Below the pieces are notes generated by a model. The model made no database searches. It was not told where the DNA came from and saw only the letters and a list, made by a program, of their open reading frames with translations. Source: a bacterium (GTDB lineage Bacteria > Actinomycetota > Acidimicrobiia > Spongiisociales > Spongiisociaceae). From it: a stretch of DNA of 45,067 nt. Below are positions 1 to 45,067 of this stretch, piece after piece. Made by a program: the position numbers and the translations under genes. Numbering within the stretch: position 1 is the stretch's first letter; each line of letters begins with the position of its first letter. Where the stretch lies: positions 1 through 45,067 of the forward strand of contig JAPPHZ010000046.1 of NCBI GenBank assembly GCA_028820935.1, written 5' to 3'.

Positions 1-18
1 TACCACACCGCCATTACA

Positions 19-45
19 CAGACAGACGCGAAAGTGGTCTGTCTG
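19..45. repeat. Short inverted repeat (hairpin) at window start
   Basis: CAGACAGAC at 19-27 is followed after a 9-nt loop by its exact complement GTCTGTCTG at 37-45. The right arm is part of the 20-bp sequence at 33-52 that recurs at 8956-8975, and 33-45 is also inverted at 187-199. It lies in non-coding DNA upstream of rpsF. Function is unknown; it could be a small palindromic element or a regulatory site. Confidence 0.6.
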
Positions 46-199
46 CGAAACAGCTTGGTGTGTTCTGGCGGTCATCGGTGTCCCGTCGCTGTGTTCCGCT
101 TCCTCAACGTACCGCTGCGGGTACGCCTTCGTCAGCGGGCCTTGCGAGGAACACCGCCGGCTGGCGCATAACCCGCCGCCACTCCCCAGACAGACCACT
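33..199. repeat. 13-bp inverted repeat pair flanking a non-coding segment
   Basis: AGTGGTCTGTCTG at 33-45 and its exact reverse complement at 187-199 bound a 167-bp stretch without a convincing gene. The geometry resembles a very small non-autonomous inverted-repeat element, but I see no clear target-site duplication, and a pair of operator sites would look the same. The interior also holds a small stem (112-117 with 133-138). The right copy touches a possible -10 box, TAGACT at 199-204, for the rpsF operon. Confidence 0.4.
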
Positions 200-204
200 A
201 GACT
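199..204 (+). promoter_or_regulatory. Possible -10 box of the rpsF operon
   Basis: TAGACT fits the TANNNT pattern of actinobacterial housekeeping promoters and would give a leader of about 115 nt before rpsF. No good -35 hexamer is visible at the expected distance, so this is a weak call. Confidence 0.3.
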
Positions 205-274
205 TTCCCCCGCCGTTCATGCAAGATGCCCGGCATGCGGTTCCCACAATCCAAGTCCTGCGCCCGAGGTGGCG

Positions 275-315
275 CCTTCCGGGGGGCTCGTTCCGGCCCG
301 GATGTCCGAAGGAGG
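275..315 (+). promoter_or_regulatory. Leader hairpin overlapping the rpsF Shine-Dalgarno
   Basis: CCTTCCGG at 275-282 can pair with CCGAAGG at 306-312 (one bulged base), with an inner GGGC/GCCC stem (284-287 with 296-299). The 3' arm contains part of the AAGGAGG ribosome-binding site at 309-315, so folding would hide it. In many bacteria the S6:S18 complex binds a structured leader of the rpsF mRNA and represses translation. Position and logic match that, but I could not confirm the consensus bases of the S6:S18 motif. Confidence 0.3.
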
Positions 316-327
316 TGATGCGCCCCC

Positions 328-681
328 ATGCGCACGTACGAGTTGATGACCATTCATAGGCCCGAGTTGGCCGAGGCCGATGCCAGGCGTGAGTCACAGG
401 TTCTCAAGAACTTCCTCCACGAGGCTGATGCGTCGGTCGTGGAGATCGACTTCTGGGGCAAGCGGCGGTTCGCCTACGAGATCGACAAGATCCGGGAGGG
501 CTACTACACGGTGGTCACCTTCGAGGGTGAGCCCCACCATGTCGCCGCCCTGGACCGCGCTCTCTCCCTTTCCGACGCGGTGATGCGGCACAAGATCATC
601 CGGCCCGGTGCTCGTCCCGGTCGGACGAAGACCACCAAACGGTCTTCGGATCAGCCTGCCACGGACTCATCCGGTGCATGA
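328..681 (+). CDS. rpsF: 30S ribosomal protein S6 (bS6)
   Basis: Small-subunit protein that pairs with S18 on the platform of the 30S subunit. The 117-residue product starts MRTYELM and shows the family's conserved WGKRRFAYEI block (about residues 43-52), the GYYTVVTF strand and the LSLSDAVMRHKIIR end of the fold near residue 90. The last 25 residues are a basic, probably disordered tail, common in actinobacterial S6. A strong AAGGAGG ribosome-binding site at 309-315 fixes the ATG start. First gene of the rpsF-ssb-rpsR-rplI cluster, an ancient order that places S6 beside its partner S18. A leader hairpin may control translation. Confidence 0.97.
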   Translation: MRTYELMTIHRPELAEADARRESQVLKNFLHEADASVVEIDFWGKRRFAYEIDKIREGYYTVVTFEGEPHHVAALDRALSLSDAVMRHKIIRPGARPGRTKTTKRSSDQPATDSSGA

Positions 682-747
682 GAGAGTGTCACAGGGCCTT
701 GATGTAATGGGTAGGAACCGAGTGAGCAGCACACAGATAGGACTGGC

Positions 748-1203
748 ATGCCCGACAACACAGTAACCATCGTAGGCAACCTGACCCAGGACCCCGAGAT
801 GAGGTACACGCCCAACGGGGTGGCCATGGTCAAGATCACCGTCGCCGTGAACCGCCGTCGCTTCAACCGCGACACCAACACGTGGGAGGATGGCGACGCG
901 AGCTTCTTCAACGGCACGTGCTGGCGCGATCTGGCCGAGAACGTCTCCGAGTCGTTGCGCAAGGGCACCCGGGTGATGGTCACGGGTCGGCTCGAACAGC
1001 GCTCCTGGGAGACCCAGGAGGGTGACCGGCGCTCCGTGGTCGAGATACAGGTCGAAGAGATCGGTCCCAGCCTCAAGTGGGCCACCGCCTCGGTGACCCG
1101 CATTCCGAGAGGCGGTGGCTGGAGCGGCGGCGGCCGGCAAGGCAACGTGCCCCCTGCCCCCGTGGCCCGGAACAACCCGCCGCCTGATGAAGCACCCTTC
1201 TGA
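748..1203 (+). CDS. ssb: Single-stranded DNA-binding protein
   Basis: Coats single-stranded DNA in replication, recombination and repair, and recruits partners through its C-terminal tip. The 151-residue protein has an N-terminal OB fold (about residues 1-110, with GNLTQDPEMRYTPNG near residue 11), a short Gly/Pro-rich linker and the acidic-hydrophobic terminus DEAPF, which matches the DDxPF partner-binding tip. The linker is short compared with many actinobacterial SSBs. It sits 66 bp after rpsF and 16 bp before rpsR, as in most actinobacteria, so cotranscription is likely. The ATG start is preceded by a weak AGGA at 738-741. Confidence 0.96.
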   Translation: MPDNTVTIVGNLTQDPEMRYTPNGVAMVKITVAVNRRRFNRDTNTWEDGDASFFNGTCWRDLAENVSESLRKGTRVMVTGRLEQRSWETQEGDRRSVVEIQVEEIGPSLKWATASVTRIPRGGGWSGGGRQGNVPPAPVARNNPPPDEAPF

Positions 1204-1219
1204 CAAGGAGTTATGACTC

Positions 1220-1504
1220 ATGGCGAGACGAATCCCGAACCGCCGGCGGCGGCGGCCCAGAGGCCCGAAGACGATCCGCAAGCGGGTCTGTCCGGGCTGC
1301 GGGCAGATGAAGTGCGACAACACCAAGGTGCCCTACGTCGACTACAAGGACCTGGACACCCTGGGCCGGTTCATCTCCGAGCGCGGCAAGATCCGTTCCC
1401 GGCGGGTGACCGGCGCCTGCGCCCAGTACCAGCGGCGGGTGGCGATCGCCATCAAGAACGCTCGCGAGATGGCCTTGTTGCCGTACACGAAGAGCCCCCG
1501 ATGA
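1220..1504 (+). CDS. rpsR: 30S ribosomal protein S18 (bS18), cysteine-containing form
   Basis: Partner of S6 on the 30S platform. The 94-residue product begins with a very basic stretch ([15 protein letters not shown]), then has the core with [18 protein letters not shown] and the family signature ending [11 protein letters not shown]. Cysteines in [11 protein letters not shown] and in TGACAQ make this the C+ (zinc-binding) form; many actinobacteria also keep a C- paralogue used under zinc limitation, none being visible here. Start ATG at 1220 follows an AAGGAG sequence at 1205-1210. Its TGA overlaps the rplI start as ATGA, implying translational coupling. Confidence 0.96.
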
Positions 1505-1953
1505 GGCTGGTGCTCAAGACCGATGTGGCCGGTCTGGGAGTGAAGGGCGACATCGTGGAGGTGGCCACCGGCTACGGACGCAACTACCTCCTGCCCCAGG
1601 GTCTGGCCGCCAATGCCACCACCGGCATGATCCGGCAGATCCAGGAGGCCGCGCGGGTCCGCCGGGAGGCTCGCCGTCGCGAGCTGGAAGCCGCCGAGAA
1701 CATCCGCTCGCACTTGGCCGAGACCCGGGTCGTGATCGCCGCCCGGGTAAATGACGAAGGCCAGCTGTTCGGGTCGATCGGGATCGCCGAGATCATCGAC
1801 GCGGTGAAGAGCCTGTCATCGGTGATCCTGGAGCGTGGGATGGTCCTGCTGGCGGAGCCCATCAAGACCATCGGTTACCACGAGGTGACCATCACCCTGC
1901 ATCCTGAGGTGCAGTGCGTTCTGACTCTGGATGTGATCCCGGCTCACCGGTAA
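1501..1953 (+). CDS. rplI: 50S ribosomal protein L9 (bL9)
   Basis: Large-subunit protein at the base of the L1 stalk, with effects on frame maintenance. The 150-residue product shows the complete N-terminal domain ([21 protein letters not shown] followed by [13 protein letters not shown]), the long connecting helix rich in Arg, Ala and Glu (about 45-75) and the C-terminal domain with GQLFGSIG and IKTIGYHEV. The ATG start lies inside the rpsR stop (ATGA overlap), which fixes it although the reading frame is open further upstream. It closes the ribosomal cluster; dnaB follows after a 320-bp gap. Confidence 0.96.
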
Positions 1954-2238
1954 GGCCGGGCGTTGTCCCGTGGGGCGGTCCGCGGGCCGGGCCAGAATCT
2001 GAAGAACGCCAAAATGAGCGACCTGGAACCCGGGCCGGCGAGCCTTCGGGTTGCCTATGCTGACTGGCGGTCGGACTCCGGTCGGACGGCGCGACTACCG
2101 GTTACCTCCCCGACCACTTCCCTCTTCCCCTGTGACCTTCCCGCACGTCGCCGCGTAGCCGGGGGACCGCGCGGTGGGGAATGTCACACCCTCGCGCCAT
2201 CCTGGTAGTGACGATGTAGGACAGAGGGAGGGCGCAGT
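1954..2238. other. Intergenic region between rplI and the dnaB leader
   Basis: No convincing gene. It contains an imperfect stem with AACCCG and CGGGTT arms (about 2026-2051) that could end the ribosomal transcript. The end of the region holds TAGTGACGATGTAGGAC (2207-2223), which may contain the dnaB promoter, but no hexamer pair is clear. Confidence 0.4.
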
Positions 2239-2277
2239 ATGAGCCGGGCCATCTTCCCCGCAGGGGCAACGCCGTGA
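2239..2277 (+). CDS. Putative 12-residue leader peptide upstream of dnaB
   Basis: ATG at 2239 has a good ribosome-binding site (GAGGGAGG at 2225-2232) and opens a 12-codon frame, MSRAIFPAGATP, whose TGA (2275-2277) overlaps the GTG start of dnaB at 2274 as GTGA. The dnaB start itself has no Shine-Dalgarno sequence, so ribosomes finishing this frame may reinitiate on dnaB. Seen directly: SD, start, frame and overlap. Inferred: that it is translated and controls dnaB. The alternative is an unused start just upstream of dnaB. Confidence 0.4.
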   Translation: MSRAIFPAGATP

Positions 2278-3650
2278 CGGTGGCCGAGCGGGTCCCGGAC
2301 CCGGTTGCCTTCACCCAGGCCATGGCTCCGCCCCACAGTGGCGAAGCGGAGGAGTCGGTGCTGGGCGCGGTTCTCCGGTCGCAATCGGCCGCCGATGAGG
2401 TGATCGGACGCCTCAAGGAGTCGGACTTCTACGTCCCGGCCTACCGGATGATCTTCGGCGCCATGGTCCGCCTCTACGACGACAACCAACCCATCGACAC
2501 GCTGACGGTGGCCGACCGGCTGACCAGGATGGGCGATCTCGACAAGGTGGGCGGCGTCGGCAGGGTCGCCGTGCTCTGGGACAAGGTGCCCAGCGCCGCC
2601 AACGTGGGCTACTACACGGAGGTGGTTGCCGAACACGCCGTCCGGCGCGGGATGCTGGAGGCGACCCGCCGGATCGGTGACCTGGCCATGAACCTGGACA
2701 TGGAGATCGAAACGGTCCTGGACCAGGCCGAACAGACCGTTCTGCGGGTGGCGCAGGACCGGATGGACGGCGGCCTGGAGCAGATGGGAGCCCTGCTGGA
2801 GTTGGTGCTCCAAAAGCTGGAGAAGGCGGAGCGGGGCGAGCAGGACGTCACAGGACTCCCCACCGGCCTGACGGATCTGGATCGCAAGTTGGGGGGTCTG
2901 CAACCCGGCACGCTGGTGGTGGTGGCCGGCCGTCCCGGTATGGGCAAGAGTGCCCTGGCCATGAACATCGCCAGCCACGTGGCCCTCAACCACGGGCCGG
3001 TGGCGCTGTTCAGCCTGGAGATGTCGCCGATGGAGATCGCCTACCGCTGGCTGGGATCCCACGCCCGGGTCAACTCCATGAAGCTGCGCACCGGCCTGGA
3101 TCATGGCGAGTCGGCCAGGCTCTGGCCCCGGCTGGTGGCGGCCTCGGCCAGCCTGTACGGGGCGCCGCTACACGCCGACGAGGGGTCGCGCACGGTTACC
3201 GACATCCGGGCCAAGTGCCGGCGCATGAAGCGCCAGGGCGGGCTGGATCTGGTGGTGGTGGACTACATGCAGCTGATGCAGGCCCGTACGAGGGAGAACA
3301 GGCAGCAGGAGATCGCAGAGATCAGCCTCAACCTCAAGGGGCTGGCGAGAGAGCTGGAGGTGCCGGTGATTGCGGTCTCGCAGCTCAACCGCGCCCTGGA
3401 GAGCAGGGGAGACCGGCGCCCGCAGCTCGGGGACCTCCGCGAATCGGGTGCGATCGAGCAGGACGCAGATGTGGTGCTCATGATCTACCGGGACGAGTAC
3501 TACAACGCGCAGTCCGACCAGAAGGGGATGGCCGACATCATCATTGCCAAGCAGAGGGCCGGTCCCACCGGTGTCGTGAAGGCCACCTTTGCCGCTGAGT
3601 ACACCCGCTTCGACAACCTGCCGCACGGCTACACCAGCCGGGGGAGCTAG
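2274..3650 (+). CDS. dnaB: Replicative DNA helicase DnaB
   Basis: Hexameric 5'-3' helicase that unwinds DNA ahead of the replisome and binds primase. The 458-residue protein has the N-terminal helical domain (about 20-120, beginning HSGEAEESVLGAVL), a linker and the RecA-like motor with Walker A GRPGMGKS (about 219-226), Walker B LVVVDYMQLM (about 325-334) and the conserved RGDRRPQLGDLRESGAIEQDAD region. No intein interrupts it, unlike in several mycobacteria and cyanobacteria. The GTG start overlaps the stop of a 12-codon upstream frame and lacks its own Shine-Dalgarno sequence. Position after rplI is the usual actinobacterial arrangement. Confidence 0.97.
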   Translation: MTVAERVPDPVAFTQAMAPPHSGEAEESVLGAVLRSQSAADEVIGRLKESDFYVPAYRMIFGAMVRLYDDNQPIDTLTVADRLTRMGDLDKVGGVGRVAVLWDKVPSAANVGYYTEVVAEHAVRRGMLEATRRIGDLAMNLDMEIETVLDQAEQTVLRVAQDRMDGGLEQMGALLELVLQKLEKAERGEQDVTGLPTGLTDLDRKLGGLQPGTLVVVAGRPGMGKSALAMNIASHVALNHGPVALFSLEMSPMEIAYRWLGSHARVNSMKLRTGLDHGESARLWPRLVAASASLYGAPLHADEGSRTVTDIRAKCRRMKRQGGLDLVVVDYMQLMQARTRENRQQEIAEISLNLKGLARELEVPVIAVSQLNRALESRGDRRPQLGDLRESGAIEQDADVVLMIYRDEYYNAQSDQKGMADIIIAKQRAGPTGVVKATFAAEYTRFDNLPHGYTSRGS

Positions 3651-3666
3651 GCGGACGGGGCGCCGT

Positions 3667-4671
3667 TCAGATGTGAATCTCGATGCGGTCTCCGTCCTCG
3701 AGGGGGAACGCCTTCCCGATGCGGCGGTCGGGCCGGCCCGGCCGGATCAGCCGGGCGAACTTGAGATCGCGGGCGAAGTCCTTGTGGATCAGGGTGGCCA
3801 CATCCAGCACCGTCTGGCCGCGGCGGATCGTGTAGGGCCGGTCGTCCTTTCGCTCGGAGGCAGAGACCGTGTACACCCGCACCACCCCCAAGGCGTCGAA
3901 GAGCCAGTCGCCCAGATGGCTCACCTCGCCATCCGGCACCGAGGACCTGAGGACGGGCAGGTCGAGGCCGACCAGCTCCATCAGCACCTCGATCTCCTCC
4001 TCGACCTGTTCGGTCAGGTCGGCCTTGGACGCCACCACCGCGGTGGGCAGGACCTTGGCGAACGGATCGTCGGGATCCGGCGGCGTCCCCGCGCCGCTCG
4101 GCCACTCCCCGGTCAGGAAGACCCTGCGCTCCTCCAGCAACCCCACCAATTCCTCCACGGCCGCCACGCAACCCGGATCCGCCACGTCGACTACCAGCAG
4201 CGCGCCGTCCGCGGGCTGCAGGGCATTCCCGATCCAGGGCAGCGGGTGCTCGGCGGTGATCGGCGGGAGGTCGATCAACTGGATCCCGATGTCACCCACG
4301 GGCGCCATGCCGGGCTGGGGGTGATGGGTGGTGAAGGGGTACGCCCCGACGGCGGCGCCGGATCCCGTGAGGGCGTGGTGGAGCGAGGACTTGCCGCTGT
4401 TGGGAGGACCGAGGAGGACGATCTGGCCCGCCCCTTCCGGCCGGACGGTGTAGACCGGCCCGGCCCGTGCACCTGTCTTCTTGGGAGCGGCCAGCTCCTC
4501 GGTCAACTCCTTGATCTTGGTCTTGATCCCGGCCTGGAGGTGTTCGGTCCCCTTGTGCTTCGGGATGGTGCGCAGCATCTCCCGGAGGGCGGTAAGGCGA
4601 TCCCGCGACTCGCGGGCGGCCTTGTAGTCGGCTTCGGCCTTCTTGTACTCGGGGGAGACGTTGGTGGGCAT
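3667..4671 (-). CDS. DRG/OBG-like GTPase with C-terminal TGS domain
   Basis: Predicted translation- or RNA-associated GTPase of the OBG-HflX superfamily, nearest in layout to DRG-type proteins. Taken from the ATG at 4671 it has 334 residues: a charged, coiled N-terminal segment (about 5-62), G1 loop GPPNSGKSS (88-96), the G2-like YPFTTHHPQPG (111-121), G3 IDLPP (133-137, where most relatives have DxPG), a SKADL G4 motif and a C-terminal TGS domain that begins near VYTVSAS and ends DGDRIEIHI. The frame is open 49 codons further upstream, but that part is not family-like. It converges on dnaB and is divergent from the metallo-hydrolase gene. The cellular role is not defined. Confidence 0.88.
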   Translation of the reverse strand: MPTNVSPEYKKAEADYKAARESRDRLTALREMLRTIPKHKGTEHLQAGIKTKIKELTEELAAPKKTGARAGPVYTVRPEGAGQIVLLGPPNSGKSSLHHALTGSGAAVGAYPFTTHHPQPGMAPVGDIGIQLIDLPPITAEHPLPWIGNALQPADGALLVVDVADPGCVAAVEELVGLLEERRVFLTGEWPSGAGTPPDPDDPFAKVLPTAVVASKADLTEQVEEEIEVLMELVGLDLPVLRSSVPDGEVSHLGDWLFDALGVVRVYTVSASERKDDRPYTIRRGQTVLDVATLIHKDFARDLKFARLIRPGRPDRRIGKAFPLEDGDRIEIHI

Positions 4672-4825
4672 TGCCTCACAATGATGGCGCAACGGCGGCG
4701 GGAAACGCCGATCCGGCGGGGGTAATCTCGCGAGGAGGGTGCTGAACGAGACGGGGATGGGTTGGCCCGCGACGTCTTGACCTGGGATTTCGTTTCCGAT
4801 TAGCCGCCAACTGGACATTTTTCAG

Positions 4826-4831
4826 TACCCT
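4826..4831 (+). promoter_or_regulatory. -10 box, leaderless promoter of the MBL hydrolase gene
   Basis: TACCCT lies 8 nt before the ATG at 4840, so transcription would start at or next to the start codon. No Shine-Dalgarno sequence is needed or clearly present. Confidence 0.5.
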
Positions 4832-4839
4832 CCGAGGCC

Positions 4840-5625
4840 ATGTTCGAAGAGCTCGCCGATGGCGTCTTCCGGCGTCCCTATCCCTTCCTGCGGATCAACA
4901 TCGGGGTTGTGATCGGCGCCGAGGGCGTCCTGCTGGTCGACACCCGCGAGAGCGAGGATGCCGCACGCGAACTGTCCGGCGAGCTGCGCACGCTGACGGC
5001 CAAGCCGGTGAGGTGGGTGGTCAACACCCACTGGCACTGGGACCACGTGTTCGGGAACGCCCTCTTCCCCGGCGCGGCCATCTGGGGACACCGGTCCTGC
5101 CGGCGGATGCTCGTGGGGAATACGGAACCCCATTTCGACGATGCCCGGCGCTGGGTGCCCAGGGAGCGGAGAGACGAGATCGAGCGGGTGAGGGTGGTGC
5201 CGCCGCAGCACACCTTCGAGGCGGTGACCGCCATCGACATCGGTGGGCACCGGGTCGAGGCCACGTACCACGGGCGCGGCCACACCGACGCGGATGTGGT
5301 GGTCCGCTGCGGCGGCGTGACCTTCATGGGGGATCTGGTGGAACAGGGCAAGAGCCCCGAAATGGGCGATTCCTACCCCCTGGAGTGGCCCGCCACGCTG
5401 GCCGCGGCGCGCCCCGGAGTGGGGCCAACGGTGGTGCCCGGCCACGGTGACCTGCTCTCTCCGACCGATGTGGACGTCCAGGCGGAGCGGCTCGAGAGGG
5501 TGGCCGCGCTGTTACGCCAGGTGCTCTACGAGGGGCGTCCGGCGGAGGAAGCGGTCCGGCGAGGACCCATCCCCGAGCTTCACATGCGGAAGGCCCTGGC
5601 CAGGGCCCGAGCAGAGGCTCAGTAG
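4840..5625 (+). CDS. Metallo-beta-lactamase-fold hydrolase
   Basis: Zinc-dependent hydrolase of unknown substrate. The 261-residue protein has the metal motif HWHWDH at residues 64-69 (family pattern HxHxDH), a later histidine in HGRGHTDADV, the metal-bridging aspartate in FMGDLVEQ and a final histidine in VVPGHGD, so the dinuclear site looks complete. No signal peptide is visible, so it should be cytoplasmic. Relatives include glyoxalase II-like and SoxH/CphA-like proteins, and the sequence alone does not decide among them. It is divergent from the TGS GTPase and converges on the LiaF-like gene. Confidence 0.9.
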   Translation: MFEELADGVFRRPYPFLRINIGVVIGAEGVLLVDTRESEDAARELSGELRTLTAKPVRWVVNTHWHWDHVFGNALFPGAAIWGHRSCRRMLVGNTEPHFDDARRWVPRERRDEIERVRVVPPQHTFEAVTAIDIGGHRVEATYHGRGHTDADVVVRCGGVTFMGDLVEQGKSPEMGDSYPLEWPATLAAARPGVGPTVVPGHGDLLSPTDVDVQAERLERVAALLRQVLYEGRPAEEAVRRGPIPELHMRKALARARAEAQ

Positions 5626-5633
5626 CTACCCGG

Positions 5634-6359
5634 TCAGGCGGACCGTTTGGCGGACCGGCCGGACTCGATGGTGATCCCGCCGAAGAGGCAGGTTCCGGTG
5701 ATGGTGAGCGTCGGGCCGGTCCTGGGTGAGGTCTCGCTTCGCTGATCGTTGACTCCGCCGAAAATGTTGGTGGTGCGGAGGTCGACCACCCAGTCGTCGG
5801 GCACCACGAAGATGACCCCTCCGAACACCGCGGAGACGTCCACCCTGGGCGAGCTGATCGCCAGCCCGGCATCGACCAGGTCGATCTTGGCGGACCCGAA
5901 TATGGCGCTGACCGTTCCTCCGGAGAACATCCGGCTGGTGATCCGCTGCTCGGTCGTTCCGAACCCGCAGGACACGTTCACATCGGTCGTGTCGATGGGC
6001 TCGGAGTCCCGGTCCTGCTTGCGACGCCTGGTCCGGTGCTGGCGGCCCAGCAGGATGAACCTGGCGCCCACCCATACCAGGACGAGCGGCCAGAGCCTCC
6101 ACACGTCTCCGTAGTCGAAGCCCCAGATACCCAGGGAGTCCAGCAACATCAACGCGCCGAACAGGGCGACCGCAGCCCAAAACCACCGGCCCGAGCGTCG
6201 CCGGACCAGGTTGCCGAGTCCGATGACCACCAGGATCGCGGGCCACCAGTCGCTGAACGTGTAGCTCCAGTCGGTGAGGTTCTCGATGAGCAACAACGCG
6301 CCGATCACCACGAGCAGGAGCCCGGTCACTATCCGGGAGCTTCGCTTGCCTTCCATCAT
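5634..6359 (-). CDS. LiaF-like / cell-wall-stress membrane protein
   Basis: Predicted membrane protein of about 241 residues. The N-terminal half has hydrophobic segments such as IVTGLLLVVIGALLLIENL, WWPAILVVIGLGNLV, FWAAVALFGALMLLDSLGIW and LWPLVLVWVGARFILL, a LiaI/LiaF-type four-helix block. A charged linker (RTRRRKQDRDSEP) leads to a C-terminal beta-rich domain with repeated FGG/FGS turns (AIFGSAKIDL, AVFGGVIFVV, NIFGGV, CLFGGITI), typical of the LiaF-like domain of cell-wall-antibiotic responses. Two adjacent ATGs (6359 and 6356) are possible starts. Its partner sensor kinase is not in this window. It may be cotranscribed with the ROK kinase and lnt. Confidence 0.82.
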   Translation of the reverse strand: MMEGKRSSRIVTGLLLVVIGALLLIENLTDWSYTFSDWWPAILVVIGLGNLVRRRSGRWFWAAVALFGALMLLDSLGIWGFDYGDVWRLWPLVLVWVGARFILLGRQHRTRRRKQDRDSEPIDTTDVNVSCGFGTTEQRITSRMFSGGTVSAIFGSAKIDLVDAGLAISSPRVDVSAVFGGVIFVVPDDWVVDLRTTNIFGGVNDQRSETSPRTGPTLTITGTCLFGGITIESGRSAKRSA

Positions 6360-6417
6360 GCCTCGCCTTTCATCGTTGCCGGGCACCGGGTCGACCGGTG
6401 GACCTGGCCTGCGTCGC

Positions 6418-7320
6418 CTAGTCGGGGACCGGCCAGAGCCATGCCGCCCCCAGGACGCCCCCGGAGTCGCCGTGCCGGTTCCTTGCCAGGCGGGTGGCCA
6501 CGCCATCGGAGAATATCCACTTTCCCCACCTTTGCGGCACCTCCTCGTACAGTTGATCCACGTTCGACAAGCCGCCGCCCAGGACCACGACCTCGGGATC
6601 GAGGACGTTGATCACTACCGCCAGGGCCCTCGCCAGGCGAGTGGCGTAGTGATCGAAGACAGCGGCGGCGACCGCGTCGCCATCGATACGATCCATGACC
6701 TGCTCAGCCGTCAGTTCCATCCCGCCGGATCGCCGGTACTCACCGGCCACCGCCGGACCGGACAGGTAGACCTCCACGCAGTCGGTCCTCCCGCAGTAGC
6801 AGGCCCGCCCGTCCATCTCGGCGGGTTGGGGGTTGTGACCCCATTCCCCCGCAATGCGGTTGGGGCCGGCATGGAGGGTCCGGTCGATCACCAGGCCGCC
6901 GCCCACGCCGGTTCCCAGGATCACGCCGAACACGGTCCCGGCCCCGACGCCTGCTCCGGTGACGGCCTCGGCCAGGGCGAAGCAGTCGGCGTCGTTGGCC
7001 AGCCGCACCGGCCGTCCCAGAGCGGCTTCCAGGTCGCCATCCAGGGGTCGGTCGTTCAGCGCCACCGAGTTGGCGTTCCGCAGCAGCCCCGAGAAAGGGG
7101 AGATGGCTCCGGGCGTTCCGATCCCGACGGTGCCCTGCCCTCCGACGCGGTCCTCCACCTCGCGGATCAGCTCCACGACCGCTCGGACGGTGCCCTCGTA
7201 GTCTCCGGACGGCGTGGGAACCCGCTTCCTGACCAGCACGCGCCCGCCGGGGTCGAGCACGGCGCCCTCTATCTTGGTGCCACCCAGGTCGATCCCGACC
7301 CGGAGCCCACCCCCGCTCAT
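6418..7320 (-). CDS. ROK-family sugar kinase (glucokinase/fructokinase type)
   Basis: ATP-dependent sugar kinase or ROK regulator. The 300-residue protein has the phosphate-binding DLGGTKIEGAV at residue 11, the sugar-binding NDADCFALAE and GEWGHNP blocks, and the ROK zinc site CYCGRTDC after GH. There is no N-terminal helix-turn-helix, so it is a kinase rather than a repressor. The exact sugar cannot be told; the glucokinase/fructokinase/N-acetylmannosamine kinase range is open. The ATG start overlaps the lnt stop as ATGA (7317-7320), so the two are probably translated together. The longer upstream frame lies within lnt and is not used. Confidence 0.92.
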   Translation of the reverse strand: MSGGGLRVGIDLGGTKIEGAVLDPGGRVLVRKRVPTPSGDYEGTVRAVVELIREVEDRVGGQGTVGIGTPGAISPFSGLLRNANSVALNDRPLDGDLEAALGRPVRLANDADCFALAEAVTGAGVGAGTVFGVILGTGVGGGLVIDRTLHAGPNRIAGEWGHNPQPAEMDGRACYCGRTDCVEVYLSGPAVAGEYRRSGGMELTAEQVMDRIDGDAVAAAVFDHYATRLARALAVVINVLDPEVVVLGGGLSNVDQLYEEVPQRWGKWIFSDGVATRLARNRHGDSGGVLGAAWLWPVPD

Positions 7321-8795
7321 GCCCGTTCTTCTCTCCTGATGAAGCCGGCGACCCGCAGCCCCAGATAGGCGAGCATCGCCCCGACCTGGAGCCAATCGCC
7401 CCAGCGGACGTAGAGGGTGGGGCCCGCCGTCCGGGCCGCGGGGACGCCGGCGGCGGTGGTGGTCTCGAAGAGCTCGGTCCGGCTCTCCACCCGCCCGTCG
7501 GCGTGGACGAAGGCGGATTTGCCGGTAACCGCGGCGTGCACCAGGTCCACTCCCAGCTCCGCCGCTCTCATCCGGCTGATGGCGATCATCTGGTCGCTGG
7601 CCGGTGTCCTGCCGAAGGATGCCTCGTTGGTCGCCAGCACCAGGAACGCCGCTCCCGCCCGCACCGCCTCCCGCTCGTAGCGGGCGTAGGCCCCTTCGTA
7701 ACTGATGACGGATCCGAACCGGACTCCGTCGAGGTCGAACAGCACCTGCTCCCGGCCCCGGACCATGTCCCGGGGTACCCGGTCGAGGGCCGGCACCACC
7801 TGGAAGATGGGGCGGAGGGGCACGTACTCGCCGAACGGTACCGGGTGCCGTTTGCGGTAGGTGCCGACGATGGCGCCGCTCGGCCCGAAGACCACGTTGA
7901 CGTTGTCGAAGTGACCGGGGCCCGCGTCCAGGTCTCCCCCCACCAGGAGCGTTGCGTCAAGCCGGACGGCCTCGGCGCCGATGGCCCTGGCCACATCGGG
8001 ATCCCGGAGCGGGTCGGCGCTGCCTCCGGTGGAACTCTCGGGCCAGACCACCAGGTCCGGACCGGGTTCCAGAGCGCGGGTCAGCGCCAGGTGGCTCTCG
8101 TAGATGAGCCGGCGTTCGCCCAGGCACCGCGTCCCGGGGCAGGGCGAGTTCCCCTGCACGATCGTCACCGACCGCGTCTCCCCTTCAGGCACCGCCGGCC
8201 AGACGTTCCCGGCCAGCCCCAGGATCACCACACCTCCGGCTACGGCCGCCAGGACCTTCCAGGACAGGCGGCGGCGTAGCACCAGCACCACCACCGCCGC
8301 CACGGCCGCCAGCAGGACTCCCCAGCCGGTGGCTCCGATCCACTGGGCGGAGGGCCGGAGGGGCGTGGCGCCGGCCATGACGCCGATCGATCCCCAGGGA
8401 AAGCCGCCGAAGGGCCACCGCACCCGCAGGAACTCCGCCAGCGCCCCCGCTCCCGCCGTCGCCAGCACGAACGTCCAGGGGGCGGCGTCCCGGTAGCGGA
8501 ATATCCCGCCGGCAGCGATGAGGAAGGCCAGGGCCTGCACCATCGCCAGGGGGTAGTAGGCGATCAGTTCCACCTCGATGAGCCAGGAGAGGATGACTGC
8601 GAAGTAGGCCAGCCCGAACAGGTAGCCGGACCACAGGGCAACCGCTCGGGTGCCGGCCGTCGCCACCAGCCAGACGAATCCCACCAGGCCCAACCAGGCG
8701 AGGGAGGTCCACTCGTACGGCGGGTAGCCGAGAGCCAGCAGGATGCCCGCCAGCAACGCGCCGACCAGCCGCAGGGTTGTCACCGTCCGTGCCAC
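7317..8795 (-). CDS. lnt: Apolipoprotein N-acyltransferase, catalytic Cys replaced by Ser
   Basis: Lnt adds the third acyl chain to lipoproteins at the outer face of the cytoplasmic membrane. The 492-residue protein has several N-terminal membrane segments (about residues 8-195) followed by a nitrilase-like domain. The catalytic glutamate (VVWPES, E253) and lysine (GTYRKRHPVPFGEY, K315) are present, but the position of the nucleophile, normally in a CYE-type motif, reads VISYEG with Ser365, encoded AGT; one base change from TGT. The enzyme may therefore be inactive or altered. GTG start with a TACAAT -10 box 7 nt upstream; the ROK kinase follows with an ATGA overlap. Confidence 0.88.
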   Translation of the reverse strand: MARTVTTLRLVGALLAGILLALGYPPYEWTSLAWLGLVGFVWLVATAGTRAVALWSGYLFGLAYFAVILSWLIEVELIAYYPLAMVQALAFLIAAGGIFRYRDAAPWTFVLATAGAGALAEFLRVRWPFGGFPWGSIGVMAGATPLRPSAQWIGATGWGVLLAAVAAVVVLVLRRRLSWKVLAAVAGGVVILGLAGNVWPAVPEGETRSVTIVQGNSPCPGTRCLGERRLIYESHLALTRALEPGPDLVVWPESSTGGSADPLRDPDVARAIGAEAVRLDATLLVGGDLDAGPGHFDNVNVVFGPSGAIVGTYRKRHPVPFGEYVPLRPIFQVVPALDRVPRDMVRGREQVLFDLDGVRFGSVISYEGAYARYEREAVRAGAAFLVLATNEASFGRTPASDQMIAISRMRAAELGVDLVHAAVTGKSAFVHADGRVESRTELFETTTAAGVPAARTAGPTLYVRWGDWLQVGAMLAYLGLRVAGFIRREERA

Positions 8796-8802
8796 CGGCG
8801 GG

Positions 8803-8808
8803 ATTGTA
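8803..8808 (-). promoter_or_regulatory. -10 box, leaderless promoter of lnt
   Basis: On the reverse strand TACAAT is separated by 7 nt from the GTG start of lnt at 8795. It is close to the consensus TANNNT and implies a leaderless lnt-ROK transcript. Confidence 0.55.
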
Positions 8809-8870
8809 CGTAGTCGTCTCGCAGCGCTTGGCAGGGCGTTCCATTACCCGGAATCGCGCGTGTCGGGCCG

Positions 8871-8876
8871 TAAGAT
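8871..8876 (+). promoter_or_regulatory. Possible -10 box for the IMPase-like gene
   Basis: TAAGAT matches TANNNT and would start a transcript near 8883, giving about 100 nt of leader that contains the nine-codon upstream frame at 8957-8986. No clear -35 hexamer. Confidence 0.3.
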
Positions 8877-8955
8877 GATGCCCGATCACGCACCGGATGC
8901 AACGGCGGGGCTACGCGCCCCAGCCCTCATCCGTAGCCGAGTCCAAGGAGCCCAC

Positions 8956-8975
8956 AGTGGTCTGTCTGCGAAACA
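8956..8975 (+). repeat. Second copy of the 20-bp sequence from the window start
   Basis: AGTGGTCTGTCTGCGAAACA at 8956-8975 is identical to 33-52. Here it lies within the leader of the IMPase-like gene and supplies most of a nine-codon upstream frame. A 20-bp exact match in a 45-kb window is not expected by chance, so it is a dispersed short repeat or a shared regulatory element. Confidence 0.7.
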
Positions 8976-8986
8976 ACCCGGCGTGA
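8957..8986 (+). CDS. Putative nine-residue leader peptide upstream of the IMPase-like gene
   Basis: GTG at 8957 follows AAGGAG (8945-8950) with a 6-nt spacer and encodes MVCLRNNPA; its TGA at 8984-8986 overlaps the GTG at 8983 as GTGA. The downstream gene has no Shine-Dalgarno sequence of its own at that start. The arrangement is the same as upstream of dnaB. Translation and regulatory role are inferred; the peptide contains a single cysteine and arginine, not a run of one amino acid, so classical attenuation is not evident. Confidence 0.4.
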   Translation: MVCLRNNPA

Positions 8987-9810
8987 CTCCCGGAGTTCCG
9001 GACGTCGACCTGCGGACCGACCTGGACGTGGCGATCGCCGCGGCGCGCGCCGGCGCCCGAGTGGTGCGCCGGTCGTTCGGGCGGGATATCGACCCGGACC
9101 TCAAGAGCGTGGTCGATCCGGTGACGGAGGTGGACCGGGCCGCCGAGGCGGCCATCCGGGACGTCCTGAGCGCCATGCGCCCCGAGGACGAAGTGCTGGG
9201 CGAGGAGGGGGGCGGCCAGACCGAGGCCGTAGGGCGGCGGTGGATCGTGGATCCGCTTGACGGCACCATCAACTTCCTGCACGGCCACCCGCACGTGTCC
9301 ACTTCCGTGGGGCTCTGGGACGGGGACGAGCCGGTGGCGGGCGTCGTGGTCGATGTGATGCGGCAAGAGATGTTCACCGCGGCCCGCGGGCAGGGCGCCT
9401 ACCTGGACGGTCGGCCCATCCGGGTCTCCTCCAAGACCAGGCTCCAGGAATGCCTGGTCGGAACCGGATTCCCCTACGACCGCCACCTGAACGGTCCGGC
9501 CTACACCGCCGCGGCGGGAGAGGTGATGAAGCGGGTGCGGGACATACGCAGGCTCGGATCGGCCGCTCTGGACTTCGCCTGGGTGGCCTGCGGGCGTTTT
9601 GACGGGTTCTGGGAGTTCGGCATCTATCCGTGGGATGTGGCGGCGGGATTGTTGCTGGTCGAGGAAGCAGGCGGGTTGACGGCCGACATGACGACGAGCC
9701 CGGCCAGGGTGGACTCCACCCACTTCATCATCGCCGGGCCCGGTATATACGAACCCCTGGTGGACCTGATCCGCTCGGTTGCCCCACCCCATGTTCGGGC
9801 CGGTACTTGA
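8983..9810 (+). CDS. Inositol monophosphatase family protein
   Basis: Mg-dependent phosphatase of the IMPase/CysQ/histidinol-phosphatase superfamily. From GTG at 8983 the protein has 275 residues with metal-binding GEEGGG (about 73-78), the signature WIVDPLDGTINF (about 87-98) and the late WDVAAG motif, all intact. Substrate could be inositol-1-phosphate, histidinol phosphate or PAP; the sequence does not settle this. The frame is open to an ATG pair at 8875/8878, but that extension is not family-like. The chosen start overlaps the stop of a nine-codon frame. The DUF695-like gene follows with overlap or close spacing. Confidence 0.88.
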   Translation: MTPGVPDVDLRTDLDVAIAAARAGARVVRRSFGRDIDPDLKSVVDPVTEVDRAAEAAIRDVLSAMRPEDEVLGEEGGGQTEAVGRRWIVDPLDGTINFLHGHPHVSTSVGLWDGDEPVAGVVVDVMRQEMFTAARGQGAYLDGRPIRVSSKTRLQECLVGTGFPYDRHLNGPAYTAAAGEVMKRVRDIRRLGSAALDFAWVACGRFDGFWEFGIYPWDVAAGLLLVEEAGGLTADMTTSPARVDSTHFIIAGPGIYEPLVDLIRSVAPPHVRAGT

Positions 9811-10798
9811 GCGGCCGGACCGGGCTGGTTCCCTCCCGGTGACGGCCGGCGATGCCATCGCGGCGTTCTGGCGGGGATGGCCTCTGCTGCGGGACTTGCT
9901 GGAACAGGAACTGGCCCAGGGCGAGTACGGGGACGGCACCGAGCAGCTGACGGACCTCACCGAGGCGATCGATCCCGGACTCGAGTGGGATCTGCTGCCG
10001 GGACTCGAAGCCCGGCACGCGCTCTGTCTGAGCGCCGCCTCGGACCCCGCTCTGCGACCCCTCACCGAGCAGTGGGTTCGGGCTGCGCCCGAACCTGATG
10101 GCGCTTGGGAGTACCACCCGGCGCGGGTCTCCGTCCCGCCGGTCGCGCTCGCGGTGGGGAACCTCCGCATACATCCGCGCGATGTCCTGGTGGTGATCGA
10201 GCCCGACCAGAGCCGCGAGGAGTTGAACCTGACGGTCGGCCATCCCGACTTCGGCGGCTTGGATGAAGTCCTGCAGCTCCAGGTGGTGTTCCGTCTCCTG
10301 GACGACCTCCTGGGCGAGGACCTCATGGAGAGCTGGGTCGGGTCGGTGGATGTGGTCCCCCATCCGCTTTCCTGGGGGGTGCCGCTACTCGATCTGGCGG
10401 ACGAGATCGATCGCCACTCGGGCGTGGCCACGGGTCAGAGGTGGGAGTTCATCGAGGAGGAGGACGAGGATCTGGGGGACAGCCGGCTCTTCATCAACCG
10501 GGCCCTCAAGAGGCTCGACCACCTGGACCTGGACTTCGTGGTGACGGTCAGCATCGAGGTGCAGTCGTTCGATCCGGTGCTGGTCAGGGAGGTGGAGAAG
10601 GACCTGGCCGAGTCCCTGGGCACCGAGGGCGTGATCTACGCCCATAGAGCCTTCGATGACTTCACCGTGCTCTACGCCTACGTGGGGGAGGGAGTGGCCG
10701 ACGACGTCCGGCGGCTGGCCGACCGCTGGTCTCCTCAGGTCTACGAGGTGATGGTCGAGCCCGATCCCGCGTGGGACACCTACGAGGACATGCGCTAG
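9791..10798 (+). CDS. Uncharacterised protein with DUF695-like C-terminal part
   Basis: Soluble protein of about 335 residues without signal peptide or membrane helix. The first 210 residues are acidic and Leu-rich (for example LEWDLLPGLEARHALCLSA), a segment I do not recognise. After RWEFIEEEDEDLGD the sequence DFVVTVSIEVQSFDPVLVREVEKDL, GVIYAHRAFDDFTVLYAYV and the ending EPDPAWDTYEDMR resembles DUF695 proteins, which are sometimes found with RraB-like domains. No catalytic motif is visible. The start is uncertain: ATG 9791 overlaps the previous gene by 20 bp, GTG 9839 would not. It lies between the IMPase-like and M3 peptidase genes on the same strand. Confidence 0.7.
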   Translation: MFGPVLERPDRAGSLPVTAGDAIAAFWRGWPLLRDLLEQELAQGEYGDGTEQLTDLTEAIDPGLEWDLLPGLEARHALCLSAASDPALRPLTEQWVRAAPEPDGAWEYHPARVSVPPVALAVGNLRIHPRDVLVVIEPDQSREELNLTVGHPDFGGLDEVLQLQVVFRLLDDLLGEDLMESWVGSVDVVPHPLSWGVPLLDLADEIDRHSGVATGQRWEFIEEEDEDLGDSRLFINRALKRLDHLDLDFVVTVSIEVQSFDPVLVREVEKDLAESLGTEGVIYAHRAFDDFTVLYAYVGEGVADDVRRLADRWSPQVYEVMVEPDPAWDTYEDMR

Positions 10799-10817
10799 TG
10801 ACGGACCACTCGTAAAG

Positions 10818-12773
10818 ATGCTCTTCGACTACACGTCCGTAACCACCGAGTCGGTAGCCACCGCAGTCGAGACGGCCATCGCCCGCGGTGAGGAGCTGGT
10901 CGAAGAGATACTCTCGGCGCAGGGTCCGCGCACGTTCGCGAACACCCTGCGGCCCTTCGAGGAGGTGGCTCGCCTTGGCGCCGTCGCGTACGGCAGGGGA
11001 CCCTTCCTGGGCCAGGTGGCCACGGACGAGACGGTCCGGACGGCCGCCCGGGAGGGCGAGGAGCGCCTGGAGAAGTGGGGCCTCGACCTGATCTCGCGGC
11101 GCGATCTGTACCGGGCCATCCGTGACTACGCGGGCACCGAAGACGCCAAGGCTCTGGCAGGCGAGCAGGCTCGAGCCCTCGATCACGCCTTGCGCGACTT
11201 CCGCATGGCCGGTCACGAACTGAGCGAGGAGGACCGGTCCCGGGTACGGGAGCTGCTCACCCGCCTGGTCAGCTGCCAGGTCGCCTTCTCCGCCGCCCTG
11301 GCCGAGTACGAGGACCACATCGAGGTCACCGAGGACGACCTCGACGGCATGCCCGACTCGTACGTGGCGCGGCTGGCGCCGGGAGAGTCCGAGGGTTCCT
11401 ACCGCATCACGATGGCCTATCCGGATGTGATCCCGTTCATGGAGAACTCCCCGCGCCGCGACCTGAGGCAGGCGCTGGCCCACAAGTTCGGCAACCGCGC
11501 CAGGGAGGCGAACACGCCGGTACTGGAAGAAGCCCTGGAGATCCGGGCCCGGCTGGCCTCCATCTTCGGCGCGGGTTCCTGGGCGCACCACAGCATGGTG
11601 AAGAAGATGGCCCGCCGGCCCGAGGCGGTGACCGACTTCTACGGGTCGATTCTCGGCCGCCTGACCGAGGCGGGCCTCCGGGAGCGGGCCGCCATGGAGC
11701 GGCTGCTGGAGGCCGGGGGCGATGAGCTGCCGGTCCAGCCCTGGGACCGCGCCTACTGCCACACCGAGCAGATGAAGCGGGACTACGGGGTGGACCCTCT
11801 CGAGGTGGCCGCCTACTTCCCCCTGGACCGGGTGATCGAAGGGATGTTCGAGATCACCCAGCGGGTGTTCGGTCTCACCTACCGGCAGGTCGATGCGCCG
11901 GTCTGGCACGAGGAGGTGCTGGCGTACCGGATCACCGATACGGCCTCGGGCGAGCTGGTGGCCCACTTCTACATGGACCTGCATCCCCGCGACGGCAAGT
12001 TCGGACATGCCGCCGCCTTCCCGCTGGCGCCCGGCGGGAAGGACATCGAGGGCCGCCTCCGCCGGCCGGTGAGCGCCATGGTGGCCAACCTGACCCGTCC
12101 CACTCCCGACACCCCCTCGTTGCTGCTGCACGACGAGGTGGTCACGCTGTTCCACGAGTTCGGACACATCCTCCACATGTCGCTCTCACGCGCCGAGCTG
12201 GCGCGGTTCAGCGGCGCCCGGACCGAATGGGACTTCGTGGAGGCGCCGTCCCAGATCATGGAGAACTGGTGCTGGATTCCCGACGTGCTCCGGACCTTCG
12301 CCCGCCACCACGCCACCGGGGAACCGATCCCGCCGGAGTTGGTGGTCCGTCTGACCGACGCCCGGAACCTGAACGTCGCCCTCTTCAACCTGCGCCAGGT
12401 GATGCTCGGCCAGATGGACATGGACCTCCACACCACCCTCGAACCGGTCGATCTGGAGGCCGTGTTACGCAGCCGGGCCCGGACGGGACTCCTCCCGCAC
12501 CACGAGGGCACCTTCATGCTCTCCTCTTTCGGCCACCTGCTGGGCGGGTACGACGCCGGCTACTACGGATACCTGTGGGCGGAGGTGTTCGGCCAGGACA
12601 TGTTCAGCCGCTTCGCCGAGGAGGGGGTGCTCTCCACCGAGGTGGGGATGGCCTACCGCCGCAAGGTGCTGGAGCCCGGCGGGACCAGGGACGCCATCGA
12701 CCTGTTGCGGGACTTCCTCGGGCGGGAGCCCCGCAGCGATGCCTTCTTCCGCAAGCTGGGCCTCGAGGGCTGA
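10818..12773 (+). CDS. M3-family zinc oligopeptidase
   Basis: Cytoplasmic metallopeptidase of the thimet oligopeptidase/oligopeptidase A type, cleaving short peptides. The 651-residue protein has the zinc motif HEFGH at residues 446-450 (in LFHEFGHILHM) and the downstream EAPSQIMENWCW segment that supplies the third, glutamate ligand, plus HPRDGKFGHAAAF and the YYGYLWAEVF region typical of M3A. No signal peptide. The N-terminal part is helical, as in the family, and the length is usual. ATG start with little Shine-Dalgarno sequence, 19 bp after the DUF695-like gene. It could also be called M3 dipeptidyl carboxypeptidase; family assignment is secure, subfamily less so. Confidence 0.92.
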   Translation: MLFDYTSVTTESVATAVETAIARGEELVEEILSAQGPRTFANTLRPFEEVARLGAVAYGRGPFLGQVATDETVRTAAREGEERLEKWGLDLISRRDLYRAIRDYAGTEDAKALAGEQARALDHALRDFRMAGHELSEEDRSRVRELLTRLVSCQVAFSAALAEYEDHIEVTEDDLDGMPDSYVARLAPGESEGSYRITMAYPDVIPFMENSPRRDLRQALAHKFGNRAREANTPVLEEALEIRARLASIFGAGSWAHHSMVKKMARRPEAVTDFYGSILGRLTEAGLRERAAMERLLEAGGDELPVQPWDRAYCHTEQMKRDYGVDPLEVAAYFPLDRVIEGMFEITQRVFGLTYRQVDAPVWHEEVLAYRITDTASGELVAHFYMDLHPRDGKFGHAAAFPLAPGGKDIEGRLRRPVSAMVANLTRPTPDTPSLLLHDEVVTLFHEFGHILHMSLSRAELARFSGARTEWDFVEAPSQIMENWCWIPDVLRTFARHHATGEPIPPELVVRLTDARNLNVALFNLRQVMLGQMDMDLHTTLEPVDLEAVLRSRARTGLLPHHEGTFMLSSFGHLLGGYDAGYYGYLWAEVFGQDMFSRFAEEGVLSTEVGMAYRRKVLEPGGTRDAIDLLRDFLGREPRSDAFFRKLGLEG

Positions 12774-12807
12774 GCCTCCGGCAGGAAACCCAGCCCTCCT
12801 CTGGTTC

Positions 12808-13005
12808 TCAGGCCTCGGTCAGGATGTGGCCTCGGACCCGGGGGAAGCGGACGGGAGCGTGGGCGTTGCAGTAGTCCCGGCGGTTGTAGATGGAAATCTT
12901 GGTGGAGCACCGATCCAGGCGGCAGACCCGACCGCTCTGGTACGAGCGGGACGGCCGCACCCCGCCTTGCAGACGGAGGCCGGCTAGAGCTTCAGACACG
13001 ATCAC
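12808..13005 (-). CDS. Small putative zinc-binding protein, CxxxxC-YN-CxxH motif
   Basis: Short protein of 65 residues whose centre reads VCRLDRCSTKISIYNRRDYCNAH: Cys, a second Cys five residues later, a conserved-looking SIYN turn, and CNAH. This C-C-YN-C-H pattern recurs in small actinobacterial proteins and at the edges of some DNA-binding regulators, and could hold one zinc ion. The ends are basic. The GTG start at 13005 has AGGAAAG upstream. It converges on the M3 peptidase and is divergent from the HMA/CopA operon. Function unknown; regulation of the copper genes would be speculation. Confidence 0.68.
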   Translation of the reverse strand: MIVSEALAGLRLQGGVRPSRSYQSGRVCRLDRCSTKISIYNRRDYCNAHAPVRFPRVRGHILTEA

Positions 13006-13181
13006 TCACTTTCCTCAGTCCCCTTCTGTGCATCCCGTACAACGCCCCGGCCGGCCGCGTTGTTCCGTTTTCTTTTCCGACTTCCGGAGACCCCACCCCT
13101 GTTCCGGATGCGCAAGCAATCCGGCCGTCATGTCCCGCGGCCGCTTGGTTCGCGCTGTGTTCCCGGCATGAGGATTCGGGC

Positions 13182-13187
13182 TACGCT
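13182..13187 (+). promoter_or_regulatory. Possible -10 box of the HMA-copA operon
   Basis: TACGCT fits TANNNT and would give a leader of about 38 nt containing the AGGAG ribosome-binding site at 13219-13223. No -35 or copper-repressor palindrome is obvious. Confidence 0.35.
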
Positions 13188-13231
13188 GGGACCAGCGTTC
13201 CCGTCACCCCCGCTAGTCCCAGGAGACCCTC

Positions 13232-13492
13232 ATGAGAGCAACAGACGCGGCCATTCCGGCGGATGCCACCGAGGTGGTGTTCGACGTGTCGGGGATGACC
13301 TGTGGTTCGTGTGCGGCCCGTATCGAGGAGGTGCTGGTTGATCAGGTCGGTGTGGAGGGAGCGGCGGTGGATGTCGCTTCGAACCGGGCCACGGTCGTGC
13401 TGGCCGCGCCGGGGACGGTTGACGGCCTGACCGCGGCGGTGGAGAGGATCGGCTACGGCCTAACACGCGTCCCCTCCGGGAGACCCGAGTGA
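13232..13492 (+). CDS. Stand-alone heavy-metal-associated (HMA) protein, copper chaperone type
   Basis: An 86-residue CopZ-like protein: one HMA fold with metal-binding [10 protein letters not shown], Cys24 and Cys27, expected to carry Cu(I) to the ATPase next door. AGGAG at 13219-13223 supports the ATG start. The TGA overlaps the GTG start of the ATPase as GTGA, so the two are translationally coupled. Residues 13-77 are almost identical to the N-terminal HMA domain of the ATPase, in DNA as well as protein, marking a recent duplication. It may be either a free chaperone or a first HMA domain separated from the ATPase by a frame change. Confidence 0.88.
13259..13455 (+). repeat. First copy of a direct repeat (HMA-coding duplication)
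   Basis: Matches 13517-13713, 258 bp downstream. The first 133 bp (13259-13391) are identical; about five mismatches follow in the next 64 bp. Low divergence, including silent sites, indicates recent duplication or gene conversion. Confidence 0.9.
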
Positions 13493-15675
13493 CCGCAACC
13501 GACGTAGCTGTTGCCGCGGATGCCACCGAGGTGGTGTTCGACGTGTCGGGGATGACCTGTGGTTCGTGTGCGGCCCGTATCGAGGAGGTGCTGGTTGATC
13601 AGGTCGGTGTGGAGGGAGCGGCGGTGGATGTCGCTTCGAACCGGGCCATGGTCACGCTGGCCGCGCCGGGGACGGTTGACGGCCTGACCGCGGCGGTGGA
13701 GGAGATCGGCTACGGCCTGGCGCCCGTTCCCGCCAGGGAAGAGACCCGAGACGTCGAGCGCGAGGATGCGCTGGAGCGGCGGATCGGGTGGCGGCGCTTC
13801 GTGGTGGCGGCGGCGCTGGCCCTTCCCACCATCGTCCTGGCCATGGCGGGTGTCGATGCCGTCTGGTCGGATTGGCTCCAGGGTCTTCTTGCCTCCGGAG
13901 CGGTTCTCTGGGCGGGGCGCACCTTCCATGTGGTGGCGTGGAAGCGGCTCCGCCATGGCGCGGCCAGCATGGACACGCTCATCAGCCTGGGCACCCTGGC
14001 CGCCTGGGGGTACTCGGCATGGGCGCTCGTTACCGGGGGAGCGCTCTTCTTCGAGACCGGCGCCGCCATCGTGATGTTCGTGCTGCTCGGCCGTTACCTG
14101 GAGGCGCGCGCCAAGGGCCGGGCCTCCCAGGCCGTCTCCCGGCTCCTGGAGCTTCGGGGCAACGACGCCAGGGTGCTGCGCGGCGGATCCTGGGTCACCG
14201 TACCCATCGAGGAGGTAGTGGTGGGGGACCGGGTCGAGGTGGTACCCGGAGGACGGGTTCCGGTCGACGGAACGGTGGTCGAGGGGGCCGGCGAGGTCGA
14301 CGAGTCGATGCTGACCGGAGAGCCCATGCCGGTGGCGCGCCGGCCGGGAGACCGGGTGGTGGGGGGAACGGTCAACCAGACGGGACGCCTGGTCATCGAG
14401 GTCACCGAGGTGGGCGAGGACACCGTTCTGGCCGAGGTGGTACGGATAGTCGAACGGTCCCGGGCCACCAAGGCGCCGATCCAGCGCCTGGCGGATCGGG
14501 TGTCGGGCGTCTTCGTCCCGGCGGTGGTGGTGGTGGCGGCGGCCACGCTGGTGGGTTGGCTGGCCGCGACCGGAGACTGGGCCGACGCCCTGCGCAACGG
14601 GGTGGCGGTGCTGATCATCGCCTGCCCCTGCGCGCTCGGCCTGGCAACGCCCACGGCTATCGCGGTCGGGGCGGGACGGGGCGCCGAGCTCGGGGTGATC
14701 TTCCGCTCGGCCGAGGTGTTCGAGCGGATGGAGAAGCTGGAACGGGTAGCGCTCGACAAGACCGGCACGCTGACCACGGGGCAGATGACCCTCCACTCGG
14801 TGGAGTCCGACCATCCTGACTTCCTGGCGCGTGTGGCGGGCGTGGAGGCTGGCACCGGGCATCCGTTGGGCCGGGCGGTGGAGGCCGGAGCGATCGAGCG
14901 AGGTGTCCAGCCCGCGGAGGCAGCCGACGTCAGCGTGTTTCCCGGTTTGGGAGCGGAGGGCACCGTCGACGGCACGGTCGTGACGGTGGGGACGTCCGAT
15001 CTGATGGAGAGCCGCGGGATGGCGGTGGGCACCCGCTGGACCGAGGTGCTGGACCGGGCCGGAGGCCGGGGCCGGACCGCCTTCCTGGCCGGCTGGGACG
15101 GCGCCGTCCACGGGGTGATGACGGTCAGCGACACCCCCCGATCGTCATCGGCCGACGCCATCGCCGCTTTGAACGAGCGGCAGATCACGACAGCCATGCT
15201 CACCGGGGACGCTGCCACCGCCGCCCGCGTGGTGGCGGACCAACTGGGCATCGCTGAGGTGCATGCCCGTCTATCGCCCCAGCAGAAAGCGGGCCTCATC
15301 GAGTCCTGGCAGGAATCCGGCCAGTCAGTGGCGTTCGTCGGGGACGGGGTCAACGACGCTCCGGCGCTGGCGACGGCGTCAGTCGGGATGGGGATCGGCA
15401 CCGGCAGCGACCTGGCTATCGAGACCGCCGACGTGAGCCTGATGTCGGGCAATCCGGCGCTGGCGGTGACCGCCATCGACCTGGCCCGACGCATCCTGCG
15501 CGGCATCCGGCAGAACCTCTGGTGGGCCTTCGCCTACAACGTGGCGGCCATCCCCCTGGCTGCCGCCGGGCTGCTCGACCCGATGGTCGCCTCCGTCGCC
15601 ATGGCGCTGTCGAGCGTCTCCGTGGTGGCCAACAGTCTCCGCATGAGGAACTGGTCCCCCGCTTCCGCTTCGTGA
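13489..15675 (+). CDS. copA: Copper-exporting P1B-type ATPase
   Basis: Membrane ATPase that exports Cu(I). The 728-residue protein has an N-terminal HMA domain (Cys24, Cys27 in GMTCGSC), eight predicted membrane segments, the actuator motif TGEP in [10 protein letters not shown], the metal-channel motif CPC (379-381 in [14 protein letters not shown]), the phosphorylation site DKTGTLT (Asp423), the HP nucleotide-binding motif in GTGHPLGRA and the hinge [13 protein letters not shown] plus the HMA Cys pair indicates Cu(I)/Ag(I) specificity. The GTG start overlaps the stop of the separate HMA gene. No cognate CsoR or CueR regulator is seen in the window. Confidence 0.95.
13517..13713 (+). repeat. 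Second copy of the HMA-coding duplication
   Basis: Encodes the HMA domain inside copA; partner of 13259-13455. See that entry for the identity pattern. Confidence 0.9.
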
Positions 15676-15685
15676 CTCCCCTCGC

Positions 15686-15691
15686 TACGAT
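15686..15691 (+). promoter_or_regulatory. -10 box, leaderless promoter of the PAC2 gene
   Basis: TACGAT lies 8 nt before the GTG start at 15700, just after the copA stop; the gene probably has its own leaderless transcript. Confidence 0.5.
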
Positions 15692-15699
15692 TCCTTAGC

Positions 15700-16545
15700 G
15701 TGGGGACCGATGTCGAGTGGCTTGAGGAGCGTTCGCTACGTGATCCGGTAGCGGTGCTGGCCTTCGAGGGCTGGAATGACGCCTCCGACGCCGCCACCCG
15801 GGTGCTCTACTACCTCATGGAGCACCACGACGTCACTCCGTTGGCCCGGCTCGATCTCGAGGACTACATCAGCTACCAGGAGTCCCGGCCGCTGGTCACG
15901 CTGGAGGGGCGGGTACGGAGCATTCGCTGGCCCACGGTCGGCTTCTTCGGCCTCGCCTTACCCGACCACTCCCATGACCTGGTGCTGATCCTCGGAGAGG
16001 AGCCGCACCTGCGGTGGCGCCGGTTCTGCCTTGACGTCGCTTCCGTGCTCCGGCAGTTGGGAGTCCACCAGGCCGTGGCCCTCGGAGCGTTCGTCGGCGA
16101 GATCGCCCACACGCTCCCGGTGCCGATCTTCGGGAGCTCCTCGGATCCCAACTTCGCCGACCGGTTCGGATTGCACGCCTCCGCCTACGAAGGGCCGACC
16201 GGCATCACCGGGGTCATCACCAAGGCACTCGAGGACGAGGGCATCGAGGCGGCGAGCATGTGGGCCGGTATACCCCATTACCTGGCGGCCAACCCCAGCC
16301 CTACCGGGACCCGGGCGCTCCTGTACGCGCTCGGCGACGTGATCGGCCAACGCTTCGACGTCACGGAGCTGGACGAGGAGGTGGCCGACTACGAGGCGCG
16401 GGTGCAGGAGGCGATCGCCGGTTCCAGCGAGCTGGTCGGATACGTCCGGGGCCTGGAGGCGGAGAGCGAGAAGCGCGCCATATCGCTGACCAGTAGCCGC
16501 CGGTTGGTGGAGGAGATCGAGCGCTTCCTGCGCAACCCCAACTAG
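15700..16545 (+). CDS. PAC2-family protein
   Basis: The 281-residue protein belongs to the PAC2 (proteasome assembly chaperone 2-like, DUF75) family, common in actinobacteria, where its role is not established. Typical features are VAVLAFEGWNDASDAAT near the N-terminus, EDYISYQESRP, the SIRWPTVGFFG strand, LGAFVGEIAHTLPVPIFGSSSDP and WAGIPHYLAANPSP. It is soluble, ending in a helical segment (about 230-281). GTG start with a close -10 box and no Shine-Dalgarno sequence. Transcribed in the same direction as copA, but with a likely promoter of its own. Confidence 0.9.
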   Translation: MGTDVEWLEERSLRDPVAVLAFEGWNDASDAATRVLYYLMEHHDVTPLARLDLEDYISYQESRPLVTLEGRVRSIRWPTVGFFGLALPDHSHDLVLILGEEPHLRWRRFCLDVASVLRQLGVHQAVALGAFVGEIAHTLPVPIFGSSSDPNFADRFGLHASAYEGPTGITGVITKALEDEGIEAASMWAGIPHYLAANPSPTGTRALLYALGDVIGQRFDVTELDEEVADYEARVQEAIAGSSELVGYVRGLEAESEKRAISLTSSRRLVEEIERFLRNPN

Positions 16546-16672
16546 TTGGTAGTTGGTAACCGGAGGTAGCGTTGGATCGCATCCGTATACGGTCTCGGTA
16601 CCTACCGTTCCGGTTTGCGGCCAACCCGTCCAACGACAACAATCGGTGCCTGGATCGAAACAAGGATGTGCA

Positions 16673-16765
16673 TTGGGCTCGCTGGTTAAGAAGCGCCGCA
16701 AGAAAATGAGCAAGCACAAGTATCGCAAGCGGATCAAGGCTAACCGCCACAAGAAGAAGCAGTAG
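16673..16765 (+). CDS. Mini ribosomal protein bS22 (AURKAIP1/COX24 domain)
   Basis: A 30-residue, extremely basic protein with core KKRRKKMSKHKYRKRIKANR, which closely matches the small actinobacterial AURKAIP1/COX24-domain protein identified as bS22 in mycobacterial 30S ribosomes. It begins at TTG 16673 with AAGGA at 16662-16666 and a 6-nt spacer. The frame is open 40 codons further upstream, but that stretch has no family character, so the TTG start is preferred. The family starts MGS followed by a basic block, as here (translated M-G-S-L-V). It follows the PAC2 gene by 127 bp. Confidence 0.85.
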   Translation: MGSLVKKRRKKMSKHKYRKRIKANRHKKKQ

Positions 16766-17215
16766 GTCCGCTTCAGGGGGTACTTGCGGGGCGAGGACGT
16801 GCTGCCCGCCCGGCCGGGCGGTGTGTCTTAGCGCCCCGAATTCCCAAGTCGGTTCGTGCCCGTAGAGGCCGTGCCCGGCGCATACGGCGGTCCGTCCGAA
16901 GGGGGACGAGCGGGAGCGCTCGAGTGTGTCACACCCCCGCTATACGTTGCCTGTCGCCAAGCACTTACACCGGTCTGAAGGCTTTCATCGATCGATTCGA
17001 CCGGCCCGGAGGGAACAAACAAGGCTTCATGGAGCGAACCGCCATGCCACCCGGCAACCGCCCGGGCATGCCCGACCACGCTCCAAAGCCAGGACAGGTG
17101 GTGGCGGGGGAGGGCCCGGTGCGGAGCACCGATTTGCCGGCGCGATTTTCGCGACTTTCCCCACACGGGACTCGGGAGGCGGTTGGACGATTCCCCGGCC
17201 GGCCGAGGCTCGAAC
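16766..17215. other. Intergenic region between bS22 and thrB
   Basis: About 450 bp without a convincing gene. It holds a 16-bp perfect palindrome (16806-16821) and otherwise GC-rich sequence with no SD-led family-like frame on either strand. The segment lies between convergent genes, so transcription terminators are expected. Confidence 0.5.
16806..16821. terminator. Perfect 16-bp palindrome, possible bidirectional terminator
   Basis: CCGCCCGGCCGGGCGG is its own reverse complement and can form a 6-bp stem with a GGCC loop. It lies 41 bp after the bS22 stop and downstream of the convergent thrB. There is no U-tract, as in many actinobacterial terminators; a protein-binding palindrome is the alternative. 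Confidence 0.35.
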
Positions 17216-18061
17216 CTATCCGGCGCCCTTGATGTCCGGCACCAGCACCATCGCCTTGCCCTCCCCGCGCAGAGCGTCCGCCAGGGCGTCCTGCACCGTG
17301 GACACGTGGTCTCGCCGCGCCAGGCTGAGGATGGAGGGGCCGGCGCCGGACAGGCAGGCGTACACGGCCCCCGCATCGAGGGCGACATCCATCAGCCAGG
17401 CCGTTTTCGGATAGCTGGCGAGGCGGGGCGTCTCGTGGATCTCGTCGCCGCGGGCATTGTCGAGTATCTCCTCCGAACCGGTCCGCAGACCCTCGATCAG
17501 CGCGGTGAGCCGTCCGAGGGTACGAACAGCCACGTCGAGCGGGACGCAGTCCGGCACCACCTTGCGGGAGTCACTGGTCCGGATCTCGAAGTCGGGAACC
17601 ACCAGCACCGGCACCAGGTCGGGCGACAGCGAGTGGTGCACCACCCATCCTTCGGCCACCGACACCAACCCCCCGTAGACGGCTGCGGCGGCGTTGTCGG
17701 GGTGGCCCTCCAGGTACTTGACGTACTGGAACAGCTCGTCGTGGCTCGGGTCCTTGCCGTTGGCGCGCAGGGCGGCCAGGGTGCCGGCGGTGAAGGCGGC
17801 CGCGCTCGATCCCAGGCCGCTGCACAGGGGAACGTGGTTGGCGATCTCCATCCGGAGCGGCCGGTCGCTCACGGCACGAGCCGCCGCCAGGACGGCGTCG
17901 TTGTCCTCATCGCCCAGGTAGGGCTCTGGTCCCACGTGGCGGGAGGACCACGAGCCGGCGACCTCGGCAGTCACCCGGCACCGCAGGTCGAGCGCCAGGG
18001 CCATGGTGTCGAAGCCCGGCCCGAGGTTGGCAGAGGACGCAGGGGCGGAGGCGGTGCTCAT
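17216..18061 (-). CDS. thrB: Homoserine kinase
   Basis: GHMP-family kinase that phosphorylates L-homoserine in threonine synthesis. The 281-residue protein has SSANLGPGFDTMALAL near the N-terminus (typical of ThrB), the ATP-binding loop PLCSGLGSSAA at 78-88, the KYLEGHPDNAAAA segment and the C-terminal SGAGPSILSL. The ATG start overlaps the CDF transporter stop (18058-18061, ATGA). thrA/hom and thrC, often adjacent, are absent here. Length is slightly below the usual 300 residues but no motif is missing. Confidence 0.93.
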   Translation of the reverse strand: MSTASAPASSANLGPGFDTMALALDLRCRVTAEVAGSWSSRHVGPEPYLGDEDNDAVLAAARAVSDRPLRMEIANHVPLCSGLGSSAAAFTAGTLAALRANGKDPSHDELFQYVKYLEGHPDNAAAAVYGGLVSVAEGWVVHHSLSPDLVPVLVVPDFEIRTSDSRKVVPDCVPLDVAVRTLGRLTALIEGLRTGSEEILDNARGDEIHETPRLASYPKTAWLMDVALDAGAVYACLSGAGPSILSLARRDHVSTVQDALADALRGEGKAMVLVPDIKGAG

Positions 18062-18966
18062 GAGCCGATGTCGGTTTCCACGAAGATGTTCCGCGCCGTC
18101 GGCAATGCGATCCGGATGGCACTCTCGACATCCTCGATGGTCTCGTGGACCTCCTTGCCGGAAAGGCCTTCCACCAACTCGACATCCAGGTTGACCAGGA
18201 TGTCCTCGGGGCCCATGTGCATGGTGAGCAGGCGATCCACGCCGGTGACGTTGGCGTGGGCCAGCACGCGCGCCCGGATGGTGGCTCGGTCCCGGCGTCC
18301 GGCCGCTTCCCCGATCAGCAGTCCCTTGATCTCGAAGGCCAGGAAGAACGCCACGCAGGCCAGTAGCACCCCGATCAGAATCGACGCGAGGGCGTCCCAG
18401 GTGGGGTTGCCGGTGAGATGGGAGGCCACCACGCCCGCCAGCGCGACGGTCAGCCCACCGACGGCGGCGCTGTCCTCGAACAGGACGACCAGCAGCGGCG
18501 CGTCCTTGGTGTCGCGCAGGGTGCGCCAGAGGGCACGAGAGCCTCGGGCCCGGTTGAACTCACGCACCGCCACAGCCCACGGAACGGCCTCAATGAGGAT
18601 CGCTCCCGAGAGCACGGCCACCGAGACACCGAAGCTCTCCACCGCATGGGGATGCCGGAGGGCGTTGACACCGTGCTGGATGGAGAACACCGATCCTCCT
18701 ACGAACAGCATGACCGCCACCATGAAGCTCCAGAAGTAGACCTCCTTGCCCCTCCCGAACGGATGGCGGTGCCCGCCGGCGCGCTTGGAGACCGTGATGC
18801 CCCACAGCAGCATGGCCTGGTTGCCGGAATCGGCCACCGAGTGGATCGCCTCGGCCAGCATCGCCGCCGATCCGGTGATGGCCGCGGCTATGAACTTGGC
18901 TACCGCGATGGCCGAGTTGGCGACCAGCGCGGCGATCACAGCGAGACGGGAGCCTTGGGAAGCCAT
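18058..18966 (-). CDS. Cation diffusion facilitator (zinc/manganese-type efflux)
   Basis: Six-helix metal/proton antiporter of the CDF family, 302 residues. The first metal-site motif is HSVADSGNQ (HxxxD). The second, normally HxxxD or DxxxD in helix 5, reads EDSAAVGG, as in the SLC30A9-like branch, so the metal specificity is not certain. A C-terminal cytoplasmic domain with LVNLDVELVEGLSGKEVHETIEDVE is present. Leaderless-type promoter at 18976-18981; thrB follows with an ATGA overlap, a pairing without an obvious metabolic link. Confidence 0.9.
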   Translation of the reverse strand: MASQGSRLAVIAALVANSAIAVAKFIAAAITGSAAMLAEAIHSVADSGNQAMLLWGITVSKRAGGHRHPFGRGKEVYFWSFMVAVMLFVGGSVFSIQHGVNALRHPHAVESFGVSVAVLSGAILIEAVPWAVAVREFNRARGSRALWRTLRDTKDAPLLVVLFEDSAAVGGLTVALAGVVASHLTGNPTWDALASILIGVLLACVAFFLAFEIKGLLIGEAAGRRDRATIRARVLAHANVTGVDRLLTMHMGPEDILVNLDVELVEGLSGKEVHETIEDVESAIRIALPTARNIFVETDIGS

Positions 18967-18975
18967 TCGGGTGCC

Positions 18976-18981
18976 AGTGTA
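18976..18981 (-). promoter_or_regulatory. -10 box, leaderless promoter of the CDF-thrB operon
   Basis: Reverse-strand TACACT is 9 nt from the ATG at 18966. Confidence 0.5.
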
Positions 18982-19015
18982 CGAGGTCGTGGGTTCCTCA
19001 GCACAGCAGCAGGGC

Positions 19016-19021
19016 TACGGT
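19016..19021 (+). promoter_or_regulatory. -10 box, leaderless promoter of a small membrane protein
   Basis: TACGGT lies 9 nt before the ATG at 19031. With the opposite box at 18976-18981 it makes a compact divergent promoter region of about 45 bp. Confidence 0.5.
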
Positions 19022-19030
19022 AAGCGGGTT

Positions 19031-19246
19031 ATGGCGGACATTCTCGGGTTGGACGCCCTGCTGGGGCAGATGATGACCGCGCTGGGTCTGGCGATGGTGG
19101 CCGGGAACGGCTTCGCCATGTGGAAACACGCCCGTGGTGAGGGTCCCGAAGGCGCCAAGGGCGCCTACCGGCCGGGGCGGGTTCGCTTCCTCCTGGGGGT
19201 CGGTCTGGTGATCAGCATCTGGGGCCTGGCCGGGTGGGTGATCTGA
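19031..19246 (+). CDS. Small two-helix membrane protein, uncharacterised
   Basis: A 71-residue protein with two hydrophobic segments, LLGQMMTALGLAMVAGNGFAMW and VRFLLGVGLVISIWGLAGWVI, joined by a charged loop (KHARGEGPEGAKGAYRPGR). Similar small proteins are frequent in actinobacteria and have no known function. The ATG start is supported by the -10 box 9 nt upstream; the frame is open further back into the divergent CDF gene, which is not used. tRNA-Gly follows 90 bp downstream. Confidence 0.68.
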   Translation: MADILGLDALLGQMMTALGLAMVAGNGFAMWKHARGEGPEGAKGAYRPGRVRFLLGVGLVISIWGLAGWVI

Positions 19247-19336
19247 TCCGACGGCTCGCCAGACCGGTCCAACGCATGTGGCACCCCGCCACGTGGACCA
19301 CTACCATCGCGCCGGGCTGGTGGGTGTAGCTCACCG

Positions 19337-19407
19337 GCGGGTGTAGTTCAGTGGTAGAACATCAGCTTCCCAAGCTGAGAACGGGGGTTCGATTCCCCTC
19401 ACCCGCT
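19337..19407 (+). tRNA. tRNA-Gly (anticodon CCC)
   Basis: A complete 71-nt cloverleaf: acceptor GCGGGTG (19337-19343) pairs perfectly with CACCCGC (19400-19406), D-arm TAGTTCAGTGGTAGA, anticodon stem TCAGC/GCTGA with loop TTCCCAA giving anticodon CCC, and T-arm GGGGGTTCGATTCCCC. The discriminator is T at 19407, and CCA is not encoded. A degenerate copy of the first 15 nt lies just upstream (19319-19333). Reads GGG codons, common in this GC-rich genome. Confidence 0.95.
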
Positions 19408-19475
19408 CCCTTCCCCTGGCGCGCTCGCTTCCCCTGGCGCGCTGATTCCACCTCTCCGCAACCTGGAGCAGAGCA

Positions 19476-20045
19476 GTGATACTTTCGGACCGGGACATCA
19501 AGGCCGCAATCGAGGCGGAACGCATCGGGATCGATCCCTACGATCCCGATAACGTCCAGCCCTCTTCCATCGACCTGCGGGTGGATCGCTTCTTCCGGGT
19601 GTTCGAGAACCACCTCTACCCGTATATCGATCCCAAGACGGCCCAGCCCGACCTCACCCAGGAGAAGGCGGTCAGCCCTGACGGCCGCTTCATCCTCCAC
19701 CCCGGCAAGTTCGTGCTCGGGGCGACCCTCGAGCGGATCCATCTGGCTGACGACCTCGTGGCCCGGCTCGAGGGCAAATCCAGCCTGGGCCGGATCGGCC
19801 TGCTGATCCACTCCACCGCCGGGTTCGTGGATCCCGGCTTCAACGGTTACCTGACGCTCGAGCTGGCCAACGTGGCCAACCTGCCGATCGCCATCTATCC
19901 CGGCATGCTGATCGGCCAGATCAGCTTCTACGAGCTCTCCAGCCCGGCGGAGCACCCCTACGGCTCGCTGTGGGCGGGGTCAAAGTACCAGGGCCAGCGC
20001 GGCCCCACCGCCTCCCGGGTCCACGAGAACTTCCGCCAGGGGTGA
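19476..20045 (+). CDS. dcd: dCTP deaminase (probably bifunctional, dUMP-forming)
   Basis: Converts dCTP toward dUMP for thymidylate synthesis. The 189-residue trimeric enzyme shows [11 protein letters not shown] at its start, [11 protein letters not shown], the catalytic [25 protein letters not shown] block and the C-terminal [14 protein letters not shown] closing arm. This sequence follows the mycobacterial type, which performs both deamination and pyrophosphate release; that bifunctionality is inferred. GTG start with GGAG at 19465-19468. It ends three bases from the convergent purB stop. Confidence 0.95.
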
Positions 20046-20048
20046 CGA

Positions 20049-21494
20049 TCAGAGCAGGGTCTCCGGCTGGTACGTAGCGGCGTCCGGATGGGCGTCGACC
20101 ACCTCCGCGACCGCCCTCGCAACGCCGTCGACCTGGGAGCCCGCCCGTCCCGCCAGGCCGGTGGCGGTGGCCGCCTCCCGGATCCGCGACGCGTCCAGGG
20201 GAAAGGCCGGATCGTCGCCGAGCGTTGCCCAGAGGTCGTGGTCGCCCCCGTCCCGCCGGGCGGTGGCCGCCCGTAGACCGTGGGACTGGATGACCCGGTG
20301 GGCCTGCTCGCGGCCCATCCCCGCCGCCACCGCCGCCAGCAGGACCCGGGTCGTGGAGAGGAACGGCAGCTCGGCAGCCAGTTCCTCCTCCACCCGCCCT
20401 GGAAACACCGCCATGTCCCGGACCACGTGCAGGGTGGCCTCCATCAACCCGTCGGCGGCGAAGAAGGAGTCGGGGAGCATCACCCGGCGGACCACGGAGT
20501 CGCTGACATCACCCTCGTTCCACTGGTGCCCTGACAGGCCCGAGGCCATGGCGAGGTAGCCGCCCAGGACCACGGCCAGCCCGTTGATCCGCTCGCAGGT
20601 CCGCATGTTCGTCTTGTGGGGCATGGCCGATGATCCCACCTGGCCGGACCGGAAACCCTCGGAGACCAGGTCGGCGCCGGCCATCAGCCGGAGGGTGGTG
20701 GCCAGGCTGGAGGGGCCCGCCGCCAGTTGGGCCAGCGCGGACACCACCTCCAGGTCGAGCGATCTGGGATAGACCTGTCCCACGGAGATCAGGCGCCGGG
20801 AGAACCCCCGTCCATCCGCCACCCTCTCCTCGAACCGGTCCACCGCCTCCTCGTCACCACCGAACAGGTCCAGGAGGTCCTGCTGGGTCCCCACCGGGCC
20901 TTTGATTCCTCTCAGCGGATAGCCGGCGATCAGGGTCTCGAGCCGCCGGTAGGCGGCCAGGGTCTCCTCGGCGGCGGAGGCAAGACGTTTCCCCACGGTG
21001 GTGGGCTGAGCCGGCACGTTGTGGCTGCGGCCCACCACGACCGTTGTCCGGTACTCGACCGCCCGGCCCGCCAGGGCTGCCAGCACCGCCACGGTCTTGT
21101 CCCGCAGCGTCTCGAGCGACCGCCGGACCACCATCTGCTCGACGTTCTCGGTGACATCCCGGGAGGTGAGTCCCTTGTGGATATGCTCGTGGCCCGCCAG
21201 CGCGCAGAACTCCCCGATGCGGGCCGCCAGATCGTGGCGGGTGACTTCCTCCCTGGACCGGATCGAGGCCAGGTCCACGTGGTGGATGACCGCCCGGTAG
21301 TCGTCGACCACTCCGTCGGGCACGGGCACACCCAGCTCGATCTGGGCCTCGAGGACCGCTACCCAGAGCTCCCGCTCCATGACCACCCGGCCCACCGGGG
21401 ACCAGAGGCGACGGATCTCGCTGCCGGCGTAGCGGGAGGCCAGGACGTTGGGATTCTCGGACTGTCCGGGGGGATCCGTCGGGATCGGCGCCAT
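20049..21494 (-). CDS. purB: Adenylosuccinate lyase
   Basis: Cleaves adenylosuccinate and SAICAR in purine synthesis. The 481-residue protein of the fumarase/aspartase superfamily has HIHKGLTSRDVTEN, the catalytic GRSHNVPAQPTTVGKR block with the conserved histidine, and the superfamily signature GSSAMPHKTN. The length fits the longer PurB subgroup. It is the last gene of a reverse-strand run, 10 bp after the 3-hydroxyisobutyrate-dehydrogenase-like gene, an unusual operon partner. The longer N-terminal start (MAPIPTDPPGQ) is not fixed by a Shine-Dalgarno sequence. Confidence 0.95.
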   Translation of the reverse strand: MAPIPTDPPGQSENPNVLASRYAGSEIRRLWSPVGRVVMERELWVAVLEAQIELGVPVPDGVVDDYRAVIHHVDLASIRSREEVTRHDLAARIGEFCALAGHEHIHKGLTSRDVTENVEQMVVRRSLETLRDKTVAVLAALAGRAVEYRTTVVVGRSHNVPAQPTTVGKRLASAAEETLAAYRRLETLIAGYPLRGIKGPVGTQQDLLDLFGGDEEAVDRFEERVADGRGFSRRLISVGQVYPRSLDLEVVSALAQLAAGPSSLATTLRLMAGADLVSEGFRSGQVGSSAMPHKTNMRTCERINGLAVVLGGYLAMASGLSGHQWNEGDVSDSVVRRVMLPDSFFAADGLMEATLHVVRDMAVFPGRVEEELAAELPFLSTTRVLLAAVAAGMGREQAHRVIQSHGLRAATARRDGGDHDLWATLGDDPAFPLDASRIREAATATGLAGRAGSQVDGVARAVAEVVDAHPDAATYQPETLL

Positions 21495-21504
21495 GGCGGT
21501 TCGC

Positions 21505-22416
21505 TCAGGTTTCCTTCTCGGATGGGTCCCATTCCACGCCGGCCAGGCGGGCCAGCGCCAGGATCAGGGACTGCGTTCCCTTCCGTCCCAGCCCCTGGGC
21601 CTGGAGCGAGACGTAGAGCTCGTGGGCCAGGGCCAGTCCGGGCGCCGGGAGCTTCATGGAGGCGGCCTCCCTCAGGGCGATCCCCATGTCCTTGACGAAG
21701 TGATCGACGAAGAATCCCGGCTCGAAGTCGCCCCCGAGCATCCGGGGACCGTAATTCGACAGCGACCACGATCCGGCCGCCCCGCCGCTGACCGACCCCA
21801 TCACCGTGTCGAGGTCGAGCCCGGCCTGCTGGCCGTAGAGCAACGCCTCGGACAACCCGATCATGCCGGTGGCGATCAGGATCTGGTTCACCGCCTTGGT
21901 GTGCTGGCCGGCGCCGGGCCCGCCCTGGCGGACGATGGTCTTGCCCATGGTCTCGAACACCGGCCGCACCTGCTCCACAGGGTCCGGGTCGCCGCCGATC
22001 ATGATCGACAATGTGCCGTTGCGGGCGCCGATGTCACCCCCGCTCACCGGGGCGTCGATGGCCTCCACACCCCGTTCGGCGCACGTGCCGGCGATCTCGA
22101 TGGCGAGGGCGGGCTCGGAGGTGGTCATGTCCACCAGCACGTCGCCGACCGAGGCGCCTTCCAGCAGGCCGCCCGGGCCGAGGAACACCTCGCGGACATC
22201 CTCGGGGAAACCCACGATGGCGAAGGACATGTCCGAAGCCGCGGCCACCTCGGCGGGGGTGGCGGCCCAGGTGGCGCCGCGGGCGATGAGGGTCGCGGCC
22301 CTGGCTTTGGTGCGGGTGGTCACCGTCACCGGATATCCGGCGTCGAGGACGTGCCCGCACATGGAGACGCCCATCACTCCGGTTCCGACCCAGCCGATCG
22401 CAGGCTTGTCAGTCAC
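21505..22416 (-). CDS. NAD(P)-dependent dehydrogenase, 3-hydroxyisobutyrate dehydrogenase family
   Basis: Beta-hydroxyacid dehydrogenase of 303 residues. Rossmann motif [11 protein letters not shown] at the N-terminus, substrate loop [11 protein letters not shown] and catalytic lysine in GQHTKAVNQ are all present. Members act on 3-hydroxyisobutyrate, tartronate semialdehyde, 6-phosphogluconate-like or short aldehyde substrates; the specific one is not clear. The GTG start at 22416 has AAGGAG 7 nt upstream and overlaps the stop of the upstream dehydrogenase (GTGA). purB follows 10 bp downstream. Confidence 0.9.
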
Positions 22417-23426
22417 GTTCCGCTCCTTTCGATGACCAGCTTGCCCTGATGATCCCCGGCCTTCATCCGGCCCAGAGCCTCCGGCAGATGCTCGAACGGG
22501 TAGACGCTGTCCACTAGAACCGGCAGATCGCCGCCGGCCACCCACTCCGACACCCGGGCGAAGTCCTCGTGGTCGAACATGGTGGAGCCGATGATCTCCA
22601 GGTGGCGGAAGAAGAGTGGCGGGACGCTGACCTCCACCTTGGGGCCGCTGGTGGATCCGCAGGTCACCAGCCGGCCGCCCGGCGCCAACGACCGCATTGA
22701 CTGGCTCCAGGTGGCGGGTCCGACGTTCTCGAACACCACCTCGGCCTGCCGTCCCGCAGCCTGCCTGAGCTCCTTGGAGAAGTCGCCTCCGGAGGCGAAC
22801 CCGCCCGCCGCGCCGAGCTGGACGGCCCGTTCGATCTTGGCGGGGCTACGAGAGGTGACGTAGACCTCGGCGCCCATCAGCCGGCCGATCATCAGCCCGG
22901 CCGAGCTGACCCCCCCGCCGACTCCCACCACCAGCATCAGGTCCCCGTCGCAGAGGCGGGCCCGGCGCAGCATCCGGTAGGCGGTGGAGTAGGCCAGACC
23001 GTAGGCCGCCGCCCGGTCCCAGGGGAGGTGGGCCGGCTTGGGCACGACGTTGGTGGCCGGAACCACGACGTATTCGGCCAGCGTTCCCCAAGAGTGCTCG
23101 CCCAGCACCCCCAGCTTCCCGCTGAAGGGGATGTGGCCGGTGGTGGGGGCGTAGCCGAGGCTCGGGTTGACGATCACCTCGGCGCCCGGCGCCCATCCGT
23201 CCACACCGTCTCCCACCGCGTCCACCACCCCGGCGCCATCCCCGCCTGGCACATGAGGGAAGTGCTTGGGCGCGGGCAGGCCCATCGACATCCACAGGTC
23301 GAGGCGGTTGAGCGCGGACGCCACCAGCCTCACCCTCACCTCGCCCGGCCCGGGGATGGGCGTGTCCACCTCCCCCAGGGTGTAGGAGGAAGGCCCCCGC
23401 GTGTCGTTCAGAATCCAAGCTCGCAT
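22413..23426 (-). CDS. Medium-chain dehydrogenase/quinone oxidoreductase
   Basis: A 337-residue MDR-superfamily oxidoreductase with the GroES-like domain ([29 protein letters not shown]) and a Rossmann domain ([23 protein letters not shown], then [13 protein letters not shown]). The Cys cluster of the structural zinc is absent, and the usual GHE is GGD, so zinc use is doubtful and a quinone-oxidoreductase or enoyl-reductase role is more likely. First gene of a run MDR, 3-HIBDH-like, purB; its stop overlaps the next start. Confidence 0.9.
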
Positions 23427-23484
23427 GGGCCAAGGCTAGACCGCGCCCGGGGCGGCGTCGCCGCCTCATGCCGATCGGTCAGGT

Positions 23485-24282
23485 CTAGGTCCAGCCGAAG
23501 TGGTCGATGGGGCCCTCGCCGCGGCCCAGGTCCCATCCGGCGGCGCCGGTGATGGCGCGCGACACCCAGGCTCGGGCGTCGGCGATGGCCACGATCAGGT
23601 CGGCGCCGGTGGCCAGGCGGGCCGCTATGGAGGCCGAGAGGGCATCCCCGGTTCCGTGGACGTTACGCGACCGCACCCGGCGTCCCGGGAGGGCATGGGT
23701 CCGGATCCCGTCCGAGAACACGTCCAGGAGAGGCTTGTCGTCAGCCTTCCGGCCGCCGGTCACCAGGAAGGGTGTCCGGGTGGTGCGGGCGAGGTACTCC
23801 GCCGCGGCCCGCTGGTCCCGTTCGTTCTCGACGGGTCGGCCTGCCAGTAGCGCGGCCTCCCGATGGTTGGGAGTGGCCAGGCAGGCGGTCGGGATCAGGG
23901 CTTCGCGGTAGGCGGCCACGGTGGAACGATCCGCCAGCGACCTGCCGTCCCGATCCACCAGAACCGGATCGATCACCAGGTTGGGCAGCCGGGCCGCCTG
24001 CTCCGCCACCAGCCGGACCACCTCGGCCCGGCCCAGCAGACCGGTCTTGGTGGCGTCCGGCGGAAGGTCGGAAGCGACCGCTTCCAACTGCGAGGAGATC
24101 ATCTCTACGGGCACTTGCTCGGCTCTGGTGACCCCCAGGGTGTTCTGCGCCGTGACGGTGGTGATCACCGTGGTGGCGAACACGCCATGAGCCGACAGCG
24201 TCTTGAGGTCGGCCTGGATCCCGGCGCCGGCCCCGGAGTCGCTGCCGCCGATCGTCATCACCGTCTTGGGGGTAGCTGTCAT
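23485..24282 (-). CDS. thiD: Hydroxymethylpyrimidine / phosphomethylpyrimidine kinase
   Basis: Phosphorylates HMP and HMP-P in thiamine synthesis or salvage. The 265-residue ribokinase-fold protein has TIGGSDSGAGAGIQADLKT at its start, then TTVTAQNT, PPDATKTGLLG, a conserved DPVLVDRDG and the anion-hole NVHGTGDALSASIAARL, where most ThiD proteins have HGTGC(T/S). The ATG at 24282 with GGAGG close upstream overlaps the stop of the preceding gene (ATGA). No thiC, thiE or TPP riboswitch is visible nearby. Confidence 0.93.
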   Translation of the reverse strand: MTATPKTVMTIGGSDSGAGAGIQADLKTLSAHGVFATTVITTVTAQNTLGVTRAEQVPVEMISSQLEAVASDLPPDATKTGLLGRAEVVRLVAEQAARLPNLVIDPVLVDRDGRSLADRSTVAAYREALIPTACLATPNHREAALLAGRPVENERDQRAAAEYLARTTRTPFLVTGGRKADDKPLLDVFSDGIRTHALPGRRVRSRNVHGTGDALSASIAARLATGADLIVAIADARAWVSRAITGAAGWDLGRGEGPIDHFGWT

Positions 24283-25028
24283 GTCCTCCAGCCGACCAGG
24301 GTGTCGTGGGCGGTCCGTCTCTCGCAGCCGGATCGCTGCACGATGCCGACCCCGTCCGATTCGACCGTGGTGTTCGTGCACCCGCCTGCTTCGTAGGCCT
24401 GGTAGGTCACGCGACCGCGGTCCACGGGGACGGGCTCGCCATCTAGGCCGAGCGCGGACGGCTCGCTCCACCGTACTTCAATCGGCGGGTCGTCGCACCG
24501 GGTGAAGAGTTCGGACCACACGACCGGCGATCGGAGATGGTCCCCGTCGCACAGGAGGTAGCGCACCACCACGTCCTCGCCGGTGTCGAGACCCTCGATC
24601 CTGGCCGGCCACCGGCTCGGGCCCTGGCCGCCGGGGGTGCAGGGTCCGATGGTGAGGCGGTAGCGGGCGCCCGGCTCCCACGCGAAGTCCCTGGTGTTGG
24701 GATCGAGGGGCGTGGACGGCAAGGATGAGTCCGTTCCCGGCAGGATGGCGCCATCGCAGTCGTATCCACCCCAGTTGACGGCCAGATCCCGGGGATGGCG
24801 GGGATTCCACTGGATCCCGGTGTGGGCGCCTCCTTCGTGGCGTGCCGGCGACCAGAAGGACGCCTGGATGGCGAAGAAGGCCAGGCGGCTGACCTCCGGC
24901 GGCTTCAGCACCTCCAGGATCACCGAGACCGATGCCAGGGGAACATCGGGAACATCCCACCAGACGTGGAACGAGGAGGCCCCGTTGGGGGATGGCGGCA
25001 ACCCGCGCTCCCGGAGCGGACCGCTCAC
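24279..25028 (-). CDS. Conserved actinobacterial protein of unknown function
   Basis: A 249-residue, mostly beta-structured soluble protein without signal peptide or helix. Conserved-looking blocks include SSFHVWWDVPD, GGAHTGIQWNPRHP followed by AVNWGGYD, DPNTRDFAWEPGARYRLTI, a VVWSELFTRCDDPPIEVRWS segment and GGCTNTTVESDG near the end. I recognise this combination from hypothetical proteins of many actinobacteria, but no function is known. The Trp/Gly-rich pattern might suit a carbohydrate-binding fold; that is a guess. GTG start; the last codon overlaps the thiD start, so expression is coupled with thiD. Confidence 0.75.
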   Translation of the reverse strand: MSGPLRERGLPPSPNGASSFHVWWDVPDVPLASVSVILEVLKPPEVSRLAFFAIQASFWSPARHEGGAHTGIQWNPRHPRDLAVNWGGYDCDGAILPGTDSSLPSTPLDPNTRDFAWEPGARYRLTIGPCTPGGQGPSRWPARIEGLDTGEDVVVRYLLCDGDHLRSPVVWSELFTRCDDPPIEVRWSEPSALGLDGEPVPVDRGRVTYQAYEAGGCTNTTVESDGVGIVQRSGCERRTAHDTLVGWRT

Positions 25029-25124
25029 CTACGGCCCTGTCCTGGTGGCGGGATCACCCGGGGGCGCCGTAGTGCCTGGCCGGCGCAGGAGCTGGGACAG
25101 TTCCGGGGCCAAACGGGAGCCTCC

Positions 25125-26816
25125 TTACAAGGGGATGGTGGGTGGAAGGAAGGAGACAACGAGCGTTGCCCTGCTGTAGTCGCCGTCGGTTCCGACACCC
25201 AGAGCTATCGGGCCCAGCCATCGTGACAGCATCGAGAGCAATCCGTCATCCGTCCCCATCCCGGTGGAACCTATCCGGTCGATGACGGTGGCAAGGTCGA
25301 CGTAGGCCAGGAGAAGTGGGTCGTAGGAGATCTGCTCGACAGTCCGGCGGTATCGATCGGTGTCGGATATCCGACCTCTCGTACCCTGCTGGACGGCCAC
25401 CGTGGTCTCGAGCGCATCTGCACTTGTTCCGATGGTGAGGAACCCACCATTGAGTATGTAACCGAACGAGAGATCCTCGTCCTCCATCACTTGAGCGGGC
25501 CGGCCGCCGCCAAAGTCGAGTTCTTGCAGGGACACGCCGGTCAGCGAAGTGACACCGCCCGTGATGCGGTCCATCGTCCCTGCCAGGGCGTTCGCGGACA
25601 GGGGCCGGTGGGATAGCGCGGCTACCGCCTCGACGAAGGAACCCTGGCGGTCAGGGCTGTGGGCGGCTATGACCAGCTGACCGCCCAGATGGTCGAACAG
25701 GTCTGCCTCGAGGTCGAGCCCGGTCCCGAGATCCACGAATCCCAGAGCGAGGTCCAGGGCATCGGCCAGCGTGGCGCCCTGATCGAAGTCCCCGCCATCC
25801 TCACCCGACGGCAGGTCGAACAGGTAGCCGCCCGGAATCAGACCCGCTATCTCGCACCCGCCAAGGACTTCCCGCCAGCGGTCCATGTCGGGATCGAACC
25901 CAATGGAGACGAACCCCAACGCATCGGCCGGGACGATGGCATCCGTGACAACGGCCGAGGTATCGGTCCACCAGCTGGTCACATCCGGCGTCGCCAGATC
26001 GACGACCAGGCCGTCACCGACCCAATCGGCCGAGATCATCAACCACTCAGGCGTGTCGAACGGGACTCCTGGGCAGAAGCTGCGATCGGGATCACCCATC
26101 CGCCCGGCGAGCCACTCCAGGTCCACGTACGCCGACGCGAAACGCCCGTCGCGCGCCGCGGCCCTTGCCTCCTGGAAGCGCCGGGCGGAGCCGAGGGCAT
26201 CGGGATGATCGCCGTAGATTCTCTCCAGCATCCCTTCAATCAGCCCGCTGTCGGTGCCGAAGAGAACGAGGTTTCCGGCCTGGGCGTAAACCTGTTCCTC
26301 CATCCACCCGTTGCCGGTTCCCGCCCAGAGAACGCCATCATCGACTACCTGGCGCTCGAACGAAGTTGGCGCCCTCCGCTCCTGTTTCTCGAGCCAACCC
26401 TGCAAGAACTCGGCGGCCGCATCTCTGTCACTCGCCGCCACGGTGACCGCCACGCCGATACCGCCGTCCTCCAGGTCGACCACCGCCGCCGACACCTCGG
26501 TCCCTATCCAGGTGCCAAGTCCCCCGAGGACGGTCTCGATGGCATCGGGCAGGATGCCCTCTCCCTCGTCTTCCAACCCGCCGAGCCCTTCGAGTTCATC
26601 GAGCTGATCGAACAGCAAAGGAAGGATCCCGGAAGGACTCTCTCCAAGTGCCAGGTCCAGCCACACGTAGGCGACGGCGTCCTCCGGGTAGTACGAGGCG
26701 GACGCCTCTGGCCGAGTCACGGAACCGGGACGGTCCTCGGAAAGTACCCGCCAGACCCACACGGACGCGACAGCGGCTGCTACCAGTGCGACTGCGATCA
26801 TCTCTTTACGGGTCAC
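25125..26816 (-). CDS. DUF3352 domain-containing membrane-anchored protein
   Basis: A 563-residue protein with one N-terminal membrane helix (EMIAVALVAAAVASVWVWRVL, near residues 5-24) and a long outside domain of the DUF3352 type, with the entry pattern YYPEDAVAYVWLDLALG, repeated alpha/beta segments and regions such as LPDAIETVLGGLGTWIGTEVSAAVVDL. The family is found in actinobacteria and related groups without known function. No catalytic motif is visible. GTG start with a -10 box 8 nt upstream. It precedes the thiD-coupled unknown gene on the same strand by about 100 bp. Confidence 0.83.
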   Translation of the reverse strand: MTRKEMIAVALVAAAVASVWVWRVLSEDRPGSVTRPEASASYYPEDAVAYVWLDLALGESPSGILPLLFDQLDELEGLGGLEDEGEGILPDAIETVLGGLGTWIGTEVSAAVVDLEDGGIGVAVTVAASDRDAAAEFLQGWLEKQERRAPTSFERQVVDDGVLWAGTGNGWMEEQVYAQAGNLVLFGTDSGLIEGMLERIYGDHPDALGSARRFQEARAAARDGRFASAYVDLEWLAGRMGDPDRSFCPGVPFDTPEWLMISADWVGDGLVVDLATPDVTSWWTDTSAVVTDAIVPADALGFVSIGFDPDMDRWREVLGGCEIAGLIPGGYLFDLPSGEDGGDFDQGATLADALDLALGFVDLGTGLDLEADLFDHLGGQLVIAAHSPDRQGSFVEAVAALSHRPLSANALAGTMDRITGGVTSLTGVSLQELDFGGGRPAQVMEDEDLSFGYILNGGFLTIGTSADALETTVAVQQGTRGRISDTDRYRRTVEQISYDPLLLAYVDLATVIDRIGSTGMGTDDGLLSMLSRWLGPIALGVGTDGDYSRATLVVSFLPPTIPL

Positions 26817-26824
26817 GGGTCACC

Positions 26825-26830
26825 ACGGTA
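26825..26830 (-). promoter_or_regulatory. -10 box, leaderless promoter of the DUF3352 gene
   Basis: Reverse-strand TACCGT is 8 nt from the GTG start at 26816. Confidence 0.45.
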
Positions 26831-26903
26831 CCGAAAGACCGTGACAAGCAGGCAGGCCACCGGCCTCGGTCGCTCGCCGCAGCCCTGGGATCGCCGGCTC
26901 CGC

Positions 26904-26909
26904 GATAAT
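26904..26909 (+). promoter_or_regulatory. Possible -10 box of fdhD
   Basis: GATAAT, one base from the classical TATAAT, about 50 nt before the fdhD start, which has a GGGGAGAG ribosome-binding site. No strong -35 is visible. Confidence 0.3.
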
Positions 26910-26961
26910 CAAAGGAACCGAGGCATCGACCCGATCACGACTGTCGGCATGGGGAGAGCAC

Positions 26962-27786
26962 ATGTCAACCAGTTCATCCCGCCCCGTACTCCGCGTCAGC
27001 GAGGAGGGTCGAGCGGCGCTGAGCGATCTGTTGCCGACCGAGGAACCGATCGAGTTCCGGCTCCAGGGGGTTCCGATCGCGGTCCTGATGCGCACTCCGG
27101 GCCATGACGAGGAGCTTGCCCGGGGCTTCGCCCTCACCGAGGGCATCATCCTGCACCCTGAGGAGCTGGCCGAGGTCCGGGCGCTGCCGGGCCTGGACGG
27201 GGCAGGACGCTATGACCTGGTCCTGGCCGAGGGGATCCGGGTCGACGAGGAGCAGTTTCGCCGCAACCTCTACGCCACCTCCTCATGCGGCGTCTGTGGC
27301 AAGGCCTCGATCGATGCAGTGCGGGTGGCGGCGCCGCCGCTCCCGGCCGGTCCGGTCATCCCCGGCGGCCTGCTGCAGGATCTTATGGAGTCGATGCGCT
27401 CGGCCCAGGCCGGCTTCGACGCCACCGGCGGGCTCCACGCCGCCGCCGCCTTCACCGGCGAGGGCGAGTTCCTGGGTGCCCGCGAGGACGTGGGCCGGCA
27501 CAACGCCATGGACAAGCTGGTCGGCCGGCTTTCGTCCCGCCGCTGGCCGATGGGGGAGATGGTCATCACTGTCTCCGGCCGGGTGTCGTTTGAGTTGGTG
27601 CAGAAGGCGGCGGTGGCCGGGATCAGCATTCTGGCCGGCGTCTCGGCCGCCTCCTCCCTGGCGGTAGATCTCGCCGATGAGCTGGGCCTGACCGTGGCGG
27701 GCTTCGTCAGGCCGGGCGGATTCAACCTCTACACCCACCCCCACCGCATCGCGTCTCAGGACCAGAGGCCTCCTACCGACGATTGA
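26962..27786 (+). CDS. fdhD: Formate dehydrogenase accessory sulfurtransferase
   Basis: FdhD passes sulfur from a cysteine desulfurase to the molybdenum cofactor of formate dehydrogenase. The 274-residue protein shows the sulfur-carrying CxxC in SSCGVCGKAS (Cys109, Cys112), LMRTPGHDEELARGFALTEG, the REDVGRHNAMDKLVG motif and VTVSGRVSFELVQKAA. GGGGAGAG sits just before the ATG. No formate dehydrogenase subunit lies in the window, so the target enzyme is elsewhere. A MogA/MoaB gene converges from the other side, consistent with molybdenum-cofactor use. Confidence 0.95.
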   Translation: MSTSSSRPVLRVSEEGRAALSDLLPTEEPIEFRLQGVPIAVLMRTPGHDEELARGFALTEGIILHPEELAEVRALPGLDGAGRYDLVLAEGIRVDEEQFRRNLYATSSCGVCGKASIDAVRVAAPPLPAGPVIPGGLLQDLMESMRSAQAGFDATGGLHAAAAFTGEGEFLGAREDVGRHNAMDKLVGRLSSRRWPMGEMVITVSGRVSFELVQKAAVAGISILAGVSAASSLAVDLADELGLTVAGFVRPGGFNLYTHPHRIASQDQRPPTDD

Positions 27787-27795
27787 GCGTTGAAA

Positions 27796-27810
27796 CGCCT
27801 TGGCCAGGCG
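27796..27810 (+). terminator. Small hairpin after fdhD
   Basis: CGCCT and AGGCG arms with a 5-nt loop begin ten bases after the fdhD stop. No U-tract follows; it may end the fdhD transcript together with the repeat array downstream. Confidence 0.3.
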
Positions 27811-27854
27811 CCGCCCGCCTATCCCACCCCGAACCGCGGACCGGCCCGAACCCG

Positions 27855-28032
27855 AACCTTAGGTTCGTGGTGTGGTGTGGCGCGCCGTGAGCCTTAGGTT
27901 GGTGGTGCGTTGCGAGCCTTAGGTTCGTGGTGTGGTGTGGCGCGTTGTGAGCCTTAGGTTCGTGGTGTGGTGTGGTGCGTTGTGAGCCTTAGGTTCGTGG
28001 TGTGGTGTGGTGCGTTGTGAGCCTTAGGTTCG
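27855..28032. repeat. 35-bp tandem repeat array between fdhD and mog
   Basis: The core CCTTAGGTT occurs at 27857, 27892, 27917, 27952, 27987 and 28022: steps of 35, 25, 35, 35 and 35 bp. The unit continues CGTGGTGTGGTGTGG and ends in GCGTTGTGAG or close variants; the 25-bp step has lost ten bases of the GTGTGGTGTGG part. The GA(A/G)CCT-T-AGGTTC core is a near-perfect inverted repeat. The strand bias (G/T-rich on +) and the length variation are typical of a minisatellite. The last unit contains the stop codon of mog (TTA at 28024-28026). Confidence 0.92.
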
Positions 28033-28515
28033 GTGTTCGGTGTCGCCGGCGAGCAGCTGGAGGATGTGGGGTAGCAACGGTTCGAGGGCGTCCATGCCCT
28101 CGGTCACGGCTTTCGGGCTGCCGGGAAGGTTGACCACCAGGCAGGCGCCGATCACACCCGCCACGCCGCGTGACAGGGCGGCCATGGGCGTGTGGCGCAG
28201 GCCTTCCGCCCGGATCAGCTCCGCCAGGCCGGCCGCCGGCCGGTCGATCAGGGCGGCGGTGGCCTCGGGGGTCACGTCCCGGGGGCCGAATCCCGTACCG
28301 CCCGTGGTGACGATCAGCCGGCGCCGCGGGGCCAGCCGCGCCAGCAACTCCTGGATCGTCTCCCGGTCGTCCGGGACCAGGTGGCGGTCGACCCCGAAGC
28401 CCAGCCCGGAGAGCCGGGCGGCTAGAACGTCGCCGGACGTGTCGGCCCGGGTCCCGTGGGTCACCCCGTCGCTCACGGTCACCGCAGATGCCTTGATGGT
28501 GTCCATGGCCCCCAT
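28024..28515 (-). CDS. Molybdopterin adenylyltransferase / MoaB-like protein
   Basis: A 163-residue MogA/MoaB-family protein that acts late in molybdenum-cofactor synthesis, binding or adenylylating molybdopterin. It has [22 protein letters not shown], the nucleotide-binding [17 protein letters not shown] and the late [25 protein letters not shown]. MogA and MoaB cannot be separated on these motifs. ATG at 28515 or 28506 may be the start. Its stop codon lies inside the last unit of the tandem repeat array, so the end of the gene may have been set by the array. It is divergent from surE. Confidence 0.92.
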
Positions 28516-28567
28516 GCTACGAGACCTTCACGCCACCCCGGACGCCCGATGCCGGTCCCGGGCGGGC

Positions 28568-28573
28568 TAGCCT
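28568..28573 (+). promoter_or_regulatory. -10 box, leaderless promoter of surE
   Basis: TAGCCT lies 6 nt before the GTG at 28580. Confidence 0.5.
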
Positions 28574-28579
28574 GCCCGC

Positions 28580-29389
28580 GTGTCCTGGATCCTCCTCACC
28601 AACGACGACGGCGTGGACAGTCCCGCCCTCCCACCCTTCCGCGCCGCCCTCCGGTCGCTGGGAGAGGTGCGCACGGTGGTCCCGGCCGGGCAGCGAAGCT
28701 GGATCGGGAAGGCCCTGACCCGCTTCGAGCCCATCGAGGTGGCCGAAGTGGACCAGGATGGCGCCACTGTCGTGACCGTGTCGGGCACCCCGGCCGACGC
28801 CGTGCAGGTGGCGGCCGGGTACTTCGGATCACCTCCGGACCTGGTGGTCTCCGGCATCAACATCGGCTACAACCACGGCGCCGGTTACATCATCAGCTCC
28901 GGGACCGTCGGCGCCGCCTTCGAGGGATGGGAGCTCGGGATCCGGTCCGTCGCCTTCTCGACCGGGGTGCGGGGACGCTGGCACACCTGGTATCCGATCA
29001 TGCGGTCCGCTTCCTCCGCCCCTGCCTGGAAGCGCCTGGCAGCGGTCTGCGCCGACATCCTGGGCGATCTGCTGGCCGCCGACCTCGTCGCCGACGTGGT
29101 CACCGTCAACCTCCCGTGGGAGGCCGACCTCGCCACCCCCCGCCGGGTGGTTCCGCCCGCCCGCGTCACCTACGGACAGATGCACGAGCGCCTTCCCGAC
29201 GGGACCTACACCCACAACTACCAGGAGGACTTCGGAGAAATCCCGCTGGACACCGACATCGGTGTGAACCATGCGGGCGAGATCGCCATTACCCCCCTGA
29301 TGGCCCCGGCTTCGCCTCCGGTTGCCGAGGAATCCCGGAACCGCCTGGAACGCCCGGCGGGGGCTGGCGAGAGAAAGGGCCGGAAGTGA
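28580..29389 (+). CDS. surE: 5'/3'-nucleotidase SurE
   Basis: Metal-dependent nucleoside-monophosphate phosphatase linked to stress survival. The 269-residue protein begins WILLTNDDGVDSPAL (metal motif NDDG), and has VVPAGQRSWIGKALT, GTPADAVQVA and the SGINIGYNHG motif with SSGTVGAAFEG. The loop that is usually QSG/QSATS is QRSWIG here, a common variation in actinobacteria. The C-terminal tail is basic (GERKGRK). GTG start with a -10 box 6 nt upstream. Confidence 0.92.
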   Translation: MSWILLTNDDGVDSPALPPFRAALRSLGEVRTVVPAGQRSWIGKALTRFEPIEVAEVDQDGATVVTVSGTPADAVQVAAGYFGSPPDLVVSGINIGYNHGAGYIISSGTVGAAFEGWELGIRSVAFSTGVRGRWHTWYPIMRSASSAPAWKRLAAVCADILGDLLAADLVADVVTVNLPWEADLATPRRVVPPARVTYGQMHERLPDGTYTHNYQEDFGEIPLDTDIGVNHAGEIAITPLMAPASPPVAEESRNRLERPAGAGERKGRK

Positions 29390-29466
29390 GCTATCTCACT
29401 GATCGGGCCAGCCAATCCAAGCTACCCACGGTGGCGGCGCTCGCGGCGCTGCTCATCGCCACCTAA

Positions 29467-29673
29467 ATGGATTGGCAATGGGTCTGGGGAGTGTTCTTCC
29501 TGTACTGGGCCGTTCTCGGCATCGTGACCGGCCAGGCCTTCGTGGTGCGAACCGTCGATCAAGATGAGAACCCTGCCCTCTTCTGGCTGATCAGCGTTAC
29601 GTGGCTGGTGCTTGCCGCACTGTCCATCCTCTACGACCTCCTTCCCGAGAATGCCCTCCTCTGGTTGGGATAG
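29467..29673 (+). CDS. Small two-helix membrane protein upstream of the Rieske oxygenase
   Basis: A 68-residue protein with two hydrophobic stretches, WVWGVFFLYWAVLGIVTGQAFVV and ALFWLISVTWLVLAALSILY, joined by RTVDQDENP. It starts at ATG 29467, without a clear Shine-Dalgarno sequence, and ends 22 bp before the Rieske gene. Function is unknown; a membrane tether or a fortuitous neighbour are both possible. It uses codons like its neighbours, with GC-rich third positions, supporting real coding. Confidence 0.6.
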   Translation: MDWQWVWGVFFLYWAVLGIVTGQAFVVRTVDQDENPALFWLISVTWLVLAALSILYDLLPENALLWLG

Positions 29674-29695
29674 AGCGGTGGCTGAAGGAAGAGGA

Positions 29696-30817
29696 ATGCC
29701 CATCCTGCCGGTGGAGGCATACACCTCCAGAGAGTGGTTCGACCGCGAGCAGGAGCGCATCTTCTCCCGCACCTGGGCTTGCGCCGGTTTTGTCGAGGAT
29801 GTCGCCCAGCCGGGGCAATACGTATCGGTGCAGGCCGGGCTCAACAACATCTTCATCGTCATGGGCAGGGACCGCCGGTTGCGGGCGTTCCACAACATCT
29901 GCCGCCACCGGGGGACGCAGTTGCTGAGGGCGGTGGGCAAGACCCAGCGCGCCATCGTCTGCCCCTACCACGACTGGACCTATGACCTCGAGGGGCGCCT
30001 CATCTCCGTGCCGGACCGGGAACGCCAGTTCCCGGGAGTCGACCTGGACTGCGTCAGCCTCAAGAAGGCCTCGGTGGACCTGTGGCGGGGGATGCTATGG
30101 GTGCATCCCGATGAGAACGCGGGTTCGATAATGGACTGGTTCGGCGAGGTGGAGCCGCACCTTGGCCCTCACGAGGTGGACGAGTTGGCCGAGTACCCGA
30201 AGGGCCGCACCGAGCACACCATCAAGGCCAACTGGAAGATTGTGGTCGAGAACTACATCGACGGCTACCACCTGGCGCACCTCCACTCCGGGACGCTGCG
30301 GATGTACGACCACTCGCGCATCGAGTCGGGCTTCGTCGGCCCGCACTTCGCGTTCTGGGAGCCCCTGGCGCCTGACTACGCCAAGGACGTCGAGAAGAAC
30401 TCGCCCTATCCGCTGGTGATTCCAGCCGAGCAGGCGGGCGCGTGGGTGCCGATGCTCTTTCCCGGCATAGGACTGGCGGAGACCGAGAGCACCTGGTCCC
30501 TGTTCCATGTGAACCCTCTCTCGCCCGACCGCACCCGGGTGGTCATCCGCACCAGGGTGGCCGCCGTTCCGTACCGGGCCTTCGCCCGCCAGGCGGCGCG
30601 CTCGCGACGGTTCTGGGCCAGGCGCGTCTCCGGCAAGTTCGAAGGGCACGGAGACGACCCCATGGCCTCGGGCGACTTCATGGCCGAGGACATCTATGCC
30701 TGCGAGCAGCAACAGCGGTCCCTCCGGAGCCCCTACTTCGAGCATGGCCCCTCGTCGGTGGGCGAGGCCGGGGTACGAGAGCACCAGGAACTGGTGCGGC
30801 GCTGGGTCGAGGGATAG
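29696..30817 (+). CDS. Rieske non-heme iron oxygenase, large (alpha) subunit
   Basis: Oxygenase component of a two-component Rieske system, 373 residues. The Rieske [2Fe-2S] centre is given by CRHRG and, 17 residues on, CPYHDW. The mononuclear iron site shows ENYIDGYHLAHLH (Asp-x2-His-x4-His) and a late AEDIYACEQQQRSL segment expected to give the aspartate ligand. ATG at 29696 has AAGGA at 29685-29689; GTG 29678 is possible but less likely. No small beta subunit follows, so it is of the alpha-only class, like GbcA or CntA relatives. Substrate is unknown; the reductase is next. Confidence 0.92.
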   Translation: MPILPVEAYTSREWFDREQERIFSRTWACAGFVEDVAQPGQYVSVQAGLNNIFIVMGRDRRLRAFHNICRHRGTQLLRAVGKTQRAIVCPYHDWTYDLEGRLISVPDRERQFPGVDLDCVSLKKASVDLWRGMLWVHPDENAGSIMDWFGEVEPHLGPHEVDELAEYPKGRTEHTIKANWKIVVENYIDGYHLAHLHSGTLRMYDHSRIESGFVGPHFAFWEPLAPDYAKDVEKNSPYPLVIPAEQAGAWVPMLFPGIGLAETESTWSLFHVNPLSPDRTRVVIRTRVAAVPYRAFARQAARSRRFWARRVSGKFEGHGDDPMASGDFMAEDIYACEQQQRSLRSPYFEHGPSSVGEAGVREHQELVRRWVEG

Positions 30818-31873
30818 GTGGACGGAGCATTCCACCGGCTCCGGGTGTCGGCGACCCGGGCCGAGACCGAGCGGGCCACCAGCCTGGTCTTCTACGTTCC
30901 AGAAGGGCTGCGGGAGGCCTTTCGATGGAAGGCCGGTCAGCACGTCACGCTGCGCTTTCACCTCGGTGGGGGAGAGGTCCGCAGGCCCTACTCGATCTCC
31001 GATAGGCCGGAGGGCGGGCGTCTGCGTGTCACCGTCAAGCGGCACGAGAGCGGCCTGGTCTCGAATCACGTGAACGACCGCGTGGCCGCCGGCGACGTGG
31101 TGGAAGTGATGCCTCCCTTCGGCGGCTTCTACCTGGATCCGGATCCCAGGGCCCGGCGCACCTATTACTTCTTCGGTGCGGGCAGCGGCATCACGCCGTT
31201 GTTCGCCATGATCGGCTCCGTCCTGGTGTCCGAGCCCCACTCGGTGGCCCAGCTGGCCTATGGCAATGTCGACGCCGGATCGGCCATCTTCCGTGAGGAC
31301 TTGGCCCGGATGGAGGAGGGCTCGGACGGTCGTCTCCGGGTCCGGCACGTGCTCTCGTCCTCCTCCCGGGCGCCGTCGCTCGCGCCTTGGAGACGCGGAC
31401 GGATCGACGCCAGGTGCGTGGCCGATTTCATCAACGAGCATCCGCCGTACGCCCAGGACACCCGGTACTACGTCTGCGGCCCGGGAGGGATGAACGCCGC
31501 GGTCCGCCGTGCTCTCCTGGATATCGACGTGCCGGACACGCGTATCCACATGGAGAGCTACGGCCCGGTGGAGCCACCCGACGACTCGGTGGAGGGTGTG
31601 GCCGCGGACGCCACGGTACGGCTCGGAGGCGTGACCCTTACCGTTCCCGTGGCGGCCGGGCAGACGGTGCTGGGCGCGACGCGGGCTGCTGACCAAACCC
31701 CGCCGTATTCCTGCGAATCGGGAGTCTGCGGCGCCTGCCGGGCGAGGCTACGCCGGGGAAGAGTCCACCTCCGGGCCCGCATGGCCCTGACCGACGCCGA
31801 CATCTCCGGAGGGACGATTCTTACCTGCCAAGCTCTACCCCTCACCCCCCGGCTCACGGTGGAATACGACTGA
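30818..31873 (+). CDS. Ferredoxin-reductase component with C-terminal [2Fe-2S] domain
   Basis: Reductase of 351 residues in the PaaE/GbcB order: FAD-binding RPYSISD, NAD(P)-binding FGAGSGITPLFAMI and YVCGPGGMN, then plant-type ferredoxin CESGVCGACRARL with the fourth Cys in LTCQ. It should take electrons from NAD(P)H to the Rieske oxygenase directly upstream. The GTG start immediately follows the oxygenase stop, so they are translationally coupled. A lengthened linker (SSSSRAPSLAPWRRGR) lies in the NAD domain. Together they are a complete two-component monooxygenase or demethylase. Confidence 0.93.
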   Translation: MDGAFHRLRVSATRAETERATSLVFYVPEGLREAFRWKAGQHVTLRFHLGGGEVRRPYSISDRPEGGRLRVTVKRHESGLVSNHVNDRVAAGDVVEVMPPFGGFYLDPDPRARRTYYFFGAGSGITPLFAMIGSVLVSEPHSVAQLAYGNVDAGSAIFREDLARMEEGSDGRLRVRHVLSSSSRAPSLAPWRRGRIDARCVADFINEHPPYAQDTRYYVCGPGGMNAAVRRALLDIDVPDTRIHMESYGPVEPPDDSVEGVAADATVRLGGVTLTVPVAAGQTVLGATRAADQTPPYSCESGVCGACRARLRRGRVHLRARMALTDADISGGTILTCQALPLTPRLTVEYD

Positions 31874-31901
31874 GACCGGGCTGCCGGACCAGGATCGGGT
31901 G

Positions 31902-33080
31902 TCAGCCGCCTTGGCGGGCGATCGCCTCGTACAGCGCGTTCGAGAGGGCGCGGGGGCGGGGGTCGGTGCCCGCATTCATGTACGTCTGGTTCATGGCATA
32001 TCCGAAGCCCACTTCTGCGACCGGGTCGGCGTAGCCGAGGGGGCCTCCAATACCCTGCATCCCGAACGCCTCGTCGTTGGGTCCCAGCGACATGCCGCCA
32101 CCGATGGAGCGGCCGTAGCCGAGGGCGACCCGGGATGCGCCTCCGAATACGGCATCGATGCCCCGGGCCTGTTCGGCCGAGTGGGCGACGACCGACTCCT
32201 CGGATACGATCCGCACCCCGTCGAGCGTGCCTCCCCCGGCCAGCATGGCGTACATGCGGGCCACGCTCCGGGCGTCGCCGATCCCGTTGATGGCCGGCGC
32301 TTCCGCCGTCCAGAGGTGGGGGTCGTTGGCCAGATCGACCGAACTCCGCCGCTCAGGGCCGATGAAGAGCGCGGCGCCGGCGGGATTATCCGGTGCCCAG
32401 ATGGCCATCAGGAGGTCGGCTGCCGGGTCGGGATCGTGCAGGAGCCGGGCCACCCGCCCGTGCTGCTCGACGGGAAGCCCGATCCAGACGTCCAAGCCGA
32501 GCGGGCGGGATACCTCGTCCGCGAAGAACGTCCCGAGAGTACGGCCGTCGATCCGTCGCACCAGCTCGCCCACCAGCCAGCCGTAGCTGATCGAGTGGTA
32601 TCCGAGGGTGGTTCCCGGCTCCCAGGCCAGGGGTGCGGCGGCGAGCCGGGCCGCGATCTCATCGGTGCGATGCCACCCCGCCGCGTCGTCACCGCTCACG
32701 AGATCCCAATACCCGGGGAAGGACGGAAGCCCGAGCGTGTGGCTGAGAATGTGCCGGACCAGCGCCCCGTCCTTACCCTGCGCGGCGAACTCGGGCCAGT
32801 AGGCGGCAATAGGGGCGTTCACGTCCATCAGGCCGCGGTCGGCCAGGACCTGGGCCACGAGGGCCGTCGCCCCCTTCGTCACCGAGAACAGGAAGACGAG
32901 CGTGTCCTGTGCCCACGGGCGCTCAGGCGTCGCCATCCCCGCCCAGACGTTGACCACGCATTCACCCCCCACGTAGGCGCAGAACTCGGCCCCCACCTCG
33001 CCCCGCATGGCGAAGTTCTCCTCGAACGCGTCGACGACCGGCTCGAAGCCCGCGGTCACGTGCCCGCTGATGTCGATCAC
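31902..33080 (-). CDS. Serine beta-lactamase-like hydrolase (class C/EstB type)
   Basis: A 392-residue serine hydrolase of the penicillin-binding-protein/beta-lactamase fold. The nucleophile motif SVTK is at 66-69 (SxxK), with the second motif Tyr in YHSISYGWLVGEL (Y-x-S in place of Y-x-N) and a late GIGGPLGYADP near the third motif. No signal peptide is seen, so it is likely a cytoplasmic esterase or peptidase, like EstB, rather than a true lactamase. GTG start at 33080. Convergent with the reductase gene and divergent from glyA. Confidence 0.9.
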   Translation of the reverse strand: MIDISGHVTAGFEPVVDAFEENFAMRGEVGAEFCAYVGGECVVNVWAGMATPERPWAQDTLVFLFSVTKGATALVAQVLADRGLMDVNAPIAAYWPEFAAQGKDGALVRHILSHTLGLPSFPGYWDLVSGDDAAGWHRTDEIAARLAAAPLAWEPGTTLGYHSISYGWLVGELVRRIDGRTLGTFFADEVSRPLGLDVWIGLPVEQHGRVARLLHDPDPAADLLMAIWAPDNPAGAALFIGPERRSSVDLANDPHLWTAEAPAINGIGDARSVARMYAMLAGGGTLDGVRIVSEESVVAHSAEQARGIDAVFGGASRVALGYGRSIGGGMSLGPNDEAFGMQGIGGPLGYADPVAEVGFGYAMNQTYMNAGTDPRPRALSNALYEAIARQGG

Positions 33081-33262
33081 TGTCGGCGTCTCACCCGATC
33101 AAGACACTACGGGGACGCTCCGACGCCGCGCAAAAGGTGGCGTGACAGCCGGCGACTCGCGGACCGACCATTCGCCGCCGGCGAGCCGTTGCAGCATCCG
33201 ATTCCGGCGGCGCGCTAGTACCCTGGGGCCGCGTCCAGAGCGGAGGTGACGGCATCACCGAC

Positions 33263-34525
33263 ATGCGACCGATCGAACAGGTCGACTCCCAGGTGGCGGA
33301 GCTCATCCGTCGGGATGTGGCCCGCCAGAACACCCACATCCACCTGATCGCGTCGGAGAACTTCGCGTCGCCCGCCGTCATGGAGGCGTGCGGATCGATC
33401 TACACCAACAAGTATGCGGAGGGATACCCGGGTCGGCGCTACTACGAGGGTTGTGAATTCGTGGATGGCATCGAGAGCCTGGCCATCGACAGGGCCAAGG
33501 CCCTGTTCGGCGCCGAGTACGTCAACGTGCAACCCCACTCCGGCGCCCAGGCCAACATGGGGGTCTACTTCGCCCATCTCGAGCTGGGGGATACGGTGCT
33601 CGGCCTCAGCCTGGCCGAGGGTGGCCATCTGACCCACGGCTCTCCGGTGAACTTCTCCGGCCGCCTCTACCGGTTCGTGGCCTACGGGGTCGATCGCCGG
33701 ACCGAGCGGATCGACATGGACGAGGTCAGGGCCAAGGCGCTAGAACATCGTCCCAAGATCGTCCTCGCCGGCTACTCCGCCTACTCCCGGCACCTCGACT
33801 ACGCCGCCTTCCGGTCCATCGCCGACGAGATCGGGGCGCTGCTAATGGTGGACGCGGCCCACTTCATCGGCCTGGTGGCGGGCGGGGCGTCGCCCAACCC
33901 CGTGCCGATCGCCGACATCGTCACCGCCACCACCCACAAGGCGCTCCGGGGACCCCGGGGTGGCATGATCATGGCCAAGGAGCAGTACGGGGCCGGTCTC
34001 AACAAGGCAGTATTCCCCGACATGCAAGGTGGGCCGATCATCAGCCAGATCGCGGGCAAGGCGGTCTGCTTCGGCGAGGCTTCGACGGACGCCTACCGGG
34101 CCTATGCCCATCAGATCGTGGCCAACGCCTCGGCCATGGCCGGAGCGTTTATGGAGCGCGGGGTGCGGGTGGTTTCGGGCGGCACCGACAACCACCTGCT
34201 GCTGCTCGACATGCGATCCATCGACGAGGATCTGACCGGCAAGGAAGCCTCGACCCTCCTCGACTCGATCGGGATCACCCTTAACCGGAACGGTATTCCG
34301 TTCGACCCGAGGCCGCCCTACATCACCAGCGGCCTGCGCATCGGCACGCCGGGCATCACCACCTGCGGGATGGAAGAAGCCGAGGCGGCCCGGATCGCCG
34401 CCCTGATCACCCGCGCCCTCCGGCACCGGACGGACGAGGCGATCGTCGGGGAGGTCCAGAGCGACGTAGCGGAACTGGCCGCGGCCTTCCCTCCCTATCC
34501 CCCCGACTTCCCCGGCCACGTCTAG
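33263..34525 (+). CDS. glyA: Serine hydroxymethyltransferase
   Basis: PLP enzyme that interconverts serine and glycine with tetrahydrofolate and feeds one-carbon metabolism. The 420-residue protein has LIASENFASP, YTNKYAEGYPGRRYYEGCE, HSGAQAN, VDAAH and the PLP lysine in TATTHKALRGPRGG (Lys226). Two segments differ from the near-universal form: AHIAGLVA reads AHFIGLVAGG, and TTTTHKTLRG reads TATTHKALRG; the catalytic residues remain. ATG 33263 is preceded by GGAGGTGA (33241-33248). A -10-like TAGTAC is at 33216-33221. No folate gene is adjacent. Confidence 0.95.
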   Translation: MRPIEQVDSQVAELIRRDVARQNTHIHLIASENFASPAVMEACGSIYTNKYAEGYPGRRYYEGCEFVDGIESLAIDRAKALFGAEYVNVQPHSGAQANMGVYFAHLELGDTVLGLSLAEGGHLTHGSPVNFSGRLYRFVAYGVDRRTERIDMDEVRAKALEHRPKIVLAGYSAYSRHLDYAAFRSIADEIGALLMVDAAHFIGLVAGGASPNPVPIADIVTATTHKALRGPRGGMIMAKEQYGAGLNKAVFPDMQGGPIISQIAGKAVCFGEASTDAYRAYAHQIVANASAMAGAFMERGVRVVSGGTDNHLLLLDMRSIDEDLTGKEASTLLDSIGITLNRNGIPFDPRPPYITSGLRIGTPGITTCGMEEAEAARIAALITRALRHRTDEAIVGEVQSDVAELAAAFPPYPPDFPGHV

Positions 34526-34606
34526 TACTCATCATCCCGGCAACTGACTTCGCCCTCCGCCCCTGGCAGGGCGACTTCAACTGAGTAACCACCACAGGGC
34601 AGCCGG

Positions 34607-34636
34607 CCCAGGGCAGCTTCGTGGAAGTGCCCTGGG
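34607..34636 (+). terminator. Strong hairpin downstream of glyA
   Basis: CCCAGGGCA (34607-34615) pairs exactly with TGCCCTGGG (34628-34636); the loop itself contains a CTTC/GAAG stem. An additional CGCCCT/AGGGCG stem lies at 34551-34573. No U-tract follows, which is common for actinobacterial terminators. Confidence 0.5.
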
Positions 34637-34702
34637 TGGCAGCGCCCCTCCCCGGCATCCGGGTCGCGAATCACACCTCTTGAAGCCGGATGCGGATCAC
34701 CG

Positions 34703-34708
34703 TACGTT
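34703..34708 (+). promoter_or_regulatory. -10 box, leaderless promoter of the DUF4258 gene
   Basis: TACGTT lies 6 nt before ATG 34715 and supports that start. Confidence 0.5.
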
Positions 34709-34714
34709 CAACTG

Positions 34715-35032
34715 ATGAGCGATACCGGCCACACTCGGCCATCACCGGGCGACACGCAAGAGCCCGCGAGACCCACCTTGAACAGAGTATCTGGATTCCT
34801 CGGATTCGATCGAGGTCGACTCCGCTTCAGCTATCACGCATTGAGGCGAATGGGCGAGCAGGGTATCACCCGTGAGATGGTGGAGACCGTCCTGGCTCGT
34901 CCAGGGCGGTGGTTCGAAGGAGACACCGCCCACGAGTATGAATCCACGGTGAAGGGCCGCCTATTACACGTCGTACTCTCCGCAGGCCCTCGACCGGGTA
35001 TCGTCATTACCGTCTACTGGGTTGGCCGTTGA
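34715..35032 (+). CDS. DUF4258 domain protein (toxin-like)
   Basis: A 105-residue protein. From about residue 36 it follows the DUF4258 pattern: RFSYHALRRMGEQGITREMVETVLARPGRW, then a GRLLHVV strand and a final IVITVYWVGR. DUF4258 proteins resemble small RelE-like or BrnT-like toxins. The first 35 residues are Pro-rich and not part of the domain. The leaderless-type promoter supports ATG 34715; a shorter start at TTG 34779 is possible. The DUF2283 gene follows 12 bp downstream, as in many toxin-antitoxin-like pairs. Toxicity is inferred only. Confidence 0.78.
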   Translation: MSDTGHTRPSPGDTQEPARPTLNRVSGFLGFDRGRLRFSYHALRRMGEQGITREMVETVLARPGRWFEGDTAHEYESTVKGRLLHVVLSAGPRPGIVITVYWVGR

Positions 35033-35044
35033 AGGGAGAATCGG

Positions 35045-35290
35045 ATGCAGGTTCGTTATGACTCGGAGGCTGACGCGATCTTCCTGCGGCTGCGCCCCGC
35101 TCACGGAGGCGAAGCCGGCGGGCGGCGACTCGACGACACCCGCATCGCCCATCTCGACCACTCCGGCCGCGTCTTCGCGTACGAGTTCCTGTTCGTGAGC
35201 CGGGGTGTCTCCCTTGAGGGGATCGGAAGCGACGACGTAGCGCTAATCCGTGAAACGCTCCGGCCCGTGAGCCGGCTGGCGGTCGCCTGA
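35045..35290 (+). CDS. DUF2283 domain protein (antitoxin-like)
   Basis: An 81-residue protein matching DUF2283: QVRYDSEADAIFLRLRPAHGGEAGGRRLDDTRIAHLDHSGRVFAYEFLFVSRGV, a short beta-rich fold often encoded next to DUF4258 genes. Start ATG at 35045 with a GGGAG at 35034-35038. A DNA-binding or neutralising role is plausible by analogy with type II antitoxins but unproven. The operator may be the AT-rich palindrome downstream or may be missing. Confidence 0.82.
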   Translation: MQVRYDSEADAIFLRLRPAHGGEAGGRRLDDTRIAHLDHSGRVFAYEFLFVSRGVSLEGIGSDDVALIRETLRPVSRLAVA

Positions 35291-35590
35291 CGGCAGGTCT
35301 TTGATCCGACCCACCCTGACCGGCCTGCCCGGTTGCCCTGGCTCGGAAAGTGGAGCTTTAGATTATCATGATATTCTAAAGTTCATGGTGACGAAACCTT
35401 CTAAAACGGTTGTTGTCGTTTGTTTGTCGCCTGGTCCGAACCCCGTCCGCGCCGACCCGTAGGCTGTTCTCAGTCCATCGACGTCGGAACTGGAATCCGG
35501 CCATCCGCACCCGTCGAGCGGCGATTCGTAACCGGCGATCAGCCCCGGTTTATGCCCCTCTGCTGATTGTGAAGCTGATCACAAGCGGGC
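35291..35590. other. AT-richer intergenic island before the atp operon
   Basis: About 300 bp without a convincing gene. Between 35350 and 35430 it is clearly richer in A+T than the rest of the window and carries the 26-bp palindrome. A 25-codon frame (ATG 35385 to TAG 35460) starts right after the palindrome, but it has no recognised domain or ribosome-binding site. The atp promoter lies at the end. Confidence 0.5.
35356..35381. repeat. 26-bp AT-rich near-perfect palindrome
   Basis: CTTTAGA, T, TATCATGATA, T, TCTAAAG: the whole 26 bp is self-complementary except one mismatched pair (the two single T positions). The length and central TATCATGATA suit an operator for a dimeric regulator; as a terminator it would be weak and without a U-tract. 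It lies 65 bp after the DUF2283 gene and about 220 bp before the atp operon. Confidence 0.8.
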
Positions 35591-35596
35591 TACCAT
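35567..35596 (+). promoter_or_regulatory. Promoter of the ATP synthase operon
   Basis: TTGTGA at 35567-35572, an 18-nt spacer and TACCAT at 35591-35596, followed 8 nt later by the ATG of atpZ at 35605. It is the only place in the window where both hexamers and a leaderless start line up clearly. Confidence 0.65.
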
Positions 35597-35604
35597 CCGG
35601 GCTG

Positions 35605-35907
35605 ATGCCCGAGCCCGCCGGCCAGCACTCCTCCCACGCGGAAATCCCTCGACCCGCCCAGGGTTCAGCCCTCCGGACAGCGCATGCCGGAGTGACTTCA
35701 GCAGTGGCTGACGGATGGGTTGCAGGAGGCTCTTTCTTCGGTTCGATAATGGCCGGCACCCTGCTGGGCTGGCTTGCCGATCGATGGCTCGACACCGAAC
35801 CATGGCTCATCGTGGCCGGCATCGTCCTGGGATCCGTTAACGGGTTCTATCGCTTGTGGATGGTGGTCAGGATCCCCACCGGGAAGCAGCCCGTTGCCGG
35901 CCGCTGA
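35605..35907 (+). CDS. AtpZ/AtpI-like assembly protein
   Basis: A 100-residue protein. After a polar N-terminal part it has two hydrophobic helices around WVAGGSFFGSIMAGTLLGWLADRWL and PWLIVAGIVLGSVNGFYRLWMV, the AtpZ/AtpI (F0F1 gene 1) pattern. These proteins assist c-ring assembly or transport Mg/Ca. The ATG start is supported by the promoter 8 nt upstream; the longer open frame upstream is not used. GTG 35692 and 35704 are other candidates. First gene of the atp operon; overlaps the next gene. Confidence 0.78.
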   Translation: MPEPAGQHSSHAEIPRPAQGSALRTAHAGVTSAVADGWVAGGSFFGSIMAGTLLGWLADRWLDTEPWLIVAGIVLGSVNGFYRLWMVVRIPTGKQPVAGR

Positions 35908-36409
35908 GACTCCTACCACGCACCCCGGCGGTCTGACCCGCCGCGAGGTCGAGGACTACCTGGCGGGTCGCCCTCCGGTCGAGCTCAACCTGGTGCGTTC
36001 CCTCCTGGGCCGCGCCGTGGTGGTGGGTCCGGTCGCGGTGGTGCTGGCGGGCCTCATCAGGGGCCTCGACGGCGCCGTGGCCGCGGCCATAGGGGTCGTC
36101 CTGGTGGTCGGTTACTACCTGCTGTCGGGCGCGCTCATGTCCTGGTTGGCTAGGGTGTCGCTCGGGGCCTATCATGCCGGTGCCCTCTTCGGGTTCGTGG
36201 CGCGACTCGGCCTGATAGTCGCAACGATGCTGGCTGTGGCGGCCCTCTTCGATGTGGATCGCCCGGCGCTCGGGCTGACCGTGATCGCGACCTACACGGT
36301 GTTGCTCCTCTGGGAAGCGGGAGCGCGCGGGAGCCGGCGAGCCAGCAGATCCGGCAAAGCGTGGAAGGCCGGGACGGCGAGCGGAAGGAGTGATCGATCG
36401 CATGGGTGA
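35894..36409 (+). CDS. atpI: ATP synthase subunit I-like membrane protein
   Basis: A membrane protein of about 171 residues with four predicted helices (for example AVVVGPVAVVLAGLIRGL, AAIGVVLVVGYYLLSGALMSWLA, ALFGFVARLGLIVATMLAVAALF and LGLTVIATYTVLLLWEAG), in the place of AtpI between AtpZ and subunit a. The start is uncertain: TTG at 35894 with GGAAG upstream overlaps atpZ by 14 bp. The end overlaps the atpB start. AtpI proteins help c-ring assembly but are poorly conserved; assignment rests mainly on position and topology. Confidence 0.68.
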   Translation: MPAAETPTTHPGGLTRREVEDYLAGRPPVELNLVRSLLGRAVVVGPVAVVLAGLIRGLDGAVAAAIGVVLVVGYYLLSGALMSWLARVSLGAYHAGALFGFVARLGLIVATMLAVAALFDVDRPALGLTVIATYTVLLLWEAGARGSRRASRSGKAWKAGTASGRSDRSHG

Positions 36410-37226
36410 TGTGATGATTCTGGCGATCGACTGTGACCTCGAGGCCGAGGTCATATGCGCGCCCACCGATGTGAACAGCCTCTTCGAGTTCACCACGCCG
36501 CTGTTCTCGATAGGCGGGTTCCATTTCACCCGAACCGTCTTCCTGATCTTCGCCGCCATGGCCATCGTCCTGGGGCTCCTCTACTTCGGCCTGCGCCGCG
36601 GGCAGCTGGTCCCCTCCAAGTACGAGCTGGCGATAGAGAGCCTGGTGGGCTTCGTCCGGGACGACATCGCCAAGGGCGTGATCGGACCGGTGCACGGGAT
36701 GCGCTACTTCCCCTACCTCCTGGCGGTCTTCTTCTTCCTGCTGGTGGGGAACCTCTTCAAGGTCACTCCGTTGGTGAACTTCCCGATCAGCTCGCGGATG
36801 GCCCTCTCCGGCTTCCTGGCCATCCTCACCTGGGTGATCTTCGTGTTCGTGGGCTTCGCCAAGAACGGCTTCAAGCACTACTTCTTCGACGCCATCTGGC
36901 CGAAGTCGGTCCCCCTCGCTATGCGCTGGCTGGTCGGGCTCATCGAGGTGGTCTCGACCTTCGTGCTCCGTCCCGTCACCCTGGCCGTGCGGCTGTTCGC
37001 CAACATGGTGGCCGGGCACCTCATGCTGACCCTGCTGCTCGTGTCCGGCGTCCTGTTCGTGGCCGGCGTGGGTGACATCGGCCTCAAGGCGGGCATCGGG
37101 GTCATCTGGTTCGCCTTCGGGCTGGCCATCTGGATCTTCGAGTTTGTGGTGGCGGTGCTTCAGGCCTACATCTTCACCCTGCTCTCCGCGGTCTACATCC
37201 AGACCTCGCTGGAGCCGGCCCACTGA
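36402..37226 (+). CDS. atpB: ATP synthase subunit a
   Basis: Proton-channel subunit of Fo, about 274 residues with at least five helices. The essential arginine lies in VLRPVTLAVRLFANMVAGHLML, and the C-terminal QAYIFTLLSAVYIQTSLE segment is typical. ATG 36402 has AAGGAG about 12 nt upstream; GTG 36390 and ATG 36411 are alternatives. It overlaps atpI by 8 bp; atpE follows 78 bp later with its own strong ribosome-binding site, matching the higher need for subunit c. Confidence 0.95.
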   Translation: MGDVMILAIDCDLEAEVICAPTDVNSLFEFTTPLFSIGGFHFTRTVFLIFAAMAIVLGLLYFGLRRGQLVPSKYELAIESLVGFVRDDIAKGVIGPVHGMRYFPYLLAVFFFLLVGNLFKVTPLVNFPISSRMALSGFLAILTWVIFVFVGFAKNGFKHYFFDAIWPKSVPLAMRWLVGLIEVVSTFVLRPVTLAVRLFANMVAGHLMLTLLLVSGVLFVAGVGDIGLKAGIGVIWFAFGLAIWIFEFVVAVLQAYIFTLLSAVYIQTSLEPAH

Positions 37227-37280
37227 CGGTTAGCGAGCCGGACACGGGCGCAAGGGCCTAACGACAAAGTGACGAAATAG

Positions 37281-37573
<293 letters not shown>

Positions 37574-37574
<1 letters not shown>

Positions 37575-38143
37575 TGGCACCCTCGAACAGGCGATATATG
37601 GCGGCAGCGCCCCTGGTGGTGGCTGCCGAAGAGTCGGGAAGCAGCGGGATCGACTTGCTGCGGCCCGAGATCTCGGAGCTGATCGCGGGTGTCATTGCCT
37701 TCGCCATCATCTTCTTTTTCGCGTGGCGATGGGTGATTCCCACGTTGAGCGCCACCCTGGCTCGCCGCCAGGAGGCCGAGCGATCACGCCTAGAGGCGGC
37801 CGAGAACAGCAAGGAGGAAGCCGAACAGCTGGCCTCCCAGTACCGCGAACAGCTGGCCGGCGCCAAGGATGAAGGGGCTCGAATCGTCGACGAGGCGCGC
37901 CAAGCGGCCGAGTCGGTGCGTACCGAGACCATTGCCCGGGCGCAGCAGGAAGCGGACGAGATCGTGGCCAGGGCGCGCGATGAGGCCAACGCCGAGACCG
38001 CTCGCGCCCTCGCGGAGGCGCGCACCACGGTGGCCACCCTGTCGGTCGACCTGGCCGAGAAGGTGGTCGGGCGCAATCTCGACCGGGAGGCCCAGATGGG
38101 CCTGGTCGAGGACTATCTCGAAGAGTTGGAGTCGAGCAACTAG
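37574..38143 (+). CDS. atpF: ATP synthase subunit b
   Basis: Peripheral stalk subunit, 189 residues: one membrane helix (ELIAGVIAFAIIFFFAWRWVI, about 35-55) followed by a long charged helix rich in Ala, Glu, Arg and Gln that dimerises as a coiled coil, ending EDYLEELESSN. The start ATG overlaps the atpE stop by one base. Only one b-type gene is present; there is no b' or b-delta fusion of the mycobacterial kind, since a separate atpH follows. Confidence 0.94.
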
Positions 38144-38183
38144 TGGCCCGTCCGCACATCGCCATTCCACAGGCAGGCTGCTG

Positions 38184-38717
38184 ATGGCCGACGCACGGAT
38201 CCAGGGTTACGCCGCAGCCATCTTCGAGCTGGCCCGCGGCGAGGGTGTCCTGGAGCGGGTCGAGAACGAACTGTTCCTGGTGGCCCGGGCGCTGGAGGGT
38301 TCCGAGGACCTGAGGGAGGCGCTCAGCGACCCTCGCCTGCCCATGGAACGCAAGCAGGCGGTGATCGATGATCTCCTGGCTGCCCGCGCCCACCGCCTTA
38401 CCGTCGCCTTCGTGAGCTTCGCGGTGGGGCTGGGTCGGGGCGAGGACCTGATGGCGATCGCTGACCAGTTCACGGCCCGCTCGGCCGAGGCGCGCGATCG
38501 GGCCGTCGCGGAGGTGCGGAGCGCCATCCCGCTGGATGAGGAAACCGTCGATCGTCTGGCCCGGGCCCTGGCCGAGCGGATCGGTAATCAAGTGGAGGTT
38601 CGGGTGGTGGTGGACGAGTCGGTTCTCGGTGGTCTGGTGGCCCGGGTGGGTGACACCGTGATCGACGGCTCCGTCCGCAAGCGTCTGGAACGGCTACGCG
38701 AAGCGGTGGCCGGATGA
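38184..38717 (+). CDS. atpH: ATP synthase subunit delta
   Basis: Links F1 to the peripheral stalk. The 177-residue protein has the helical N-terminal domain ([43 protein letters not shown]) and the C-terminal block [40 protein letters not shown], which matches OSCP/delta well. ATG 38184 is chosen; the open frame upstream lies within atpF in another frame. A separate delta, not fused with b, separates this from mycobacterial operons. Confidence 0.95.
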
Positions 38718-38769
38718 CCGGACCCGCCCCCTACGCAACGTCAACCGAGATTCAGGAGTGGAGTGTTTG

Positions 38770-40302
38770 ATGGCTCAACTGACCATTAGTCCCGATGACA
38801 TAACCGCCGCGCTCCGGGAGCACGTGGAGAGCTGGTCACCCAGCCTCGAGCAGGAGACAGTCGGTTACGTGACCTCGGTCGCCGACGGTGTGGCCCGGGT
38901 CTCCGGACTCCCCAACGCGGCCGCCTCGGAGCTGATGGAGTTCCCCGGAGGCCTCCTCGGCGTGACCCTCAACCTCGATGAGGAGGACCTCGGGGTGGTG
39001 TTGATGGGCGACGCCTCCCACATCGAGGAGGGCGATGCGGTCCGCCAGACCGGGCGCGTCCTCTCCGTTCCCGTGGGCGACGGGTTGCTGGGCCGCGTGG
39101 TCGGTCCGCTAGGCGAGCCCCTGGACGGCAAGGGGGACATCCCCTCGACCGAGCGCCGCCTGCTGGAGACGCAGGCGCCGTCGGTGGTGCAGCGCCAGCC
39201 TGTCACGGAGCCGCTCCAGACCGGCATCAAGGCGATCGACTCGATGACGCCGATCGGTAGGGGACAGCGCCAGCTGATCATCGGCGACCGCCAGACCGGC
39301 AAGACCGCCATCGTGGTCGACACGATCATCAACCAGAAGCAGTTCCAGGGCACTCCCGACGAGGTCAAGTGCATCTACGTGGCGATCGGCCAGAAGGCAT
39401 CGACGGTCGCCGAGGTGGTGGCCGCCCTCGAGGAGGCCGGCGCCATGGAGTATACGGTGGTGGTGACGGCCGCGGCTTCGGAGCCGCCGGCCCTCCAGAT
39501 GTACGCGCCCTATGCGGGTTCCGCCATCGGCCAGCACTGGATGTACAACGGGCAGCACGCCCTGGTCATCTTCGACGACCTGTCCAAGCAGGCGGTGGCC
39601 TACCGCGAGATCTCCCTCCTCCTGAGGCGCCCGCCCGGCCGCGAGGCCTTCCCCGGTGACGTCTTCTACCTGCACAGCCGGTTGCTGGAGCGCTGCGCCA
39701 AGCTGTCGGACGAGATGGGCGGGGGATCCCTGACCGGCCTGCCGCTGATCGAGACCAAGGCCAACGACGTGTCGGCCTACATACCCACCAACGTGATCTC
39801 GATCACCGACGGCCAGATCTTCCTGGAGACTGACCTGTTCTTCGCGGGTATCCGTCCTGCCATGAACGCCGGCATCTCGGTGTCACGGGTGGGAGGCAAC
39901 GCCCAGATCGGCGCCATGAAGAAGGTCGCCGGAACGCTTCGGCTCAACCTGGCCCAGTACCGCGAGCTGGAGGCCTTCGCCGAGTTCGGCTCCGAGCTGG
40001 ACGCCGTGTCGCTGGCCCAGCTGGAGCGGGGCCGCCGGGTGGTCGAGGTCCTCAAGCAGCCCCAGTTCGCCCCCGTGCCGGTGGAGGAACAGGTGCTGGC
40101 CATCTACGCGGTGACCCAGGGCCTCTTCGACGACATCCCCGCCGAGGACATCTCGAGAGCCGAGGGAGAGTTGCGGGAGTTCGTGCGGGTCCGGCACGCC
40201 CACCTGCTCGACACCATCAAGCGCACCGGAAAGCTCCCCGATACCAGCGCGCTGGAAAAAGCCATCTCGGCCTTCAAGGACTCGTTCGGGGGAGGGGAGT
40301 AG
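38770..40302 (+). CDS. atpA: ATP synthase subunit alpha
   Basis: Non-catalytic nucleotide-binding F1 subunit, 510 residues. P-loop GDRQTGKT at 172-179, the family block [20 protein letters not shown] and the arginine-finger region near [16 protein letters not shown] are all present. ATG 38770 lies 11 nt after AGGAG (38754-38758); GTG 38758 overlaps that site and is less likely. It is 52 bp after atpH and 9 bp before atpG. Confidence 0.97.
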
Positions 40303-40311
40303 CGCCCCGGA

Positions 40312-42639
<2,328 letters not shown>

Positions 42640-42640
<1 letters not shown>

Positions 42641-42915
42641 TGGTAGTCGCCTCGACCTCCATGAAGGTCGACGTGGTCTCCCCCGAGGCCGTGTTGTGGT
42701 CCGGCGAGGCCGAGTTCGTGGTGGCCAGAACAGTGGAAGGCGAGATCGGCATCCTCGCCAACCACGAGCCCGTGATGGCCGCCCTCGCCGCCGGAACGGT
42801 CAGCATCCAGGCCGGCGAGGACCGCATCAAGGCCACAGTGGGCGGAGGCTTCCTCCAGATCCTGAACAACGCCGTCACCCTGCTGGTAGACGAGGCAACC
42901 CTCGAAGAGGACTGA
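42640..42915 (+). CDS. atpC: ATP synthase subunit epsilon, short form
   Basis: Central-stalk subunit, only 91 residues against 120-140 in most bacteria. The N-terminal beta sandwich is complete (KVDVVSPEAVLWSGEAEFVVARTVEGEIGILANHEPVMAALAAG, then GGGFLQILNNAVTLLVDEA), and the chain ends shortly after at TLEED. The C-terminal helical hairpin that inhibits ATP hydrolysis in many bacteria is missing. GTG 42640 overlaps the atpD stop by one base; ATG 42661 would make it shorter still. Whether short epsilons are usual in this lineage I cannot say. Confidence 0.92.
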
Positions 42916-43070
42916 GACTCGGGCTGATGTGAGCGCCCCATCACGCGGAGGAGAACCGTTAGCCACCACGCCTTCCAGCCAGAACGCATCTGTCTGACAA
43001 CATCAACCTTTCTAGGTGTCGATAAATTGATGGTTGTGCGGACGGCGGGAAGCCGACGTATATAGGCCGT

Positions 43071-43107
43071 TCGAACCGATGGGGAACCTCGCTATCCGGC
43101 GGTTCGA
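43071..43107. repeat. 8-bp inverted repeat upstream of hsdM
   Basis: TCGAACCG (43071-43078) and CGGTTCGA (43100-43107) are exact complements with a 21-nt gap. They lie just before the start of hsdM and after an AT-rich TATATAGG. Could be an operator of a restriction-modification system; short enough to be chance. Confidence 0.4.
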
Positions 43108-43113
43108 GGCGGA

Positions 43114-45045
43114 GTGACAGGACCTTCACGTGGGCGTTCTATTGTTGTCTCCGTGCTTACGCTTCCTCAGCTTGAACGCCACCTCTTCGCTGCCGCCGAC
43201 ATCTTGCGGGGAAAGATGGACGCTTCGGAGTTCAAGGAGTACATCTTCGGGGCATTGTTCCTGAAGCGGGCGAGCGATGTCTTCGAGCAGGAGCACGATC
43301 AGGTCATACAGGACCAGCTTGCTCGCGGTCGTTCTCGGGAGCAGGCGGAGCAGCGCGCTGACGATCCGGACTTCTACACGGACGCCTTCTTCGTGCCATC
43401 TGAAGCCCGATGGTGGCACCTCCGCGACGAGCTTCACTACCAGGTGGGGGATGGGCTCAATAGGGCCCTTGCCTCACTGGAAGAGAGCAATCCGTCACTT
43501 GAGGGTGTGTTGCAACACATCGACTTCAATCGGAGGGTTGGTAGGACGACCGTCACGGACAAGAAGTGGCGCGATCTAATCCAGCATTTCTCGAAGTACC
43601 GGCTTCGCAACGAGGACTTCGAGTTCCCCGACTTGCTTGGCGCCGCTTACGAGTACCTGATCCGTGACTTTGCCGACTCGGCCGGCAAGAAGGGTGGCGA
43701 GTTCTACACACCCCGCCCGGTCGTGAAGCTGATGGTACGCCTTGTCGATCCCCGGGAGGGTATGGCCATCTACGACCCGTGCTCGGGCTCGGGCGGCATG
43801 CTGATCTACGCACGTAACCACGTGGCCGACAACGGAGGCGATCCCTCCGACCTCTTTCTTGCCGGTCAGGAGAACAACGGCACCACGTGGTCGATTTCGA
43901 AGATGAACATGCTGCTACATGGCATCCGCGACGCCGACCTCCGCAACGAGGACACACTCGCCAGCCCCGAGCACACGGTTGGCGGTGAGCTACGGCGGTT
44001 CGACCGGGTGATCACCAATCCGCCGTTCAGCCAGAACTACGACAAGGACTCGCTCACCCACACTGAACGGTTCCGGTACGGCTACACGCCCGAGGGAGGC
44101 AAGATGGCCGACCTCATGTTCCTCCAACACATGCTGGCCGTTCTCACGAAGGACGGAATCGTGGCCACAGTCATGCCCCACGGAGTGCTGTTCCGGGGGA
44201 GATCAGAGGGAACCATCCGACGGAGGATTATCGAAGATGACCTCCTTGACGCAGTCATCGGTCTCGGTCCGAATCTGTTCTACGGCACCGGCATCCCCGC
44301 CGCCATCCTGATCCTACGAGCTAAGGAGTCCAAACCTTCGGAGCGGCAGGGCAAGGTGCTCTTCATCAATGCCGACCGAGAGCACGGAGAAGGCCGCGCC
44401 CAGAACCATCTGCGTCCACGCGACGAGGAGAAGATCACCGCGACCTACCTGAACTTTGCCGATGTCGACGGCTTCGCCAAGGTCGTCACCATTGACGAAC
44501 TGGCTGGCAACGACTTCAACTGCAACATCCGCCGCTACGCCGACAACTCACCTCCAGCCGAGCCGCACGATGTGCGGGCACACCTACACGGTGGTGTACC
44601 CATGGCTGAGATCGACGCAGCGAAAGAGCTGCTGGAACATGCAGGTCTCGATCCCGCCACTTTGTTCGCCGATCGTGGCGACGGCTATGCGGACTGGTGC
44701 CATAACATCCCATACCCTCCCGGACGCGAAGCTGCCCACAAGGCCATCGGCTACGCGGTCGCTCAACGAGCGGCTACCAGTCCCTGGCCAAGATGGTGGG
44801 CCGATACCGTGGAACCCATGCTCCGTCAACTGCCCGACATTTGCCTTCAGGTCGGTCAACGCCACGAACTCGTAGAGAACTTCGCGTCTCGCATGGTTTC
44901 TGCTGGCGTTGACCGCTTCGCCGCTGCAGGCATGGCCGCTACCTGGTGGGAAGAGAGCTTCTACGAGCTTCAAACCGCTGCAAGCCGGGGCTGGAAGGCG
45001 GTGATCGACGCGTTGATGGCGATCAGTGAGATTCCCCGGAGTTGA
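43114..45045 (+). CDS. hsdM: Type I restriction-modification methylase subunit (HsdM), possibly C-terminally truncated
   Basis: N6-adenine methyltransferase subunit, 643 residues. N-terminal helical HsdM_N domain ([37 protein letters not shown]), [15 protein letters not shown], AdoMet motif [11 protein letters not shown] (about 221-230) and catalytic NPPF (about 301). The C-terminal 150 residues ([25 protein letters not shown]) follow the long HsdM type, which normally runs on for another 100 or more residues; here it stops at SEIPRS, so a frameshift or truncation is suspected. GTG 43114 or GTG 43153 may be the start. No hsdS or hsdR lies in the 22 bp left. Confidence 0.88.
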
Positions 45046-45067
45046 TCGTCGAAGTTCCCCACCCCGG

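Follow-up and report, generated by a model that had tools for sequence, protein, structure and literature searches.

In the nitrilase superfamily, cysteine is the standard nucleophile. Apolipoprotein N-acyltransferase (Lnt) attaches the third fatty acid of bacterial lipoproteins. In the Lnt of E. coli, Glu267 activates Cys387, Lys335 helps to form the oxyanion hole, and the resulting thioester acyl-enzyme hands its acyl group to the amine of the lipoprotein (PMC5500890; PMC6971011). A further residue of the E. coli enzyme, Trp237, is essential for the transfer step only (PMC6971011). When Cys387 is replaced by serine (C387S), an oxygen-ester acyl-enzyme is formed but no acyl group is transferred to apolipoprotein (PMC6828757), and the mutant has also been termed 'low activity' (PMC10313180). 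A natural cysteine-to-serine exchange at position 387 has been described in BCG_2279c of M. bovis BCG and its M. tuberculosis counterpart Rv2262c-Rv2261c, where BCG_2279c is a second Lnt copy unable to replace the Cys copy (PMC3850990). A search of the open-access literature turned up neither a sole Ser-Lnt, nor activity data for one, nor a clade of Ser-Lnts, and within the same scope it found no paper that mentions Acidimicrobiia alongside both lipoprotein and apolipoprotein N-acyltransferase.

The lnt gene of the window and its active site

The window, meaning the whole 45,067-nt stretch that was analysed, belongs to the family Spongiisociaceae of the order Spongiisociales (class Acidimicrobiia), referred to below as the home family and home order. 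Its Lnt homologue (Table 1) scores 207.2 bits against TIGR00546 lnt, above the curated cut-off of 132.9, and a profile search matched both the LNT_N and the CN_hydrolase domain, so that the open reading frame is a full-length Lnt and the sequence-only reading was right to take it for an Lnt. The AlphaFold2 model (pLDDT 96.5, pTM 0.94) resembles the Lnts of E. coli and P. aeruginosa over near-full length, with Z about 40, rmsd about 2.5 Å and about 24% identity.

Table 1. Positions of the lnt gene, its active-site features and its neighbours in the window
Feature	Position	Strand	Basis
Lnt homologue, 492 aa, GTG start; N-terminal membrane domain and nitrilase domain	7317..8795	-	ORF, profiles, model
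Ser365 (codon AGT), nucleophile position (E. coli Cys387)	7701..7703	-	sequence, alignment
Glu367 (E. coli Glu389), invariant among Ser-Lnts	7695..7697	-	alignment
Glu323 (E. coli Glu343, Lnt 'fourth catalytic residue')	7827..7829	-	alignment
Lys315 (codon AAA; E. coli Lys335)	7851..7853	-	alignment
Glu253 (codon GAG; E. coli Glu267, general base)	8037..8039	-	alignment
Glu391 (E. coli Asp413); position Asn/Asp in most Cys-Lnts, almost never in Ser-Lnts	7623..7625	-	alignment
Arm-7 loop C219-P-G-T-R-C224, in place of the loop with E. coli Trp237	8124..8141	-	alignment
ROK-family sugar kinase; start overlaps lnt stop (ATGA, 7317-7320)	6418..7320	-	sequence
Inositol-monophosphatase-family (IMPase) gene, divergent lnt neighbour	8866..9810	+	neighbourhood comparison

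Alignment pairs E253, K315, E323, S365, Y366 and E367 of the window protein with E267, K335, E343, C387, Y388 and E389 of the E. coli enzyme. The catalytic glutamate and lysine are thus intact, as had been claimed, while the equivalent of the catalytic Cys387 is absent. Alignment and AlphaFold2 model agree in placing Ser365, whose codon is one base from the Cys codon TGT, at the nucleophile position, and neither puts a different cysteine there. For want of Cys387 the protein is placed in the Lnt family as a serine variant and not as a classical Cys-Lnt. Its only conserved cysteines, 219 and 224, lie on the loop that matches Arm 7 of E. coli Lnt. They were considered as a substitute nucleophile and rejected as a general one, because the pair is absent from three other groups of Ser-Lnts (clades B, C and D, described below) and is kept in a genus, g8, whose Lnt bears cysteine.

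A second, Cys-bearing Lnt that does the job is ruled out, since a search of the genome found no other protein above the Lnt cut-off; seven other CN_hydrolase proteins fall below it. The window gene is therefore the sole Lnt, and nearly all relatives likewise have only one. Of 59 relatives sampled at ranks up to the order, 55 have an Lnt, and the aligned Lnts of these relatives all carry serine except in two closely related genomes of genus g8, which carry cysteine. Family f12, with genomes of 0.9-1.1 Mb, retains Lnt as a single match. A tandem arrangement was seen in one genome (G041), whose two Lnts (L373 and L045) share 46% and 38% identity with the window protein and both have serine at the nucleophile position. 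Elsewhere in the class, a search at E 1e-12 found no Lnt in several near-complete genomes of families f23, f16 and f44, genus g79 among them, which suggests that parts of the class can do without Lnt.

The overlap of the kinase start with the lnt stop agrees with the earlier suggestion of coupling, and lnt and the downstream ROK kinase are probably translationally coupled; the kinase stands beside lnt only in the home family. On the other side, the divergent lnt-IMPase arrangement recurs throughout the order and is absent in genus g8. Because this synteny is common to the order, it supports the view that lnt is a single vertically inherited locus there. A 339-aa neighbour gene at 9779-10798 is kept in the home family and has no Pfam match.

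Distribution of serine and cysteine at the nucleophile position

Class-wide and phylum-wide samples of Actinomycetota yielded 304 distinct Lnt proteins, in which the nucleophile column holds serine (136) or cysteine (168) and no other residue. The equivalents of E253, K315, E323 and E367 are intact in all 136 Ser-Lnts. Serine conservation among related Lnts had been set beforehand as a check on the window gene, and in clade A, formed by the home order and family f12 with its genomes of about 1 Mb, 109 of 111 distinct Lnts have it. Further Ser-Lnts were found in families f9, f18, f28, f29, f42 and f43 of the same class (clade B), in a pair from f84 and f91, in f54 (clade C) and in the second Lnt copy (L302, L303) of f76 genomes whose first copy has cysteine (clade D). 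Far from clade A on the tree, these f76 copies group most closely with second copies of f71/f66 that bear cysteine, and they are probably of the mycobacterial BCG_2279c type. Within clade A, the only Cys-bearing Lnts (L039, L040 and L374, from genomes G018 and G025 of genus g8) keep the Arm-7 Cys pair and lack the lnt-IMPase neighbourhood.

Trees were built without the nucleophile column. The best trees require five changes between serine and cysteine (bootstrap range 5-5), three of them forced by well-supported branches. Approximately unbiased (AU) tests left two other arrangements standing: a single clade of A, B and f84/f91 (p-AU 0.113), and a tree on which the Cys-bearing g8 proteins branch outside the serine-bearing part of clade A (p-AU 0.273). 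The first of these values defeats any claim that four independent origins of serine are established. The tree shows serine in as many as four places. From these topologies, more than one origin and a return of g8 to cysteine are likely, and on account of both p-AU values they are put no higher than that.

The codons of the nucleophile add a second line of observation. In the home family the serine is encoded by AGY in 13 of 14 cases, and by TCN in most other Ser-Lnts. On a tree built from the Ser proteins with FastTree, switches between TCN and AGY number at least five in clade A and at least three in clade B, serine being kept throughout. Each such switch needs either a double change or an intermediate cysteine or threonine; at the nucleophile column threonine was never seen and cysteine was. 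The switches are compatible with a transient tolerance of cysteine, reminiscent of an old idea about active-site serines, reportedly Brenner's two serines, in which cysteine is tolerated in passing.

Two other features were compared with the distribution of serine. The C219-P-x-x-x-C224 pair is present in 110 of 111 clade A Lnts, the exception being a fragment, and also in the f84/f91 Ser pair and the g8 Cys proteins; it may form a disulfide that stiffens the arm bearing Trp237 in E. coli. Loss of Trp237 itself is not linked to serine, since most other actinobacterial Lnts, Cys-Lnts included, lack this residue too. At the position of E. coli Asp413, Asn or Asp occurs in 151 of 168 Cys-Lnts, and among the 136 Ser-Lnts Asn occurs in five and Asp in none, as raw counts that ignore tree structure. 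The g8 Cys-Lnts have Glu there. This position is a candidate compensating site.

Possible functions of the serine proteins

The window protein is predicted, with moderate confidence, to function as an apolipoprotein N-acyltransferase whose nucleophile is serine in place of cysteine. Ser365 would give an acyl-serine oxyester intermediate, whose acyl group would then be transferred efficiently to the amine of the lipoprotein. This reading is favoured because the other catalytic residues are kept, because the protein is usually the sole Lnt and because it is retained in very small genomes. Also in its favour are the near-constant serine of clade A, the low dN/dS given below, the shared lnt-IMPase synteny, the match of the model to E. 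coli Lnt, the codon switches made without loss of serine and the oxygen-ester acyl-enzyme that E. coli C387S does form (PMC6828757). Two published results weigh against it: the E. coli C387S enzyme achieves no acyl transfer to apolipoprotein (PMC6828757), and the Ser-bearing BCG_2279c fails to replace its Cys paralogue (PMC3850990).

The state of the lipoprotein pathway in the home genome also bears on this prediction. LspA is present with its NxxDR and FNxAD motifs, and a lipobox was found in at least 13 of 20 SBP_bac_5 proteins. However, the only Lgt homologue of the home genome (L333, G000:C42:87697-88479) is divergent, which counts against a working Ser-Lnt. It scores 64.9 bits against TIGR00544, below the cut-off of 118.9, and has His for Tyr26, Asp for Asn146 and Asp for Glu243 of E. 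coli Lgt. Classical Lgt copies of relatives keep Asn146 and Glu243, and Tyr26 in the few that were checked. In the home genus no Lgt homologue was found other than the divergent form (L333, L359-L361, L363, L364, L366 and L368-L372), which in many other genomes of the order stands beside a classical Lgt; in the single-contig genome G034 it is the stronger of two weak Lgt homologues. This divergent protein may represent a new type of functional Lgt or have another role. Since lipidation in the home genus rests on this protein, the upstream Lgt step is uncertain.

An active enzyme with a different second step, in which the acyl-serine passes to water (a phospholipase), to a hydroxyl or to some other acceptor instead of the apolipoprotein amine, is considered unlikely. 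Such an enzyme would match the E. coli serine mutant, which performs the first step and not the second (PMC6828757), and would accord with the absence from the window Lnt of Trp237, required for the second step only (PMC6971011), in a loop remodelled with a Cys pair. However, Trp237 is missing from actinobacterial Cys-Lnts as well, and the mycobacterial Cys-Lnt is a proven N-acyltransferase (PMC3850990). Moreover, the profile score of the window protein is that of an Lnt equivalog, and the Ser proteins keep the equivalents of Glu343, the aromatic residue at 388 and Glu389.

Loss of catalysis altogether is quite improbable. A pseudo-enzyme, which the sequence-only reading had offered beside an assembly error and a serine-dependent variant, or a scaffold or other accessory protein would have a precedent in the contributory role suggested for BCG_2279c (PMC3850990), but the window gene is the only Lnt of its genome. 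A dead active site should also drift, yet the nucleophile column is always serine or cysteine, and every Ser-Lnt has the remaining catalytic residues unchanged. The serine-dependent variant is therefore the best supported of the three options, as a prediction.

It is very doubtful that serine and cysteine are nearly interchangeable in this active site, so that the choice between them would drift in a nearly neutral way and say little about the mechanism. The TCN/AGY switches, at least eight in all, and the one Cys genus inside or beside clade A would fit such drift. Nevertheless, serine is kept in nearly all clade A members, and the state does not drift freely, since the tree shows about 5 changes where shuffled Ser/Cys labels give about 24 to 44.

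A sequencing or assembly error, or a single decaying allele, is practically excluded despite AGT being one base from TGT, because serine occurs at the nucleophile position in nine of nine other genomes of the genus (77-98% identity to the window protein), encoded there by the synonymous codons AGT or AGC, also in independent genomes of 91-98% identity, and by TCN codons across the order. The within-genus dN/dS of lnt is 0.11-0.19, so the earlier impression of an otherwise intact gene with no sign of decay holds. As judged from these sequences, the serine is fixed and under selection in lnt.

Significance and comparison with known systems

What is new here is the clade-wide serine in a sole Lnt, the conserved Arm-7 Cys pair and the repeated TCN/AGY codon switches. 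It is an evenly balanced proposition that lipoprotein N-acylation in the whole order, and in one to three further actinobacterial groups, relies on a naturally occurring serine as nucleophile and proceeds by way of an oxyester, in a fold whose cysteine is otherwise known as obligate and at a site passed between TCN, AGY and TGY codons. If true, this would be a possible living case of interconversion between serine and cysteine in an active site, and an Lnt resistant to thiol-reactive inhibitors would be predicted. A clade that lives with serine means either that the cysteine rule drawn from E. coli mutants depends on context or that the protein has another role; if the rule is context-dependent, the question becomes what permits aminolysis of an oxyester. 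The Ser- and Cys-Lnts form a natural series for studying Cys/Ser exchange in active sites.

Compared with the Lnts of E. coli and P. aeruginosa (TIGR00546; PDB 5n6h, 6nwr, 8b0l), the window protein has the same two-domain fold from end to end and likewise carries the Glu, the Lys and the equivalents of Glu343, an aromatic residue at Tyr388 and Glu389. It differs in having a serine nucleophile where the known enzymes have cysteine, in the conserved Cys pair of Arm 7 and in lacking Trp237 and Trp415, as many other actinobacterial Lnts do. The Glu-Lys-nucleophile arrangement and the domain fold are shared with the nitrilase superfamily (CN_hydrolase, PF00795), but the serine forms among the structures listed are engineered mutants, whereas the serine of the window protein is natural. 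The E. coli C387S mutant (PDB 5vrh, 8b0m) has the same residue in the same place; it was made in the laboratory and its N-acyl transfer is low or absent, whereas the window protein is a natural, sole and conserved Lnt. BCG_2279c and Rv2262c-Rv2261c share the natural serine at the nucleophile position, but BCG_2279c is a second copy beside a functional Cys-Lnt, whereas the window gene is the only Lnt of its genome, and the window protein falls in clade A while the f76 second copy groups with the second copies of f71/f66.
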